A stretch of DNA of 64,000 nucleotides, from NCBI RefSeq assembly GCF_947495735.1, contig NZ_CANMAA010000005.1, positions 124,001 through 188,000 of the forward strand. The letters are read 5' to 3'. The stretch comes from an uncultured Pseudokineococcus sp. Lineage in GTDB: Bacteria; Actinomycetota; Actinomycetes; Actinomycetales; Quadrisphaeraceae. The translations under genes and the position numbers were made by a program. Positions 1 to 64,000 of this stretch are shown in pieces; within the stretch, counting starts at the first letter, position 1; every line of letters begins with the position of its first letter. Under the pieces are notes generated by a model. The model ran no database searches and was not told the origin of the DNA. It saw only the letters and a program-made list of their open reading frames with translations.

Positions 1-1
1 G

Positions 2-508
2 GCCCGCGAGCACGGGGCGCAGTACGTCGTCACCACCGACGCCGACGGCCAGTACGACGTCGGGGACGTGCCCGCGGTGCTCGGACCCGTCGTCGCGGGG
101 GAGGCCGACTTCGTGACCGGCTCGCGCCGGCTGGGCCGCCAGCACACCCGGGACCGGGTGCGTCGCACGGGCGTGCACGTCTTCGCCTGGGTCGTCAGCG
201 CGGTGTCGGGCACCTGGGTGACCGACACGTCCTTCGGGCTGCGGGCCATGCGGGCCGACCTCACCGGCGTCGTCACGCTGCGCCAGCCGCAGTACCAGTC
301 CTCCGAGCTGATGCTCGGCGTCCTCTCGCACGGCTACCGGGTGCGCGAGGTGCCGGGGACGATGCACGTGCGCACCGCGGGGGCCAGCAAGAAGGGCCGC
401 AACCTCGTCTACGGCTCGCGCTACGCGCGCGTCGTGCTCGGCACGTGGTGGCGCGAGGGCCTGCTCCGGCCGGCCGACGAGGTCGCGCCGGCGCTGCGCC
501 GGCGGTGA
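2..508 (+). CDS. Glycosyltransferase family 2 (dolichol-phosphate mannosyltransferase-like), 5'-truncated by window edge
   Basis: Open frame from base 2: AREHGAQYVVTTDADGQYDVGDVPAVL... (DADGQ is a GT2 DxD motif), then DTSFGLRAM and YGSRYARVVLGTW. Confidence 0.8.
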   Translation, partial: AREHGAQYVVTTDADGQYDVGDVPAVLGPVVAGEADFVTGSRRLGRQHTRDRVRRTGVHVFAWVVSAVSGTWVTDTSFGLRAMRADLTGVVTLRQPQYQSSELMLGVLSHGYRVREVPGTMHVRTAGASKKGRNLVYGSRYARVVLGTWWREGLLRPADEVAPALRRR

Positions 509-594
509 GCCGGCGTCGTGGGAGCGCTGCGCCGGCGCCCGGCCGTGACGTCGGGCACCCGACCCGGGCTCCGGAGGGCGGGGCGGGCCCGCCG

Positions 595-2070
595 ATGCCG
601 CACCCTGGTGCCGTGACGACGACCGCGGCGGCCAGGGGCGCCGTGCACCCCGTGCCGAGGCCCCCGGGCGCGGGGCGGTGGCGGGCCCGGCTCGTCGACC
701 ACGCCCCGTTCCTCGTCGCCCTCGGGCTCGGCGCCCTCGTGCGGCTGGTGGTCACGGCCGCGTTCCCGCCGGCGATGATGGTCAGCGACGCCCCGTCCTA
801 CCTGCGCTTCCTCGGCGACCTGCAGCCCAGCCTCGAGCGCCCCGACGGCTACGGGCTGCTGCTCCTGCTGCCGCTGTCCTGGGTCGCCGACGACGTGGCG
901 CTGTTCGTCGGCGTCCAGCACGTGCTCGGGCTCGCCGCCGCCACCGGCCTCTACGCGCTGCTGCGGCGCTGGGACGTCGGGCGCTGGTGGGCGGCGGTCG
1001 CCGTCCTGCCGGTGCTGCTGGACGCGATGCTCCTCGTCCTCGAGCACGGGCCGCTGAGCGACGCCTTCTTCCTCGACCTGGTGGTCCTCGCCGTCGTCCT
1101 GCTGGGCTGGCGCGCCCGCCCGTCGCCGGGCCTGGCCCTCGCGGCCGGGCTCGTCATGGGCGCCTCGGTCACCGTGCGCCAGGTCGGCACCCCGCTCGTG
1201 CTCGCGGGGGCGCTGTTCTGCCTCCTGGCGGCCGCGGGTCGGTGGCGCCGGGTCCTCACCGCCGTCGCGCTCGTCGTCGGGTTCCTCGTGCCCGTCGGCG
1301 CCTACGCCACCTGGTTCTCCGGCACGCACGGCACCTACGGGCTCTCCGGCATCGGCGGGCTGTCGGCGTACATGCGCACGACGACGTTCGTCGAGTGCGA
1401 CCGCCTCGAGCTGGCGCCGTACGCGGAGGTGCTCTGCCCGCCCGAGCCCGTGGGCGAGCGGCGGGACCCGACCGACTACGGCTGGTACCAGATCGGCGTG
1501 GGCGCGCAGTCCCTCGTCGTGCCCGCCGGGGTGGACCGCGCGGACGTGCTGCGCGACGTCGCCCGGCAGGCGGTCCGCGAGCAGCCGCTCGACTACGCGC
1601 GCATCGTCCTGCGCGACGTCGCGCTCGGCTTCGACCCGGTGCGCGTGGACCGCTTCGAGTACAGCACCGCGTTCAAGTGGAAGTTCTCGACCTACGTCGA
1701 CCGCGAGCCGACGCCGTGGACGGAGCCGGGCTTCGCCGAGCACGGCGGCGTCCAGCAGCAGACGCACCAGCCGTGGGCGCGCGTCATGGTCGCCTACGAG
1801 GACGTCGTCTACACGTGGGGCCCGCTCGTGCTGCTGTGCCTGGTCGTGGGGGTCTTCGGTGCGGTGCACCCGCGCGCCGGCGCGGCGCGGCCGCTCGTGC
1901 TGCTGCTGGTCCTCTGCGGCTTCGGGCTCTCGGTCCTGCCGGACCTGACGACCCAGTTCGTGTGGCGCTACCAGCTGCCCGCCGTCGTCCTGCTGCCCGT
2001 CGCCGCCGTCCTCGCCGGCTCCGCGCTGCGGCGCTCGCGCGCCGCCCCGTCCGAGCGCCCGGGCGCCTGA
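595..2070 (+). CDS. Polytopic membrane protein, GT-C/ArnT-like glycosyltransferase candidate
   Basis: ORF 445..2070, likely ATG at 595 (MPHPGAVTT...). Many hydrophobic segments and a conserved SDAPSYLRFL N-terminal acidic loop. Confidence 0.7.
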   Translation: MPHPGAVTTTAAARGAVHPVPRPPGAGRWRARLVDHAPFLVALGLGALVRLVVTAAFPPAMMVSDAPSYLRFLGDLQPSLERPDGYGLLLLLPLSWVADDVALFVGVQHVLGLAAATGLYALLRRWDVGRWWAAVAVLPVLLDAMLLVLEHGPLSDAFFLDLVVLAVVLLGWRARPSPGLALAAGLVMGASVTVRQVGTPLVLAGALFCLLAAAGRWRRVLTAVALVVGFLVPVGAYATWFSGTHGTYGLSGIGGLSAYMRTTTFVECDRLELAPYAEVLCPPEPVGERRDPTDYGWYQIGVGAQSLVVPAGVDRADVLRDVARQAVREQPLDYARIVLRDVALGFDPVRVDRFEYSTAFKWKFSTYVDREPTPWTEPGFAEHGGVQQQTHQPWARVMVAYEDVVYTWGPLVLLCLVVGVFGAVHPRAGAARPLVLLLVLCGFGLSVLPDLTTQFVWRYQLPAVVLLPVAAVLAGSALRRSRAAPSERPGA

Positions 2071-2071
2071 C

Positions 2072-2090
2072 CCGCCCCCGTGGGGGGCGG
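2072..2090. terminator. GC-rich hairpin between convergent genes
   Basis: CCGCCCCCGTGGGGGGCGG self-complementary sequence between + stop 2070 and - stop 2135. Confidence 0.5.
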
Positions 2091-2134
2091 CGTGCGGCCA
2101 TGTCGCGTCGGCGTCCGGCGCCAGCGCCCGACGG

Positions 2135-2926
2135 TCAGGGCGCGGCGGCCTCCGGTGGCACGTGCGCGACGCCGAGCACCGACTGGCCGAAGGGCGGGGT
2201 GACGACCTTCTCCAGCACGCGGGTGACGGGCACGACGACGCCGTCGTAGACCCGCACGAGCCCGGGCTTCGGCGCCCCGACGCCGCCTCGGCGCACGGCC
2301 GCCCACCAGGCGATGCCGCCGAGCAGGTTCACCGGCTTCACGACCCGGGGCGCGAGCCCGGCCCGCTCGAACGCGTCGCGCAGGGTCGCCGGCGTGTAGC
2401 GGCGCACGTGGCCGACGCGGCGGTCGAAGTCGCCGTAGAGCTGCATGTAGGCCGGCACGAACATGACGACGGTGCCGCCGGGCTCCACGAGGCGGGCGAG
2501 GCGGCGCAGCGCACCGGCGTCGTCCTCGATGTGCTCGAGCACGTTGGCGGCGAGCACCGTGGCGACGGGGGTGCCGAGGTCGGGCAGCTCGCCGTCGAGG
2601 TCGAGGCGGCGCGCCTCCACCTCGGGGCGGTCGGCGAAGCGCCGGGCCATGGCCGCGACGGCGCCCGGGTCGACGTCGGTGACGACGTGGCGCTCGAGGT
2701 CCATCCCCGTGGCGAAGGTCTCGGCGAGCTCGCCGAGCCCGGCGCCGACCTCGAGCAGCGAGCGCCCGACGTGGGGCCGCATCAGCTCGAGCTGGTAGGC
2801 CTTGTAGTTCGGCTGCCCCGCGCCGGAGCCCTCCTCCAGGCTGCGGCCCGTGGCCGAGGAGAACGCCCCGGCGCCGTCGTCGCCCGGCCGGTCCTGCGCA
2901 GGGGCTCCACCGGCGGCGTCGGTCAT
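2135..2926 (-). CDS. SAM-dependent class I methyltransferase
   Basis: MTDAAGG...SLLEVGAGLGELAETF...VLAANVLEHIEDDAGALRRLARLVEPGGTVVMFVPA: motif I and post-motifs. ATGA overlap with upstream GtrA gene. Confidence 0.85.
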   Translation of the reverse strand: MTDAAGGAPAQDRPGDDGAGAFSSATGRSLEEGSGAGQPNYKAYQLELMRPHVGRSLLEVGAGLGELAETFATGMDLERHVVTDVDPGAVAAMARRFADRPEVEARRLDLDGELPDLGTPVATVLAANVLEHIEDDAGALRRLARLVEPGGTVVMFVPAYMQLYGDFDRRVGHVRRYTPATLRDAFERAGLAPRVVKPVNLLGGIAWWAAVRRGGVGAPKPGLVRVYDGVVVPVTRVLEKVVTPPFGQSVLGVAHVPPEAAAP

Positions 2927-3462
2927 GGGGTCTCCTCGTGGCTGCGGTCGGCGAGCTCGGTGCTGGCGGTGCGCGCCCCGCCGGGCAGGCGGCGGAACAG
3001 CTGGTGCAGGACGGCGTAGCGGAAGAGCGCCATCACGGCGTAGACGCCGAGGAAGGCGATGTTGACGCCGGTGAAGACCACGGCGTCGGTGGCGCCCGCG
3101 CGCTCGAGCCCCACCTCGGTGAGCCGCGTCGCCCCGGCCGCGAGCGCCAGCGTCAGCAGCACGACGGCGACGTAGGGCCCGACCTCCCGGCGCAGGCTCG
3201 GCCGGCCCTGGACGCGCCACACCCACGAGCGGTTGAGCACGTAGTTGGGGACGGCACCGGCGAACCACCCGAGCAGCGTCGCCGTCGTGGTCGAGGTGCC
3301 CAGGACGCCGTAGAGCAGCGCGAAGGCCGCGGCGCTGCAGAGCGTCGCGACCCCGGAGCCGCCGACGTAGCGCAGCAGCCTCGCCGCGTGCGCCGGCACG
3401 AGCGCCCGCCGGCCGTCCCGACCGGCCGCGGCCGGCGGCGCAGACGTCCGGTTGCGGGCCAT
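2923..3462 (-). CDS. GtrA family membrane protein
   Basis: LLRYVGGSGVATLCSAAAFALLYGVLG...VPNYVLNRSWVW is typical of GtrA; four hydrophobic segments. Confidence 0.85.
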   Translation of the reverse strand: MARNRTSAPPAAAGRDGRRALVPAHAARLLRYVGGSGVATLCSAAAFALLYGVLGTSTTTATLLGWFAGAVPNYVLNRSWVWRVQGRPSLRREVGPYVAVVLLTLALAAGATRLTEVGLERAGATDAVVFTGVNIAFLGVYAVMALFRYAVLHQLFRRLPGGARTASTELADRSHEETP

Positions 3463-3620
3463 GGTCGTGAGCGTAGGCGTCAGGCGCCGACGGGGCGGGT
3501 CGCGACGGCGCCGCCCGCCCGCGCCCCGGGACGCTCGCGGCAGCACCGCGCCCCGACCGGCGCGAGACCGAGCGCGCCGACCTGCCCGGTCGGCGACGCG
3601 GGGTCACCTAGCGTGGGTGC

Positions 3621-5750
3621 GTGGTGCAGACGGCGCGGGCGGCGCGGCCGGGGGCCGTGCGGGCCGACGCGCCGGCGCCCGCCCGGGGCGGGCCTGAGCG
3701 CGTCGTCGAGCGGGTCCTCGACGCGAGCGTCCTGCTCCTCGCGACCTGGACGCCCGTCTACCACCTGTGCCTGCTGCTGCGCTGGGGCGTGCCCGCGGCC
3801 GTGGCGCTCGAGCTCCTGGCGCTGGTGGCCGTGGGGCTGGTGGTGCTCCGGTCGCGCCGCCGACCCCACGACGACGACGGCGCCGCAGCCGACGCCGCTG
3901 TGGTCGACGGCGCCGCGGCCGACCGAGCGGCGGTCGGGGCGCCCGGCGGGCACCGGCGGCGCCCGGGAGGGGCCCGCGCGCTCCTCGTCGTCGCGGCGAC
4001 CTCCGCGCTGGCCGCGGCGGTGCTGCTCGCCGCGAGGGCCCCCTGGCCCCTGGTGGCGGCGCTGTGGCTGCTGGCCGCGGCGGCCGGGACGCTGCGCGCC
4101 GCCGTCGACCTGCGCCGCGCGGACGACGTCGCCGCGGTGCCTGGTCCCCTCCGGCCCAGCGCCCGCCGGCACCGCTCCGGCGTCGGGGTCGCGCTGGCGT
4201 GGGCGGCCGGCCTGGCCGTGCTCGCGGCGGCGACGCGGTGGCCGAACCCCGACGACCTCTACTACGTGAACCTCTCGCAGTGGACGGCCGAGCGGGGCAC
4301 CTTCCCGCTGCGCGACACGATCTTCTCCGACGAGGTCTTCCCGATGACGAGCTTCCCGCCCGTCGCGTCCTACGACGCGCTGGTGGGGACGGTCGCCCGG
4401 CTGCTGGCGGTGCCCGCCGCGTCCGTCGTCTACCTCGCGGTGCCGTCGATCGCCACGGCCCTGTCGGTGCTCGCGCTGTGGCGGCTGCTGCGCGCGTGGC
4501 GGACCCCGCTGGTCGCCGTCGCGCTGAGCCTGGCGCTCGTCCTCCTGCTGTGGGACGGCGGGAGCGGGTACGCGGCGCCCGGCAACCTGTTCCTCATCAG
4601 GCTCTGGCAGGGGAAGGTCGTCCTGCTGTGCCTGGTCGTCCCCCTGCTGCTGGTGGCGCTCCTGCGGCACGCCGAGCGGGCGCTCGCGACCGGGCGCTCG
4701 TCCCGGCGCGACCTCGTGCACCTGGCGGCCGGCGGCGCCGCGGCGGTCGGCCTGTCGACGACGGGCATCTTCCTCGTGCCCGTGCTCGCCCTGGGGGGCG
4801 TCGCCCCCCTGGTGGTCGCCCGGCGGTGGCGGGCGGCGGCGGCGGGGTTCGGCGCGGCCGCCGCCTACCCGCTCGCCGCGGGGGCGGCCACCCTGCTGGT
4901 GGGCGGCCGCTCCGCGGACGACTTCGCCGAGCGCCGCCTCTTCCGCTTCGACCCCTCGTGGTTCGGCCACGAGATCTTCCGCGACGGCGTCGTCGCCCTC
5001 GTCGCCGTCGCGGCCGTGCTGCTGGGCGCGCTCCTCGTGCCCTCGCGCGCCGCCCGGGTGACGACGGGGGTGCTGGCGCTCGCGGTCGGCGTCACCTTCG
5101 TCCCCGGCGTCACGGAGCTGGCCTACGACCTCGTGGGCCTCGGCCCGACGCTGTGGCGCATCAGCTGGGTCATGACGGTCGCCGCGCTGGTCGGCGTCCT
5201 CGGGGCCCGGCTCGCCGACGGCCGGCGGTGGCGGCTGCTGCTGCCGGCCGCGCTCGCCGCGGCGCTCGTCGTCACGGGGGTGCCGATCTGGTCCTCCGCC
5301 AACGGCGTCTCGCTCGACTGGCCGCCGAAGCTCCAGCGCGGCGAGGGGTCGGTCGTCGTGGCCGAGGACGTCATCGCCCGCGCGGACCCGGGCGACACGG
5401 TGCTGCTGCCCGAGCAGGAGGCGATCACGCTGACCGTCCTGACCACCCGGGTGAAGACGGTCGCCCCGCGCGACTACTTCCTGGACCAGCTGGAGGACGT
5501 GCCCGGCTTCCGCTACGACCAGCGGCTGCTCCTCGTGCGCTTCGCGAACGGCGAGGTGGTCTTCGCCTCCGACGCCGAGGTCCTCACCGCTCTCGACGAC
5601 CTGGGCGTCGACCAGGTCTGCGTCCTCTTCCCGGACGAGGACGCGCCCGCCTACCGGACCAGCCGGATGGTCCAGCGCCTGCAGCTCCTGCGCGACGCCG
5701 GCTTCGCGCCCACCCGGCGCATCGGCCGCACCGCCTGCCTCGCGCGCTGA
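3621..5750 (+). CDS. Large polytopic membrane protein (putative GT-C-like)
   Basis: 709 aa, many TM segments, conserved NPDDLYYVNLSQW / GTFPLRDTIFSDEVFP loop. Confidence 0.65.
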   Translation: MVQTARAARPGAVRADAPAPARGGPERVVERVLDASVLLLATWTPVYHLCLLLRWGVPAAVALELLALVAVGLVVLRSRRRPHDDDGAAADAAVVDGAAADRAAVGAPGGHRRRPGGARALLVVAATSALAAAVLLAARAPWPLVAALWLLAAAAGTLRAAVDLRRADDVAAVPGPLRPSARRHRSGVGVALAWAAGLAVLAAATRWPNPDDLYYVNLSQWTAERGTFPLRDTIFSDEVFPMTSFPPVASYDALVGTVARLLAVPAASVVYLAVPSIATALSVLALWRLLRAWRTPLVAVALSLALVLLLWDGGSGYAAPGNLFLIRLWQGKVVLLCLVVPLLLVALLRHAERALATGRSSRRDLVHLAAGGAAAVGLSTTGIFLVPVLALGGVAPLVVARRWRAAAAGFGAAAAYPLAAGAATLLVGGRSADDFAERRLFRFDPSWFGHEIFRDGVVALVAVAAVLLGALLVPSRAARVTTGVLALAVGVTFVPGVTELAYDLVGLGPTLWRISWVMTVAALVGVLGARLADGRRWRLLLPAALAAALVVTGVPIWSSANGVSLDWPPKLQRGEGSVVVAEDVIARADPGDTVLLPEQEAITLTVLTTRVKTVAPRDYFLDQLEDVPGFRYDQRLLLVRFANGEVVFASDAEVLTALDDLGVDQVCVLFPDEDAPAYRTSRMVQRLQLLRDAGFAPTRRIGRTACLAR

Positions 5751-5876
5751 CGCGGCGCGGCGGGGCCTGCGGGCAGGACGCTCTCGGGTCGTCTCGTCTT
5801 CTCTAGCGATGTGCCGAGAGCCACGCAGAGAGCCGTCGACGGGCTCCGCGCGGGGCGCCGGCCGGAGGCGCCGGGA

Positions 5877-6650
5877 TCACCCGGCCCAGGTGCCGCGCGG
5901 CTCGAGCCAGTGCTCTCCGGACCGCAGGCGCCCGAGCGCCAGCCGCTGCAGCGACGTGCGCTGCACGGCCTCCTCGTCACGAGGGCTCCCCGGCTCGAGC
6001 AGCTGCTCGAGCGGTCGCCGGAAGAGGAAGCGGGCCGCGGAGCGGTCGCCGGCGGTCGGCTCGCCGCCCCGGTCCGCGCCGGGCAACTCGTCCAGGCGGA
6101 ACAGCGAGGCGAAGGCGACGATGCCGCTGCTCGGCGGGAGGACCCGGACCAGCCAGGGGTCGAGCAGCCAGGAGGTGCACGTGCACGTCGACGCCCCGAC
6201 GAGGACGCGCGCGCGGGCCACCGACTCCCGGACCGCGCGGGCGTCCAGCGGCCCGCCCTCGGGGACGTGCAGCGCGTGCCCGTGCGCACCGGCGACCCGC
6301 TCGACCTGGAGGCGACCGACGGCCACCACGTCGGCGCGCAGCAGCCCGAGCAGCCACGGCGCGTCGACGTCCTCGCCGTAGGCGTCGACCTTGCGGCCGA
6401 CGTCCGCCAGGGTGGCGCGCGAGACGTCGTCGGGGAGGCCGAGGGAGCGGTGGCGGGCCAGCGCCGCGGGCACCACGTCGCCGAGCGCGGGCAGCAGCGC
6501 CGCGGTCGTGAGCCCCGCCCCCGCCGGTGCCGCGCTCCCGGCGGCCTCGACGACGCGCAGGGCCGTCGCGACGGCGCCCGGCGCGGGCCGCGTGCGCCCC
6601 GCCGGGTGACCGGCCAGCCCCAGCAGCGCCCACGGGTCGTCGCCCGTCAC
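5877..6650 (-). CDS. Acyltransferase domain-containing protein (DUF5596-like)
   Basis: VTGDDPWALLGLAGHP...GIVAFASLFRLDELPGAD; GTG start overlaps the stop of the aldolase gene (translationally coupled). Confidence 0.6.
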   Translation of the reverse strand: MTGDDPWALLGLAGHPAGRTRPAPGAVATALRVVEAAGSAAPAGAGLTTAALLPALGDVVPAALARHRSLGLPDDVSRATLADVGRKVDAYGEDVDAPWLLGLLRADVVAVGRLQVERVAGAHGHALHVPEGGPLDARAVRESVARARVLVGASTCTCTSWLLDPWLVRVLPPSSGIVAFASLFRLDELPGADRGGEPTAGDRSAARFLFRRPLEQLLEPGSPRDEEAVQRTSLQRLALGRLRSGEHWLEPRGTWAG

Positions 6651-7549
6651 GGGGCGAGCAGCCGCAGCAGCCGCTCCACCTCCTCCGCGACCGCCGCCCG
6701 TCCCCGGCGGACGTAGCGCCGGGGGTCGACGAGCGCGGGGTCGTCCGCCAGCGCGGCGCGGACGCCCGCCGTGAACAGCGCGTTGAGGTGCGTGGAGATG
6801 TTGACCTTCGTCATGCCGGCGCGGACGGCGGCCGCGAGCTCGTCGTCGTCGAGGCCGGAGGAGCCGTGCAGCACGAGCGGCACGTCCACCGCGGCCGCGA
6901 GCGCCGCGACGAGGTCGGCGTCGACCGCGGCGACGCGCTCGACCATGGCGTGCGAGGTGCCGACCGCGACGGCGAGCGCGTCGACGCCGGTCGCCGCGAC
7001 GAACGACACGGCCTCGGCCGGGTCCGTGCGGGCGCCGGGCGCGTGGACGCCGTCCTTGCCGCCGACCTCGCCGAGCTCGGCCTCGACGGCGACCCCTCGC
7101 CGGTGGCAGTGCTCGACGACGGCGAGGGTCGTGGCGACGTTCTCGGCGTACGGCAGCGCGGAGCCGTCGTACATCACGCTGTCGACGCCCAGCTCGACGG
7201 CCTCGTGGACGAGCGCGACGTCCTCGGCGTGGTCGAGGTGGACCGCGGCGGGCACGCGGGCGTCGCGCGCCTGCTGCAGGACGGCGGCCAGCAGCGGGGC
7301 GGCCGAGCCGTGGTAGCGCACGCAGTTCTGGCTGACCTGCAGCACGACCGGCCGCTCGGCGGCCTCGGCGCCCGCCACGATCGCCTCGGCGTGCTCGAGG
7401 AGCACCACGTTGAACGCCCCCACGCCGCGACCGGCGGCCCGGGCGTCGCCGAGCAGGCTCGCCAGGAGGGGGACGCCGGCGTCCGAGGTGCCGGGGCCGC
7501 TCCTGCGCGCGGGCGGGGATGCGGTCGTCGTGGTGGCTGGGCTGGTCAC
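6647..7549 (-). CDS. Class II fructose/tagatose-bisphosphate aldolase
   Basis: GVGAFNVVLLEHAEAIV...AAVHLDHAED...VLHGSSGLDDDEL...GMTKVNISTHLN: class II aldolase signatures. Confidence 0.9.
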   Translation of the reverse strand: MTSPATTTTASPPARRSGPGTSDAGVPLLASLLGDARAAGRGVGAFNVVLLEHAEAIVAGAEAAERPVVLQVSQNCVRYHGSAAPLLAAVLQQARDARVPAAVHLDHAEDVALVHEAVELGVDSVMYDGSALPYAENVATTLAVVEHCHRRGVAVEAELGEVGGKDGVHAPGARTDPAEAVSFVAATGVDALAVAVGTSHAMVERVAAVDADLVAALAAAVDVPLVLHGSSGLDDDELAAAVRAGMTKVNISTHLNALFTAGVRAALADDPALVDPRRYVRRGRAAVAEEVERLLRLLAP

Positions 7550-8571
7550 GAGGAGGGCTCCTGCGGGTCGGTGTCGGGAGGGGTGCGCCGGGGGCGGCGG
7601 TGCCCGGGAGGAGGGGCCGCGACCGGGAGGGGAAGGGGGTGACGGGGGGCCCCGGTGGGGGGTGCGGGCAGGCGCCGCTCGAGCTCGACCAGCTCCGCGG
7701 CGTCGACGACGCCGGCCACGGGCTGGAGGACGGCGGCCGCGCCGCACACGGCGGCCCAGCGCAGGGCGTCCGCGGTCCCGGCGCCCGCGTCGAGCGCGGC
7801 GGTGAAGCCGGCCGTCGCGGCGTCGCCCGCACCGGTGGGGTTGCCCGCGACGGCGGGGACGGCCGGCTGCTCGCACCGCTCGCCGCTGCGGGCGACGGAG
7901 AGCAGGCCGTCGGCCCCCCGCGAGACGACCACCTGGCCGGCGCCGAGGTCCAGGAGCCCGGCGACGGCGGTGGCGAGGTCGGGCGCCCCGGTGGTGGCCA
8001 GCGCCTCCTCGGTGTTCGGCATCACGACGTCGGCGCCGGCCCGGCAGGCGGCGGCGAGGGCCGCCCCGCTGGTGTCGACCACGACGGCGGCTCCGGCGCT
8101 GCGCCCGGCCGCGACGAGCCCGGCCACGGTGCGCTCGTCCGCCCCCGGGGGCAGCGACCCGGAGACCACCAGCTGGTCGCCGGGGCGGCAGGCCCTCGCG
8201 ACCGCGTCCACGAGCCGCTCCAGCTCCGCCGCCAGGAGGACGGGCCCGGGCTCGGCGTAGAGCGTCGGGTGCGCCGCGCCGTCGACGACGGCCACGGTGG
8301 TGCGGGTCTCGCCGGCGACCTCGACGACCTCCGCCGGCAGGCCCTCGGCGGCCAGCTGCGCGGCGACCCACGCGCCCGCGGCCCCGCCGAGGGGCTGGAC
8401 GGCCAGCGCGTCGCGGCCGAGCGCGCGCAGGACGCGCGCGACGTTGAGGCCCTTGCCGCCCGGACGGCGCTGCACCTCCTGCACGCGGACGGTCTCCCCG
8501 ACCACCTGGCGCGCCACCCGGTAGGTGACGTCGACGGCCGGGTTGGGCGTCACGACGACGAGTCGAGCCAC
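7546..8571 (-). CDS. PfkB family kinase (1-phosphofructokinase / tagatose-6-phosphate kinase family)
   Basis: TPNPAVDVTYRV...RRPGGKGLNVARVL...VVSGSLPPG...GNPTGAGDAATAGF. Confidence 0.9.
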   Translation of the reverse strand: MARLVVVTPNPAVDVTYRVARQVVGETVRVQEVQRRPGGKGLNVARVLRALGRDALAVQPLGGAAGAWVAAQLAAEGLPAEVVEVAGETRTTVAVVDGAAHPTLYAEPGPVLLAAELERLVDAVARACRPGDQLVVSGSLPPGADERTVAGLVAAGRSAGAAVVVDTSGAALAAACRAGADVVMPNTEEALATTGAPDLATAVAGLLDLGAGQVVVSRGADGLLSVARSGERCEQPAVPAVAGNPTGAGDAATAGFTAALDAGAGTADALRWAAVCGAAAVLQPVAGVVDAAELVELERRLPAPPTGAPRHPLPLPVAAPPPGHRRPRRTPPDTDPQEPSS

Positions 8572-9728
8572 GTGCCCCTCCTCAGGACGCGCCGCGGGCG
8601 GCCGTCGACCACCTCGACGAGGTCGGCCGGGGCGCCCACGGCGAGCGGGGTGCCGGTGAGCCCGAGCGCCCGCGTCGGCGCGACCGACGTCAGCGCGGCG
8701 ACCTCGGGCAGGTCGGCCCCGCGGGCGAGCAGGCGCGCGACGGCGTCCCCGACCGTCGCCGTGCTGCCGGCGAGCGAGCGCTCGTCGGCCGTCCGGGCGA
8801 CCCCGTCGCGCACGACGACCTCGGCGCCGGCGAGCTCGTAGCGCCCGTCGCCGAGGCCGGCGGCCGCCATCGCGTCCGAGACGAGCGCCGTGCGGCCGGG
8901 CGCGAGGCGCCGGACGAGGTCGACGACGTCGTCGTCGACGTGCTGGCCGTCGCCGATGACCTCCACGGTGACGCGCCCGTCGAGCAGGGCGGCGCCGACG
9001 GGGCCGGGCTCGCGGTGGTGCAGGGGCGGCATCCCGTTGAACAGGTGGGTGACGACGCTCGCGCCCAGGTCCAGCGCTCGCCGCACCTGCTCGGCGGAGG
9101 CGTCGGTGTGGCCGAGCGCCACGACGACGCCCGCGTCGACGAGGCGGGCCACGGCGTCCAGCGCGCCGGGCAGCTCGGGCGCCAGGGTGACCATGCGCAC
9201 CGCACCACCACCGGCCTCGAGCAGCACCTCGACGTCGTCCGGCCGGGGCTCGCGCAGCAGGCCCGCGGCGTGGGCGCCGCGCCGCGCCGGCGCCAGCCAC
9301 GGGCCCTCGAGGTGGAGCCCGAGCAGCTCTCCCGCGCGGACCAGCGGCGACAGCTCGCGCAGGCGCTCGGCGGTGCGGCCCAGCGGTGCGCTGGCGAGGG
9401 AGGCCACGAGGGCGGTGGTGCCCGCGGCGGCGTGGTGGCGCAGGACCGGCCCGGGGTCGCTCCCGGGGACGGCGAGGTCGACGCCCGCCGCGCCGTGGCA
9501 GTGGCCGTCGACGAACCCGGGCACGGCGGCGGGCAGGTGGGCACCGGCGGGCGGGTGCGCCCCGCCGGGGTCGGGTGCGTGGCCGCTGCCCCGCTCGACG
9601 ACGACGCCGCCGCGCACGCGCAGCCACGCCGGCCCGTCGCAGCCGCTGCCGTCGACGAGGCGGTCGACGGCGACCACGTGGTCCCGCGACGGGTCAGCGG
9701 TCGGCGCGCTCGCGCGGGAGCCGCTCAT
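8550..9728 (-). CDS. nagA: N-acetylhexosamine-6-phosphate deacetylase (NagA/AgaA)
   Basis: AVPGFVDGHCHGAAGVDLA...LHLEGPWL...ALGHTDASAEQVRRAL...HLFNGMPPLHHREPG...LVSDAMAAAG. Confidence 0.9.
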   Translation of the reverse strand: MSGSRASAPTADPSRDHVVAVDRLVDGSGCDGPAWLRVRGGVVVERGSGHAPDPGGAHPPAGAHLPAAVPGFVDGHCHGAAGVDLAVPGSDPGPVLRHHAAAGTTALVASLASAPLGRTAERLRELSPLVRAGELLGLHLEGPWLAPARRGAHAAGLLREPRPDDVEVLLEAGGGAVRMVTLAPELPGALDAVARLVDAGVVVALGHTDASAEQVRRALDLGASVVTHLFNGMPPLHHREPGPVGAALLDGRVTVEVIGDGQHVDDDVVDLVRRLAPGRTALVSDAMAAAGLGDGRYELAGAEVVVRDGVARTADERSLAGSTATVGDAVARLLARGADLPEVAALTSVAPTRALGLTGTPLAVGAPADLVEVVDGRPRRVLRRGTWLDSSS

Positions 9729-10648
9729 CCGGGCACCGGGGCGGTCGAGGGGTGCCGGTCCTGCGCGGCGCGGGCCAGCATCGCCGCGCCGCGGGCGGCG
9801 GCGGTGTCGCCGTGGACGGCCGGGAGGAGGTGCGGCGCGCGCAGCCCGGGCGTGCGGCGGGCCAGCTCCGCGGCGAGCGGGTCGAGCAGGAGGTCCCCCG
9901 CGAGCGCGAGGCCGCCCCCCATGACGACGCGCGAGGGGGCGACGGCCACGACCAGGCCGGCGAGAGCCCCGGCGAGCGCCTCGACGGTCTCCCGCCAGAC
10001 GGCTCGGGCCGCCGGGTCCCCGGCCCGCACGCGCCGCGCGACGGTCAGCGCGTCCGGCGCGCCGGCGCGGCGGGCCGTGGCGGCGGCCGAGGCGACCTCC
10101 TCCACCCGCAGGCCGGCGTGCGGCCCGTCGACCAGCAGCAGCTGCCCGACCTCGCCCGCCCACCCGCCGGCCACGAGCGGGCGCCCGTCCACGAGCACGG
10201 CCGCCGCGAGGCCGGTGCCCACCGCGACGAACACCGACACCTCGCCGGACGGCACGTCCCCCGAGGCGCCCGCGGCGGCGGCGTCCTCGGCCACCGCCCC
10301 GGCGCGGACGTCGTGGGCGAGCACGACCGGGCGCCCGAGGGCGCCCTCGAGCAGCCGGGTGGCGGGCACGTCGCGCCACCCGAGGTTCACCGACAGGACG
10401 GCGGTGCCCGCCACCTCGTCGACGACGCCGGGCAGGGCGACGCCGACGGCGTCGCGCGGGTCGGCGCCCAGGGCGTCGACGACGGCGGCCACGGTCTCGG
10501 CCGTGCGCCGGCCGTCCGGGTCCGGCGACGGCGTGGGGCGGCGGTGCTCGGCGAGGACCGCGCCGTCGGGGCCGATCCGCAGGCCCTTGGTGCTGGTGCC
10601 CCCGACGTCCACCCCCACGGCGCTCGCCGTCGGCACCGCCGGGCTCAC
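9725..10648 (-). CDS. ROK family sugar kinase
   Basis: VGVDVGGTSTKGLRIG...VFVAVGTGLAAAVLVDGR...GWAGEVGQL; overlaps neighbours at start and stop. Confidence 0.85.
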   Translation of the reverse strand: MSPAVPTASAVGVDVGGTSTKGLRIGPDGAVLAEHRRPTPSPDPDGRRTAETVAAVVDALGADPRDAVGVALPGVVDEVAGTAVLSVNLGWRDVPATRLLEGALGRPVVLAHDVRAGAVAEDAAAAGASGDVPSGEVSVFVAVGTGLAAAVLVDGRPLVAGGWAGEVGQLLLVDGPHAGLRVEEVASAAATARRAGAPDALTVARRVRAGDPAARAVWRETVEALAGALAGLVVAVAPSRVVMGGGLALAGDLLLDPLAAELARRTPGLRAPHLLPAVHGDTAAARGAAMLARAAQDRHPSTAPVPG

Positions 10649-11520
10649 GCGAGGATCACGGAGCGGGTCAGCGACCGGGGCTGGTCCGGGTCCAGGCCGC
10701 GGACCTTGGCGACGGCCACCGCGAACCGCTGCGCCACGACGAGCGCGGCCTGGGGGTCCAGGTCGTGCTGGACGAAGGTCGCCCCGGTCCGCCCCACCTG
10801 CTCGGCGAGGCCGTCGGGTGCGGCGCCGAGGCTCCAGACGAGGCGGCCGGGCTCGGCGATGGCGACCGGCCCGTGGCGGTAGTCCATCGACGGGTAGGAC
10901 TCGGCCCAGAACTGCGCGGCCTCGCGCGTCTTGAGGGCCGCCTCGTTGGCCAGGCCGACGCACCAGCCGCGGCCGATGAAGGTGCACTGGTCGGCCGCCG
11001 TCAGGTCGGCGAGGTCCAGGGCGAGCGCGCGCTCGGCGTCGGCGACGACGGGCTCGAGGTCGTGCCCCGCCGCCGCCCGCAGGAGGCTCAGGGCGCTCGT
11101 GGCGAAGCGCGTCTGCACGACGGAGCTCTCGTCGGCGAACGGCATCGCCACGACGTCCGTCGCCCGCGCCGCCGCCGGGGAGTCGGGCACCGCCGTGACG
11201 AGCGTCGTGGGGGTGCCGTCCAGGGCGCCGAGCAGCTCGACGACCTCGGTCGTCGTGCCGGAGCGGGAGATGGCCACGACCCGGTCGTAGGTGCGTCCGA
11301 GGGGGAACTCCGAGCCGGCGAAGGCGTCCGTCACGCCGTGGCCGGCCTGCTCGCGGACGACCGCGGCGCTCATGGCGATGAACCAGCTGGTGCCGCACCC
11401 GACGACCGCGACCCGCTCACCGGGTCGGGGCAGGGCCTCGCGGGAGGCGGCCGCCAGCGCGGCGGCCTCGCGCCACACCCGGGGCTGGGACGCGATCTCG
11501 TCGTCGACGAAGGGAGGCAT
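10645..11520 (-). CDS. SIS domain sugar isomerase/deaminase (GlmS/AgaS-like)
   Basis: VAVVGCGTSWFIAMSAA...AISRSGTTTEVVELLG...AALKTREAAQFWAESYPSMDYRHGPVA. Confidence 0.85.
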   Translation of the reverse strand: MPPFVDDEIASQPRVWREAAALAAASREALPRPGERVAVVGCGTSWFIAMSAAVVREQAGHGVTDAFAGSEFPLGRTYDRVVAISRSGTTTEVVELLGALDGTPTTLVTAVPDSPAAARATDVVAMPFADESSVVQTRFATSALSLLRAAAGHDLEPVVADAERALALDLADLTAADQCTFIGRGWCVGLANEAALKTREAAQFWAESYPSMDYRHGPVAIAEPGRLVWSLGAAPDGLAEQVGRTGATFVQHDLDPQAALVVAQRFAVAVAKVRGLDPDQPRSLTRSVILA

Positions 11521-11676
11521 GCGGTGTTCCTTGTCCTCAGGGCGGTCCCCCGCGCGCTGTGCGATCGATTGTGACCGCATGGAGTCCATGATGAGCATCC
11601 TCGCTCAGCGAGTCAACGGACGGACGACCGAGCCGCGCAGTTGCGCGTCCGGTGCCGTCCCCAGGAGTGTTCGGGC

Positions 11677-12465
11677 ATGACGCAGCAGCGGCGCCTGAAC
11701 CTCGTGCTGGAGCTGGTCAGCGAGCGGGGGACCGTGTCCATCGCCGAGGTCGGCGACGCGCTGGGGGTCTCCACCGCCACCGTCCGGCGCGACCTCAACC
11801 TGCTCGCCGAGCAGCGGCTCCTCACGCGCACGCACGGGGGCGCCTCCGCGCTGGGATCGGGCTACGAGCTGCCGCTGCAGTACAAGATCGCCCGCCAGTC
11901 CGAGGCCAAGACGGCCATCGCCCGGGCGGTCGCCGAGCTGGTGGCGCCGGGTGACGCGGTGGCTCTCAACGGCGGGACGACGACGAGCGAGGTCGCGAGG
12001 GTCCTCGGGTCCAGCGAGGCGCTCGGCGGCGGTGACGCCCCGGGGGTCACCATCGTCACCAACGCGCTGAACATCGCCTTCGAGCTGTCGGTGCGCGAGC
12101 ACGTCAAGATCGTCGTCACGGGCGGGGTGCCCCGCCGCCAGTCCTACGAGCTGGTGGGCCCGCTGGTCGCCTCCTCGCTGCGGGACCTCAGCGTCGACCT
12201 CGCCGTGCTGGGCGTCGACGGGCTGAGCGGTCGCTTCGGCGCGACGACGGTGCACGAGGGGGAGGCCGAGGCGAGCCGCCACATGGCCGCGGTCGCGCGC
12301 CGGGTCGTCGTGGCCGCGGACTCGACCAAGCTCGGCCGCTCCACGTTCGCGCGCATCTGCGCGCTCGAGGAGGTGGACCTCCTCGTCACCGACCGGCCCG
12401 CCGAGGAAGCTGTCGCGGCCGAGCTGGCGGCCGCCGGTGTCGAGGTCGTCGTCGCGCCGGCCTGA
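11677..12465 (+). CDS. DeoR/GlpR family transcriptional regulator
   Basis: RLNLVLELVSERGTVSIAEVGDALGVSTATVRRDLNLLAEQRLLTRTHGGA...LNGGTTTSEVAR...TNALNIA. Confidence 0.92.
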   Translation: MTQQRRLNLVLELVSERGTVSIAEVGDALGVSTATVRRDLNLLAEQRLLTRTHGGASALGSGYELPLQYKIARQSEAKTAIARAVAELVAPGDAVALNGGTTTSEVARVLGSSEALGGGDAPGVTIVTNALNIAFELSVREHVKIVVTGGVPRRQSYELVGPLVASSLRDLSVDLAVLGVDGLSGRFGATTVHEGEAEASRHMAAVARRVVVAADSTKLGRSTFARICALEEVDLLVTDRPAEEAVAAELAAAGVEVVVAPA

Positions 12466-12476
12466 GCCCCGCGCAC

Positions 12477-12490
12477 CCGCCGCGCGGCGG
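12477..12490. terminator. Perfect 14-bp palindrome in the 37-bp gap between two convergent DeoR genes
   Basis: CCGCCGCGCGGCGG. Confidence 0.4.
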
Positions 12491-12502
12491 CGCTTCCGCG
12501 CC

Positions 12503-13360
12503 TCACGGCTCGACGACGGTCACCGCCAGCCCGATGCGGCGCAGCGCCTCCACTTCGGCCGGAGGCGCGCTGACGTCGGTGACGAGCTCGTCGACGTCCT
12601 GCGCCGCGCAGATGCGGGCGAGGCGGACCCGGCCCAGCTTGGTGCCGTCCGCGACGACGACGGTGCGGCGCGCCCGTCGGATCATCGCGGCGTTGACCGC
12701 CGCCTCGACCTCGTCGTGGGTGGTCAGGCCCCCCGCTGCGCTGATGCCGTCCACCCCGACGACGGCAGTCCCCAGGTTGACCGCCTGCAGCGTCTGCTCC
12801 GCCCACGGACCCACCAGCTCGGAGGACTGCGAGCGCACGACACCCCCGGTCATGACGACCTTCACCTGGGGGCGCAGCGCGAGGTCCAGCGCCACGTTGA
12901 GCGCGTTGGTGATGACCGTCAGCTGGCTGCGGTCGGCGAGGCACCTCGCGACGGCGTCCGTCGTGCTCCCGCCGGTCAGCCCCAGGGCGTGAGCCCCGAG
13001 GGGGACGCGGGTCGCGGCCTCCCGCGCGATGGCGAGCTTGGCGTCGCGCTGCTCCCCGCCGCGGTAGCGGACGGGCACCTCGCGCCCGTCGTCGAGCGCG
13101 CGGGCGCCCCCGTGGAGGCGGCGGAGGAGCTGCTGGTCCTCGAGGACGGCCAGGTCGCGGCGCACCGTGGCCGCGGAGACGCGCAGCAGGCGCGCGAGCT
13201 CGGCCGCTGACGTGGTCCCGGGAGCGCCGGCCCGCACGTGCTCGAGCAGCCGGGCGAGTCGGTGCGCGCGGTCCCGCCCCGGGGACGCAGCGGGTGCGGC
13301 GTCCGGAAGGGCGCTGCTCCCGGGAGGACCTGCCCGGTGGCCCCCGTGCTCGTCCGTCAC
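12503..13360 (-). CDS. DeoR/GlpR family transcriptional regulator (second copy)
   Basis: ELARLLRVSAATVRRDLAVLEDQQLLRRLHGGARAL...LTGGSTTDAVAR...TNALNVALDLAL. Confidence 0.92.
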   Translation of the reverse strand: MTDEHGGHRAGPPGSSALPDAAPAASPGRDRAHRLARLLEHVRAGAPGTTSAAELARLLRVSAATVRRDLAVLEDQQLLRRLHGGARALDDGREVPVRYRGGEQRDAKLAIAREAATRVPLGAHALGLTGGSTTDAVARCLADRSQLTVITNALNVALDLALRPQVKVVMTGGVVRSQSSELVGPWAEQTLQAVNLGTAVVGVDGISAAGGLTTHDEVEAAVNAAMIRRARRTVVVADGTKLGRVRLARICAAQDVDELVTDVSAPPAEVEALRRIGLAVTVVEP

Positions 13361-13376
13361 GGGCGCGACCGTAGGT

Positions 13377-13390
13377 GGTGAGCGCTCACC
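13377..13390. promoter_or_regulatory. Putative DeoR operator: perfect palindrome in divergent promoter region
   Basis: GGTGAGCGCTCACC, 17 bp upstream of the DeoR GTG, followed at 13391-13409 by hairpin CGCGCAGG-TCT-CCTGCGCG. Confidence 0.5.
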
Positions 13391-13536
13391 CGCGCAGGTC
13401 TCCTGCGCGTTCGCGCAGCCGCGGTGCGCACCTGCCCCTCGCCCGGTGACAGAGCGTCGTCCAGGGATCACGCTCCCGGCACCGACCCACCCGCGGCCGG
13501 GCCGCCGAGCCCCGCCGCCCACGAGGAGGAGCAGCC

Positions 13537-15111
13537 ATGGCGGAGCAGCACCGAGCCGGCACCCCGGGACGGACGACGGCGCCGGCCGCAGGAGCGGCGC
13601 ACCGGCGCCCGGGCCGACGCGCGAGAGGGCTGGCGCTGCTGGCCCTCCCGGGCCTCGTCGGCCTGGCGGGAGCCCCGACGGCCTCGGCGGACCCGACCGG
13701 CGCCGAGGGGCGCGTGCGCGCCGTGCAGTACGCGGAGTCCGACGACGTCCTCGCCAACCCCGAGCGCGGGTGGTACCGGCACACCGAGACCCACTACCGC
13801 GAGGACGGGTCCGGGTACACGCCGCTGGACGCCGACGTGCTCCGCGGCTACCGCGCCGAGGGCACCACGCAGGTCCTGCGGGTCTTCTACCTCGAGAGGT
13901 TCGCGGAGACCCCGCAGCTGGACCAGGCCTGGCTGGACCTCGTCCAGGCCGACCTGGACACCGCCCGGGAGGCGGGCGTCAGCGTCATCACGCGGTTCGC
14001 CTACCGGCAGGGCGGGGCCTGGCCCTACTCCCCGCCGTACGGCGACGCGCCGCTCGACGTCGTGCTGGCCCACATCGAGCAGCTCTCGCCGCTCCTGCAC
14101 CGCAACGCGGACGTCGTCCCCGTCCTGCAGCAGGGCTTCGTCGGGCTGTGGGGGGAGGGGTACTACACCGACCACTTCGTCGCGGACCCGGCCGAGCCCG
14201 GAGTCGTCACGGAGGAGGACTGGGAGCGCCGGGGGCAGGTGCTCCGGGCGCTCCTCGACGCGGTCCCGCAGGAGCGCTCGGTGCAGGTCCGCACCATGCT
14301 GACGAAGCAGGTGGTCTTCGACGTCCCCAGCGGGGAGGCCGGGGCCCTGGCCCCGGAGGAGGCGTTCGGCGGCAGCGACCTCGCGCGCGTCGGCCACCAC
14401 AACGACTGCTTCCTCGCGAGCCCCGACGACTTCGGGACCTTCCTGTCCGACCCCCTCTCCCTGGACCAGGAGTACCTCGCGCGCGAGACCCGCTTCGTGC
14501 CCATGGGCGGGGAGACCTGCACCGTCAACCCGCCGCGCTCGGAGTACCCGTCCGCCTCGGCCGAGATGGCGCGCTACCACTTCTCCTACCTCAACGCCGA
14601 CTACAACCGGGACGTCCTCGGCAGCTGGGGCGAGGACGGGCTCGCCGAGGTGACCGACCGCCTCGGCTACCGGTTCGTCCCCGAGGAGAGCCGGGTCCGC
14701 AGGACGAGCAGCGGCGGGCGGCCCACCCAGGAGCTCGCGGTGGACGTGCGCAACGACGGCTGGGCCGCGCCCTACAACGAGCGCCCGGTGCACGTCGTCC
14801 TCGAGGGGGCGCGCGGCGCCTTCGCGCTCGACACCGGGGTGGACGCCCGCACCTGGGCGGCGGGCACCACGAGCACGGTGTCCGTCCCGCTGTGCGGCGT
14901 GCCCACGGGTCGCTACGCGCTGCACCTGCACCTGCCGTCCGGGGACGCGGGCACGGCCGGGAACCCGGACTTCTCCGTCCGGCTCGCGGCGGAGGGCACG
15001 TGGGAGCCCGCGACCGGCTGGAACGACCTGCAGCAGGAGGTCGTGGTGACGGGCGGCGGCGCGGGCTGCGACGTCGAGGTCTCGCCGCTGGCGCCCGCGC
15101 CCCGGGGCTGA
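13537..15111 (+). CDS. Secreted DUF4874/DUF4832 domain protein (putative glycan-active)
   Basis: ESDDVLANPERGWYRHTETHY...QVLRVFYLERFAETPQLDQAWLDLVQADLDTAREAGVSVITRFAY...; N-terminal signal-like segment. Confidence 0.75.
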   Translation: MAEQHRAGTPGRTTAPAAGAAHRRPGRRARGLALLALPGLVGLAGAPTASADPTGAEGRVRAVQYAESDDVLANPERGWYRHTETHYREDGSGYTPLDADVLRGYRAEGTTQVLRVFYLERFAETPQLDQAWLDLVQADLDTAREAGVSVITRFAYRQGGAWPYSPPYGDAPLDVVLAHIEQLSPLLHRNADVVPVLQQGFVGLWGEGYYTDHFVADPAEPGVVTEEDWERRGQVLRALLDAVPQERSVQVRTMLTKQVVFDVPSGEAGALAPEEAFGGSDLARVGHHNDCFLASPDDFGTFLSDPLSLDQEYLARETRFVPMGGETCTVNPPRSEYPSASAEMARYHFSYLNADYNRDVLGSWGEDGLAEVTDRLGYRFVPEESRVRRTSSGGRPTQELAVDVRNDGWAAPYNERPVHVVLEGARGAFALDTGVDARTWAAGTTSTVSVPLCGVPTGRYALHLHLPSGDAGTAGNPDFSVRLAAEGTWEPATGWNDLQQEVVVTGGGAGCDVEVSPLAPAPRG

Positions 15112-15323
15112 CCGGCGGGGCTGTCCGGCGGGCCGGAGCCGGCGGGGTCGGAGCCGTCGGGGCGGGCCCCGACGGCTCCGGTCGCGTCCGGGGACGTGCC
15201 TGCCGGCGCCGTCGACCGCTCGGCGACCGGCCCGCCCGGCGGCCCCGTCCTGCAGCGGTGGGCGGGATGTGCGCCGAGACCCTGGTCAGTCGTCGGACGG
15301 CCGGTTACTGTTCACTCGTGCTC

Positions 15324-15347
15324 GATTGACGCGCCAACGCGTCAGTC
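15324..15347. promoter_or_regulatory. Putative operator upstream of oxidoreductase/ABC operon
   Basis: GATTGACGCG-CCAA-CGCGTCAGTC inverted repeat (9/10 arm identity), overlapping a TTGACG hexamer. Confidence 0.5.
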
Positions 15348-15397
15348 TCGATCACAGCCCCGACGCGCGGCGTCGGTGTGCGGCCCCGGCGGGAGGG

Positions 15398-16612
15398 ATG
15401 GCGATGGTGCTCGGCCCAGATCAGGACGTAGCGGTCGCGGTGGTGGGCACGGGTGCCCGCAGCGTGATCGCCCAGCACGTCTCCGCCGTCCGGCAGGGCG
15501 CGCGCGTCGTCGCCGCCGTGGACACCGACGAGGCCGGGCGCGAGCGGGCCCGGGCGCTCTTCGGCCAGGTCCCCGTCCACCGCGACCACCGGGCGCTGCT
15601 GGACGCGGGGGGCGTCCACGCGGCCGTGGTCACCACCCCGGACGACACCCACGCGGACATCGCCGTCGACCTGCTGCGCGGCGGCGTGGCGGTGTACCTG
15701 GAGAAGCCGCTCGCGACGCGCCTCGAGGACGCCGACCGGGTGCTGCAGGTGGCCGCCGAGACGGGGACCCCGCTCTACGTGGGGCACAACTTCCGCCACG
15801 CCGGGGTCGTGCGCGCCATGAAGGAGGTCCTCGACCGGGGGGAGATCGGCGAGGTCAAGACCATCTGGGTCCGCCACTTCGTGGGCAACGGCGGTGACTA
15901 CTACTTCAAGGACTGGCACGCCGACCGCCGGCGCACCGGGACGCTCCTGCTGCAGAAGGCCAGCCACGACATCGACGTGGTCCACCACCTCGCGTCCTCG
16001 TACACGCGCCGCGTCGTCGGCATGGGCGACCTCATGGTCTACGGCGACGTCCAGGACAGGAGGTCGCGGGCCGGCGAGACGATGCCGGACTGGTTCTCCT
16101 ACGACAACTGGCCGCCGGCCGCGCAGACCGGGCTCAACCCCGTCGTCGACGTCGAGGACGTCTCGATGATGATGATGGGCCTCGACAACGGCGTCCTCGC
16201 CAGCTACCAGCAGTGCCACTTCACGCCCGACTACTGGCGGAACTACACGGTGATCGGCACCGAGGGCCGGCTGGAGAACGTCGGCGACACCGGCGGCGGC
16301 GTCGTCAAGGTCTGGGACCGGCGCCGCGAGTGGTCCGCCGCGGGCGACCGCGAGTACCCCGTCGCGGGCGTCACCAGCGGCCACGAGGACGCCGACGTCC
16401 TGACGATGACGGAGTTCCTCGACCACGTCGTCGACGGGGCCCCCCTCACCGTCTCCCCGGTCGCCGCGCGCGCGGCCGTGGCCGCCGGCGCGCTCGCCGC
16501 CGCGTCCCTGCGCGACGGCTCCCGCCCCCTCGACGTCCCGCCCCTGGACCAGCACGTGCTCGACCACTTCGCACGGACCTCGCGCCCCGCCCCCGAGAGG
16601 ACGACCCGATGA
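15398..16612 (+). CDS. Gfo/Idh/MocA family oxidoreductase
   Basis: VAVVGTGARSVIAQHVSAVRQGARVVAAVDTD...AVVTTPDDTHADIAVDLLRGGVAVYLEKPLATR (EKP motif)...LLLQKASHDIDVVHHL. Confidence 0.92.
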   Translation: MAMVLGPDQDVAVAVVGTGARSVIAQHVSAVRQGARVVAAVDTDEAGRERARALFGQVPVHRDHRALLDAGGVHAAVVTTPDDTHADIAVDLLRGGVAVYLEKPLATRLEDADRVLQVAAETGTPLYVGHNFRHAGVVRAMKEVLDRGEIGEVKTIWVRHFVGNGGDYYFKDWHADRRRTGTLLLQKASHDIDVVHHLASSYTRRVVGMGDLMVYGDVQDRRSRAGETMPDWFSYDNWPPAAQTGLNPVVDVEDVSMMMMGLDNGVLASYQQCHFTPDYWRNYTVIGTEGRLENVGDTGGGVVKVWDRRREWSAAGDREYPVAGVTSGHEDADVLTMTEFLDHVVDGAPLTVSPVAARAAVAAGALAAASLRDGSRPLDVPPLDQHVLDHFARTSRPAPERTTR

Positions 16613-17928
16613 CCACCACCGGCTCCCCCGCCCGCCCCGCCCGTCGCCTGCGCGGCGCCCTCGCCACCTCCCTGGGTCTGCTGCTCGTGGCGACCGCCTG
16701 CGGCGGCTCCGAGCCCGGCGGTGGCGGCGGGGCGGCGGCCGAGTACACGCCGCCGGGTGACGACCTCGAGGCCTCGCTGACCTACAGCGTCTGGGACCAG
16801 ACGCAGGTGGACAGCATCGAGGCGAACATCGCGGCGTTCCAGGAGCAGCACCCGGGCGTCGAGGTGAGCGTGGACGTCACGCCCTTCGGCGAGTACTGGA
16901 CCAAGCTGCAGACGCAGGCCTCCAGCGGGACCCTCCCCGACCTGTTCTGGATGAACGGCCCCAACGTCCAGCTCTACGCGTCCAACGACCTCCTCGCGCC
17001 CCTGGACGGGGCCGTGGAGGCGGGCGACGTCGACCCGGCGAACTACCCCGAGTCGCTGATCGACCTCTACACCTACGACGACGCGCTGTACGGGGTCCCC
17101 AAGGACTTCGACACCATCGCCATCTGGGCGAACCGGGCGATCTTCGAGCAGGCCGGTGTGGAGGTCCCCGAGGGCGACTGGACGTGGGAGGAGTTCCAGG
17201 CCACCGCGGCCGAGATCTCCCAGGCGCTCGAGGCCGAGGGGATCTACGGGGCGGCCGGCGGCATGGACGGCCAGACCACCTACTACGACACCATCTACCA
17301 GGCCGGTGGGTCGGTCATCGAGGACGGGGAGTCCGCGTACGACACCCCCGAGGCCCAGGCGGGCATCGACTTCTGGCGCGAGCTCATCGAGAGCGGCGGG
17401 TCGCCGACCATGGCCCAGCTCACCGACACCACCGCCGACCAGTGGTTCACGTCGGGCCGGCTCGGCATGTACTGGGGCGGCAGCTGGTTCCGCGCGGCCC
17501 TGACCGACACCCCGGTGGCCGAGGACGTCGTCGTCCTGCCCCTGCCGACCGGGGAGGAGCAGGCGACCGTCATCCACGGCGTGGCCAACGTCGTCGCGGC
17601 GAGCTCGGACCAGCAGCAGGCGGCGCAGGCCCTGCAGGTCTTCCTGGCGGGCGAGGAGGCCCAGCGCCAGCTGGGCGAGGCCGGCTCCGTCATCCCCGCC
17701 TACACGGGCACGCAGGACACCTTCACCGAGTCGATGCCCGACGCCGACCTGCAGGTCTTCCTCGACGCGCTCGACTACGCCCAGCCGCTGCCCGTGAGCG
17801 AGAGCACCGCGGAGTGGAACGCGCTCGAGGTCGAGCTGCTGCCCCAGGCGTTCTCCGGGGCCGAGCCGGTCGAGGAGGTCACCACCGAGCTGGCTCAGCA
17901 GATGGACGCCGTCCTCGCGGAGGGGTGA
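16609..17928 (+). CDS. Sugar ABC transporter substrate-binding lipoprotein
   Basis: LLLVATACGG lipobox, then ESBP family 1 pattern; ATGA overlap with upstream gene. Confidence 0.92.
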   Translation: MTTTGSPARPARRLRGALATSLGLLLVATACGGSEPGGGGGAAAEYTPPGDDLEASLTYSVWDQTQVDSIEANIAAFQEQHPGVEVSVDVTPFGEYWTKLQTQASSGTLPDLFWMNGPNVQLYASNDLLAPLDGAVEAGDVDPANYPESLIDLYTYDDALYGVPKDFDTIAIWANRAIFEQAGVEVPEGDWTWEEFQATAAEISQALEAEGIYGAAGGMDGQTTYYDTIYQAGGSVIEDGESAYDTPEAQAGIDFWRELIESGGSPTMAQLTDTTADQWFTSGRLGMYWGGSWFRAALTDTPVAEDVVVLPLPTGEEQATVIHGVANVVAASSDQQQAAQALQVFLAGEEAQRQLGEAGSVIPAYTGTQDTFTESMPDADLQVFLDALDYAQPLPVSESTAEWNALEVELLPQAFSGAEPVEEVTTELAQQMDAVLAEG

Positions 17929-17932
17929 TCCC

Positions 17933-18883
17933 GTGGCCAGCCCGACGAGCGCGCCCGGGCGGTGGCGCGCTGCCGGGGCCCCTGCGGACGAGGGGGGCCG
18001 ACGACGCCCGCTGCGGCGGGACGGCGCCTGGCCCCTGCTCTTCGCCGGGCCCCTGGTCACCGGGATCGCCGTCTTCTACCTGTGGCCGGTGGTGCAGACA
18101 GCCTGGTTCTCGCTCACGACCTCCGAGGTGTTCGGCGGGTCGACCTTCTCGGGCCTCGACAACTACCGGGAGCTCTTCGCGGACCCGCTGCTGTACCGGA
18201 GCCTCGCCAACACGCTCGTCTACACGGGCGTCGTGCTCCTCGGCATCCCCATCGCGCTCTACCTCGCGAGCCTCCTGAACCTGCCCGGTCTGCGCTTCGC
18301 GTCGTTCTACCGGGTCCTGTACTTCCTGCCCTACGTGGCCATGCCGACGGCGGTGGCCATGGTCTGGCGGGTCATCTACAACGGCGACTTCGGCCTCGTG
18401 AACCACGTGCTCGGCCTCGTGGGGATCGAGGGCCCGTACTGGATCAGCACGCCCGGGGCCGCCATCCTCGCGGTCTCCGTGGTCGGCCTGTGGTCCTCGC
18501 TGGGGTTCTCGATGATCGTCGTCGCGGCCGGGCTGAAGAACATCCCGCCGGAGTACTACGAGGCCGCCGAGCTCGACGGGGCCTCGCGGTTCCGGCAGTT
18601 CCGCTCGATCACCGTGCCGCTCCTCGCGCCGACCATCTTCTTCCTGCTCGTGGTGACGGTGATCGCCAGCTTCCAGCTGTTCGACCTGCTCTACGCCATC
18701 CTCGGGAACGCGAACCCGGCGCTCTCGCAGAGCATGTCGCTCGTGTACTTCTTCTACCAGGAGGGTTTCGTCAGCAACGACAAGGGTTACGCGGCGGCGA
18801 TCGCCATGGTCATCTTCGCCATCATCGGGCTGACGACGGCCCTGCAGTTCAGGCTCCAGAGGAGGTGGGCGCAGGGTGGCTGA
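17933..18883 (+). CDS. Sugar ABC transporter permease (MalF-type)
   Basis: EAAELDGASRFRQFRSITVPLLAPT: EAA loop; six TM-like segments. Confidence 0.92.
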   Translation: MASPTSAPGRWRAAGAPADEGGRRRPLRRDGAWPLLFAGPLVTGIAVFYLWPVVQTAWFSLTTSEVFGGSTFSGLDNYRELFADPLLYRSLANTLVYTGVVLLGIPIALYLASLLNLPGLRFASFYRVLYFLPYVAMPTAVAMVWRVIYNGDFGLVNHVLGLVGIEGPYWISTPGAAILAVSVVGLWSSLGFSMIVVAAGLKNIPPEYYEAAELDGASRFRQFRSITVPLLAPTIFFLLVVTVIASFQLFDLLYAILGNANPALSQSMSLVYFFYQEGFVSNDKGYAAAIAMVIFAIIGLTTALQFRLQRRWAQGG

Positions 18884-19832
18884 GCCGACGACGAGGCAGA
18901 CCCGCCCGGGCGTGCTGCCGGTGGGCGAGCCGCTGACCGCCGTGCGGACGCGCGCCGCGGTGCGGGGGGAGCGCGCGACCCCGGGGGTCCCCGCCGCCCG
19001 CAGGCGTCGACGGGGCGGGCGCCACGGGTCGCACGTGCTGGCCCACGTGGTCCTGGCGACGGGCGGCTTCGTGATGGCCTTCCCGTTCCTGTGGCAGCTG
19101 GTGATGTCGCTGTCGACGAACGCCGAGGTCCAGAGCGTCACGCCGACGTTCTGGCCGGCGGAGCTGCGCTGGGAGAACTACGCGGCGGTCTTCGACCGGC
19201 TGCCCTTCCTCGACCAGCTGCGGACGTCGGTGTCCATCACCGCCATCCGCACGATCGCGCAGATCCTGTTCTGCACGCTGGCCGGGTACGCCTTCGCCCG
19301 GATGCGCTTCCGGGGCCGGTCGCTCCTGCTGGGGCTCGTGCTCTCGATCCTCATGGTCCCCTCGCAGGCCTACCTGCTCTCGCAGTACCAGATCGTCCAG
19401 GGACTGGGCCTGCTCAACACCGTCGGGGGCCTGGTCCTGCCGGGCCTGTTCAGCGCCTTCGGCACCTTCCTCATGCGGACGGCGTTCGCCGCGATGCCCG
19501 AGGAGCTCGAGGAGGCGGCCCGGCTGGACGGGGCCGACCAGTGGCAGGTCTTCTGGAAGATCATGCTGCCCCTGGCGCGGCCGACGATCAGCGTCCTCGC
19601 CATCACGTCGGTGCTGTGGAGCTGGAACGAGCTGCTCTGGCCGCTGGTCGTCTCCTCCTACAGCGAGAGGATGCCGCTGTCGGCCGGCCTCGCGACGCTG
19701 ATCAGCGACCGGACCACCGACTACCCGGTCGTCATGGCCGCCAGCCTGCTGGCCATGGCACCCGTGCTCCTGCTCTTCGTCGTGCTGCAGCGGCGGGTCA
19801 TCGACGGTCTGGCCAGCTCCGGCCTGAAGTAG
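18876..19832 (+). CDS. Sugar ABC transporter permease (MalG-type)
   Basis: EEAARLDGADQWQVFWKIMLPLARPTISV EAA loop; overlaps upstream permease. Confidence 0.92.
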   Translation: MAEPTTRQTRPGVLPVGEPLTAVRTRAAVRGERATPGVPAARRRRRGGRHGSHVLAHVVLATGGFVMAFPFLWQLVMSLSTNAEVQSVTPTFWPAELRWENYAAVFDRLPFLDQLRTSVSITAIRTIAQILFCTLAGYAFARMRFRGRSLLLGLVLSILMVPSQAYLLSQYQIVQGLGLLNTVGGLVLPGLFSAFGTFLMRTAFAAMPEELEEAARLDGADQWQVFWKIMLPLARPTISVLAITSVLWSWNELLWPLVVSSYSERMPLSAGLATLISDRTTDYPVVMAASLLAMAPVLLLFVVLQRRVIDGLASSGLK

Positions 19833-19861
19833 CGGCACCCGCTCCGCGGGGGCGGGTGCCG
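19833..19861. terminator. Intrinsic hairpin between convergent genes
   Basis: CGGCACCCGC-TCCGCGGGG-GCGGGTGCCG, perfect 10-bp stem directly after the permease stop. Confidence 0.75.
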
Positions 19862-19877
19862 CCCGGCGCCGTCGGCC

Positions 19878-20420
19878 TCAGCGCTGCCAGGTGTAGAGCC
19901 GGTCGCCCGCGGACACCCGGCCGGCGGTGAGGTCGGTGAGCGACTCGTCGGGGGCGTCCATGGCGATCACCGGGACGAGGGGCGACCGGCCGCCGCGCTC
20001 GACGGCGCCGGGGTCCCAGCGGACGACCGGTTCGCCGGCCTCGACGACGTCGCCCTTGTCGACGAGCAGCTCGAAGCCCTCGCCCCGCAGCTGGACGGTG
20101 TCGACGCCGAGGTGCACGAGGACGCCGGCGCCGTCGTCGCCCGCGACCACGAAGGCGTGCGCGTAGATGACGACGACGCGGCCGCCGATGGGCGCGACGG
20201 CGTCGACCGGCCCCTCGCGGTCGGGGTCGAGGGCGAGCCCGCCCCCGGGCAGCCCCTGCGCGAAGACGCGGTCGGGGACGTCGGCGAGCGGGCGCACCGC
20301 CCCGGGCACGGGAGCGAGGACCTCGCGCGTCGTCGCGGGCCTGCGGGTGGCGGGGCCGCGCCCGCCGCGGCTGCGGCCCGGCTCCGGGCTCGGCACCTGC
20401 TCGGCTGCCTCTGCCTCCAT
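19878..20420 (-). CDS. PTS glucose-type EIIA (Crr-like), stand-alone
   Basis: APVPGAVRPLADVPDRVFAQGLPGGGLALDP...YAHAFVVAGDDGAGVLVHLGVDTVQLRGEGFELLVDKGDVVEAGEPVV; both conserved His positions present. Confidence 0.9.
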   Translation of the reverse strand: MEAEAAEQVPSPEPGRSRGGRGPATRRPATTREVLAPVPGAVRPLADVPDRVFAQGLPGGGLALDPDREGPVDAVAPIGGRVVVIYAHAFVVAGDDGAGVLVHLGVDTVQLRGEGFELLVDKGDVVEAGEPVVRWDPGAVERGGRSPLVPVIAMDAPDESLTDLTAGRVSAGDRLYTWQR

Positions 20421-20567
20421 GGGGCTCCCTCTCTGCTGCCGGCGTCCAGCGCCCGGTGGAGCGCGGCGCTGCTGGACGCCGACCGTACGCGCGCGGGGGG
20501 CCCGCGCAGGTCGAGCGGTCGCGCGCGCCGGTGGTCCGGGGCGGGCGGCGGTGCCAGGCTCCGGCGC

Positions 20568-21086
20568 ATGGACATCTGCGACTACATCCTCCACGACCAC
20601 GACGAGCAGCGGCGCCTGTTCGCGATCCTCGACGAGGTGCCCCGCGAGGACGCCGACGCGCTGGGCGCGATCTGGGGCCGGCTCGCCAACCTGCTCGAGG
20701 TGCACGCCCAGGCGGAGGAGGAGCTCTTCTACCCGCGCCTGCTGCAGGTCGGGAAGGGCGAGGGCGACAAGGACAGCGCCGAGGACGAGACGCTCGACGC
20801 CGTCGAGGACCACGACGACATCCGCGAGGGCGTGCGCGCCGCCGAGGCGCACGAGGTGGGCACCCAGGACTGGTGGGACGCCGTCTACGCCGCCCGCAAG
20901 GCCAACGACGACCACATGGGCGAGGAGGAGCGCGAGGCCCTGCCGGACTTCCGCCACCACGCCTCGGCCCAGGAGCGCCACGACATGGCCGTGCGGTTCG
21001 CCGTCTACGAGGCCAAGCACGCCGACGGGCGCGGCGTGGACGCCAGCGAGCGCGGTGCCCAGGCGTACGTCGACGCCCACAGCTGA
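20568..21086 (+). CDS. Hemerythrin HHE domain protein
   Basis: DICDYILHDHDEQRRLF...LEVHAQAEEELFYPRLL...EDHDDIREG...DDHMGEEEREALPDFRHHAS. Confidence 0.85.
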   Translation: MDICDYILHDHDEQRRLFAILDEVPREDADALGAIWGRLANLLEVHAQAEEELFYPRLLQVGKGEGDKDSAEDETLDAVEDHDDIREGVRAAEAHEVGTQDWWDAVYAARKANDDHMGEEEREALPDFRHHASAQERHDMAVRFAVYEAKHADGRGVDASERGAQAYVDAHS

Positions 21087-21110
21087 CGCCCCCGCGGGCC
21101 GAGCGCGCCC

Positions 21111-21188
21111 ACCTGCAGAAGTCCCGGGTGCTGGGCGTCACCGCAGGGCAGGGGCCTGCCGGGGCGTCGCGGCAGGACTTCTGCAGGT
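21111..21188. repeat. Nested palindromic repeat element, copy A (convergent intergenic)
   Basis: ACCTGCAGAAGTCC ... GGACTTCTGCAGGT perfect 14-bp arms; inner GGCAGG/CCTGCC; 78 bp. Confidence 0.8.
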
Positions 21189-21220
21189 CGCGCGGCGCGC
21201 GGCGCCAGGACGACGAGGTG

Positions 21221-22288
21221 TCAGGCCGGCGCGTCGCCGTCCCGTCGTCGCCGCAGCGCGGACACCGCGAGGAGCAGGGCGAGGGCCGCGGTGAGGCCGA
21301 CGAACCAGGTGAGCCCGTCCTCGAGCGCGGCGGACACCGCGAGGACGACCAGCAGGCCCACCTGCGCGAGCCGCAGGCGGGCGGACCGGCTCGCCCGCCA
21401 GCGCTCGCGCTCCCCGGAGGCGTCGACGAGCGCGAGGGCGTGCAGGCGCGGGTCGCCGAGCTCGACGGCGGGGTGCGCGGCGCCGCTGGCGAGCACGTGC
21501 CCCCGCGCCTCCGCCGCCATCTCGCGGGCGCGGGAGCGGGGGACGGCGTGGCGCCCGCGCAGCACGCCCTCCAGCCGGCGGTACCAGGCCTCCGGGGTGG
21601 ACGGCGACGAGCCCTCGCCGACCGGGCGCACGTCGGTCGGCAGCCGCAGGCCGACGGCGACGAGCGCCACCCCGGCCAGCCCGAGGGCGAGGGCGGGCAC
21701 CCGCCCGACGACGTCGGCCGGTCCGCCCGTCAGCACGGCGGCCGCGGCGACGAGGACGGCGACCGTCGCGGCCCCGGCGGCCCAGGACGAGCGCAGCCGT
21801 CCCCCGCGCCGCAGCCGCACGACCACGCCGGCGAGGACCGCCACCAGGGCGACGAGGGGGACGCCGACGAGGTGGCGGACGGCCACGGGCAGCCACCAGC
21901 CCGTCGCGACGGCGGCCGTCACGGCGGCGGCGAGGCCGACGGCGCCGCCGGTCACCAGCCCGACCGCCAGCGCGCTGCGGCCGTCCTCCTCGCCGGCGCG
22001 CCGCTCGGCGGGCTCGCCGTCGGCGAGCTCCCGGGCGTAGGCGTCCGCCGGGCCGAGGAGGTCGACGGCGCGCTGCCGGGAGTCCTCGACGGCCGCGGCC
22101 GCGACGGCGAGCGCCTCGTCGACGGCCGTCCCGGGCAGGCCGTGGTCGAGGAGGGCGACCAGGCGCACGCGGTCGGCCCACGCCTCGTCCTCGACGGTCC
22201 ACGCGCGCGGCTCGGGGACGGGCTTCCGCGGGTCGGACGGCCCGGGGGGCGGCTGCCGGGGCGCGCGGCGTGCGGGGGTGCTGCTCAT
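21221..22288 (-). CDS. PadR-associated membrane protein (HAAS/permease-prefix-like domains)
   Basis: DRVRLVALLDHGLPGTAVDEALAVAAAAVEDSRQRAVDLLGPADAYARELAD plus TM segments; overlaps PadR gene by 4 bp. Confidence 0.6.
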   Translation of the reverse strand: MSSTPARRAPRQPPPGPSDPRKPVPEPRAWTVEDEAWADRVRLVALLDHGLPGTAVDEALAVAAAAVEDSRQRAVDLLGPADAYARELADGEPAERRAGEEDGRSALAVGLVTGGAVGLAAAVTAAVATGWWLPVAVRHLVGVPLVALVAVLAGVVVRLRRGGRLRSSWAAGAATVAVLVAAAAVLTGGPADVVGRVPALALGLAGVALVAVGLRLPTDVRPVGEGSSPSTPEAWYRRLEGVLRGRHAVPRSRAREMAAEARGHVLASGAAHPAVELGDPRLHALALVDASGERERWRASRSARLRLAQVGLLVVLAVSAALEDGLTWFVGLTAALALLLAVSALRRRRDGDAPA

Positions 22289-22671
22289 CGGGCGGTCCTC
22301 CCTGCCGGGACGGGCGGCTGTGCGGTCGTGCGCGGCGCGTGGTCGCCGTCCAGGCGGAGGAGCGCGTCGGTGCGCTCGCGCCACTGCGCGAGGAGCCGGG
22401 TGAGGCGCTCTCGCCCCGCCGGGGTGGCGCGGTAGACCTTGCGGCCCGGGCCGCCCTCGCCCTCGGCCCAGGTGGCGGCGACGCTGCCCTCCTCCTCGAG
22501 GCGTCCCAGCACGGGGTAGACGGCGCCCGGGCGCACCTCCGTGATCCCCAGCTCGCGCAGGCGGACCGCGACGGCGTACCCGTGCGCGTCGGCCTCGGCC
22601 ACCACGGCGAGCACCCACGTGCCGAGCGCGCCACGGGTCGACTCCGCGGCCAGCCGGTCGACGTCCGTCAC
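22285..22671 (-). CDS. PadR family transcriptional regulator
   Basis: GTWVLAVVAEADAHGYAVAVRLRELGITEVRPGAVYPVLGRLEEEGSVAATW...GPGRKVYRATPAGRERL. Confidence 0.92.
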   Translation of the reverse strand: MTDVDRLAAESTRGALGTWVLAVVAEADAHGYAVAVRLRELGITEVRPGAVYPVLGRLEEEGSVAATWAEGEGGPGRKVYRATPAGRERLTRLLAQWRERTDALLRLDGDHAPRTTAQPPVPAGRTAR

Positions 22672-22686
22672 AGGGTCGACCCTACC

Positions 22687-22717
22687 GACGACTAGTCCGT
22701 CTGCGCGACTAGTCGTC
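22687..22717. promoter_or_regulatory. Putative PadR operator
   Basis: GACGACTAGTC-9bp-GACTAGTCGTC perfect 11-bp inverted repeat 15 bp upstream of the padR start; contains GACTAGTC twice. Confidence 0.6.
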
Positions 22718-22841
22718 CAGATGGACTCGCGTGCTGGAGCGGGCGCCCGTCCGTCGCGCCGGTCGTGCGTCACGTCGGGGTCGACCGATCGTCGCCCCCT
22801 GACTATTCACAGTGCGTATACATCGTGCGTAGGGTGGGGAC

Positions 22842-23039
22842 ATGAGCATCGAGACCGCCCTCCTCGGCCTGCTGGGGCCGGCTCCCGAGCACGACGACCC
22901 GCAGGGTCGCGGCGCCGGACCGCAGTGGTCGCACCTCGTCCGGCACCTCGAGGAGGAGGCGCCGGCGGAGCTCGCCCGGTGGGCGGCGGCCCTGGACGTG
23001 CCCGGCGGCGTGGGCCGCACCGCCGCCGGCCGCCCCTGA
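22842..23039 (+). CDS. Small 65-aa hypothetical protein
   Basis: ATG with purine-rich upstream AGGGTGGGGA and AT-richer promoter-like region (GTATAC, direct repeat GTGCGTA). Confidence 0.45.
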   Translation: MSIETALLGLLGPAPEHDDPQGRGAGPQWSHLVRHLEEEAPAELARWAAALDVPGGVGRTAAGRP

Positions 23040-23094
23040 CCCCGCACGGTGCCGGCGTCGGGCCTCCGGCCCGGCCTGGGGGGCTCAGGGGGTC

Positions 23095-23136
23095 TTGACC
23101 GGGTTGTCCGGTCCGGTTCATAGTCCATTGGTCTAC
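23095..23136 (+). promoter_or_regulatory. Promoter and putative GntR operator upstream of nagZ operon
   Basis: TTGACC-18-CATAGT with GTCCATTGGTCTAC (23123-23136) just downstream. Confidence 0.5.
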
Positions 23137-23203
23137 CGGTGCGCAGCGACGCGCTCGCCGGGCGACGCGACCGGTCCGCCCGCCGAGCCCCTCAGGAGCG
23201 CCC

Positions 23204-25054
23204 GTGACCCGCCAGCTCGCCACCTCCTCGCCCAGCCCTGCGCCGGACGCGCGCGCCGGCACCGCGCGCCGTCGGCGGCGGCGGTCCCTCGCCGCGCTCG
23301 CGGGGGCGGCCACCGTCCTGGCGCTGGCCCCCGTGGCGCCGGCCGCGGCGGAGCCCGCGACCAGCCGCGAGGACGTCTACGTCAAGCGGACGATGCACCG
23401 GATGACGCTGGAGCAGAAGGTCGGCCAGATGATGACCGGCTACGTCTACGGCACCGACGCCTCGACGCCGGACCCGCGCAACACGGCCCTCTACGGCGTC
23501 GCGACGCCCGCCGGGGTGGTCGAGGAGTTCGCGCTGGGCGGCGTCGTCCACTTCGCGTGGACCGACAGCTTCAGCCGGGGCCCCGAGCAGCTGGCGCGGC
23601 TGGACAACGGCCTGCAGGACGCCGCCCTGTCCAGCGGGCGCCGGGTGCCGCTGCTCGTCGCCGCCGACCAGGAGCAGGGGATCGTCACCCGCCTGGGCCC
23701 GCCGGCCACCGCCTTCCCCGGCTCGATGGCCCTCGGCGCCGGTCGCAGCGCGCAGGACGCGCGCACGGCGGCGGCCATCACGGGTGAGGAGCTGCGCGCC
23801 GTGGGCATCACGCAGGACTTCGCGCCGGTGGCCGACGTCAACGTCAACCCCCTCAACCCGGTCATCGGCGTCCGCTCGTTCGGCTCCGACGCCGCCCTCG
23901 TCAGCGAGATGGTCGCGGCGCAGGTGCGCGGCTACCAGGAGGACGGCGGGATCGCCGCCGCCGCGAAGCACTTCCCCGGCCACGGCGACACGGCGGTCGA
24001 CAGCCACGTGGGCCTGCCCGTCATCGACCACACCAGGCAGGAGTGGGAGGAGATCGACGCGCCGCCGTTCCGCGCGGCGGTCGAGGCCGGCGTGGACGTG
24101 GTCATGACGGCGCACATCGTCGTGCCGTCGCTGGACCCGTCCGGCGACCCGGCCACCCTCTCGGAGCCGATCATGACCGGCCTCCTGCGCGAGGAGATGG
24201 GCTACGACGGCGTCATCACCACCGACTCCCTCGAGATGGAGGGCGTGCGCACGAAGTACGGCGACGGCGAGGTGGCCGTCCGCGCGCTCGAGGCCGGCGC
24301 CGACGTCCTGCTGATGCCGGCGCAGCCGCGCCTGGCGGTCGACTCCGTCCTCGGCGCCGTCGCGTCGGGCCGGCTGACCGAGGAGCGGCTCGACGAGAGC
24401 GTCGATCGGATCCTGCGCCTGAAGTGGCGCCGCGGCGTCGTCGCCGAGCCGAAGGTCGACCCGGGCGCCGTCGCCGGCGTCCTCGGGGCGCCGGAGCACC
24501 GGGCGGCCGCGCAGGAGATCACCGACCGCACCACCACGGTGCTGCGGGACGACGACGACCTCCTGCCGCTGGCGCCGGCGGAGGAGCCGCGCGACGTGCT
24601 CGTGACCGGCTGGGGCGTCGCGACGACCGCCGCGCTCGGCGACGCGATGGCCGCCCGCGGCGACGCCGTCACCGTCCGCCAGACCGGGGTCGGGACCGAC
24701 GCCGCCGTCGTCGCCGGGGCGGTCGCGGCCGCGGAGGGCTCGGACCTCGTCGTCGTGACGACGAACGGGGCCTGGGGCGCCGCGGCCACGGGCCAGCAGC
24801 GCCTGGTGGCCGACCTCGTCGCGACGGGCGTCCCCGTGGTGCACGTCGCGGTCCGCGACCCCTACGACATCGCCGCGCTGCCCGGGGTCAGCACGTCGCT
24901 CGCGACGTACTCCTCCACCCCCGTGTCGATGGAGTCGGTCGCCCGCGTCGTCCACGGCGAGGTCTCCCCGGTCGGGAAGCTGCCGGTCGACGTGCCCGTC
25001 GCCGGCGACCCCGGCAGCACGCTGCTGCCCTTCGGCTTCGGGCTCACGTGGTGA
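23204..25054 (+). CDS. nagZ: GH3 beta-N-acetylhexosaminidase (NagZ-like, secreted)
   Basis: MTLEQKVGQMM...AADQEQGIVTRLGPP...AAAKHFPGHGDTAVDSHVGLP...VITTDSLEMEGV; signal peptide. Confidence 0.9.
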   Translation: MTRQLATSSPSPAPDARAGTARRRRRRSLAALAGAATVLALAPVAPAAAEPATSREDVYVKRTMHRMTLEQKVGQMMTGYVYGTDASTPDPRNTALYGVATPAGVVEEFALGGVVHFAWTDSFSRGPEQLARLDNGLQDAALSSGRRVPLLVAADQEQGIVTRLGPPATAFPGSMALGAGRSAQDARTAAAITGEELRAVGITQDFAPVADVNVNPLNPVIGVRSFGSDAALVSEMVAAQVRGYQEDGGIAAAAKHFPGHGDTAVDSHVGLPVIDHTRQEWEEIDAPPFRAAVEAGVDVVMTAHIVVPSLDPSGDPATLSEPIMTGLLREEMGYDGVITTDSLEMEGVRTKYGDGEVAVRALEAGADVLLMPAQPRLAVDSVLGAVASGRLTEERLDESVDRILRLKWRRGVVAEPKVDPGAVAGVLGAPEHRAAAQEITDRTTTVLRDDDDLLPLAPAEEPRDVLVTGWGVATTAALGDAMAARGDAVTVRQTGVGTDAAVVAGAVAAAEGSDLVVVTTNGAWGAAATGQQRLVADLVATGVPVVHVAVRDPYDIAALPGVSTSLATYSSTPVSMESVARVVHGEVSPVGKLPVDVPVAGDPGSTLLPFGFGLTW

Positions 25055-26397
25055 CCGGGGGCGCGAGCCGCCGCGGCTTCCTCGGCGCCCTGGGCGCCGG
25101 TGCGGTCGCGGCGCCGGCGGCGGCCCTGGGGGGCGCGCTCCCCGCGGCGGCCGGGACCCGCGACCGCCCGGTGCGGACCGGCACCGACCGGCGCCGTCCC
25201 CGCGTGACGACGGGCGCGGACCGCCTGGCCGCCGACGGCTTCGCGGCCCTCGCCGGGCAGCGGGTCGGCGTCATCACCAACCCGACGGGCGTCCTGGCGG
25301 ACCTGCGGCACGAGGTCGACGTCATGGCCGCCAGCGGCGCCGTCGACCTGCGCGCGGTCTTCGGCCCCGAGCACGGGTTCCGCGGCGCGGCGCAGGCCGG
25401 GGAGTCCGAGGACACCTACGTCGACGAGCGCACCGGCGTCACGATCTACGACGCCTACGGGGCGGGGGCCGAGGACTTCGCCCGCCTCTACGCCGAGGCC
25501 GACGTCGAGACGGTCGTCTTCGACATCCAGGACGTCGGCGCCCGCTTCTACACCTACGTCTGGACGATGTACGACGCCATGGTCGGGGCGGCGCTGTCGG
25601 GGCGGCGGTTCGTCGTCCTCGACCGGCCGAACCCGACCGGCGGGCGGGCGCGCGGCCCGATGATGACGGACCCCTTCCGCACCTTCGTGGGCAACCAGCG
25701 CATCGTCCAGCAGCACGGCATGACGGTCGGCGAGCTGGCGGCCTTCCTCGACGGCGAGCTCATCACCGAGCAGACGGGCGGCCCGCGCCTCGGCGACGCC
25801 CTCGAGGTCGTGCCGATGCGCGGCTGGCGCGGCGACCTGCCGTTCGAGGACACCGGGCTGCCCTGGGTGCCCCCGAGCCCCAACGTGCCGACGCCCGACG
25901 TCGCGCTCGTCTACGCGGGCACCTGCTGGTTCGAGGGCACGTCGATGTCCGAGGGCCGCGGCACGACCACGCCCTTCCAGACCGTGGGCTCCCCGCGCGC
26001 CGACTGGCGGTGGGCGGAGGCGGTCGCCGGGTACGACCTCCCGGGTCTCGGCGTCCGGGAGGCGTACTTCACGCCCAGCTTCTCCAAGCACGCGGGAGCG
26101 GTCTGCGCCGGCCTGCAGCTGCACGTCACCGACCCGACCCGCGTCGACGCCCTCACGGCGGCGACGGCGATGCTCGTGGAGGCCCGCCGCCTCGTCGAGG
26201 GCTTCGCGTGGCGCCGCGACGCCTGGGACGCCGCGCGCCCGTACTGGGTCGACAAGCTCTCGGGCTCGACGCGCCTGCGCGAGATGGTGGACGCCGGGGC
26301 ATCGGTCGCCGACATCACCGCCGCCTGGGCGCCGGAGCTCGCCGCCTTCGAGGAGCAGCGGCGGCCCTACCTGCGCTACGGCGGGGGACGGGCGTGA
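25051..26397 (+). CDS. namZ: DUF1343 protein, exo-beta-N-acetylmuramidase NamZ-like (Tat-type signal)
   Basis: SRRGFLGALGAGAVAAPAAA; GQRVGVITNPTGV...VFGPEHGFRGAAQAGE...FDIQDVGARFYTYVWTMY...RPNPTGG. Confidence 0.85.
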   Translation: MTGGASRRGFLGALGAGAVAAPAAALGGALPAAAGTRDRPVRTGTDRRRPRVTTGADRLAADGFAALAGQRVGVITNPTGVLADLRHEVDVMAASGAVDLRAVFGPEHGFRGAAQAGESEDTYVDERTGVTIYDAYGAGAEDFARLYAEADVETVVFDIQDVGARFYTYVWTMYDAMVGAALSGRRFVVLDRPNPTGGRARGPMMTDPFRTFVGNQRIVQQHGMTVGELAAFLDGELITEQTGGPRLGDALEVVPMRGWRGDLPFEDTGLPWVPPSPNVPTPDVALVYAGTCWFEGTSMSEGRGTTTPFQTVGSPRADWRWAEAVAGYDLPGLGVREAYFTPSFSKHAGAVCAGLQLHVTDPTRVDALTAATAMLVEARRLVEGFAWRRDAWDAARPYWVDKLSGSTRLREMVDAGASVADITAAWAPELAAFEEQRRPYLRYGGGRA

Positions 26398-28193
26398 GGC
26401 GGGCGGGGCTCGTCGCGGCGGGCGCCGCGGCGGCGCTCGTGCTCGGCGGCGGGGCCGCCACGGGTGCTCCGGCTGCGCCGTCGGCGCCGACCGCGCTCGC
26501 CGACGCCCCGTCGGGGCGCTTCGACGTCCCGCTGCCGGGGTTCTCGCCGCCGACGGCGCTGCGCGACGGCACGCCCGCGGAGGTCGGGCTCGACCCGGCG
26601 CCGCTGCGGGCTGCGCTCGACGCCGTGGCGGCCCGCTCGGCGGAGGGGCCCGCCGACCAGCGGCTCTACCCGGGGTCGGTCGCCCTCGTCGGGCACCGCG
26701 GCGTCGTCGTGGCGCGCGAGGCGAGCGGCCTCGCCGTCCAGTACGCGGGCGAGCCGGGGGCGACCGCGGCGGTCGAGCTGCCGGCCGACCAGCAGGTGCC
26801 GATGACGACGGACACGGTCTTCGACATGGCGTCGGTGTCCAAGCTCTTCACGTCCGTCGCGGTGATGCAGCAGGTCGAGGCCGGCCGCGTCGACCTCGAC
26901 GCCCCGGTGGTCCGCTACCTCCCCGAGTTCGCCGCCGGCGGGGCGGCCAAGTCCGACGTCACGGTGCGCCACCTGCTCACGCACACCGCGGGCTTCGCGC
27001 CGTTCGTCCCGCTGTGGAGCCTGTACCCGGACCGGGAGTCCCGCGTCCTCGGGGCGCTGCAGCAGCCGCTGCAGACCGAGCCGGGCACGGCGTACGTCTA
27101 CAGCGACCTGTCGATGATCGCGCTGGGCGCGCTCGTCGAGCGCGTGACCGGGGAGCGGCTCGACGTCGTCGTGCGCGAGGGCCTCACCGCGCCGCTCGGC
27201 ATGGAGGCCACGGGCTACGCGACGCCGGACGCCCCGGTCGAGGGAGCGGCGGCCACCGAGCTGCAGGTGGTGCCGCCGCGCGGCGTCGTCCGCGGCGAGG
27301 TGCACGACGAGAACGCCTGGTCCCTCGACGGCGTCGCCGGCCACGCCGGGGTCTTCTCGACGGTGGACGACATGGCGGTCCTCGCGCAGACCCTGCTCGC
27401 GGGCGGCGTCCACGTCGGCGACGACGGCCCCGTGCGCGTCCTGTCCGAGCGCTCCGTGCGCGCGCTCGTCACGGACGAGAACACCGAGTTCCCCGGCGAC
27501 GCCCACGGCCTCGGCTTCGAGCTCGACCAGCGCTGGTACATGGACGGCCTCTCCGGGCCGCGCACCGCCGGCCACACGGGCTACACCGGGACGTCCTTCG
27601 TCCTGGACCACGCCAGCGGCTCCTTCGCCCTGCTGCTCACCAACCGGGTGCACCCGACCCGCACCGGCGGCTCGGTGAACCCGCCGCGCCGCGCGCTCGC
27701 GCGGGGGCTGGCGCAGGCGCTGCGCGTGCCGCCGCGGGTGGGCCCGGACGCCTGGTCGACCCAGCCGGTCGACGGTGCGACCCAGGTGCTGCGCGCCGCG
27801 GTCGACGTCCCGGCGCGGGGCGGCGAGCTGTCCTTCGCCGCGCTCGTCGACGTCGAGGGCAGCGACCCGCTCGTCGTGGAGTCGTCCGCGGACGGCGGCG
27901 CCACGTGGCGTCCCGTGCCGCTGCGGGCGCGCGACACCGCACGCGGCGTCGTGGTGCCGGCGCGCGACGGCGTCCTCGCCGCCTCCGGCCACCGGACGTG
28001 GTGGGACGTCACCGGCCGCCTGCCGGGAGGTCAGGAGCTGCTCGTGCGCTGGCGGTACGAGACCGACGCGCTCTACCTCGGGCGCGGCGTCGTCGTCGAC
28101 GACGTCCGGGTCGAGGCGCGCGGCGACGTCCTGCTCGACGCCGAGGCAGACCCCGAGGCGCTCGTCGCGGACGGGTGGGTGCGCACGTCGTGA
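26394..28193 (+). CDS. Beta-lactamase-superfamily serine hydrolase (AmiE-like) with C-terminal beta-sandwich-like extension
   Basis: DMASVSKLFTSVAVMQQVEAG (SxxK), HLLTHTAGF, YVYSDLSMI, HTGYTGTSFV; extra ~170 aa C-terminal region. Confidence 0.85.
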   Translation: MRRAGLVAAGAAAALVLGGGAATGAPAAPSAPTALADAPSGRFDVPLPGFSPPTALRDGTPAEVGLDPAPLRAALDAVAARSAEGPADQRLYPGSVALVGHRGVVVAREASGLAVQYAGEPGATAAVELPADQQVPMTTDTVFDMASVSKLFTSVAVMQQVEAGRVDLDAPVVRYLPEFAAGGAAKSDVTVRHLLTHTAGFAPFVPLWSLYPDRESRVLGALQQPLQTEPGTAYVYSDLSMIALGALVERVTGERLDVVVREGLTAPLGMEATGYATPDAPVEGAAATELQVVPPRGVVRGEVHDENAWSLDGVAGHAGVFSTVDDMAVLAQTLLAGGVHVGDDGPVRVLSERSVRALVTDENTEFPGDAHGLGFELDQRWYMDGLSGPRTAGHTGYTGTSFVLDHASGSFALLLTNRVHPTRTGGSVNPPRRALARGLAQALRVPPRVGPDAWSTQPVDGATQVLRAAVDVPARGGELSFAALVDVEGSDPLVVESSADGGATWRPVPLRARDTARGVVVPARDGVLAASGHRTWWDVTGRLPGGQELLVRWRYETDALYLGRGVVVDDVRVEARGDVLLDAEADPEALVADGWVRTS

Positions 28194-28207
28194 GGCCGTC
28201 GACGGCT

Positions 28208-28247
28208 GTCTGCCCGTCTCTAGCCCGAGGGCCAGAGAGGGGCAGAC
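28208..28247. terminator. Hairpin downstream of nagZ-namZ-hydrolase operon
   Basis: GTCTGCCCGTCTCTAGCCC / GGGCCAGAGAGGGGCAGAC, 17/19 bp complementary. Confidence 0.55.
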
Positions 28248-28296
28248 GCCGCTCGACGCCCCGGGGCCGTGCGTCGCCGACCGCCGCGGCGGCGGG

Positions 28297-28551
28297 GTGA
28301 GCGGTGGTCGGCGGCGGTCCGCCCGGGGGCACCCCTGGTGGCAGCAGCGGCGGGCGACCGCGGGGCGGACGACGGCGCTCGCGGTCTTCGCCGTCCTGCT
28401 CGCCGCGGTGACCGTGGCCGCCGCGCTCTGGCCGACCCGCGAGGACGGGCTCCTGCGCCTCGGCCCGGCGATCTTCTGGGTGCCCTTCGCGGCCTCGTGC
28501 GTGGCGGGCGCGGTGGCGCACCGGCGGGAGGCCCAGCGGGTCGACCGCTGA
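28297..28551 (+). CDS. Small two-TM membrane protein
   Basis: 85 aa; TALAVFAVLLAAVTVAAALW and LRLGPAIFWVPFAASCVAGAVA. Confidence 0.5.
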   Translation: MSGGRRRSARGHPWWQQRRATAGRTTALAVFAVLLAAVTVAAALWPTREDGLLRLGPAIFWVPFAASCVAGAVAHRREAQRVDR

Positions 28552-28632
28552 GGGCGCAGCGCGGAGACGGGCGTCCTCGGTGCCCCGCGGGAGGACCGGG
28601 CACGGCGCCACCTGGGCGGCGCGTGCTCAGCG

Positions 28633-28709
28633 ACCTGCAGAACTGGAGCCTGCGGAGCGTCGTCGCAGGTGGGGGCCTGCGGCGCCGGCGACCGAGGACT
28701 CCTGCAGGT
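28633..28709. repeat. Nested palindromic repeat element, copy B (convergent intergenic)
   Basis: CGACCTGCAG ... CTGCAGGTCG outer arms; inner GTCGTCGCAGG/CCTGCGGCGCC; 77 bp. Confidence 0.75.
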
Positions 28710-28776
28710 CGCCGGGTGCGCGTCCGGTCGGGGACCTCCCGTGCCGGCGGGCGGCCCGTCGTCCGCGGAGGTGAGC

Positions 28777-29751
28777 TCAGGCGTCGGGCGAGGGCCCGCC
28801 GGCTCCTGCCCCCGCCGTCTCGAGCGCGACGCGCACGCGTCCACCGGCGGCCGCGAGCAGCTCCCGCGCCCGCTCGGCGTCGACGCGGGCGAGGAGGGCG
28901 ACGACGGCCGTCCCCGCGTGGCCGCCGGCGTCGGCGACGGCCCGTGCCACGGCGTCGCGGTCGGCGCCGGTGGCCTCGGCGACCATCCGCTGGACGCGCT
29001 GGGCGAGCTTCGCGTTGGTGACGCGGACGTCGACCATGAGGTTCCCGAACGTCTTCCCGCGCCGGACCATGACGGCGGTCGAGAGCTGGTTGAGCACGAG
29101 CTTCTGCGCCGTCCCGGCCTTGAGGCGGGTGGAGCCGGCGACGACCTCGGGGCCGGTGTCGACCTCGACGGCGACGTCCACGCGCGCGCTGAGCGCGGCC
29201 CCGGGGTTGCTGCTGACGCCGACCGTGCCGGCGCCCGCGGCCCGTGCGGCGTCGACCGCGCCGAGCACGTAGGGGGTGCGGCCGGACGCCGTGATGCCGA
29301 CGACGACGTCGTCCGGGCCCACGCCCCGCGCTCGGACGTCGGCGGCGCCGGCCTCGGCGTCGTCCTCGGCGCCCTCCCGGGCGCCGGCCATCGCGGCGGG
29401 CCCCCCGGCCATGACGGCCACGACCAGGTCCGGGTCGGTGCCGAAGGTCGGCGGCAGCTCGGAGGCGTCCACGACGGCGAGGCGCCCCGGCGTCCCCGCG
29501 CCGACGTAGACCATCCGCCCGCCGCGCTCCAGGCGCTCCACGACGAGGTCGACCGCGGCCGCGATCGCCTCCCCGGCCGCGGCGACGGCGGCGGGCACCT
29601 CGGCGTCGGCGGCGGCGAGCACGGCCACGACGTCGCGGGTGCTGCGCGCGTCGAGGTCGGCCAGGTCCGGGCGCGTGCGCTCGGTGGCCAGGAGGCTCAG
29701 CGCGTCGGCGTCGGCGGGCGGGCCGCCGGTGGAACGGGAGGGCGTGGTCAT
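28777..29751 (-). CDS. murQ: N-acetylmuramic acid 6-phosphate etherase
   Basis: RGGRMVYVGAGTPGRLAVVDASELPPTFG...VGITASGRTPYVLGAVDAAR...GSTRLKAGTAQKLVLNQLSTAVMVRRGKTFGNLMVDV. Confidence 0.96.
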   Translation of the reverse strand: MTTPSRSTGGPPADADALSLLATERTRPDLADLDARSTRDVVAVLAAADAEVPAAVAAAGEAIAAAVDLVVERLERGGRMVYVGAGTPGRLAVVDASELPPTFGTDPDLVVAVMAGGPAAMAGAREGAEDDAEAGAADVRARGVGPDDVVVGITASGRTPYVLGAVDAARAAGAGTVGVSSNPGAALSARVDVAVEVDTGPEVVAGSTRLKAGTAQKLVLNQLSTAVMVRRGKTFGNLMVDVRVTNAKLAQRVQRMVAEATGADRDAVARAVADAGGHAGTAVVALLARVDAERARELLAAAGGRVRVALETAGAGAGGPSPDA

Positions 29752-29781
29752 GGGAGCTCCAGGGGCTGTGGTCGGCGGCCC

Positions 29782-30522
29782 TCAGGCCAGGTCTCGGGCC
29801 CGCGCGGCGGGCTGCGGAGCCGGGGCGGGCTGGGAGCCGAGCGGGGCGACGATGCGGTACCGGTCGCCGCGGTAGACGGAGCGGACCAGCTCCAGGGCCC
29901 GGCCGTCGGCGCTGCGCGTCGTGCGCTCGATGAGGAACGCCGGGGAGTGCAGGGGCACGTGCAGCAGCGCGGATTCCTCGGCGCTCGTGGCGGTCGCCTC
30001 GAGGACCTGCTCGCCCGTGGCCACCTCGACGCCGAAGCGGTGGGCCAGCACGGCGTAGAAGGACGTGTCGACGAGGTCCTCGCCCCGCAGGCCGGGGGCG
30101 AGGTCCGCGGGGACGTGCAGGTCCTCGATCGCCATGGGCTCGCCGTCGGCCAGGCGCAGGCGGCGCACCCGCAGGGTCGGGGTCGCCGGGTCCACCTCGA
30201 GGCGCCGGCCCACCACGGGCCCGGCGGGCTGGGTGCGCGCGGAGAGCAGCCGGGCGCCGGGGCGCATCCCGCGGGCCGTCATGTCGGCGCTGAAGGACGT
30301 CACGCGCAGGGGCTGCGCGAGCTTGGGGGCGGCCGCGAAGGTGCCCGCGCCGCGCCGTCGGACGAGGCGCCCGGCGGCCGCGAGGTCGTCGACCACGCGC
30401 CGCAGCGTCACGCGGGAGGTCCCGATCCGGGCGGCGAGCTCTCGCTCGGGGGGCAGCGGCTCCCCGGGGCTCAGGCCCCCCAGGAGGTCCTCGACGGCGG
30501 CGGCGACGTCGCTCGCGCGCAC
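29782..30522 (-). CDS. GntR/HutC family transcriptional regulator
   Basis: LSPGEPLPPERELAARIGTSRVTLRRVVDDLAAAGRLVRRRGAGTFAA...UTRA domain. GTG start at 30522 preferred, because the ATG at 30624 lies inside the promoter/operator. Confidence 0.88.
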   Translation of the reverse strand: MRASDVAAAVEDLLGGLSPGEPLPPERELAARIGTSRVTLRRVVDDLAAAGRLVRRRGAGTFAAAPKLAQPLRVTSFSADMTARGMRPGARLLSARTQPAGPVVGRRLEVDPATPTLRVRRLRLADGEPMAIEDLHVPADLAPGLRGEDLVDTSFYAVLAHRFGVEVATGEQVLEATATSAEESALLHVPLHSPAFLIERTTRSADGRALELVRSVYRGDRYRIVAPLGSQPAPAPQPAARARDLA

Positions 30523-30615
30523 GGGCGGCTCCTCGGCGCAGGACGCGCGGGGGCACGTCGGGGGTGGTCCCGCGACGGGCGCCGGGGCGCGGCCGAGGGG
30601 GTCCGGGTCTGGAGA

Positions 30616-30652
30616 GCAGACCATTGGTAGGCCACGGCGGGGAGGGCGTCAA
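30616..30652 (-). promoter_or_regulatory. Promoter and putative autoregulatory GntR operator
   Basis: Reverse strand TTGACG-17-TACCAA overlapping GACCATTGGTA (near-perfect palindrome GACCAWTGGTC). Confidence 0.5.
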
Positions 30653-30709
30653 GGCTCCGCCGCCGGCGGGAGGCAGGCCGCGGTCGGTGCCGGTCAGGGT
30701 CGGTGCGGG

Positions 30710-31279
30710 TCAGGGCGCGAGCAGCGCGTCGAGGTGGTGGTCGAGCAGCCGGCGGGCGCGGGAGGGCGGCATCCGCCCCGGCTCGGCGACGCGCGCGGTC
30801 GCGAGCCCGTCGAGCAGGGCGAGCAGCGCGGCGGCGCGGTCCAGCACGGCGCCGGGCCCCAGGTCCGGGCGCGCCGCGCCCAGCAGCCGCGCGAGCGCCT
30901 CCTCCACGCGCTGCCACGACGCCCGGTAGGCCGTCGCCGTCGGCTCGTGCACCGCGGCGCGCGCCACCTGCACCAGCCACACGACGCCGGCGCCCCGCTC
31001 CGCGGGCTCCAATGGCACGAGGCCGGCGGCGACGGCGCGCAGCGCCCCGGCCGGTGAGGACGCCGCCTGGGCGCTGCGCAGCAGCTGCGCGCCCACCTGG
31101 TCGTCCACGCGCGCCATGGCGGCCGCCAGCAGGGCGTCCTTGGTGGGGAAGTGGTGCTGCACGGCGCCGATCGAGACGCCGGCGCTCGCGGCGACGCGGC
31201 GGATGCTGATGCCCTCGAAGCCGTGCTCGACCAGGAGCCCGACGACGACGTCGAGCAGCTCCTCCGACGGCCCGGGCAC
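30710..31279 (-). CDS. TetR/AcrR family transcriptional regulator
   Basis: LLDVVVGLLVEHGFEGISIRRVAASAGVSIGAVQHHFPTKDALLAAAM. Confidence 0.9.
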   Translation of the reverse strand: MPGPSEELLDVVVGLLVEHGFEGISIRRVAASAGVSIGAVQHHFPTKDALLAAAMARVDDQVGAQLLRSAQAASSPAGALRAVAAGLVPLEPAERGAGVVWLVQVARAAVHEPTATAYRASWQRVEEALARLLGAARPDLGPGAVLDRAAALLALLDGLATARVAEPGRMPPSRARRLLDHHLDALLAP

Positions 31280-31338
31280 GGCCGCATCGTCGCACCGCGG
31301 GCCGTGCCCGTCGGCGCGCCGCCGTCGCGCGGCCCCGG

Positions 31339-31356
31339 ACCATACGATCGTATGGT
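31339..31356. promoter_or_regulatory. Putative TetR operator
   Basis: ACCATACGATCGTATGGT: perfect 18-bp palindrome between divergent tetR and DUF418 genes. Confidence 0.75.
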
Positions 31357-31368
31357 TGGCTTTGCCCC

Positions 31369-32532
31369 ATGACGGTCGCGCCCCCGACGGCACCCGCCCC
31401 GCCCCGCGTCGCGGCGCTCGACGTCGCCCGCGGCGTCGCGATCCTCGGCACGCTGGCGACGAACATCTGGATCTTCACCGACCCTCAGGGCTTCGTGGGC
31501 TACCTCGACGGCGGGGCGCGGGCCGCCGTGACGTCGCCGGCGTGGCGGGCGGTCGAGCAGGTGGCCCAGCAGCTCGCGCAGGGCAAGTTCCTCGGCCTGC
31601 TCACCCTCATGTTCGGCATCGGGCTCGAGCTGCAGCGGCGCTCGGCGGCGCGCACGGGCCGTGCGTGGCCGGGGCGCTACTGGGTGCGGGCCCTCCTGCT
31701 GCTGCTCGACGGGCTGCTCCACTACCTGCTCGTCGCGGAGTTCGACGTCCTCATGGGCTACGCCGTCACGGCCGTGGTCGTGGCGGCCGTCCTGGCGCGC
31801 AGCGAGCGGGTGCAGCGGCGGTGGATGGTCGGCGCGGCCCTCGCCCACGCGGCGGTGCTGGTGCTGCTGGCCACCGCGCTGGGCACGGCGTCGCCGGCTC
31901 CCGGCGGGGTCCGCCTCGACCCCGACCCCTACGCGAGCGGCTCCTTCGGCGACCTCGTGCTCTTCCGCCTCGAGAACCTCGGGCTGTTCCGCGCCGAGGT
32001 CGTGCTCGTCCAGGCGCTGTCGGTCGCGGCCTTCCTCCTGGGCGCGCACCTCGTGCGCGCGGGGGTGCTCGACGAGGAGGGCGGCGCGCTCCGGCGCCGG
32101 CTGCTGCTCCTCGGCGCGGTCGCGCTCCCGGTCGACCTGCTGCTCGGGATCACGGGCGGGACGGCCGGGCTGGTCCTCGCCCGCTACGGGACGGCGCCGC
32201 TCGTCGCCCTCGGCCTGCTGGCGCTGGTGGTCGAGGTCGTCCGCCGGCGTCAGGAGCCCGGCGCGGTCGGACGCCGCCTCGCCGAGGTGGGGCGCTCGGC
32301 GCTCAGCTGCTACGTCCTGCAGAACCTGCTGGCGTCGGTGCTCTGCTACGGGTGGGGGTTCGGGCTGGCGGCCCGGCTCGGCCCCGACCAGCGCGTCCCC
32401 GGGACGCTGCTGGCCTACCTCGCCGTCGCCGCGCTCGTGGTGCTGGCCGCGCACGGGTGGGCGCGGCGCGGCGGCCGGGGCCCGGTCGAGGCGCTGTGGC
32501 ACCGCAGCGCTCGCGCGCTCGGTGCGCGCTGA
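31369..32532 (+). CDS. DUF418 family membrane protein
   Basis: RVAALDVARGVAILGTLATNIWIF...; multiple TM; C-terminal SALSCYVLQNLLASVLCYGWGFGL. Confidence 0.85.
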   Translation: MTVAPPTAPAPPRVAALDVARGVAILGTLATNIWIFTDPQGFVGYLDGGARAAVTSPAWRAVEQVAQQLAQGKFLGLLTLMFGIGLELQRRSAARTGRAWPGRYWVRALLLLLDGLLHYLLVAEFDVLMGYAVTAVVVAAVLARSERVQRRWMVGAALAHAAVLVLLATALGTASPAPGGVRLDPDPYASGSFGDLVLFRLENLGLFRAEVVLVQALSVAAFLLGAHLVRAGVLDEEGGALRRRLLLLGAVALPVDLLLGITGGTAGLVLARYGTAPLVALGLLALVVEVVRRRQEPGAVGRRLAEVGRSALSCYVLQNLLASVLCYGWGFGLAARLGPDQRVPGTLLAYLAVAALVVLAAHGWARRGGRGPVEALWHRSARALGAR

Positions 32533-32738
32533 GGGCACGGCGCGCCCGGGCCGACGGCCGGCACGGGTCCGGGCGGGCGCCGTCCCCCGCCCGGGAGCGG
32601 CCACCCGGAACGCGCTCGTGCGCTCGGCCCCACCGCGTCCGTCGTTGTGACTTACTGATCGAGGAAGACCGGACCAGGCACGGATCGACGACGACCCGAC
32701 CCGCTCGCACCCGGGCACGAGAGCTGGAGCGACCCCCC

Positions 32739-35700
32739 ATGCACGACGACCGAGACCTCCTGCGCCGACGCGTCGAGCGGACGCTCGCCCACCGGCTGCG
32801 CCCCGCCGTGCACCGGGTCGTGGGCTCGCTGCAGGTGGAGGCGTGGCACGTGGAGGGGGGCCGGGGCGAGCCGGTCCCGCCGTCGGCGGCCCTGCCCGGG
32901 GACGGCCGCCGGGACGACGCCCGCTACGAGCCGATGGCCGTCGGCGACGCCTGGGGCCCGGCGTGGGGCACGAGCTGGCTCCACGTCACCGGCGAGGTGC
33001 CCGCCGAGGCGGCCGGGCGCCGCGTCGAGCTCGTGATCGACCTCGGCTGGGCCGACCACTCGCCGGGCTTCCAGGCGGAGGGCCTCGTGTACCGGCCCGA
33101 CGGCAGCCCCGTGAAGGGGCTGAACCCCCGCAACGGCTGGGTCCCGGTCGCCGAGGCCGCGGCGGGCGGCGAGCGGGTCGACCTCTTCGTCGAGGCCGCC
33201 GCCAACCCCCTCGTCCTCGACGTCGACCCCTTCCGGCCGACGACGCTGGGCGACCGGCTCACCGCGCCCGCCGAGCCGCTGTACCGCCTCGCCCGCGCCG
33301 ACGTCGCCGTCCTGGAGACCGAGGTGTGGGAGCTCGTCGCCGACCTCGAGGTCCTGGGCGGCCTGCTGGAGGAGCTCTCCGACGACGACCCGCGCGCGTG
33401 GCAGCTGGCCCGGGCGCTCGAGCGGAGCCTGGACGTCCTCGACCTCCAGGACGTCCCCGGGTCCGCGGCGGCGGCCCGCGGCCAGCTGGCCGACGTCCTC
33501 GCCGCACCCGCCACCGCCAGCGCGCACCGGCTCTCCGCGGTCGGGCACGCCCACATCGACTCCGCGTGGCTGTGGCCGCTGCGGGAGACGATCCGCAAGG
33601 TGGCGCGGACGACGTCGAACGTCGTCGACCTCATGGACTCGCCCCAGGGCCAGGACCTCGTCTACGCCATGAGCTCGGCGCAGCAGTACGCCTGGATCGA
33701 GGAGCACCGCCCCGAGGTCTTCGCGCGGGTGGCCGAGAAGGTGCGCGAGGGCCGCTTCGTGCCCGTGGGCGGCATGTGGGTCGAGTCCGACACGAACATG
33801 CCCGGCTCCGAGGCGATGGCCCGCCAGCTCGTGCACGGCAAGCGGTACTTCCTCGACCGCTTCGGCGTGGACACCCAGGAGCTGTGGCTGCCGGACTCCT
33901 TCGGCTACTCCGCCGCCCTGCCGCAGCTGGTGCGCCTGTCGGGCTCGCGCTGGTTCCTCACGCAGAAGATCAGCTGGAACACCACCAACGTCTTCCCGCA
34001 CCACACGTTCTGGTGGGAGGGGATCGACGGCACCCGCGTCTTCACCCACTTCCCGCCCGTGGACACCTACAACTCCGAGATCTCGGCGGCCGAGCTGGCG
34101 CACGCGCAGCGCAACCACCGCGACAAGGCCGGCTCCAACCGCTCGCTCGTGCCGTTCGGCTGGGGCGACGGCGGCGGTGGCCCCACCCGCGAGATGCTCC
34201 AGCGCGCCCGCCGCACGGCCGACCTCGAGGGCTCGCCGCGCGTGGTCGTCGAGGCGCCCTCGGCCTTCTTCTCCGCGGCGGAGGAGGAGTACGCGAGCGG
34301 CCCGGTGTGGGTGGGCGAGCTGTACCTGGAGATGCACCGCGGCACCTACACCTCCCAGGCCGGCACCAAGCAGGGCAACCGACGCAGCGAGCACCTGCTG
34401 CGCGAGGCGGAGCTGTGGTCGGCCGCCGCGGCCGTCGCGGGGGACCTCGCCTACCCCTACGAGGACCTCGACCGGCTCTGGAAGACGGTGCTGCTGCACC
34501 AGTTCCACGACATCCTCCCCGGCTCCTCGATCGCGTGGGTGCACCGCGAGGCCCGCGAGACCTACGCCGCCGTGGCCGAGGAGCTCGAGGGCCTGATCGC
34601 CGCGGCGCTGCAGGCGCTCACGGGCGGCCCCGCGGCCGGGTCGGGGAGCGTCGTCCTCAACGCCGCGCCGCACGCGCGCGGCGGCGCGCCCGCGCTCGGC
34701 GGCGGGCCCCTGGGCGAGCCGGCCGAGCCGGCGCCCGTCGTCGTCGAGACCGGCGGCGGGGAGCACGTCCTGGACAACGGGCGCGTGCGCGTCGTCGTCG
34801 ACGAGCGCGGGCTGCTGAGCTCGGTGCGCGACCTCGAGGCCGACCGCGAGGTGCTCGCGCCCGGCCAGGCCGGCGCGCTGCTCCAGCTGCACCCGGACAC
34901 CCCGAACGCCTGGGACGCCTGGGACCTCGACGCCTTCTACCGGAACCGGGTCAGCGACCTCACGGGCACCGACTCCGTCGAGCTCCTCCCCGCGGACCAC
35001 GGCGCCGCCACCGTGCGCGTGACCCGCTCCTTCGGGGCCTCCCGCGTGGTGCAGGACCTCTCCCTCGCGCCCGGCGCCGCCCGCGTCGACGTGCGCTGCG
35101 AGGTGGACTGGCAGGAGCGCGAGAAGGTGCTCAAGCTCGCCTTCCCCCTCGACGTGCACACCGACCGCGCCGCCTTCGAGACGCAGTTCGGGCACCTGCA
35201 GCGCCCGACGCACGTGAACACGACGTGGGACGCCGCCCGCTTCGAGGTGTGCGCCCACCGCTTCGTCCACGTCGCCGAGCCGGGCTACGGCGTCGCCGTC
35301 GTCAACGACTCCACGTACGGGCACGACGTCGCCCGCCACCCCCGCGAGGGCGGCGGGACGACGTCGACGGTGCGGCTGTCGCTGCTGCGCGCGCCGCGCT
35401 TCCCCGACCCGGACACCGACCAGGGCACCCACGTGCTGCGCGCCTCCCTCGTCGTCGGCGGCGTGGCCGACGCGGTGCGGGAGGGCTACGCGCTCAACCT
35501 GCCCGAGCGGCGCGTCCCCGGCAGCCGCGTCGTCGAGCCGGTCGTGCGGGTCGAGGACGAGAGCGCGCCCGGCGCGGTCGTCGTCGAGGCGGTCAAGCTG
35601 GCCGAGGACCGCTCGGGCGACGTCGTGGTCCGGGTCTACGAGGCCCTCGGCGGCCGCGCCCGCGCCCGGCTCGTGCCCGGCTTCGCCGCGGCGGGCGCCG

Positions 35701-35846
35701 AGGAGGTCGACCTGCTCGAGCGGCCGGCGCCGGAGGACGTGCGCGGCGCCCTGGCGGGCGGAGCGCTCGACGAGCGGGGAGGGGCGTCGCTGTCGCTGCG
35801 GCCCTTCCAGGTCGTGACCCTCCGGCTGCGCCGGGCGACCCCGTGA
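32739..35846 (+). CDS. GH38 alpha-mannosidase
   Basis: [25 protein letters not shown]...[19 protein letters not shown]...[17 protein letters not shown]. Confidence 0.95.
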   Translation: [1035 protein letters not shown]

Positions 35847-35865
35847 GGGTCGCGGGCTGAGACCC

Positions 35866-35887
35866 GGGCCCGGGAGCCCCCGGGCCC
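35866..35887. other. Intercistronic hairpin between mannosidase and ABC lipoprotein genes
   Basis: GGGCCCGGG-AGCC-CCCGGGCCC perfect 9-bp stem. Confidence 0.5.
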
Positions 35888-35936
35888 GACCGACCCCGAC
35901 GAGGCGGCGACGGAGCCGCGGAGCGGAGGTGCCGAG

Positions 35937-37388
35937 GTGGAGCGGAGCTGGAGCACGAGGAGGGCGCGCGGGGCGCGCGCGAGGACCCGGGGGAGGACCC
36001 GCAGCAGAGCGGCTGCGGTGGCCGGACCGGCGGTGGTCGTGCTGGCGCTCGCGACCGGCTGCGGCCAGCAGGGCGCCGCCGAGCGGGCCGACGTCCTGCG
36101 CGTCGCCTACCAGCAGTTCGGCGGGACCTCGCCCGTCGACGACTGGTTCGCCGACGTCGCGGCGGAGTTCGAGGAGGCCAACCCCGGCGTCGACGTGCAG
36201 CTGATGCCCGTCGTGGCGGGGGGCAACGACTACTTCACCAAGCTCAACCTCATGCGGGGCTCCCAGCGGACGGCGCCCGACGTCATGCTCCAGGACTCCT
36301 TCCAGATCAACTCCGACATCGAGGCCGGCTACCTCCTGCCGCTGGACGACCGGCTCGCGCAGTGGGAGGACTGGCCGCAGTTCGCGGGCTCCGAGGGCGC
36401 CACCACCGGCCGCGACGGGTCCGTCTACGGGGTCTCCATGGGCACCGACACCCGGGCGCTCTACTACAACCGGGACCTCCTCGCCGAGGCCGGCGTCGAG
36501 GTGCCCTGGGAGCCGCAGACCTGGGAGGACGTCCTCGACGGCGCCCGGGCGGTCCGGGACGCCGGCCTGACCTCCCCGGACGGCTCGCCGGTGATCCCCT
36601 TCAACATCTACGGCGGGTCCTCGGTCGGCGAGGTGACGTCCATGCAGAGCGTGCAGATGCTGCTCGCGGGCACCGGCGACGAGCTCTACGACGACGAGAG
36701 CGAGCGCTGGGTGGTGGCCAGCGAGGGCTTCGAGGACTCCCTCGCGTTCCTCGACACCGTCTACAGCGAGGACCTCGGGCCGTCGCTGGCCATGGCGCTG
36801 GACCCGCAGCTGCAGTACGCCGTCGCGGGCCAGCTCATCCCCCAGCAGCGGGTCGCCATCGCCCTCGACGGGTCGTGGCAGGTGGAGAACTGGCGCGAGG
36901 GCGGCACGTCGGCGTGGGACGGGTGGACCGAGACCCTCGGCGTCGCGCCCATGCCCACGCAGGACGGGCAGGAGCCCGGCGCCGTGAGCCTGTCCGGGGG
37001 CTTCGCCCTCGCCGTCGACGCGGGGGCGCCGGAGCCCGACCTGGCCTTCGAGTTCATCACCACGGCCGCGGACTACGAGAGCTCCCTCGCGTACTACCTG
37101 GCGGCGCAGCAGATCTCGGTGCGCTCCGACGTCAGCGAGGACCCGCGGTACGCCGAGCAGAACCCGACGATCTCCTCGTTCTCCGACCTCGTCGAGGTCA
37201 CGCGCTTCCGGCCCGCCTACCAGGAGTACCCGCGCATCTCGAGCGAGATCAGCACCACCGCCGAGTCCGTCATCACCGGTGACCGCACGCCGGAGCAGGC
37301 GATGGCCGACTACGGCGAGGCGGTGACGCAGATCGTCGGCGAGGACGACGTCGTGCGCGTCGACGGCGACGAGGAGGAGGGCTCGTGA
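35937..37388 (+). CDS. Sugar ABC transporter substrate-binding lipoprotein
   Basis: VLALATGCGQQ lipobox; YQQFGGTSPVDDWFADVAAEFEEANPGVDVQLMPVVAG. Confidence 0.9.
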   Translation: MERSWSTRRARGARARTRGRTRSRAAAVAGPAVVVLALATGCGQQGAAERADVLRVAYQQFGGTSPVDDWFADVAAEFEEANPGVDVQLMPVVAGGNDYFTKLNLMRGSQRTAPDVMLQDSFQINSDIEAGYLLPLDDRLAQWEDWPQFAGSEGATTGRDGSVYGVSMGTDTRALYYNRDLLAEAGVEVPWEPQTWEDVLDGARAVRDAGLTSPDGSPVIPFNIYGGSSVGEVTSMQSVQMLLAGTGDELYDDESERWVVASEGFEDSLAFLDTVYSEDLGPSLAMALDPQLQYAVAGQLIPQQRVAIALDGSWQVENWREGGTSAWDGWTETLGVAPMPTQDGQEPGAVSLSGGFALAVDAGAPEPDLAFEFITTAADYESSLAYYLAAQQISVRSDVSEDPRYAEQNPTISSFSDLVEVTRFRPAYQEYPRISSEISTTAESVITGDRTPEQAMADYGEAVTQIVGEDDVVRVDGDEEEGS

Positions 37389-38329
37389 GCGTCGTGGAGA
37401 CCCGCCGGGGCAGCGCCCCCGCCCCCGCGCCCGGGGGAGGGCCGGCCGCGCGCCCGCCGCGGCGCCAGCCCGCCGGCCGCTGGCTCCTGCCGCTCGCGCC
37501 GGCGGTCGTGCTCCTGGCCGTGTTCTTCGCCGGGCCCGTCGTGTGGAGCGTGCTCCTGTCCTTCACCGACGCCTCGCTGACGGGCTCCGCGGCGGCGCAG
37601 ACGTCGTTCGTGGGGCTCGACAACTTCGCCCAGCTCCTGGGCGACCCGGCGGTGTGGAACGCCGTCGTGCTCACCGTCGTCTTCGTCGTCGGCTCGGCCG
37701 TGATCGGCCAGAACGGGCTCGGCCTGGCGCTCGCGCTCATGCTGCGCGGGCGCGGGAGCGTCACCCGCTCCCTCGTGACGCTCCCGGTCATGGCCGCCTA
37801 CGTCGTGCCCGAGATCGTCGCCGCCTTCGTCTGGTACGCCTTCCTCAACCCCGAGGGCACGCTCAACACGGCGCTGACGAGCGTGGGGCTGCCCGGTCAG
37901 AGCTGGCTGTTCACGGTGCCGATCCTCGCCGTCGTGCTCGCCAACATCTGGCGCGGGACGGCGTTCTCGATGCTCATCTACCTGGCGGCGCTGAGCCAGG
38001 TGCCCTCCGACGTCGACGAGCAGGCGCAGATCGACGGCGCGTCCGGCTGGAAGCGGCTGCGCTTCGTCACCATCCCGATGATCCGCCGCGCCATCGGGAC
38101 CAACCTCGTGCTCGTGACGCTGCAGACGCTGCAGGTCTTCACGCTCATCTTCGTCATGACGGCCGGCGGGCCCGGCGACGCGAGCGAGACGCTCCCGCTG
38201 CTCATGTACGAGCAGGCCTTCCAGTACGCCGCCCTCGGCTACGGCACCGCCATCGCGCTCGTGCTGCTCGCCATCGGCGCCGTCTTCTCGCTCGGGTACA
38301 TCCGCGCCATCGGCAAGGAGGAGATCTGA
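37385..38329 (+). CDS. Sugar ABC transporter permease
   Basis: DEQAQIDGASGWKRLRFVTIPMIRRA EAA-type loop. Confidence 0.92.
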   Translation: MSVVETRRGSAPAPAPGGGPAARPPRRQPAGRWLLPLAPAVVLLAVFFAGPVVWSVLLSFTDASLTGSAAAQTSFVGLDNFAQLLGDPAVWNAVVLTVVFVVGSAVIGQNGLGLALALMLRGRGSVTRSLVTLPVMAAYVVPEIVAAFVWYAFLNPEGTLNTALTSVGLPGQSWLFTVPILAVVLANIWRGTAFSMLIYLAALSQVPSDVDEQAQIDGASGWKRLRFVTIPMIRRAIGTNLVLVTLQTLQVFTLIFVMTAGGPGDASETLPLLMYEQAFQYAALGYGTAIALVLLAIGAVFSLGYIRAIGKEEI

Positions 38330-39231
38330 TGGCCGCCGCCACCAGCACCGCCCCGGGCACGGGGGCGACCGTGCCCCCAGCCCGGCCCCCGCGGCCCACC
38401 GTGGCCTCTCCGCGGCGCCGGGCCTCCGACGTCCTCGTCACGGCCGTGCTCGCCGTCGTCGCGGTGCTCTTCGCCGTGCCGCTGCTCTGGCTCGTCATCG
38501 CCTCCCTCGACCCGGCGGCCTCGCTCCAGCTCTCCCTGCCCGAGGAGCCGGGCCTGGACAACTTCGCGGCCGTGCTGACCGTCGACACGACGCTGCGCCC
38601 GCTGCTCAACTCCCTGGTCCTGTGCCTGTCGGCGTCGCTGATCACGGTCCTGGTGGCGACGCTGGCGGCCTACCCGCTCTCGCGCTACCAGCTGCGCTAC
38701 GGCCGCCCGTTCCTCTACACGATCCTCTTCGCGACCGGGCTGCCGCTGACCGCCGTCATGGTCCCCGTCTACAGCCTGTTCGCGCGGATGGACCTGGTGG
38801 ACACCCGGTACGGCACGGTGCTGTTCCTGGCGGCGACGTCCCTGCCCATCGCCATCTGGCTGACCAAGTCCTTCATGGACGGGGTCCCCATCCAGCTGGA
38901 GGAGGCGGCCTGGACGGACGGCGCCTCGGCGATGCAGTCGCTGCGCAGCATCGTGGCGCCGCTCATGCTGCCCGGGATGCTCGTGGTGGGGATCTTCACG
39001 TTCATCACGGCCTGGGGGAACTTCTTCGTCCCGTTCGTGCTGCTGCTCTCGGAGGAGAAGCTGCCCGCGGCCGTGACGATCTACCAGTTCTTCGGGCAGT
39101 ACGGCGCAGCCGCCTACGGCCAGCTGGCGGCGTACTCGCTGCTCTACACGCTGCCCGTGGTCGTGCTGTACGCGGTCGTCTCGCGCTGGCTCGGGGGTGC
39201 GTTCACCCTCGGCGGGGGCGTGAAGGGGTAG
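38329..39231 (+). CDS. Sugar ABC transporter permease (MalG-type)
   Basis: LEEAAWTDGASAMQSLRSIVAPLMLPGMLV EAA loop; TGATG overlap with upstream gene. Confidence 0.92.
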   Translation: MAAATSTAPGTGATVPPARPPRPTVASPRRRASDVLVTAVLAVVAVLFAVPLLWLVIASLDPAASLQLSLPEEPGLDNFAAVLTVDTTLRPLLNSLVLCLSASLITVLVATLAAYPLSRYQLRYGRPFLYTILFATGLPLTAVMVPVYSLFARMDLVDTRYGTVLFLAATSLPIAIWLTKSFMDGVPIQLEEAAWTDGASAMQSLRSIVAPLMLPGMLVVGIFTFITAWGNFFVPFVLLLSEEKLPAAVTIYQFFGQYGAAAYGQLAAYSLLYTLPVVVLYAVVSRWLGGAFTLGGGVKG

Positions 39232-39275
39232 CGCGGGCGGACGCAGGCCGTCGCCCGCGGGGAGGGCGCTACCCC

Positions 39276-39325
39276 GAGCCGGTGGACCCACGACGCGGTC
39301 AGGCGCGTCGCGGGTCCACCGGCTC
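39276..39325. terminator. Long hairpin between convergent genes
   Basis: GAGCCGGTGGACCC-A-CGACGCG-GTCAGG-CGCGTCG-C-GGGTCCACCGGCTC: 21/22 paired. Confidence 0.75.
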
Positions 39326-39379
39326 GCAGCGGTCACCCTCGGTCGGCGCGCCTGCTCCGCCGCTCCCGAGGTGCGGGTC

Positions 39380-40885
39380 TCAGACGTCGGCGCCGCGGCT
39401 GCTGCGGATCTTGCCCACGACGGCGAGCAGCACCACGACGGCGAGCAGTGCGTACACGACGACGGTGGCCGGGCTGGCGGCCAGCGCGCCGAGGTCGCCC
39501 TGGCTGATGGCGAGGGTGTTGCGGAGGTTGACCTCCGCGATGGGGCCGAGGATGACGGCGATGAGCACGGGAGCCAGCGGCACGTCGTGCCGGCGCATGA
39601 GGAAGCCCAGCAGGCCGAGCAGGAGCAGCAGCCAGAGGTCGACGATCGAGCCGGCCGAGACGTAGATGCCCAGGCCGGCGAACACGCTGATCCCCGCGTA
39701 CAGGTACGGCCGCGGGATGACCAGGAGCTTGGCCCACAGCGGCGCGAAGGGCAGGTTGAGCACCAGCAGCACGAAGAGGCCGACGAACAGGCTCGCGATG
39801 AGCGCCCAGGCGACCTCGCCGGACCGCTCGAAGATCAGCGGCCCGGGCTGGATCCCGAACTGCTGGAAGGCGCCGAGCAGCACCGCCGCGGTCGCCGACG
39901 TCGGCAGGGCCAGGACGATCAGGGCGCCCATCGCGGTGCCGGCGGTGGCGTTGCCCGCCGCCTCCGGACCGGCGACGCCGCGGATGGCGCCGCGCCCGAA
40001 CATCGGGTTCCTGCGGCGGGCGTCGAGGCGGCGCTCGGTGCCGTAGGACAGGAACGTCGGCACCTCGGAGCCGCCGACGGGGATGACGCCGAAGGGCACG
40101 CCGAAGCCCGCGCCGCGCAGCCAGGCCGGGAGCGCCTCGCGGAACTCGGCCCGCGACAGGAAGGGCCGGCCCCGGACGGCGACGAGCTTGTCCCCGCCGA
40201 CGTGCCGGCGCCGCGAGGCGACGAAGAGCACCTCCCCGAGTGCCAGCAGGCCGACGGTGATGACGACGATGCCGACGCCGTCGAACAGCTGGGGGACGCC
40301 GAGGGTGTAGCGGACCGTCCCGGTCTGGGAGTCGATGCCGACGACGCCGATGGTGAAGCCGATGACGAGCGCGGCCAGGCCCTTGAGGGCGGAGTCCGCG
40401 ACGACGAACGCGATGGCCACGAAGGCGAAGGCCGTGAGGGCGAAGAACTCGGCGGGCCCGAAGGCGGAGGCGAGGCTCGCGAACAGCGGCGCGCCCAGCG
40501 CGACGACGGTCGTGGCGATGAGGCCACCGGTGAAGGCGCCGATGGCCGAGGTGGCCAGGGCCTGGGACGCGCGCCCGTCGAGCGCCATCTTGTGGCCCTC
40601 GATGGTCGTCGCGATGGCCGAGGAGTTGCCGGGGGTGTTGAGGAGGATGCCGGTGATCGAGTCGCCGAAGAGGCCGCCGTAGTACACCCCGGCGAGCATG
40701 ATCAGGGCGCCCGTCGGGTCCAGGGCGAAGGTCACCGGCAGCAGCAGCGCCACCGCCATGGCGGAACCGAGCCCGGGCAGGACCCCGACCGCCGTGCCCA
40801 GCAGGGCCCCGAGGAAGACGTACACGAGGTTCATCGGCGTCAGGGCGGTGGAGAACCCGCCCGCCAGGTCGCTCAGGGCTTCCAC
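39380..40885 (-). CDS. tctA: Tripartite tricarboxylate transporter large permease TctA
   Basis: GVLPGLGSAMAVALLLPVTFALDPTGALIMLAGVYYGGLFGDSITGILLNTPGNSSAIATTIEGHKM. Confidence 0.95.
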   Translation of the reverse strand: MEALSDLAGGFSTALTPMNLVYVFLGALLGTAVGVLPGLGSAMAVALLLPVTFALDPTGALIMLAGVYYGGLFGDSITGILLNTPGNSSAIATTIEGHKMALDGRASQALATSAIGAFTGGLIATTVVALGAPLFASLASAFGPAEFFALTAFAFVAIAFVVADSALKGLAALVIGFTIGVVGIDSQTGTVRYTLGVPQLFDGVGIVVITVGLLALGEVLFVASRRRHVGGDKLVAVRGRPFLSRAEFREALPAWLRGAGFGVPFGVIPVGGSEVPTFLSYGTERRLDARRRNPMFGRGAIRGVAGPEAAGNATAGTAMGALIVLALPTSATAAVLLGAFQQFGIQPGPLIFERSGEVAWALIASLFVGLFVLLVLNLPFAPLWAKLLVIPRPYLYAGISVFAGLGIYVSAGSIVDLWLLLLLGLLGFLMRRHDVPLAPVLIAVILGPIAEVNLRNTLAISQGDLGALAASPATVVVYALLAVVVLLAVVGKIRSSRGADV

Positions 40886-40886
40886 G

Positions 40887-41561
40887 TCAGAACGCTCCCA
40901 GGACGCCGGCCGGCAGGTTCAGGCCCAGGCCGGCGCCGAAGGCCAGCTGGACGATCGAGGCGATGGCGAGCGCCACCCCCAGGTCGAAGAGACGACGACG
41001 GCTGCCCAGGGCCTGGGCCACCCCCCAGAAGAGCCAGGTGCCGGCGAGGATCCAGCCGAGCGGCTGGAGGACCACGATGAAGGTCGCGAAGGCCGCGGCG
41101 ACCAGCAGCGCGGAGCGCCAGTCGGTGCGGGCGCCCTCGTCGGTGCGGTCCTCCGTCGTGCCGGGGACCTGCAGCGGCGCGCCCGTCGTCCCCCCGGTGG
41201 GGGCGGCCCCGGCGCCGGCGGGGTGGGTGCCGCGCCGCGCCGCCGCCCTCCGCTGCCGGACGGCGTCCACCACGAGGCCGACCGTGGTGAACCAGGCCAG
41301 CACCACGATGAGCGTGGGCACGAAGGCGGGCCCGGGGCCCTCCTCCGCCTCGACGGCGTCGAGGGTCAGGAGCCCGTACGTCAGGAAGAGCGCGAACCCG
41401 GCGACGACGGCCGCCACGGCGAAGGAGCCAGGGGACGGCCCGGGCGCGGCGAGCGCCTGCGGCGGCTCGTCGGCCAGGTGACCGTCGTCCAGCCGCTCGT
41501 CGGTCGGCGGCTCGTCGGCCGAGGCGGGGTGGCTGCCGCCGCCCGGTGCGGGCCGGCTCAC
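40887..41561 (-). CDS. tctB: Tripartite tricarboxylate transporter TctB family protein
   Basis: Four hydrophobic segments, position between tctA and tctC. Confidence 0.85.
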   Translation of the reverse strand: MSRPAPGGGSHPASADEPPTDERLDDGHLADEPPQALAAPGPSPGSFAVAAVVAGFALFLTYGLLTLDAVEAEEGPGPAFVPTLIVVLAWFTTVGLVVDAVRQRRAAARRGTHPAGAGAAPTGGTTGAPLQVPGTTEDRTDEGARTDWRSALLVAAAFATFIVVLQPLGWILAGTWLFWGVAQALGSRRRLFDLGVALAIASIVQLAFGAGLGLNLPAGVLGAF

Positions 41562-42538
41562 AGGCCGGCCTCCTCGAGGATCGCCTGGATGCGGGCGACC
41601 TCCTCGTCGATGAAGTCGGCGAAGTCCTCCCCGACGAGCGTGACGTCGACCCACTGGTTGCGCTCGACCGTCTCCGCCCACTCCGGGGTGGCCACGGTCT
41701 CGGCGACGATCGCCTCGAGCTCGGCCCGCTCCTCCTCGGTCAGTCCGGGCGGGGCGAGGAGGCCGCGCCAGTTGCCCTGGTGGACGTCGTAGCCGAGCTC
41801 GTAGAGCGTCTCGACCCCGAGCTCGGGCTGGGGCTCGGGCGCCGAGAGGGCGAGGGCCCGCAGCGCGCCGGCCTCGATCTGGTCGGCGAACTCGTTGTAG
41901 CCGCTGATGCCGACGTCACTGGCCCCCGAGAGCAGCGCCTGGATGGCCTCGCCGCCGCCGGAGTAGGCGATGTAGTTGACGTCCGTGGCCGGGACGCCGA
42001 CCTCCTGGGCCAGCTGCGCCGCCAGGAGCTGGTCGGTGCCGCCGAGCGAGCCGCCGCCGACGGCCACGGCGCCCGGGTCGGCCTGCCACGCGGCGGCGAG
42101 GTCGTCGACCGACTGCAGCGGCGAGTCCGCCGGCACCACGATCACCTCGTAGTCGTCCGTCAGCCGAGCCAGCGACGTGACGTCGTCGAAGCCGACGGGG
42201 CTGTCGTTGATCTCGACGCCGCCCACCATGACCGTCCCCGTGATCATGATGACGTCGCCCTGGCCCTCCATCTGAGCCAGCTGCGCGAGCCCGATGGTGC
42301 CGGCCGCCCCGGGCACGTTGACCACCTGGGGGTTGGTGACGACGTCGGTGTCGCGCATGGTCGCCTGCAGCTGGCGCGCCAGCCCGTCCCACCCGCCGCC
42401 GGTCGAGGCGGGGGCGATGATCGTCAGCCCGGTCCGCGCCCCGGAGAGCGTCCCCGAGCTCCGGGCGTCCCAGGCCGCCGCCCCGACGAGCGGCACCAGC
42501 AGCACCACTCCCACGATCCCCGCCGCGCGTCGTCGCAC
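41558..42538 (-). CDS. tctC: Tripartite tricarboxylate transporter substrate-binding protein TctC
   Basis: LTIIAPASTGGGWDGLARQLQATMRD...VVNVPGAAGTIGLAQL...GVETLYELGYDV. Confidence 0.92.
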   Translation of the reverse strand: MRRRAAGIVGVVLLVPLVGAAAWDARSSGTLSGARTGLTIIAPASTGGGWDGLARQLQATMRDTDVVTNPQVVNVPGAAGTIGLAQLAQMEGQGDVIMITGTVMVGGVEINDSPVGFDDVTSLARLTDDYEVIVVPADSPLQSVDDLAAAWQADPGAVAVGGGSLGGTDQLLAAQLAQEVGVPATDVNYIAYSGGGEAIQALLSGASDVGISGYNEFADQIEAGALRALALSAPEPQPELGVETLYELGYDVHQGNWRGLLAPPGLTEEERAELEAIVAETVATPEWAETVERNQWVDVTLVGEDFADFIDEEVARIQAILEEAGL

Positions 42539-42765
42539 GTCGTCACTCCCGTCCCCGGCGGTCCTGGCGACCGGCCTCGTCGGCTGCGGCCCGGCGCACG
42601 TCGCCGGGTCGCTCTCGCCGCGGACGCTACTCGCGCGCGGCTGCTCGCCGGCGCACGCGGCGCCCGGCCGCGCGCGTGACGTCTGCGACAGCGGCGGCGC
42701 GGGATCGGGGCCCCGCCGGCGTGGTAGCAAGAGGCACCGGCGGAGGTCCTGCCGGTGCGGGACGG

Positions 42766-43158
42766 GTGGTGGTGGACGTGGCGGTCCTGGTGGGCTGGTC
42801 GGGCACGGTCGAGGGTGCGGCGGCGCTGGAGCGCGGTGCGGCCGAGGCGCTGCTGCGCGGCCTGCCGCTGGCGGTCGTGGACCTCAGCACGCGCGACGAC
42901 GGCGGCGAGGCGGCCCGGCGCGCGGTCGCGGCGCTCGAGCCGGCGCCCGCGTCGGCGCAGGTGCTGCGGCGCCCGGAGCACCAGGACCCGGTCGACGCCC
43001 TCCTCGACGCCGTGCCGGGCGCCGGGGCGGAGCTGCTCGTCGTGGGGACGCGCCGTCGCTCGCCCGTCGGCAAGTTCCTCATGGGCAGCACCGCCCAGCG
43101 GATCATCCTGGGCTCCGACGTCCCCGTCCTGGTCGTCAAGGCCGGCCGGGAGGGCTGA
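42766..43158 (+). CDS. Universal stress protein UspA domain
   Basis: AELLVVGTRRRSPVGKFLMGSTAQRIILGSDVPVLVVK. Confidence 0.88.
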   Translation: MVVDVAVLVGWSGTVEGAAALERGAAEALLRGLPLAVVDLSTRDDGGEAARRAVAALEPAPASAQVLRRPEHQDPVDALLDAVPGAGAELLVVGTRRRSPVGKFLMGSTAQRIILGSDVPVLVVKAGREG

Positions 43159-44524
43159 GGCCCCCCGCGGCGCGCCCTCCGCGGGGCTCGTCCTCGCGCG
43201 CGGCCCCGGCGTCCAGGACGGGCACCGAGCTGCCCGGGTCGGGCGCTCCCCCCGGCGCGCCGGCGTCCGGCACGGGGGCGTCCGGCACGTGGGCGTCCGG
43301 CACGGGGGCCGCAGGACCGCGGCTGACCCCGCGGGAGGCCGCCAGGCCCACCAGCGCGGCGGCGGCGACGGCGAGCACCGCCACCGGGTTCGTCCAGGCG
43401 GCCGCGACGGCGCCGACCGCGACCGGGCCGAGCGTCGCGCCGGCCCCGCGGGCCAGCGACTCGGCCGCGGTGGCGCTGCCGCGCAGGTCGGGGAACCACC
43501 CGATGCCCAGCGCGGTGGACAGCGGCATCATCGCCCCGAGGAAGCAGCCCACCAGGAGCAGGCCGGCGGCCTGGGCCGCCTCGCCCGCCCAGGCCGTGGC
43601 GCCGGCGTGGAGCAGGACCGCCAGCGGCAGGCCGAGGTACAGGCGCTGGTAGAGCGACTCCCGGGTGCGGCGGCGCAGCAGCTGCCGGGCGAGCGAGGAG
43701 CCGGTGAAGACGCCGACCGGGATGAGCACCGACAGCAGGACCCGCTCGGCCGCCGAGATCGTCGCCGAGCGCTCCTCGAGCAGCAGGCTCACCCCGAAGT
43801 GGGAGCCCTGGATCACCAGGCCCAGCACCAGCGAGCCCAGCATCAGCGCCAGCACGCGTCGCTGGCGCACCAGCCCGCCCACCTCCCGGGCCATCCGGCG
43901 GGTGTCCGGCGGGGCCGCGCCGGCGGGGCGGGCTCCCGCCGTCCGCAGCAGCGGCGAGCGCAGCGACACGGCCAGCATCGCGACGCCGTAGACGGCGAGG
44001 ACGGCGAAGACCCAGCGCGGGCGCCCCGCCGAGGCCGCCAGCGCCCCCAGGGCCAGGGCGCAGGCGGCGCCGACGCTCATGAAGGTCTGCAGCAGCGAGA
44101 GCGTCCGGTCGCGCCGGACGTCGTCGTGGCGCGCGGCGTCGCTGACGACCACGTACGCGCAGAGCATCGCCGCCGAGCTCGTGAACCCGGTCACGAGGCG
44201 CCCGCCCAGCAGCAGCGCGTAGGTCGGGTCCAGGCACAGGGCCAGCGAGGCCAGGGCGTTGACGAGCAGCGCGAGCGGCAGGACCCGCCGCACGGGGTGC
44301 AGGTCGAGCAGGGGGCCGAGGACGAGGCTGCCGACCGCCGCGGCGAGGGCGTGCGCGCCGACGGTCAGGCCGACCTGCGGGCCGGTGAGGCCGATCTGGG
44401 CGCCGAGGACCACGGACACCGGGATGTAGGAGAGCCCGCTGAGCGGGCCGTAGAGGACCAGGACGCCGGCTCCGAGGGCCCCGGCGCTCCTCCGGCGCCG
44501 CGGCGGCGCCGCTGCACCCCCCAT
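43136..44524 (-). CDS. MFS transporter
   Basis: 12-TM pattern; GPLLDLHPVRRVLPLALLVNALASL, GGRLVTGFTSSAAMLCAYVVVSD. Confidence 0.88.
   Translation of the reverse strand: MGGAAAPPRRRRSAGALGAGVLVLYGPLSGLSYIPVSVVLGAQIGLTGPQVGLTVGAHALAAAVGSLVLGPLLDLHPVRRVLPLALLVNALASLALCLDPTYALLLGGRLVTGFTSSAAMLCAYVVVSDAARHDDVRRDRTLSLLQTFMSVGAACALALGALAASAGRPRWVFAVLAVYGVAMLAVSLRSPLLRTAGARPAGAAPPDTRRMAREVGGLVRQRRVLALMLGSLVLGLVIQGSHFGVSLLLEERSATISAAERVLLSVLIPVGVFTGSSLARQLLRRRTRESLYQRLYLGLPLAVLLHAGATAWAGEAAQAAGLLLVGCFLGAMMPLSTALGIGWFPDLRGSATAAESLARGAGATLGPVAVGAVAAAWTNPVAVLAVAAAALVGLAASRGVSRGPAAPVPDAHVPDAPVPDAGAPGGAPDPGSSVPVLDAGAAREDEPRGGRAAGGLSPPGRP
43262..43306. repeat. 3 x 15-bp tandem repeat in MFS C-terminal tail
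   Basis: GGCGTCCGGCACGGG x3 (one mismatch), encoding PDAPV-type repeats on - strand. Confidence 0.85.
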
Positions 44525-44676
44525 GCGCGCCCCCTCGTGCGTCGACGTCCGCTCGCCGGCCGGTGCGTCCCGCGGGCGTCGGTGCTGCGCGGGCAGCATG
44601 CCCCCTCGGCCGGGGCGGCGGCGCGGCGACCCCCGGCGCGTGGTCTCCGCCGACGAGGCCCCGGTGCCGGGGCGGC

Positions 44677-45105
44677 TCAGCCGTCGGAGCGACGCGCGCC
44701 GACGCCGACGGCGGCCGCGAGGAGCCAGGCGGCCCCCACGACGACCGAGAGCGCGAGCGGCACGTGCACCGCCAGCGACGCGTGGTCGCCGCTCCAGGCC
44801 TGGAGGAAGGTCAGGCCGAGGAGCACCACGGCGAGGGCGGCGACCCCCCGGCTCCCGCCCGAGCGCAGGTCCACCAGGGCCGCGACCGCGGCCAGGCCCG
44901 ACACCACGTGCAGGACGACGGCGCCGGCGCCGTGCGCCCCCACCGCGGCGCCCGCGCCGAGGAGCTGCCCCGGCCCGAGGAGCTGCCCGGCCGTGACGAA
45001 CTGCGCCACGACCGCGAGGAGCGTGAGCGCCGCGGCGACCTGGAGCCCTCGCCGGGCGGGGGACGGGTGAGCGGCCCGGGGGCTCGCGCTCGTGGTGCCG
45101 GCCAT
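44677..45105 (-). CDS. Small integral membrane protein (four TM)
   Basis: 142 aa, four hydrophobic segments. Confidence 0.7.
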   Translation of the reverse strand: MAGTTSASPRAAHPSPARRGLQVAAALTLLAVVAQFVTAGQLLGPGQLLGAGAAVGAHGAGAVVLHVVSGLAAVAALVDLRSGGSRGVAALAVVLLGLTFLQAWSGDHASLAVHVPLALSVVVGAAWLLAAAVGVGARRSDG

Positions 45106-45190
45106 GGGTGCCTCCTGGGGTCGCCGTCGCCGTGCATCCTCCCTTCGTCCCCGGTCGGCGCGCGGACGGGTCGGCGACCGCGCCGGCCGG

Positions 45191-45226
45191 CAGGGGGGTG
45201 CAGGGCGGCAGGGGGGTGCAGGGCGG
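45191..45226. repeat. 2 x 18-bp perfect tandem repeat upstream of dihydroxyacetone kinase gene
   Basis: CAGGGGGGTGCAGGGCGG twice. Confidence 0.9.
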
Positions 45227-45302
45227 CGCCTTGCCGGGAGCGGGCCCGGCGCCCAGGATCGCCGTGCCGCGCGGTGCCCACTCCGCGCGCGGAGGAGGAG
45301 CA

Positions 45303-47186
45303 GTGAGCGCCCCGTTCGCCCACCCCGACCACGAGCCCGTCGCCCGCGCCGCCGCGGGCTTCGCGCGCGCCCACGCCGACTCCGTCGCGCTGCGCCGCGA
45401 CCCGCTGCACCTGCTGGCGCGCACGCGGCACGCGGGCCGGCGCGTCGGCCTGGTCTCCGGCGGCGGCGCCGGGCACGAGCCCCTGCACGTCGGCTTCCTC
45501 GGCCCGGGCGCGCTGGACGGCGCGGCGCCGGGGATGGTCTTCACCTCCCCGCACAACCGGCAGGTGCTCGAGGCCGGGCGCGCGGCCGCGGGGCCGGACG
45601 GGCTCGTCCTGGTCGTCAAGAACTACACCGGCGACGTCATCAACTTCCGCATCGCCGCAGAGCGCCTGCGCCTGGACGGCGTCGAGGTCGGCGAGGTGCT
45701 CGTCGACGACGACGTCGCCACGGACTCGGCGGACAACGCCGCCGGACGGCGCGGCACGGCGGCGACGGTCGTCGTCGAGAAGCTGCTGGGCGCCGCCGCG
45801 GACGCCGGCCGCGGCGTCGCGGAGCTCGTCGAGCTCGGCACCCGCGTCACCGCGGCGAGCCGCAGCCTGGCCGTGGCCTCGCGCGCGCAGACCGACCCGG
45901 CCACGGGCGAGCCCGCGTTCGCCCTGGGCCCGGACGAGCTGGAGCTGGGCGTCGGCATCCACGGCGAGCGGGCCGAGCGCACGGTGGCCCGCCCTCCGCT
46001 GCCCGAGCTCGTCGAGGACCTCGTCGGCCAGGTGCTCGCCGCCCTGCCGGCCGCCGGCGACGGGGGCGAGGGCGTCCTGGTCCTCGTCAACGGCCTCGGC
46101 GCGACGACCCAGCTCGAGCTCTACGCCGTCCTCGAGGAGGTCGCCGAGGCCCTGGGGCGCCGCGGGGTCGCGGTCGCCGACGCGCTCGCGGGCACCTACG
46201 TGGCGGCGCTGGACATGCACGGCTTCTCGGTGACGCTCACGGCCCTCGAGCCCGGGTGGCTCGACCTCTGGCGGGCCCCGGCGCGCACGCCGGCCCTCCC
46301 CGCGACGGGAGGGGGCCCCGCGGGCGCGGGGAGCGAGGTCGTCGCCGCCCCCTGGGCCGTGCGCGGCGCGGAGGGGGGCGGCCTCGAGGAGGGCGGCGCA
46401 GGGGAGGGCGGCGCAGGGGAGGGCGGCCCCGAGGGGGACAGCCAGGGCGACGAGGGCTCCGGGGACGACGTCCCCGCGCCCGCCGCCGACGGCTCCCAGC
46501 CGCCGGGCGCCTCGGCGCCCGAGCGGGCGCTGCGCCGCTGGGCGGGCGACGTCGAGGTCGCGCACGGCGACCTGACGCGGCTGGACCGGCTCGCGGGGGA
46601 CGGCGACTTCGGCGACAACATCCGCGGCGGCCTGCGCCGCGTCGTCGCCCGCCTCGACGAGGAGCCGGCCGACGCCCGCACGGGCGCCGAGGCGCTGGCC
46701 CTGGCGGGGGAGGTCTTCCTGGACGAGGTCGGCGGGACGAGCGGTCCGCTCGTCGGCCTGCTCCTCGCGCAGCTGGCCGCTGCGGTGGAGCGCGCCGGCG
46801 GTCACGACGACGACGGGGAGGCCTGGGGCTCGGGCCTGCGCGGGGGCCTCGCGGCCGTCCAGCGCGTCGGCGGCGCCCAGCCCGGCGACCGCACGCTCGT
46901 GGACGCGCTCGAGCCGGCGGCCCGGGCGCTGGAGGGCGGCGGGTCCCTGGCGGACGGCGCCGCGGCCGCGGCCGAGGGGGCCCGCAGCACGACGGACGTG
47001 CGGGCCCGGCGAGGGCGGGCCGCCTACCTCGGCGACCGCGTCGTCGGCGTCCCCGACCCCGGTGCCGTCGCGCTCGCGATGCTGCTGCGCGCGGCGGCCG
47101 GCACCGTCGCCGGCGCCGGCGCGCAGGACGAGGGTGCGGGCGACCTCGTCGACGCGATGCTGGCCACGGACCCCGCGGGCGGCTGA
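45303..47186 (+). CDS. Dihydroxyacetone kinase family, fused DhaK-DhaL
   Basis: VGLVSGGGAGHEPLHVGFLG...LVVKNYTGDVINF...MHGFSVTLTAL...GDGDFGDNIRGGLRRV...TSGPLVGLLL. Confidence 0.93.
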   Translation: MSAPFAHPDHEPVARAAAGFARAHADSVALRRDPLHLLARTRHAGRRVGLVSGGGAGHEPLHVGFLGPGALDGAAPGMVFTSPHNRQVLEAGRAAAGPDGLVLVVKNYTGDVINFRIAAERLRLDGVEVGEVLVDDDVATDSADNAAGRRGTAATVVVEKLLGAAADAGRGVAELVELGTRVTAASRSLAVASRAQTDPATGEPAFALGPDELELGVGIHGERAERTVARPPLPELVEDLVGQVLAALPAAGDGGEGVLVLVNGLGATTQLELYAVLEEVAEALGRRGVAVADALAGTYVAALDMHGFSVTLTALEPGWLDLWRAPARTPALPATGGGPAGAGSEVVAAPWAVRGAEGGGLEEGGAGEGGAGEGGPEGDSQGDEGSGDDVPAPAADGSQPPGASAPERALRRWAGDVEVAHGDLTRLDRLAGDGDFGDNIRGGLRRVVARLDEEPADARTGAEALALAGEVFLDEVGGTSGPLVGLLLAQLAAAVERAGGHDDDGEAWGSGLRGGLAAVQRVGGAQPGDRTLVDALEPAARALEGGGSLADGAAAAAEGARSTTDVRARRGRAAYLGDRVVGVPDPGAVALAMLLRAAAGTVAGAGAQDEGAGDLVDAMLATDPAGG

Positions 47187-47253
47187 CCCGCGGGCCGTCG
47201 ACCTCGCGTCCGTCGACCTCGCGTCCGGGGCCGGCGACCCCGGGCCCCGGACG

Positions 47254-47293
47254 CACGAGCGGCCGCGTCCTGGGGAGGACGCGGCCGCTCGTG
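47254..47293. terminator. Perfect 17-bp-stem hairpin between convergent genes
   Basis: CACGAGCGGCCGCGTCC-TGGGGA-GGACGCGGCCGCTCGTG. Confidence 0.85.
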
Positions 47294-47322
47294 GGGGCCC
47301 CGCGCGGTGCGGGGCGGGTGGG

Positions 47323-47790
47323 TCAGGAGCCGGTGGGGATCTCGACGTCGGTCGGGACCTGGTCGCGGAGCTGCTCCACGCGCTGCTCCAGGCGCTCGAC
47401 GGCCTGGTCGTCGTTCAGGAACGTCGAGACGCCGATGACGCCGAGCAGGCCGAGCAGCAGCACCAGCACCGACATGACGAGCCCGGCGATGGCCAGGCCC
47501 TTGCCGGTGACGCCGCGGCGCTTGGTCATCGTGAGGCCGGCGACGCCCAGGAGGATGCCGATGACCGCGAGGACCAGGGCGAGGGGCGCCAGGACCAGCG
47601 TCAGGAAGCTCAGCAGCGCCGAGAGCCCGAAGACGAGCGCGAACGTGGCCGCGGCGCTGGTCTTGGCGGGCTTGGGCTCGCGGACGTCGTCACGCTCGGT
47701 GAGGCGCGCGTCGTGGCGACGCGCGTCCTTCTCGTCGTGGCGACGAGCGCCGCGGTCGTCGGGGCGGGGCTCGTGGACGGGCTGGGCCAT
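47323..47790 (-). CDS. DUF4190-like small membrane protein
   Basis: AATFALVFGLSALLSFLTLVLAPLALVLAVIGILLGVAGL...GKGLAIAGLVMSVLVLLLGLLG. Confidence 0.65.
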   Translation of the reverse strand: MAQPVHEPRPDDRGARRHDEKDARRHDARLTERDDVREPKPAKTSAAATFALVFGLSALLSFLTLVLAPLALVLAVIGILLGVAGLTMTKRRGVTGKGLAIAGLVMSVLVLLLGLLGVIGVSTFLNDDQAVERLEQRVEQLRDQVPTDVEIPTGS

Positions 47791-48220
47791 GGAGGCTCCT
47801 CAGGAGAAGGTGGTGGGGCTGCCGCTCAGCGCGGGGGGGACTCCCGGTCGCGGGAGTCACCGCACGGCCGCTGCTTGGCGCGCGCTTACACCGGAAACTA
47901 CGGGCTGACCTGCGACGGCGCACCTCAGAGCGGGCCCGCCCCGGCCGGTCCGTCGCCCGCCGGTCGCCGTCGGCGACGGGGCTCCAGGGACAGACCCGGA
48001 CGAGCTGTCCGCGGGGCCGACCCTCCGGGAGTCGGGCCGCAGGTGCTCACTGGAGGGTGTCCAGTGTGCTCGGGGCCGTTGACGCCCGCGGCGGGCGACT
48101 CGTACTTTCCGTCGTGCGCTCACCGAGCGTCATGACCGCGACGTTGCGTCATCTCCGGCGTCGTGATCGGTCCTGGCCGAGCCCGGACGTCCCCGGCTCA
48201 CGCACCCCCGAAGAGGCCCC

Positions 48221-49417
48221 GTGACCCAGCACGCCACCTGCGCCCCCCGGTCCGTCCTGCGCACCCCGCTCGTCGCCGTCGCCGCGGCCGCCCTGGGCCT
48301 CGCCGCAGCGGGCCCCGCGGCGGCCGCCCCGCCGCAGCAGGCGCTCGTCGCCGTCCAGTCCGCCGGGGCGGAGGCCATCGAGGGCAGCTACATCGTCACG
48401 CTCACCGGCGGCGCCGACGCGGAGGCCGTCGCCGAGGACCTCGGCGTCGTCCCCGACGAGGTCTACGACGTGGTCGTGGACGGGTTCGCCGCCGACCTCG
48501 ACGCCGCCGAGCTCGCCGAGTTGCAGCGCGACCCCGACGTCCTCGCCATCGAGGAGGACGCGGTCGTGACGCTCGACGCGACGCAGCGCGTCGCCGTCGG
48601 CGGCGGCCTCTACGGGCTCGACCGCATCGACCAGCGGAACCGTCCGCTCTCGGGCACCTACACCTACGGGACGACGGCGTCCGGGGTGACGGCGTACGTC
48701 ATCGACACCGGCATCGCCACCGCGCACCCCGACTTCGGGGGCCGCGCGAGCAACGTCTACGACGCGCTCGGCGGGAACGGCCAGGACTGCAACGGCCACG
48801 GCACCCACGTCGCCGGGACGGTCGGCGGGGCGACCCACGGCGTCGCCAAGGGCGTCCGGCTGCGCGGCCTGCGCGTGCTCGGCTGCGACGGCAGCGGCAG
48901 CACCTCCGGGATCATCGCGGCCGTCGACTGGGTGCGCGCCAACGCGGCGAAGCCGGCCGTGGCCAACATGAGCCTCGGCGGCGGGTACTCCGCCGCCCTC
49001 AACCGCGCCGTGGACTCCCTGGCTGCCTCCGGGGTCTCGGTCGCCGTGGCGGCGGGCAACGAGAACCAGGACGCGTGCGGCGTCTCGCCGGCCTCGGCCG
49101 CCGGGGCGCTCACCGTCGCGGCCTCCGACAAGGCGGACGCCCGGGCGTCCTTCTCCAACTACGGCTCGTGCGCCGAGATCTACGCGCCCGGCGTCGACAT
49201 CACCTCGACCTGGCTCTCGGGGGGCACGCGCACCATCAGCGGCACGTCGATGGCGAGCCCGCACGTGGCCGGCGCCATGGCGCTGGTCAAGGCGCGCTAC
49301 GGCGACCTGCCGAGCAGCGAGGTGAGCGCCACCCTGGTGCAGGGCGCGACGACGGGCGTCATCTCCCGCAACGTCGGCTCGACCCCGAACCGGCTGCTGT
49401 TCAAGGGCAGCCTCTGA
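48221..49417 (+). CDS. S8 family serine peptidase (subtilisin-like, I9 propeptide)
   Basis: GSYIVTL...; [45 protein letters not shown]: complete Asp/His/Ser triad. Confidence 0.96.
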
Positions 49418-49432
49418 CGGCACCGCGCCCTC

Positions 49433-49487
49433 CCGGTCACCGGGCGTTCGCCGGACGCCCGGTGACCGGTGGCCCGCCGGCCACCGG
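49433..49487. terminator. Two overlapping perfect hairpins
   Basis: CCGGTCACCGGGCGT-TCGCCGG-ACGCCCGGTGACCGG and CCGGTGGCC-CGCC-GGCCACCGG, sharing 4 nt. Confidence 0.7.
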
Positions 49488-49508
49488 GGGCGGGCTACAC
49501 CTGCTCCC

Positions 49509-51076
49509 ATGAGCGCCGTCGTGCCCGTCACCCCCGTGGAGCGCCGCCGCTTCCTCGCCGCGGTCGGCGGCGTCGCCGGTCTGGCCGCCGCCGCGCAGGT
49601 CGTGGGGGAGGGGTCGGCCTCGGCCTCCGTCGTCGACCGCGAGGACCCGTTCACCCTCGGCATCGCCTCGGGCGACCCGGCCCCGGACGGGTTCGTGCTG
49701 TGGACCCGCCTGGCGCCGAGGCCCTTCGAGGTGCGCGGCGGATGCCCGCGCGCGCCCGCAGCGTCTCGTGGCGCGTGGCCCGCGACGAGGCCATGACGGA
49801 GGTCGTGCGCACCGGCCGGGTGTACGCCACCCCCGAGCTCGGCCACTCCGTCCACGCGGAGGTCGCGGGGCTCGAGCCGGGCCGGGAGTACGGGTACCAG
49901 TTCCGCTCCGCGGGCCACCTGTCGCCCGTGGGCTGCACGCGCACCCTGCCCGCCGCCGGGTCCCCGGTCTCGCGGATGTCCTTCGCGTTCGTCTCCTGCC
50001 AGGACTACGCGAGCGGCTACTACCCGTCCTACCGGCAGATCGCCGAGGACGACGTCGACCTGGTCGTGCACCTGGGCGACTACGTCTACGAGGGCGCGAT
50101 CGCGGCGACGGCCGGTCTGCGGGGCACCCCCGTGCCCGAGCCCGCCCGGCCCGCGCCGCGGACCCTCGAGCAGTGGCGCCTGCGGTACGCCCTGTACAAG
50201 ACCGACCCCCAGCTGCAGGCGGCGCACGCGCGTCACCCCTTCGTCGTCACCTGGGACGACCACGAGGTGCAGAACGACTACGCGGGCGAGCTGTCGCAGT
50301 ACGAGGGCGACATCTCGGCCCTGAGGGCCGCCGCGTACCAGGCCTACTACGAGCACCAGCCGCTGCGGCGCTCGTCCATCCCCACGTCCGCCGGGATGCA
50401 GCTGTTCCGCCGCCTCCACTACGGCGACCTGGTGCAGCTCGACCTGCTCGACGGCCGCCAGTACCGCGACGTCCCCCCGTGCGGCTGGGGCGAGGCGCAG
50501 GCCTGCGCGGCGGCCTACGACCCGGCCGTCACCATGCTCGGCCACCCGCAGGAGCGGTGGCTGGAGGCGGGCCTCGCCGCCTCGACCGCGCGCTGGAACG
50601 TGCTCGGCAACAACGTGATGGTGGCTCGCCTCGACCACGACGGGGAGGCCGGCGAGCTGCTCTGGAACGACGCCTGGGACGGCTACCCCGCAGCGCGGAC
50701 GCGCCTGACCTCGCACATCGCCGACGCCGGTGTGCGCAACGCGGTCTTCGTCACCGGGGACTGGCACTCGACCTTCGTCAACGACGTCCGCCGCGACTTC
50801 GACGTCCCGGACTCACCGGTCGTGGCGACCGAGTTCGTGGGGACGTCGGTCTCCACCAACGGGGACCGGCCCGTGTACGGGCCGATGATCGGCTTCAACC
50901 CGCACATCCGCTTCTTCGACGGCGACCGCCGCGGCTACGTGCGGTGCACCCTCGACCGCGACCTGTGGCGGACCGACCTCGTGATGAGCACGACGGTCAG
51001 CACGCCCGAGGCGCCGTCGTACGTCCTCGCCTCCTTCGTCGTCGAGGACGGAGTGCCGGGCGCGCAGCGCGTCTGA
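49509..51076 (+). pseudogene. PhoD-like alkaline phosphatase with single-base frameshift near 49740
   Basis: Frame 3 encodes Tat-like ERRRFLAAVGG...PFTLGIASGDPAPDGFVLWTRLAPRPFEVRGG; frame 2 continues MPARARSVSWRVARDEAM...VVHLGDYVYE...WDDHEVQNDY. Confidence 0.85.
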
Positions 51077-51090
51077 CCCGTCCCCCAGCG

Positions 51091-51124
51091 GGAGGGTCAG
51101 CGCGAGCGGAGGGTCAGCGCGAGC
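51091..51124. repeat. 2 x 17-bp tandem duplication over the MerR stop codon
   Basis: GGAGGGTCAGCGCGAGC twice. Confidence 0.9.
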
Positions 51125-51473
51125 GGAGCACGCCGAGGAGCTCCTCGGCCATGGCGACGCGCTCGAGCATCCGCGCGCGGGCGTCCTCGGCCAGGCGCAC
51201 GAACTCCGCGAGCCGGGCCCGCAGCTCGGCCTCCTGCGCCCCCGAGGTGCCGGGCAGCGCGTCGGTGACCTCGAGCAGCTCGCGCATCTGCTCGAGGGTG
51301 AAGCCCAGGGGCTTCATCCGCCGGATCACCATGAGCCGCGCGACGTCGCCCTCGGTGTAGAGCCGGAACCCGCCCTCGCTGCGCGCCGACGGGCGCAGCA
51401 GGTCGACGTCGTCGTAGTGCCGCAGCGTGTGCAGCGACAGGCCGGTGCGCTCGGCGACCTGGCCGATCTGCAT
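51114..51473 (-). CDS. MerR family transcriptional regulator
   Basis: MQIGQVAERTGLSLHTLRHYDDVDLLRPSARSEGGFRLYTEGDVARLMVIRRMKPLGFTLEQM. Confidence 0.93.
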   Translation of the reverse strand: MQIGQVAERTGLSLHTLRHYDDVDLLRPSARSEGGFRLYTEGDVARLMVIRRMKPLGFTLEQMRELLEVTDALPGTSGAQEAELRARLAEFVRLAEDARARMLERVAMAEELLGVLRSR

Positions 51474-51526
51474 CGGGCGCGTCCCGCCGCCGGCGCCCCC
51501 CTCGGGGGCACCGGGGCGCCCGGCGC

Positions 51527-53275
51527 TCAGTGCCCCGCCCCGAGGTGGCCGGCGAGCTGCTCGTGCCGGCGGGCGCTGTGCTCGTCGAGCCCCGTGATCG
51601 TCACGGTCTTGCCGCGGGAGGCGTACTTGGTCTCGATGGCGTCGAGCGTGGCGACGGTGGAGGCGTCCCAGACGTTGGCGCCGGACAGGTCGATGACGAC
51701 GTTGCGGGGGTCGTCCACGTAGTCGAACTGGTGGACCAGGTCGTTGCTGGAGGCGAAGAACAGCTGCCCGGTGACGGCGTAGACGCGGGTGTCCTCGTCG
51801 GGGGTCGAGATCTCGGTGACCTCGGTCAGGTGCGCGACGCGGCGGGCGAACAGCGTCATCGCCACGAGCACCCCGACGACGACGCCGTAGGCGAGGTTGT
51901 GCGTGAGCACCGTGACGGCCACGGTCGAGAGCATCACCAGCGTCTCCGAGCGGGGCATCCGGCGCAGGGTGGCGGGTCGGACGCTGTGCCAGTCGAAGGT
52001 GCCCACGGAGACCATGACCATCACGGCCACGAGGGCGGCCATCGGGATGATGCCCACGAGGTCGCCGAGGACGACGACGAGCAGGAGCAGGAAGACGCCG
52101 GCGAGGAACGTGGAGATCCGGGTGCGGGCGCCGGAGGACTTCACGTTGATCATGGTCTGGCCGATCATCGCGCAGCCGCCCATGCCGCCGAAGAAGCCGG
52201 TGACGATGTTGGCCCCGCCCTGGCCCCAGGCCTCGCGGGTCTTGTTGGAGCCGGTGTCGGTGACGTCGTCGACGAGCTTGGCCGTCATCAGCGACTCGAG
52301 CAGCCCGACCACGGCGACGGCCGCGGCGTAGGGGGCGATGACCTGCAGCGTCTCCACCGAGAACGGCACGTCCGGGAGCAGCAGGGACGGCAGGTCGGAG
52401 GGCAGCTCGCCCTGGTCGCCGACGTCCGGGACGGCCACCGAGGCCAGGACGACGAAGCCGGTCAGGGCCACGATGGCGACCAGCGGCGCCGGCACGGCGG
52501 TGGTCAGCCGCGGCAGCAGCACCATCACGGCGATCCCGACGGCGACCATCGGGTAGACCACCCACGGCACGTCGCGCAGGTAGGGGAGCTGCGAGGAGAA
52601 GATCAGGATCGCCAGGGCGTTGACGAAGCCCACCATCACGCTGCGCGGGATGAAGCCCATCAGCCGCGCGACGCCGGCCAGGCCCAGCACGACCTGGATG
52701 ACCCCGCCGAGGACCACGGCGGCGAAGAGGTACTGGACCCCCTGCTCGCGCACCAGCGGCGCGATGACGAGGGCCGTGGCGCCGGTGGCCGCCGAGATCA
52801 TCGCCGGTCGGCCGCCGAGGAACGAGATCGTCACGGCCATGGTGAACGAGGCGAAGAGCCCGAGCCGCGGGTCGACGCCGGCGATGATCGAGAAGGCGAT
52901 GGCCTCCGGGATGAGCGCCAGGGCGACGACGAGGCCGGCGAGGACCTCGATGCGCAGGCGCCGCGGGTCCTTGAGGGCCTCCAGCACCGAGATGCCGCCG
53001 TGCGGACGGCGCGGCGCCGTCACGCGGAGGCGCTCGCCGGCCGGCGCGCCCGGCCCGCGCTCGCCGTCCGACTCCGCTGCCCGCCGCTCTCCCGCCGACG
53101 CCACCAGCCCGCGCTCGTGCGCCGACTCCGTCGGCCCGGGGGGCACCGCGCCGACGGTCGCGCCGTCGGCCGTCGTCGCCGCGGCGAAGGAGCGGGGGGC
53201 TCCGCCGTCGGGGGAGGCGCTCCCGCCGTCCGGGCCGGTGTCGCCGGGGGTGTGGTCGGGCGTGGGCGAGCTCAT
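51527..53275 (-). CDS. SulP family anion permease with STAS domain
   Basis: LEALKDPRRLRIEVLAGLVVALALIPEAIAFSIIAGVDPRLGLFASF...VVIDLSGANVWDASTVATLDAIE. Confidence 0.93.
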   Translation of the reverse strand: MSSPTPDHTPGDTGPDGGSASPDGGAPRSFAAATTADGATVGAVPPGPTESAHERGLVASAGERRAAESDGERGPGAPAGERLRVTAPRRPHGGISVLEALKDPRRLRIEVLAGLVVALALIPEAIAFSIIAGVDPRLGLFASFTMAVTISFLGGRPAMISAATGATALVIAPLVREQGVQYLFAAVVLGGVIQVVLGLAGVARLMGFIPRSVMVGFVNALAILIFSSQLPYLRDVPWVVYPMVAVGIAVMVLLPRLTTAVPAPLVAIVALTGFVVLASVAVPDVGDQGELPSDLPSLLLPDVPFSVETLQVIAPYAAAVAVVGLLESLMTAKLVDDVTDTGSNKTREAWGQGGANIVTGFFGGMGGCAMIGQTMINVKSSGARTRISTFLAGVFLLLLVVVLGDLVGIIPMAALVAVMVMVSVGTFDWHSVRPATLRRMPRSETLVMLSTVAVTVLTHNLAYGVVVGVLVAMTLFARRVAHLTEVTEISTPDEDTRVYAVTGQLFFASSNDLVHQFDYVDDPRNVVIDLSGANVWDASTVATLDAIETKYASRGKTVTITGLDEHSARRHEQLAGHLGAGH

Positions 53276-53554
53276 GCGGATCTCCGTCCTCGGGCGCAGC
53301 GCCGCGGGCGGACGCGCCCGCTCGTCGCGGGAGGCGCGCCGTCACGCCGGTGGGTGCTGCAGGTGGAGGAGCTGGGACGGCCGCTCCGCGCGCCGGGGCG
53401 GCCGGGGTCGCGCGGACCCGTGCGGGGCGGGTCAGCACCAGGTCCGGACCCTACCGTCGCCCGAGGGTCGGGTGGCGCCGCGCCGTCGCGACCAGGCGGG
53501 TGACGGCGGCTGGGGGCGCTGCACCGGAGGCGGGTCCCGGCCGACAGAGGGGGT

Positions 53555-55915
53555 GTGGTCCTGCCAGCGGCCGCCCGCGGGCGGCGACGTCCCCGCTCCG
53601 GGCGACGCCGTGCTGCCGAGGCGGCGCTGCTCGCCGTCCTCGCGGTCGCCTCGGTCGTCGCCTCGCTGCACCGCGGGCCGGAGGCCGGCGGCGCCTGGCC
53701 CGTCGTGGCCGCCCTCGCACCGCTGGCCGCCGTCGCGGTCGTCACCCGGCGCGCCCGGGGGACGACCGACGAGGGGCCCGTGTGGCGCTGGTACGCCGCG
53801 GGCGGCGCCGTCGTGGCCGTCGCGGGCGTCGCGGACGACGTGGTGCGCGGGCTCGGCGGCACGTCACCGGTGCCGCTCGTCGACCTCGGCGGGCTCGTGG
53901 GCGCCGGCCTGCTGTACCAGGGGCTGCTGCACTGGAACCGCTACCGCGGGCCCACCTCCGGACCCGGCGACTGGTTCAACGGCCTGAGCGCCGTCCTGTG
54001 CGTCGCCGCGCTCGGCACGCTCGCCCTCCGCTGGTCGGGCACCGAGCCGCCGGGCGACCTCCTCGCGACCCAGGTGTGGCTGCTGTCCCTGGCGGCGGCC
54101 GCGATGTTCGTGGCGACCCTGCCCACGGTGGCCTCGCTCGCCGGGCTCCTGGCCGACGTCCGCATCTGGGCGCTGACGACGGCCTCCGCCGTCGTCGTCG
54201 TGGCCGTCGCGGCGCGCCTGGTGCACCCCGGGTCGGAGGCGACGCTGACGCGCGCGGCGTGGACGGTGCTGCTGGTCGTCATCGCCCTCGCGAGCATCAC
54301 CACCCTGGGCGCCTCGTCCACGCCGAGGCCGGCGACGACCCGGGCGTCCACCGGCGGCGCGCTGTTCGTCCTGCTCTTCGCGCTCTCGCTGCTGGTCGTC
54401 TCCCGGGGGCGGCTCACCGCGGAGTCGCTGCTGCCCACCGCGTACGGGGTCCTGGCCGTCCTCGGCGTCGCCGCCCGCGCCGTGCACCTGGTCAGCGACC
54501 TCAGCCAGCTCGCGGTCCGCCGCCACGAGGCCCTCACCGACGACCTCACCGGGGCCGGCAACCGCCGGGGCCTGACCCGGCGCCTGGGCGAGGCCGCGCG
54601 CCAGCGGCGCACGGGGCTGCTGCTCGTGGACCTCGACCGGTTCAAGGAGGTCAACGACCGCTACGGCCACGCGGTCGGGGACGCGCTGCTGCAGGAGGTC
54701 GCCACCCGCTTCCGCGGCGTCCTCCCGGGCGACGCCTACCTGGCCCGCCCCGGCGGTGACGAGTTCGCCGTCGTCCTCGGCCCGCGCTCCGCCGCCTCCG
54801 CGCACGAGGTGGCTACCGCCGTGGCCCGGGCCCTCGCCCGACCCGTCATCGTCGGGGAGCGGCGCCTGCAGGTCGGCGGCAGCATCGGCGTGGCCGGCGG
54901 CAGCCGGGGAGAGGACGTGCCCGGGGAGGAGCTGCTGCGCCGGGCCGACGTCGCCATGTACACGGCGAAGGCGGCGGGCGGCGGGATCAGCCGCTACGAC
55001 CCCGACCTCGACGCCGCCGCCCGCGAGAGCGCCCGCCTGCTGGAGGAGCTCCGGGCGCTGCTGTCCGAGGGGGAGGCCGCGGGCGCCGGCCGGCTCGTGG
55101 TGCACCACCAGGTGCAGCTCGACGCCGCGGGCGCCGTCGCGGGCACCGAGGCGCTCGTCCGCTGGGAGCACCCGCGCCGCGGCCTCGTGCCGCCCGACGC
55201 CTTCCTGCCCCTCGCGGAGCAGCACGGGCTCATGACGGGCGTCACGACGCTGGTGCTGCGCCGGGCGCTCGAGGACGCCGCGCGGTGGCGCGTCCCCGGG
55301 GCGCGGCTGCGCACCTCCGTCAACCTCTCCACCGGCTGCCTGTCCGACCCCTTCCTGCCCGACTTCGTCGACGAGGTCCTCGCGGCGACGGGCACGCCCG
55401 CGTCCTCGCTGGTGCTCGAGATCACGGAGACGACGCTGATGGCGGACCCGGAGCTGGCGGTGGAGGCCGCGCGCCGGCTCGTCGCCCGCGGCGTGCAGGT
55501 CAGCGTCGACGACTACGGCACCGGGTACTCCTCGCTCGCCTACCTGCAGGACCTCCCGGTCGCCGAGCTCAAGCTGGACCGGGCCTTCGCCGCGCGGGTC
55601 GTCGACGACGAGCGCACCGCGGCGATCGTCGGCGGCACGGTGGACCTGGCGCACCGCCTCGGGCTGCGGGTGGTCGCCGAGGGCGTCGAGGACGAGGCCA
55701 CGCTGGCGCGCCTGCGCGCGCTCGGCTGCGACGAGACGCAGGGGTACCTCCACGGGCGGCCCGTCCCGGCCGAGGAGGTCCCGGTCGCGCTGCTGGCCGG
55801 GCGCTCCGACGGGCCGGTGACGGGGTCTGGGACCGAGGCGTCCTCCTCGCCGCCCGCCGTGCCCGCGCAGTCCCGCGCCTCGACGTCGGAGCGCCGCGCG
55901 GCGTCCCGTCCCTGA
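53555..55915 (+). CDS. Membrane GGDEF-EAL bifunctional c-di-GMP protein
   Basis: DDLTGAGNRRGLTRRL...ARPGGDEFAVVL...GTEALVRWEHPRRGLVPPDAFLPLAEQHGLM...DDYGTGYSSLAYLQDLPVAELKLDRAF...EGVEDEATL. Confidence 0.95.
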   Translation: MVLPAAARGRRRPRSGRRRAAEAALLAVLAVASVVASLHRGPEAGGAWPVVAALAPLAAVAVVTRRARGTTDEGPVWRWYAAGGAVVAVAGVADDVVRGLGGTSPVPLVDLGGLVGAGLLYQGLLHWNRYRGPTSGPGDWFNGLSAVLCVAALGTLALRWSGTEPPGDLLATQVWLLSLAAAAMFVATLPTVASLAGLLADVRIWALTTASAVVVVAVAARLVHPGSEATLTRAAWTVLLVVIALASITTLGASSTPRPATTRASTGGALFVLLFALSLLVVSRGRLTAESLLPTAYGVLAVLGVAARAVHLVSDLSQLAVRRHEALTDDLTGAGNRRGLTRRLGEAARQRRTGLLLVDLDRFKEVNDRYGHAVGDALLQEVATRFRGVLPGDAYLARPGGDEFAVVLGPRSAASAHEVATAVARALARPVIVGERRLQVGGSIGVAGGSRGEDVPGEELLRRADVAMYTAKAAGGGISRYDPDLDAAARESARLLEELRALLSEGEAAGAGRLVVHHQVQLDAAGAVAGTEALVRWEHPRRGLVPPDAFLPLAEQHGLMTGVTTLVLRRALEDAARWRVPGARLRTSVNLSTGCLSDPFLPDFVDEVLAATGTPASSLVLEITETTLMADPELAVEAARRLVARGVQVSVDDYGTGYSSLAYLQDLPVAELKLDRAFAARVVDDERTAAIVGGTVDLAHRLGLRVVAEGVEDEATLARLRALGCDETQGYLHGRPVPAEEVPVALLAGRSDGPVTGSGTEASSSPPAVPAQSRASTSERRAASRP

Positions 55916-55973
55916 CGCGGGGGACCGCCGCGGCGCGGCCTCGTGAGTCGTCGACCACGTCGTCTCCGGGGTT

Positions 55974-56044
55974 CCCCCCGCGTCGTGTCGACGTCGTGCC
56001 GTCGAGAGGGCGCACCCCCCGCGTCGTGTCGACGTCGTGCCGTC
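55974..56044. repeat. 30-bp perfect direct repeat, 41-bp period
   Basis: CCCCCCGCGTCGTGTCGACGTCGTGCCGTC at 55974-56003 and 56015-56044. Confidence 0.92.
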
Positions 56045-56111
56045 TGGGGCGAGTCGTCGACGACGCCCTCTCCGGAGCCCGCGGCCCGCGGGCGTCGTCG
56101 ACGAGTGCTCG

Positions 56112-56413
56112 TCAGGAGACGGCGCGCACCCAGGATCGGTAGGCGGTGGGCGAGAGGCCCCCGGAGGAGCAGCTGCCGCGTCGCGACCCGGGATGGCGTA
56201 GACGACGAGGACGCCGGCGCGCCCGCCCGCCCTCGCCGCGCCGGTGCAGCGGGCGGCCTCCGCGCGGACGGAGCGCTCGTCCAGCCGGTCGCCGACCCGC
56301 AGCGACGTCGCGGGGGTCGCCGTGCGCAGCTCGAGCGCCCGCAGGGCCGGGTCGCTCCAGCGCTGGGCGTCCCGCAGCGCCCCTGCCGACCGGCGACCTG
56401 AGCACGACTTCAC
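56112..56413 (-). pseudogene. Possible degenerate AraC-type regulator remnant
   Basis: One - frame reads RWSDPALRALELRTATPATSLRVGD...; another ends GLSPTAYRSWVRAVS (AraC-like G.SP.AYR tail); no single intact frame. Confidence 0.3.
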
Positions 56414-56629
56414 CGCCGCCGTGCATCACGCAGAGTGAGCGCATCTGCCGCACCGAGGCGCCGATCAGGACCAGGTGCACGGCCCTCTCGTCGACGCTGG
56501 GTGAGCTGGGCTCGCTGCTCGCGCGCAGCGCGTCCTGGCGAGGTGACGCGCAGTCGTGTTTCAGTGGGTCCTCACACGCACGCAGGGGTCAGCGCCGATC
56601 ACCTCCCACCACGTCCACCGGGAGATCCG

Positions 56630-58447
56630 TTGACCGACGCCGACGAGGCACCGCCCGGCCTGGCCGCCGGCGCGATCGACTACGAGCCGTACACCCGGCT
56701 CGCCGGCCCGCTCACGGAGCCGCCGGAGGGCGACTACGTCGTCGAGCACGTCAACCTCATCGCGCGCGACCGGCGCCGCGTCGGCGCCTACGTGATGCTC
56801 GCCGCCGCGCTGGTGTTCGAGGTGGTCTTCCTCGTGTGGCTGCTCAACCCGAGCCACCTCCCCACGCGCACCGGGGACTGGACCTGGTACCTGTCGATGG
56901 GGCTCGTCGCGTCGATCGGCCTCATCGAGACGATGCGGCTGGTCAACGTGGCCACGCTCGTGCGCGCCACGGTCTCGAGCGCGGACCCGGTGCCCGTGCG
57001 TCCCGAGGCCGGGCACCGCGTCGCCTTCATCACGACCATCGTGCCGGGCAAGGAGCCCGTGGAGATGGCGGAGAAGACGCTCGCCGCGGCGCGCGACGTC
57101 CGCTACGACGGCGTCCTCGACGTCTGGCTGCTCGACGAGGGCGACGACGACGAGGTCAGGGCGATGTGCGCGCGCCTCGGCGTCCACCACTTCAGCCGCA
57201 AGGGCGTCGACGAGTGGAACCAGCCCTCGGGCCGCAACAAGCGCAAGACCAAGCACGGAAACTACAACGCCTGGCTCGACGCCCACGGCGACGACTACGA
57301 CTTCTGGGTCTCGGTCGACACCGACCACGTCCCGCGGCCGGAGCTCGTCGAGCGCCTGCTCGGCTACTTCCGCGACCCCGACGTCGCCTTCGTCGTCGCC
57401 CCGCAGGTCTACGGCAACGACGACGACTTCATCACCAGGGCCGCGGAGTCCCAGCAGTACCTGTTCCACTCGGTCCTGCAGCGCGCCGGCAACCGCTGGG
57501 GCTGCCCCATGTTCGTGGGCACCAACAACGCCGTCCGCATCTCCGCGCTGCGCGACATCGACGGGCTCGCCGACTCCATCACCGAGGACGCCGCGACGTC
57601 GCTGGTGTGGCACACGCGCGACAACCCCGCGACGGGGCGCCGGTGGAAGTCGGTCTACACGCCCGACGTGCTGGCCGTCGGCGAGGGCCCGGCCTCCTGG
57701 TCGGACTACTTCACCCAGCAGAACCGGTGGGCCCGCGGCACCAACGAGGTGATGCTCCGCTCCTTCCACCGCTTCGCCCCGCACCTGGGCTGGGGACGTC
57801 GCCTGCACTACGCGCTGCTCATGAGCTACTACCCCTCCGCGGCGCTCTCGTGGGTGCTCGGCTCGTTCAACGTGGCGATCTACTTGGTCACCGGCACGGG
57901 CGGCGTCGTCGTCGCGGCGAACCTGTGGCTGATGCTCTACGTCAACGCCGCGGTCCTGCAGGTGGCCATCTACTTCTGGAACCGCCGCTACAACGTCTCG
58001 CCGCACGAGGAGGAGGGCAGCTCCGGCGCCCTCGGCATGCTCGTGTCGGTCCTGTCGGCGCCGATGTACGTCGTCGCCCTCGTCGACGCGGCCCGTGGCC
58101 GGGACGTGCCCTTCGCCGTCACCCCCAAGGGCTCGGACTCCGCGGGCGACCAGTGGGCCGTCTTCCGCAAGAACCTCACCTGGGGCGTGCTGCTGCTCGT
58201 CTGCTTCGCCGTGTCCCTGGTCCTCGGCCACGACTCCGCGGCGATGCGCACCTGGGCGCTGCTGGCCATCACGACCAGCTTCCTGCCGGTCGTCATCTGG
58301 CAGCTCGGGCTGCTGCGGGAGCGCCTCCGGCGCCCCGACGCCGCGCCCGCCCCGATCCCCGTGCAGCGCCGCGCCGCCGCCGGCAGCAGTCCCGCCGGCA
58401 GCCGCGCCACCGCCACCGCCTCGAGCACCCTGGAGCCCACCTCGTGA
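56630..58447 (+). CDS. cslA: Processive GT2, cellulose-synthase-like (CslA-like)
   Basis: VWLLDEGDDDEV, SVDTDHVPRPELVERLLGYF (DxD), ITEDAATSLVWH (TED), QQNRWARGTNEVM (QxxRW), C-terminal TM. TTG start with GGAGAT upstream. Confidence 0.85.
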   Translation: MTDADEAPPGLAAGAIDYEPYTRLAGPLTEPPEGDYVVEHVNLIARDRRRVGAYVMLAAALVFEVVFLVWLLNPSHLPTRTGDWTWYLSMGLVASIGLIETMRLVNVATLVRATVSSADPVPVRPEAGHRVAFITTIVPGKEPVEMAEKTLAAARDVRYDGVLDVWLLDEGDDDEVRAMCARLGVHHFSRKGVDEWNQPSGRNKRKTKHGNYNAWLDAHGDDYDFWVSVDTDHVPRPELVERLLGYFRDPDVAFVVAPQVYGNDDDFITRAAESQQYLFHSVLQRAGNRWGCPMFVGTNNAVRISALRDIDGLADSITEDAATSLVWHTRDNPATGRRWKSVYTPDVLAVGEGPASWSDYFTQQNRWARGTNEVMLRSFHRFAPHLGWGRRLHYALLMSYYPSAALSWVLGSFNVAIYLVTGTGGVVVAANLWLMLYVNAAVLQVAIYFWNRRYNVSPHEEEGSSGALGMLVSVLSAPMYVVALVDAARGRDVPFAVTPKGSDSAGDQWAVFRKNLTWGVLLLVCFAVSLVLGHDSAAMRTWALLAITTSFLPVVIWQLGLLRERLRRPDAAPAPIPVQRRAAAGSSPAGSRATATASSTLEPTS

Positions 58448-60333
58448 AGCGCGCCACCCTCCTGAAGACCCGCAACCGGGCGCTCGTGGTGTGCGCCGCC
58501 GGGCTGGTCGTCGCCGTCAACGCCCAGCCGGCCACCGCCGGCGCCGGCGCCCTGCGCGTCCTGTGGGTCGAGTCGCGGTCGGACTACCGCGCGGCCCACG
58601 GCGCGTGGGAGACGGTGGAGCTGCCTGCGGACCTGCACCTCGACGTCGTCTCCGCGACGCTGCTGCCCACGGGCGAGGTCCTCATCGTCTCCGACGCGGA
58701 AGACACGGCCGGGGCGCCCACGACGGTGCTGTGGGACCCCGTCACCGAGGTCGCCGCGGAGGTCGAGACGCCCGAGGGCCTGCTCGGCGGCGGCCAGGTC
58801 CTGCTGCCGGACGGGGACCTCCTCGTCGCGGGAGGGACGGCGCACCGCGAGGTCCTGGCCGAGGACGTCGTCCGCGCCGCCGGCGTCGTGGCGCTCGTCG
58901 CCGACGCGACCGCTGCGCGGGCCACCGAGGTCGTCGAGGGCACGGTCCTCGTCGACGAGAGCACCGGGCTCGCCTACCGGACCACCGAGACCGTCACCGT
59001 GCTCCCCGCGGCGGGAGCGGCGGAGGTCGGCCCGGTGACGGACGTCTGGGTCGAGGCGGTCGAGGAGGGTCCGGACGCCGTCCTCGAGGGCGAGGTGCAC
59101 CGCCTGCGCCCCGAGGGCCAGGAGGCGGCCGGCGTCTCCGGGCGGGCGGACGCCCTCACCCTCGCCAAGCAGGAGAACCGCGGGCTCGACGCCGCCCACG
59201 TGTTCGACGTCGAGGCGGAGGCCTACCGGCCCGCCGCGGACCTGACCACGGGCCGCTGGCGCCCGACGCTCGTCCCGACGGCGGGGGGCGACGTCCTCGC
59301 CGTCTCCGGGCTCGACGAGCACGGCGCCCTCCTCGACCAGGGCACGGGGACGACCGAGGTCCTCGACGTCGAGACCGGCACGTGGTCGGCGCGCCCCGAC
59401 CTCGGCCGCGCCTTCCCGACCTCGCCGTCGCTGTTCACCGGCATGACCGGCGAGGTCCTCTACTCCGGCTCCAGCGCGGGCCACGGCCCCGTCGACCGGA
59501 TGCGCACCCCCGGCGTCTGGGACCTGGCCGACGACTCGTTCGAGGAGATCCCCGGTCTGCGGGACCCGGACATGACCGAGACGTCGTCCTCGGTGCTGCT
59601 GCCCCCGGCCCAGGACCAGAGGGTGCTCGTCGCCGGCGGCGGGAGCGCCGGGGACGCCGAGGGCTCCACGGACCGGATGGACGTCGTCGACTTCGCCGCC
59701 CGGACGACATCCCCCGCCCCCGACCTGCCCGCCGCCGCCCGGTACGTGTCCTCCGTCGTCCTGCCCTCGGACGAGGTGCTGCTCACCGGGGGCTCGGGCG
59801 ACTACCGCGGCCGCGGCGGGAGCGACGTGCTCGCGGCGACCCTCTACGACGCCGCCACCGGGGAGACGACGGAGGCCGCCCCGCCGCGCGTCGGCCGCAA
59901 CCACCGGTCGCAGGCGCTCCTGCTGCCGGACGGCCGCGTCCTGACCGTCGGCTCGTCCCCCCTGTACGGCGACCCCGAGGGGGAGTCGGCGGGCACCGCC
60001 GAGCAGCGCCTGGAGATCTACTCCCCGCCCTACCTCTTCACCTCCGAGGAGCGCCCGGTGCTCGGCGCGGCCGCGCAGGAGCTGGAGCTGGAGCGAGGCA
60101 CGACGCAGGAGGTCCCCGTCACGGGCGACGTCGCGGCGGCCCGCCTCGTGCGCCCCGCCGCCTCCGGGCAGGCCGAGCAGCGCTCGGTCGAGCTGGGCGC
60201 CGAGGTCGTCGGCGGCGGGGTGCGGCTGACCGTGCCCGCGAGCGCGGCCCTGACCCCGAGCGGCTGGTACCTGCTGTTCGTCGTCGGCGAGGACGGGACG
60301 CCGTCCGAGGGCCGCTGGGTGCGCGTGCCGTGA
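58444..60333 (+). CDS. Galactose-oxidase-like (GlxA-type kelch + DUF1929) protein, catalytic residues apparently lost
   Basis: VLLPDGDLLVAGG, GRWRPTLVPTAGGDVLAVSGLDEHG, GRNHRSQALLLPDGRVLTVGSSP, EIYSPPYLF, EQRSVEL; TM-like N-terminus. Confidence 0.85.
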   Translation: MKRATLLKTRNRALVVCAAGLVVAVNAQPATAGAGALRVLWVESRSDYRAAHGAWETVELPADLHLDVVSATLLPTGEVLIVSDAEDTAGAPTTVLWDPVTEVAAEVETPEGLLGGGQVLLPDGDLLVAGGTAHREVLAEDVVRAAGVVALVADATAARATEVVEGTVLVDESTGLAYRTTETVTVLPAAGAAEVGPVTDVWVEAVEEGPDAVLEGEVHRLRPEGQEAAGVSGRADALTLAKQENRGLDAAHVFDVEAEAYRPAADLTTGRWRPTLVPTAGGDVLAVSGLDEHGALLDQGTGTTEVLDVETGTWSARPDLGRAFPTSPSLFTGMTGEVLYSGSSAGHGPVDRMRTPGVWDLADDSFEEIPGLRDPDMTETSSSVLLPPAQDQRVLVAGGGSAGDAEGSTDRMDVVDFAARTTSPAPDLPAAARYVSSVVLPSDEVLLTGGSGDYRGRGGSDVLAATLYDAATGETTEAAPPRVGRNHRSQALLLPDGRVLTVGSSPLYGDPEGESAGTAEQRLEIYSPPYLFTSEERPVLGAAAQELELERGTTQEVPVTGDVAAARLVRPAASGQAEQRSVELGAEVVGGGVRLTVPASAALTPSGWYLLFVVGEDGTPSEGRWVRVP

Positions 60334-61373
60334 GCGGGGCCCTGCGGGGCGCCCGTCCCGCGCGCACGCGGCCGGTCGTCCTCGGCGTGCTCTGCGCCGG
60401 CGCCGTCTCGGCCCTCGCGGCCTGCTCCGCGGTCGGGGGGCCGGCCGGCACCGAGGCCTCCTCCGGCAGCGCGCTGGCGGGGTCGACGTTCTACCTCGAC
60501 CCCGCCGGTCCCGCGCCGGCGCAGGTCGAGGCGTGGCGCGGGGAGGGCCGCGACGCCGACGCCGCCGACCTGGCGCCGCTGGCGGAGCAGCCCGTCGCCA
60601 CGTGGTTCTCCGGCCAGCAGGAGGACCCCTTCCTGGCCGCGCAGGAGCTGACGACGGCCGCCGAGGCGGCCGGCGAGGTGCCGGTGCTCGTCGCCTACAA
60701 CCTCCCCGACCGCGACTGCGGCTCCTACTCCGCGGGGGGCGCCGCGGACGCCGACGCCTGGTTCTCCTGGCTCGGGTCGCTGGCCGCGGGCCTGGAGGAC
60801 CGCCCGGCCGTCGTCGTGCTGGAGCCGGACGCCGTCGCCCACGCGCTGCAGGGCTGCTCCGGGGAGTCCGCGCAGGAGCGGTTCCGGATGCTCGCCGCGG
60901 GCGTGGACCTCCTCCAGGAGCAGGAGGGCGCCCGGGTCTACGTGGACGCCGGCCACTCCGGCTGGCTCGAGGACCTCGACGAGCTGGCCGCCGCGCTGCG
61001 CGCCAGCGGCGTCGGGCAGGCCGACGGCTTCGCGCTCAACACCTCGAACTTCCGGACGACGGAGGACTCCCTCGCCTACGGCGAGCGGCTGTCCTCCCGG
61101 CTCGGCGGAGCGCGCTTCGTCGTCGACACCGGCCGCAACGGGGCCGGGCCCTCGGGCGCCCCCGAGGGCAGCGCGGACGACTGGTGCAACCCGGCCGGCC
61201 GCGCGATCGGCGCCGCCCCCACCGCCGACGTCGACAGCCCGCACGCCGACGCCCTGCTGTGGGTCAAGCAGCCCGGGCACTCCGACGGCGCCTGCCGCCC
61301 GGGCGAGCCCGAGGCCGGCACCTGGTGGCCCGAGCAGGCCCTCGACCTGGCGCGCCGCGGCGCGGGCGCCTGA
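60330..61373 (+). CDS. GH6 endoglucanase-like lipoprotein (CslZ-like)
   Basis: LVAYNLPDRDCGSYSAGG, PAVVVLEPDAVA, FVVDTGRNGAG, LWVKQPGHSDGAC; VSALAACS lipobox. Confidence 0.93.
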   Translation: MSGALRGARPARTRPVVLGVLCAGAVSALAACSAVGGPAGTEASSGSALAGSTFYLDPAGPAPAQVEAWRGEGRDADAADLAPLAEQPVATWFSGQQEDPFLAAQELTTAAEAAGEVPVLVAYNLPDRDCGSYSAGGAADADAWFSWLGSLAAGLEDRPAVVVLEPDAVAHALQGCSGESAQERFRMLAAGVDLLQEQEGARVYVDAGHSGWLEDLDELAAALRASGVGQADGFALNTSNFRTTEDSLAYGERLSSRLGGARFVVDTGRNGAGPSGAPEGSADDWCNPAGRAIGAAPTADVDSPHADALLWVKQPGHSDGACRPGEPEAGTWWPEQALDLARRGAGA

Positions 61374-61428
61374 GAGCATCACCGCCGCACGTCCGCTTAC
61401 GCACGTCTCCCCGGAGGAGTCCCCACCC

Positions 61429-61503
61429 ATGCGCGCCCGCTCGTCCACCGACCCGTCCCGCGCCGGGGACCGCGCGCCGCACCGGCTCCCGAGGGGGGTC
61501 TGA
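61429..61503 (+). CDS. 24-codon small ORF with strong RBS (possible leader peptide)
   Basis: CCGGAGGAGTCCCCACCC-ATG...TGA; MRARSSTDPSRAGDRAPHRLPRGV. Confidence 0.25.
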   Translation: MRARSSTDPSRAGDRAPHRLPRGV

Positions 61504-61752
61504 GCCGCCGTGGACCTCGACGACCACCGGAGCGGTGCCGACGACCTCGACGGCACCGGGGATCCTCTGCGGATGCACACCGAGCACGACGGCTTCCAGC
61601 GGGCGAGCCCGCCGGGGGACCGGGTCGAGTGGGAGGGCCTCGAGCGGGCGATCGCCGAGCGGGAGCTCGCCCTCCTCGACGGGACCGCGGGAGACGGCGA
61701 CGAGAGCGAGATCGGGGGTCCAGCCGGTGACCCGTCCGGCCGATACCCCCGC

Positions 61753-63471
61753 ATGGCCACCACCGCCACGGACCTCGCCCCCCTCGCCGCCCCGTCTGCG
61801 GGCCTGCCCCGCCAGCGCGCGGTCTGCGGCTCCGCGCCCGCCGCGCTGCCGGACGTCCTCGTCGCCGGCGGCACCGCCGACGGGTGGTGGCGCGACGCCG
61901 TCGTCTACCAGGTGTACCTCCGCTCGTTCGCCGACGCCGACGCCGACGGCGTGGGCGACCTCGCCGGCCTGCGCGCCCGGCTGCCGCACCTCGCCTGGCT
62001 CGGCGTGGACGCGCTGTGGATCACCCCGCACTACCCCTCGGGCGGCGCCGACGGCGGCTACGACGTCTGCGACTACCGCGACGTCGACCCCGAGCTGGGC
62101 ACGGTCGACGACGTGCGCCTGCTGGTCGAGGACGCGCACGCGCTCGGGCTGCGGGTGCTGCTCGACGTCGTGCCGAACCACACCTCCGACCGCCACCCGT
62201 GGTTCGAGGCCGCGCTCGCCGACCCGAGCAGCGAGCACGCCCGCAAGTACGTCTTCGCGCCCGCCTCGCCGGAGCCGCCGAACAACTGGGTCAGCCTCTT
62301 CGGCGGCAGCGCGTGGTCGCGCACCCCCGACGGCCGCTGGTACCTGCACCTGTTCTCCCCCGAGCAGCCCGACCTGGACTGGCGCGAGCCGTCGGTGGCC
62401 GAGGACTTCGAGGAGACGCTCCGCTTCTGGCTCGACCTGGGGGTCGACGGCTTCCGCGTCGACGTCGCCTACGGGCTCTTCAAGGACCCCGAGCTGCGCG
62501 ACAACCCGGGCACCTACTCGCCGACGCTCTTCGGCCACGGCGACGAGCAGCGCCACACCTGGGACCAGGCCGAGGTGCACACCGTCTGGCGGCGCTGGCG
62601 CGCGCTGGTCGACTCCTACGAGGGCACCGGCGGCGGGCGCCGCATGCTCGTCGGCGAGGTCTGCCTGGCCGACCTCGACCGCGTGGCGGCCTACGTCCGC
62701 CCGGACGAGATGCACCAGGCCTTCGCCTTCCGGCTGCTGAAGTCGCCGTGGGACGCCGCGTCCTTCGCCGAGGGCGTCTGCTCGGCGCTGACGGCGTTCG
62801 ACCGCGTGGGCGCCCCGGTGTCGTGGGTGCTCGGCAACCACGACAAGGACCGGCAGGTCACCCGCTTCGGCGGTGGCGCGCACGGCCTCTCGCGCGCCCG
62901 CGCCGCGGCGATGCTCGTCCTGGCGCTGCCCGGCTCGCCCTACCTGTACGCGGGCGAGGAGCTCGGCCTGCCGCAGGTCGTCGTCCCCGACGAGGCCAAG
63001 CAGGACCCGATCTTCCACCGCTCCGGCGGGCTCCGCGCCGGCCGCGACGGCTGCCGCATCCCCATGCCGTGGAGCACCGGCCCCGCGGCCGGCTTCTCGG
63101 GCGAGCGGGCCGTCGAGCCGTGGCTGCCGCAGCCGGAGGCCTGGGACGAGCTGTCCGTCGAGCGCCAGGCGCAGGACCCGACGTCGACCCTCTGGCTGTA
63201 CCGGACGGCGCTCGTGCTGCGCCGCGAGCTGCGCGCCCTCGGTGGCGGCCGGGCGTCGGTCGAGCGCTCCGGCGACGTGCTCGCCGTCCACCGCGGCGAC
63301 GAGGCGACCGGCTCGCTCACCTGCTGGGTCAACATGGGCCACGAGGCCGTCGCCGTCCCCTGCGCCGGGGACGTCGTGCTGGCCTCCGAGGAGTCGGTGA
63401 CCGCCGGCGACGGCTGGGTGCACCTGCCCGCCAGCACCGCCGTCTGGGTCTCCGAGCCCGCGCGCGCCTGA
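61753..63471 (+). CDS. GH13 alpha-glucosidase/alpha-amylase family (start could be GTG 61510)
   Basis: WWRDAVVYQVYLRSFADADADGVGDLAG...DALWITPHYPSGGADGGYDVCDYRDVDPELG...LDVVPNHTSDRHPWF...GFRVDVAYGL...WVLGNHDKDR. Confidence 0.94.
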   Translation: MATTATDLAPLAAPSAGLPRQRAVCGSAPAALPDVLVAGGTADGWWRDAVVYQVYLRSFADADADGVGDLAGLRARLPHLAWLGVDALWITPHYPSGGADGGYDVCDYRDVDPELGTVDDVRLLVEDAHALGLRVLLDVVPNHTSDRHPWFEAALADPSSEHARKYVFAPASPEPPNNWVSLFGGSAWSRTPDGRWYLHLFSPEQPDLDWREPSVAEDFEETLRFWLDLGVDGFRVDVAYGLFKDPELRDNPGTYSPTLFGHGDEQRHTWDQAEVHTVWRRWRALVDSYEGTGGGRRMLVGEVCLADLDRVAAYVRPDEMHQAFAFRLLKSPWDAASFAEGVCSALTAFDRVGAPVSWVLGNHDKDRQVTRFGGGAHGLSRARAAAMLVLALPGSPYLYAGEELGLPQVVVPDEAKQDPIFHRSGGLRAGRDGCRIPMPWSTGPAAGFSGERAVEPWLPQPEAWDELSVERQAQDPTSTLWLYRTALVLRRELRALGGGRASVERSGDVLAVHRGDEATGSLTCWVNMGHEAVAVPCAGDVVLASEESVTAGDGWVHLPASTAVWVSEPARA

Positions 63472-63483
63472 CCCTCGTCGGCC

Positions 63484-63577
63484 GCCAGGCGACCTGCAGA
63501 GCTCCCGATCACCGGGCGTCGTCGCAGGTCAGAGGCCTGCGACGACGCCGAGCGAGGACTTCTGCAGGTCGCCTGGC
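63484..63577. repeat. Nested palindromic repeat element, copy C (convergent intergenic)
   Basis: GCCAGGCGACCTGCAGAGCTCC / GGACTTCTGCAGGTCGCCTGGC (20/22) enclosing GCGTCGTCGCAGG-7nt-CCTGCGACGACGC (perfect 13 bp). Confidence 0.9.
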
Positions 63578-63588
63578 GACGCCCTGCC

Positions 63589-64000
63589 TCAGACGCCGCG
63601 CAGCGCCACGCGGAAGGACCGCGCGGAGGGGCGCAGCTGGTGCTGGGGCAGGACGTCGAGGCCGCAGGCCCGTGAGCCCAGGCCGTGCTGGGCGGCGTCC
63701 AGGTGCAGCACGACGCGGTCCGAGGCGGGCAGCTCGTGGTCGTGCGCGGCCTCCGCCAGCTCCTGCGGGGTCCACCGGCGGGCGGAGAACCCCACGCGCC
63801 GCTCGCCCGGGCGGTCGGCGAGCGAGGTCACGTGCAGCCCGCCCTGCGGCCCGGTCAGCTGGACCCACCGCACGTCGGGCCGGTGCCCGCTCTCCTGCGG
63901 GCTGGCGTAGGCGACGGCGAGGTCGTCGACGGCGCGGGTGAAGGCGCCGACCACCGCGGCGTGGTCGGAGTCGGCGTAGGACTCGTCGGGTCCGGTGCCG
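63589..64000 (-). CDS. GH2 beta-galactosidase, C-terminal part (truncated by window edge)
   Basis: YASPQESGHRPDVRWVQLTG...VGFSARRWTPQELAEAAHDHEL...VVLHLDAAQHGLGSRACG: LacZ small-chain signature. Confidence 0.85.
   Translation of the reverse strand, partial: GTGPDESYADSDHAAVVGAFTRAVDDLAVAYASPQESGHRPDVRWVQLTGPQGGLHVTSLADRPGERRVGFSARRWTPQELAEAAHDHELPASDRVVLHLDAAQHGLGSRACGLDVLPQHQLRPSARSFRVALRGV

Follow-up and report, generated by a model that had tools for sequence, protein, structure and literature searches.

The locus described here touches the question of what a Gram-positive cellulose synthase requires a copper radical oxidase for. In Streptomyces lividans, UDP-glucose is not turned over by CslA or GlxA singly, whereas the two co-purified as a complex make cellulose; CslA depends on GlxA for its activity in vitro, and c-di-GMP is needed for full activity of the complex (PMC11022532). 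In Streptomyces, deleting glxA removes body and chemistry together; a copper-free natural GlxA beside intact CslA and GH6 separates them. We analysed a window (the whole stretch of 64,000 nucleotides) from an uncultured Pseudokineococcus sp., in which the initial annotation had recognised a GlxA-like protein that appeared to have lost all of its copper and radical residues. The gene lies between those of a cellulose synthase and a GH6 enzyme, with the following layout:

56435..58447, plus strand: cslA-like GT2 cellulose synthase ORF (Pfam Glyco_trans_2_3, partial TIGR03030 CelA), 74% identical to the same-genus orthologue in genome G001, homology to which begins near 56680
58444..58447, plus strand: GTGA overlap of the cslA stop and glxA start (translational coupling), read from the sequence; GTGA also occurs at this junction in G001 and in other relatives of the order
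58444..60333, plus strand: glxA orthologue lacking the copper/radical site; it encodes 629 aa, starts with GTG and is present once in the genome
58477..58539, plus strand: GlxA residues 12-32, the hydrophobic stretch of the N-terminal membrane helix (hydropathy; helix 2-44 in the structural model), containing the sole cysteine of the protein (C17, by Cys count)
58651..58707, plus strand: blade-1 strand and loop of GlxA, residues 70-88, where invariant positions are changed (H71 to S, AGSGN to SDAED) and the loop is shortened
60330..61373, plus strand: GH6 endoglucanase-like gene (PF01341) in the cslZ position, with catalytic motifs kept and a GTGA overlap with the glxA stop

Both flanking enzymes retain their catalytic motifs, as had been proposed from the sequence (DEGD, VDTD, ITED and QQNRW in CslA; YNLPDRDC, EPD and SDG in GH6). 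Upstream of the operon, a GGDEF-EAL protein is encoded at 53555-55915 (+); G001 has a divergent GH6-CBM60 gene upstream of cslA in its place. Two or three GH6 genes are found around cslA-glxA in relatives L046, L047, L050, L051 and L052, and one was seen in the window. Because of the very high GC (GC3 98-99%), long spurious overlapping ORFs occur on both strands (e.g. 58095-61373 and 56146-60333) and may mislead ORF-based annotation.

The motif stretches on which the initial claim was built are present exactly in the translation of ORF 58444-60333 (LLGGGQVLLPDG, RWRPTLV, RNHRSQALLLPDGR and RPAASGQAEQRSVEL). Among solved structures, the nearest is that of S. lividans GlxA (4unm), which aligns end to end with residues 45-629 (HMMER/phmmer, E 1e-114), and the NCBIfam GlxA profile NF052501 matches residues 3-629 (profile 4-645 of 645, 574 bits, E 4e-172, HMMER). 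Judged by position and full-length homology, the ORF is a GlxA orthologue. Relative to 4unm, whose residues are numbered by counting the chain with the cross-link cysteine as 121, all five copper and radical residues are replaced (Cys121 by Gly115, Tyr289 by Arg273, Tyr501 by His487, His502 by Arg488 and His589 by Gln576). These replacements agree between two independent alignment methods (HMMER and MAFFT), and since both HMMER alignments are full-length, the motif alignment is not offset, as it had been feared it might prove. The sites and their surroundings, all placed by alignment, are:

58786..58788, plus strand: Gly115 (GGC), replacing the cross-link Cys121 (TGC in G001)
58795..58797, plus strand: Gln118, replacing His124, which is not a ligand; some ligand-intact homologues also have Gln
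59257..59262, plus strand: Trp272, kept and equivalent to the second-shell Trp288, and Arg273, replacing the cross-link Tyr289
59902..59907, plus strand: His487-Arg488, replacing the axial Tyr501 and the ligand His502
60166..60171, plus strand: Gly575-Gln576, replacing Thr588 and the ligand His589, followed by a 3-residue deletion

As the only cysteine of the protein lies within the membrane helix, the ectodomain has none, and the Cys-Tyr thioether cofactor cannot form there. In blade 1, the AGSGN...F stretch is likewise destroyed (SDAED) and reduced in length, in a region whose equivalent probably lines the substrate pocket in galactose oxidase. From this observed loss of residues we infer that the protein should be without radical-oxidase activity. 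It also falls short of the NCBIfam equivalog cut-off for radical copper oxidase GlxA (574 against 800 bits) and, given that it lacks the defining features of copper radical oxidases as well, annotation as such an oxidase is unsuitable.

Two alternatives bear directly on these observations. The substitute residues could bind copper or another metal, leaving an oxidase of another type, and His487 is indeed a new histidine at the position of the axial tyrosine. We consider this highly improbable, as a galactose-oxidase-type Cys-Tyr cofactor is impossible in an ectodomain without cysteine, and both tyrosines and both ligand histidines are replaced, with Arg488 and Gln576 standing at the histidine positions. 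The other alternative, a sequencing, assembly or alignment artefact, is of negligible probability: we found no point in its support, the changes are distributed over four distinct stretches of a single open frame and have further changes around them, the two alignment methods concur, and the gene sits within a contig of 239 kb, where the syntenic operon is otherwise complete.

In order to place the loss among relatives, homologues were gathered from whole genomes of the genus (4 genomes), the family (13), samples of the order (396), class (395) and phylum (396), and the family of G150 (12), together with the best 80 of 460 related loci in a named genome collection, which include Kineococcus, Geodermatophilus, Modestobacter, Blastococcus, Streptomyces, Actinoplanes and others; the single window protein used as a query against that collection gave no matches. 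After removal of duplicates, C, Y, Y, H and H occupy the five sites in 151/151 other distinct homologues, and the window protein is the sole exception, at all five, which is much more than chance could yield. The departure extends beyond the ligands: 19 of the 87 columns that are invariant among 117 other full-length GlxA-type sequences differ in the window protein, including the five sites, their neighbours D118, F120, H124, T588 and T591, and blade-1 positions H71 and A84 to N88. When the sequences of a smaller set were left out one at a time, the others showed 0-9 changed invariants, against 23/106 for the window protein.

Since the cslA-adjacent GlxA family of this clade had been singled out as informative, it should be said that the loss proved real in the window and that no clade shares it: no group of copper-free GlxA was found in the genus, the family, the order, class and phylum samples, the family of G150 or the best 80 of the 460 loci, and the same-genus syntenic orthologue in G001 retains all five residues at 52% identity to the window protein. 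Nor was a natural copper-free member found in the openly accessible literature on GlxA and AA5 enzymes. The copper-free natural state is so far that of one genome, not of a clade.

The G001 neighbourhood is the same as that of the window (SulP-type transporter, cslA, glxA, GH6, alpha-amylase), and the window glxA, being at the same locus, is the true orthologue and not a spare copy. In the tree, the two GlxA proteins are sisters with full support (end branches of 1.28 for the window and 0.69 for G001). The window genome has a single GlxA and a single CslA, and no backup GlxA was found elsewhere in it (assembly 96.7% complete). The sister relationship, the synteny and the single copy together indicate that the standard locus itself suffered the loss, following the divergence from G001 and without a backup in the assembly. 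The locus itself is patchy, with 3/13 genomes of the window's family and 4/12 of that of G150 (Kineococcus) carrying it, a pattern suggestive of frequent loss or transfer. Within the same genus, synthase and glycan hydrolase are also paired differently: G002 carries a CslA-like GT2 without GlxA, 45% identical to the window CslA (L069:3672-5600), directly followed by a GH26-like gene (L069:5611-6549).

The scaffold appears to have been kept, as initially proposed. An AlphaFold2 model built from 41 sequences has a pLDDT of 85 and a pTM of 0.83, and its pLDDT drops below 50 only at residues 87-89, which belong to the remodelled loop of blade 1. Its top Foldseek match is 4unm (E 5e-60, TM 0.77/0.81, 37% identity), with galactose oxidases next (E about 1e-25). 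As the underlying alignment consists of ligand-intact relatives, an intact predicted fold is partly expected and is supportive only. On model and sequence together, the protein is a putative pseudoenzyme, in which the predicted fold of the enzyme family is kept and the catalytic residues are lost.

Whether such a protein is still used is addressed by the rates of change within the operon. Identity between the window and G001 is about 70-74% for CslA, 60% for GH6 and 52% for GlxA, and in relative-rate counts CslA and GH6 are not faster in the window than in G001, whereas GlxA is. With G150 as the outgroup, GlxA shows 97 unique changes in the window against 58 in G001 (chi-square 9.8); other outgroups give weaker values (0.2-2.7). 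Positions otherwise invariant are changed in the window at 4/155 in CslA, 2/83 in GH6 and 33/157 in GlxA. Regional counts, summed over seven outgroups that are not mutually independent, place the excess of window-unique over G001-unique changes in blade 1 (156/49) and, weakly, in the C-terminal domain (111/82); the helix (28/31), the barrel (83/88) and the other kelch blades (108/114 and 97/93) show none. Blade 1 holds the cysteine and the pocket loop, and the C-terminal domain the last histidine, so that both regions with excess change carry active-site residues. This pattern fits, short of proof for one genome whose closest relative is at about 52% identity, a loss targeted at the active site of a protein that would still be in use.

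A gene under relaxed selection and on its way to being lost, whose active site decayed first and whose stops and frameshifts are yet to come, is an unlikely alternative. GlxA is the sole accelerated gene in the operon, it is wholly absent from two other species of the genus, and the state is known from one genome only, all of which would suit decay. However, the acceleration is regional, with four of six regions no faster than in the sister, and 124/157 invariant positions are kept. The frame is open, GC3 (0.986) is uniform throughout the gene, and each of its junctions is a GTGA overlap; a stop would arise from about 2% of single-base changes, yet there is neither stop nor frameshift, and codon-position composition is normal in each 315-base segment. 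The pN/pS values (0.32/0.37 for window-G001, against 0.35/0.40 for the ligand-intact pair G001-G150) are uninformative on maintenance because of the GC3 of 98-99%. Region-specific rates, the open frame and the operon coupling would favour maintenance by selection after the loss, in this one genome and without a close relative sharing it.

The replacements themselves also raise the possibility that the copper pocket was rebuilt as a charged, non-catalytic site (Arg273, Arg488 and His487, with the acidic SDAED loop), in a predicted ligand-binding or glycan-guiding subunit that might bind some ligand non-catalytically (an anionic glycan, phosphate or other), or in which the charges might form a salt-bridge lock. 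Arg or His accounts for 3/5 replacements, two of the ligand changes each take two base substitutions from the codons of the sister G001 (TAC to CGC and CAC to CGG), and the blade-1 loop is remodelled as well as shortened. Nevertheless, the new residues are known from a single sequence, and high GC by itself favours Arg, Gly and acidic codons, and we consider a rebuilt pocket quite improbable.

A lead on a parallel loss of copper handling was rejected. A DyP peroxidase (PF04261) occurs in G001 but not in G000, and might have pointed to co-loss of copper delivery; the G001 gene adjoins an FTR1/EfeU-like ORF (recognised by eye) and probably encodes an EfeB-like protein rather than DtpA. Both Sco (PF02630) and PCuAC/ECuC (PF04314) are also missing from G001 and from most ligand-intact relatives. 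LPMO (PF03067) is absent from 10/10 genomes of the order examined and is uninformative.

We think it probable that the window GlxA is a natural pseudo-oxidase kept as a non-catalytic, membrane-anchored partner of CslA, the part played towards CslA being presumed from its homologue. The pseudo-oxidase suggested at the outset is supported by the missing copper-radical site, the intact predicted fold and the coupled operon with intact partners. Such a protein, with no mononuclear copper ligands and no Cys-Tyr cofactor, would have no radical-oxidase activity; from its extracytoplasmic position it would bind and activate CslA and hold it in an active state. The lineage would have dropped the oxidation step, whatever its substrate, and retained the subunit role, the glucan synthase and the GH6 trimming enzyme.

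Of the two roles offered at the outset, that of a scaffold or accessory subunit of CslA draws independent support from the biochemistry of S. lividans (PMC11022532); a glycan-binding subunit is a candidate role. There, GlxA is bound to CslA via its membrane helix and N-terminal part, the complex contains both cross-linked and uncross-linked GlxA, and a truncated GlxA (12-261) retains CslA binding and shows about 40% activity (PMC11022532); as the complex takes uncross-linked GlxA and the truncated form still works, a body without the chemistry could serve. On the other hand, S. lividans sco and dtpA mutants, which have immature GlxA only, fail to form pellets and to grow aerially unless supplied with copper (PMC4736821), so that copper maturation does count in Streptomyces, for the final glucan or for morphology, and this argues against a kept pseudo-oxidase. 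If glucan is made by the CslA beside this copper-free GlxA, synthesis can do without the oxidase step and GlxA is foremost a synthase subunit.

Among known systems, the closest is GlxA of S. lividans and S. coelicolor (SCO2837; PDB 4unm, 5lqi, 5lxz), the partner of CslA, which is alike in its cslA/GH6 position and shares the membrane helix, blade 1, inserted barrel, kelch propeller, E-set domain and second-shell Trp; the window protein differs at the five copper and radical sites, in the pocket loop of blade 1 and in three residues next to the last histidine ligand. With galactose oxidase and other AA5 copper radical oxidases it has the kelch propeller and E-set domain in common (Foldseek E about 1e-25, 17-20% identity), and it lacks their Cys-Tyr cofactor, axial tyrosine and histidine ligands. 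The likeness to BcsB, the accessory subunit of the Gram-negative BcsA, lies in the proposed role only, that of a membrane-anchored extracytoplasmic partner needed by the synthase, as GlxA has no homology to BcsB (PMC11022532). The Tyr-Cys cross-link is also absent from the S. lividans C121G laboratory variant and from apo-GlxA (PMC4736821); whereas those states result from a single change made in the laboratory or from copper starvation, in the window protein all five residues have been replaced in nature.
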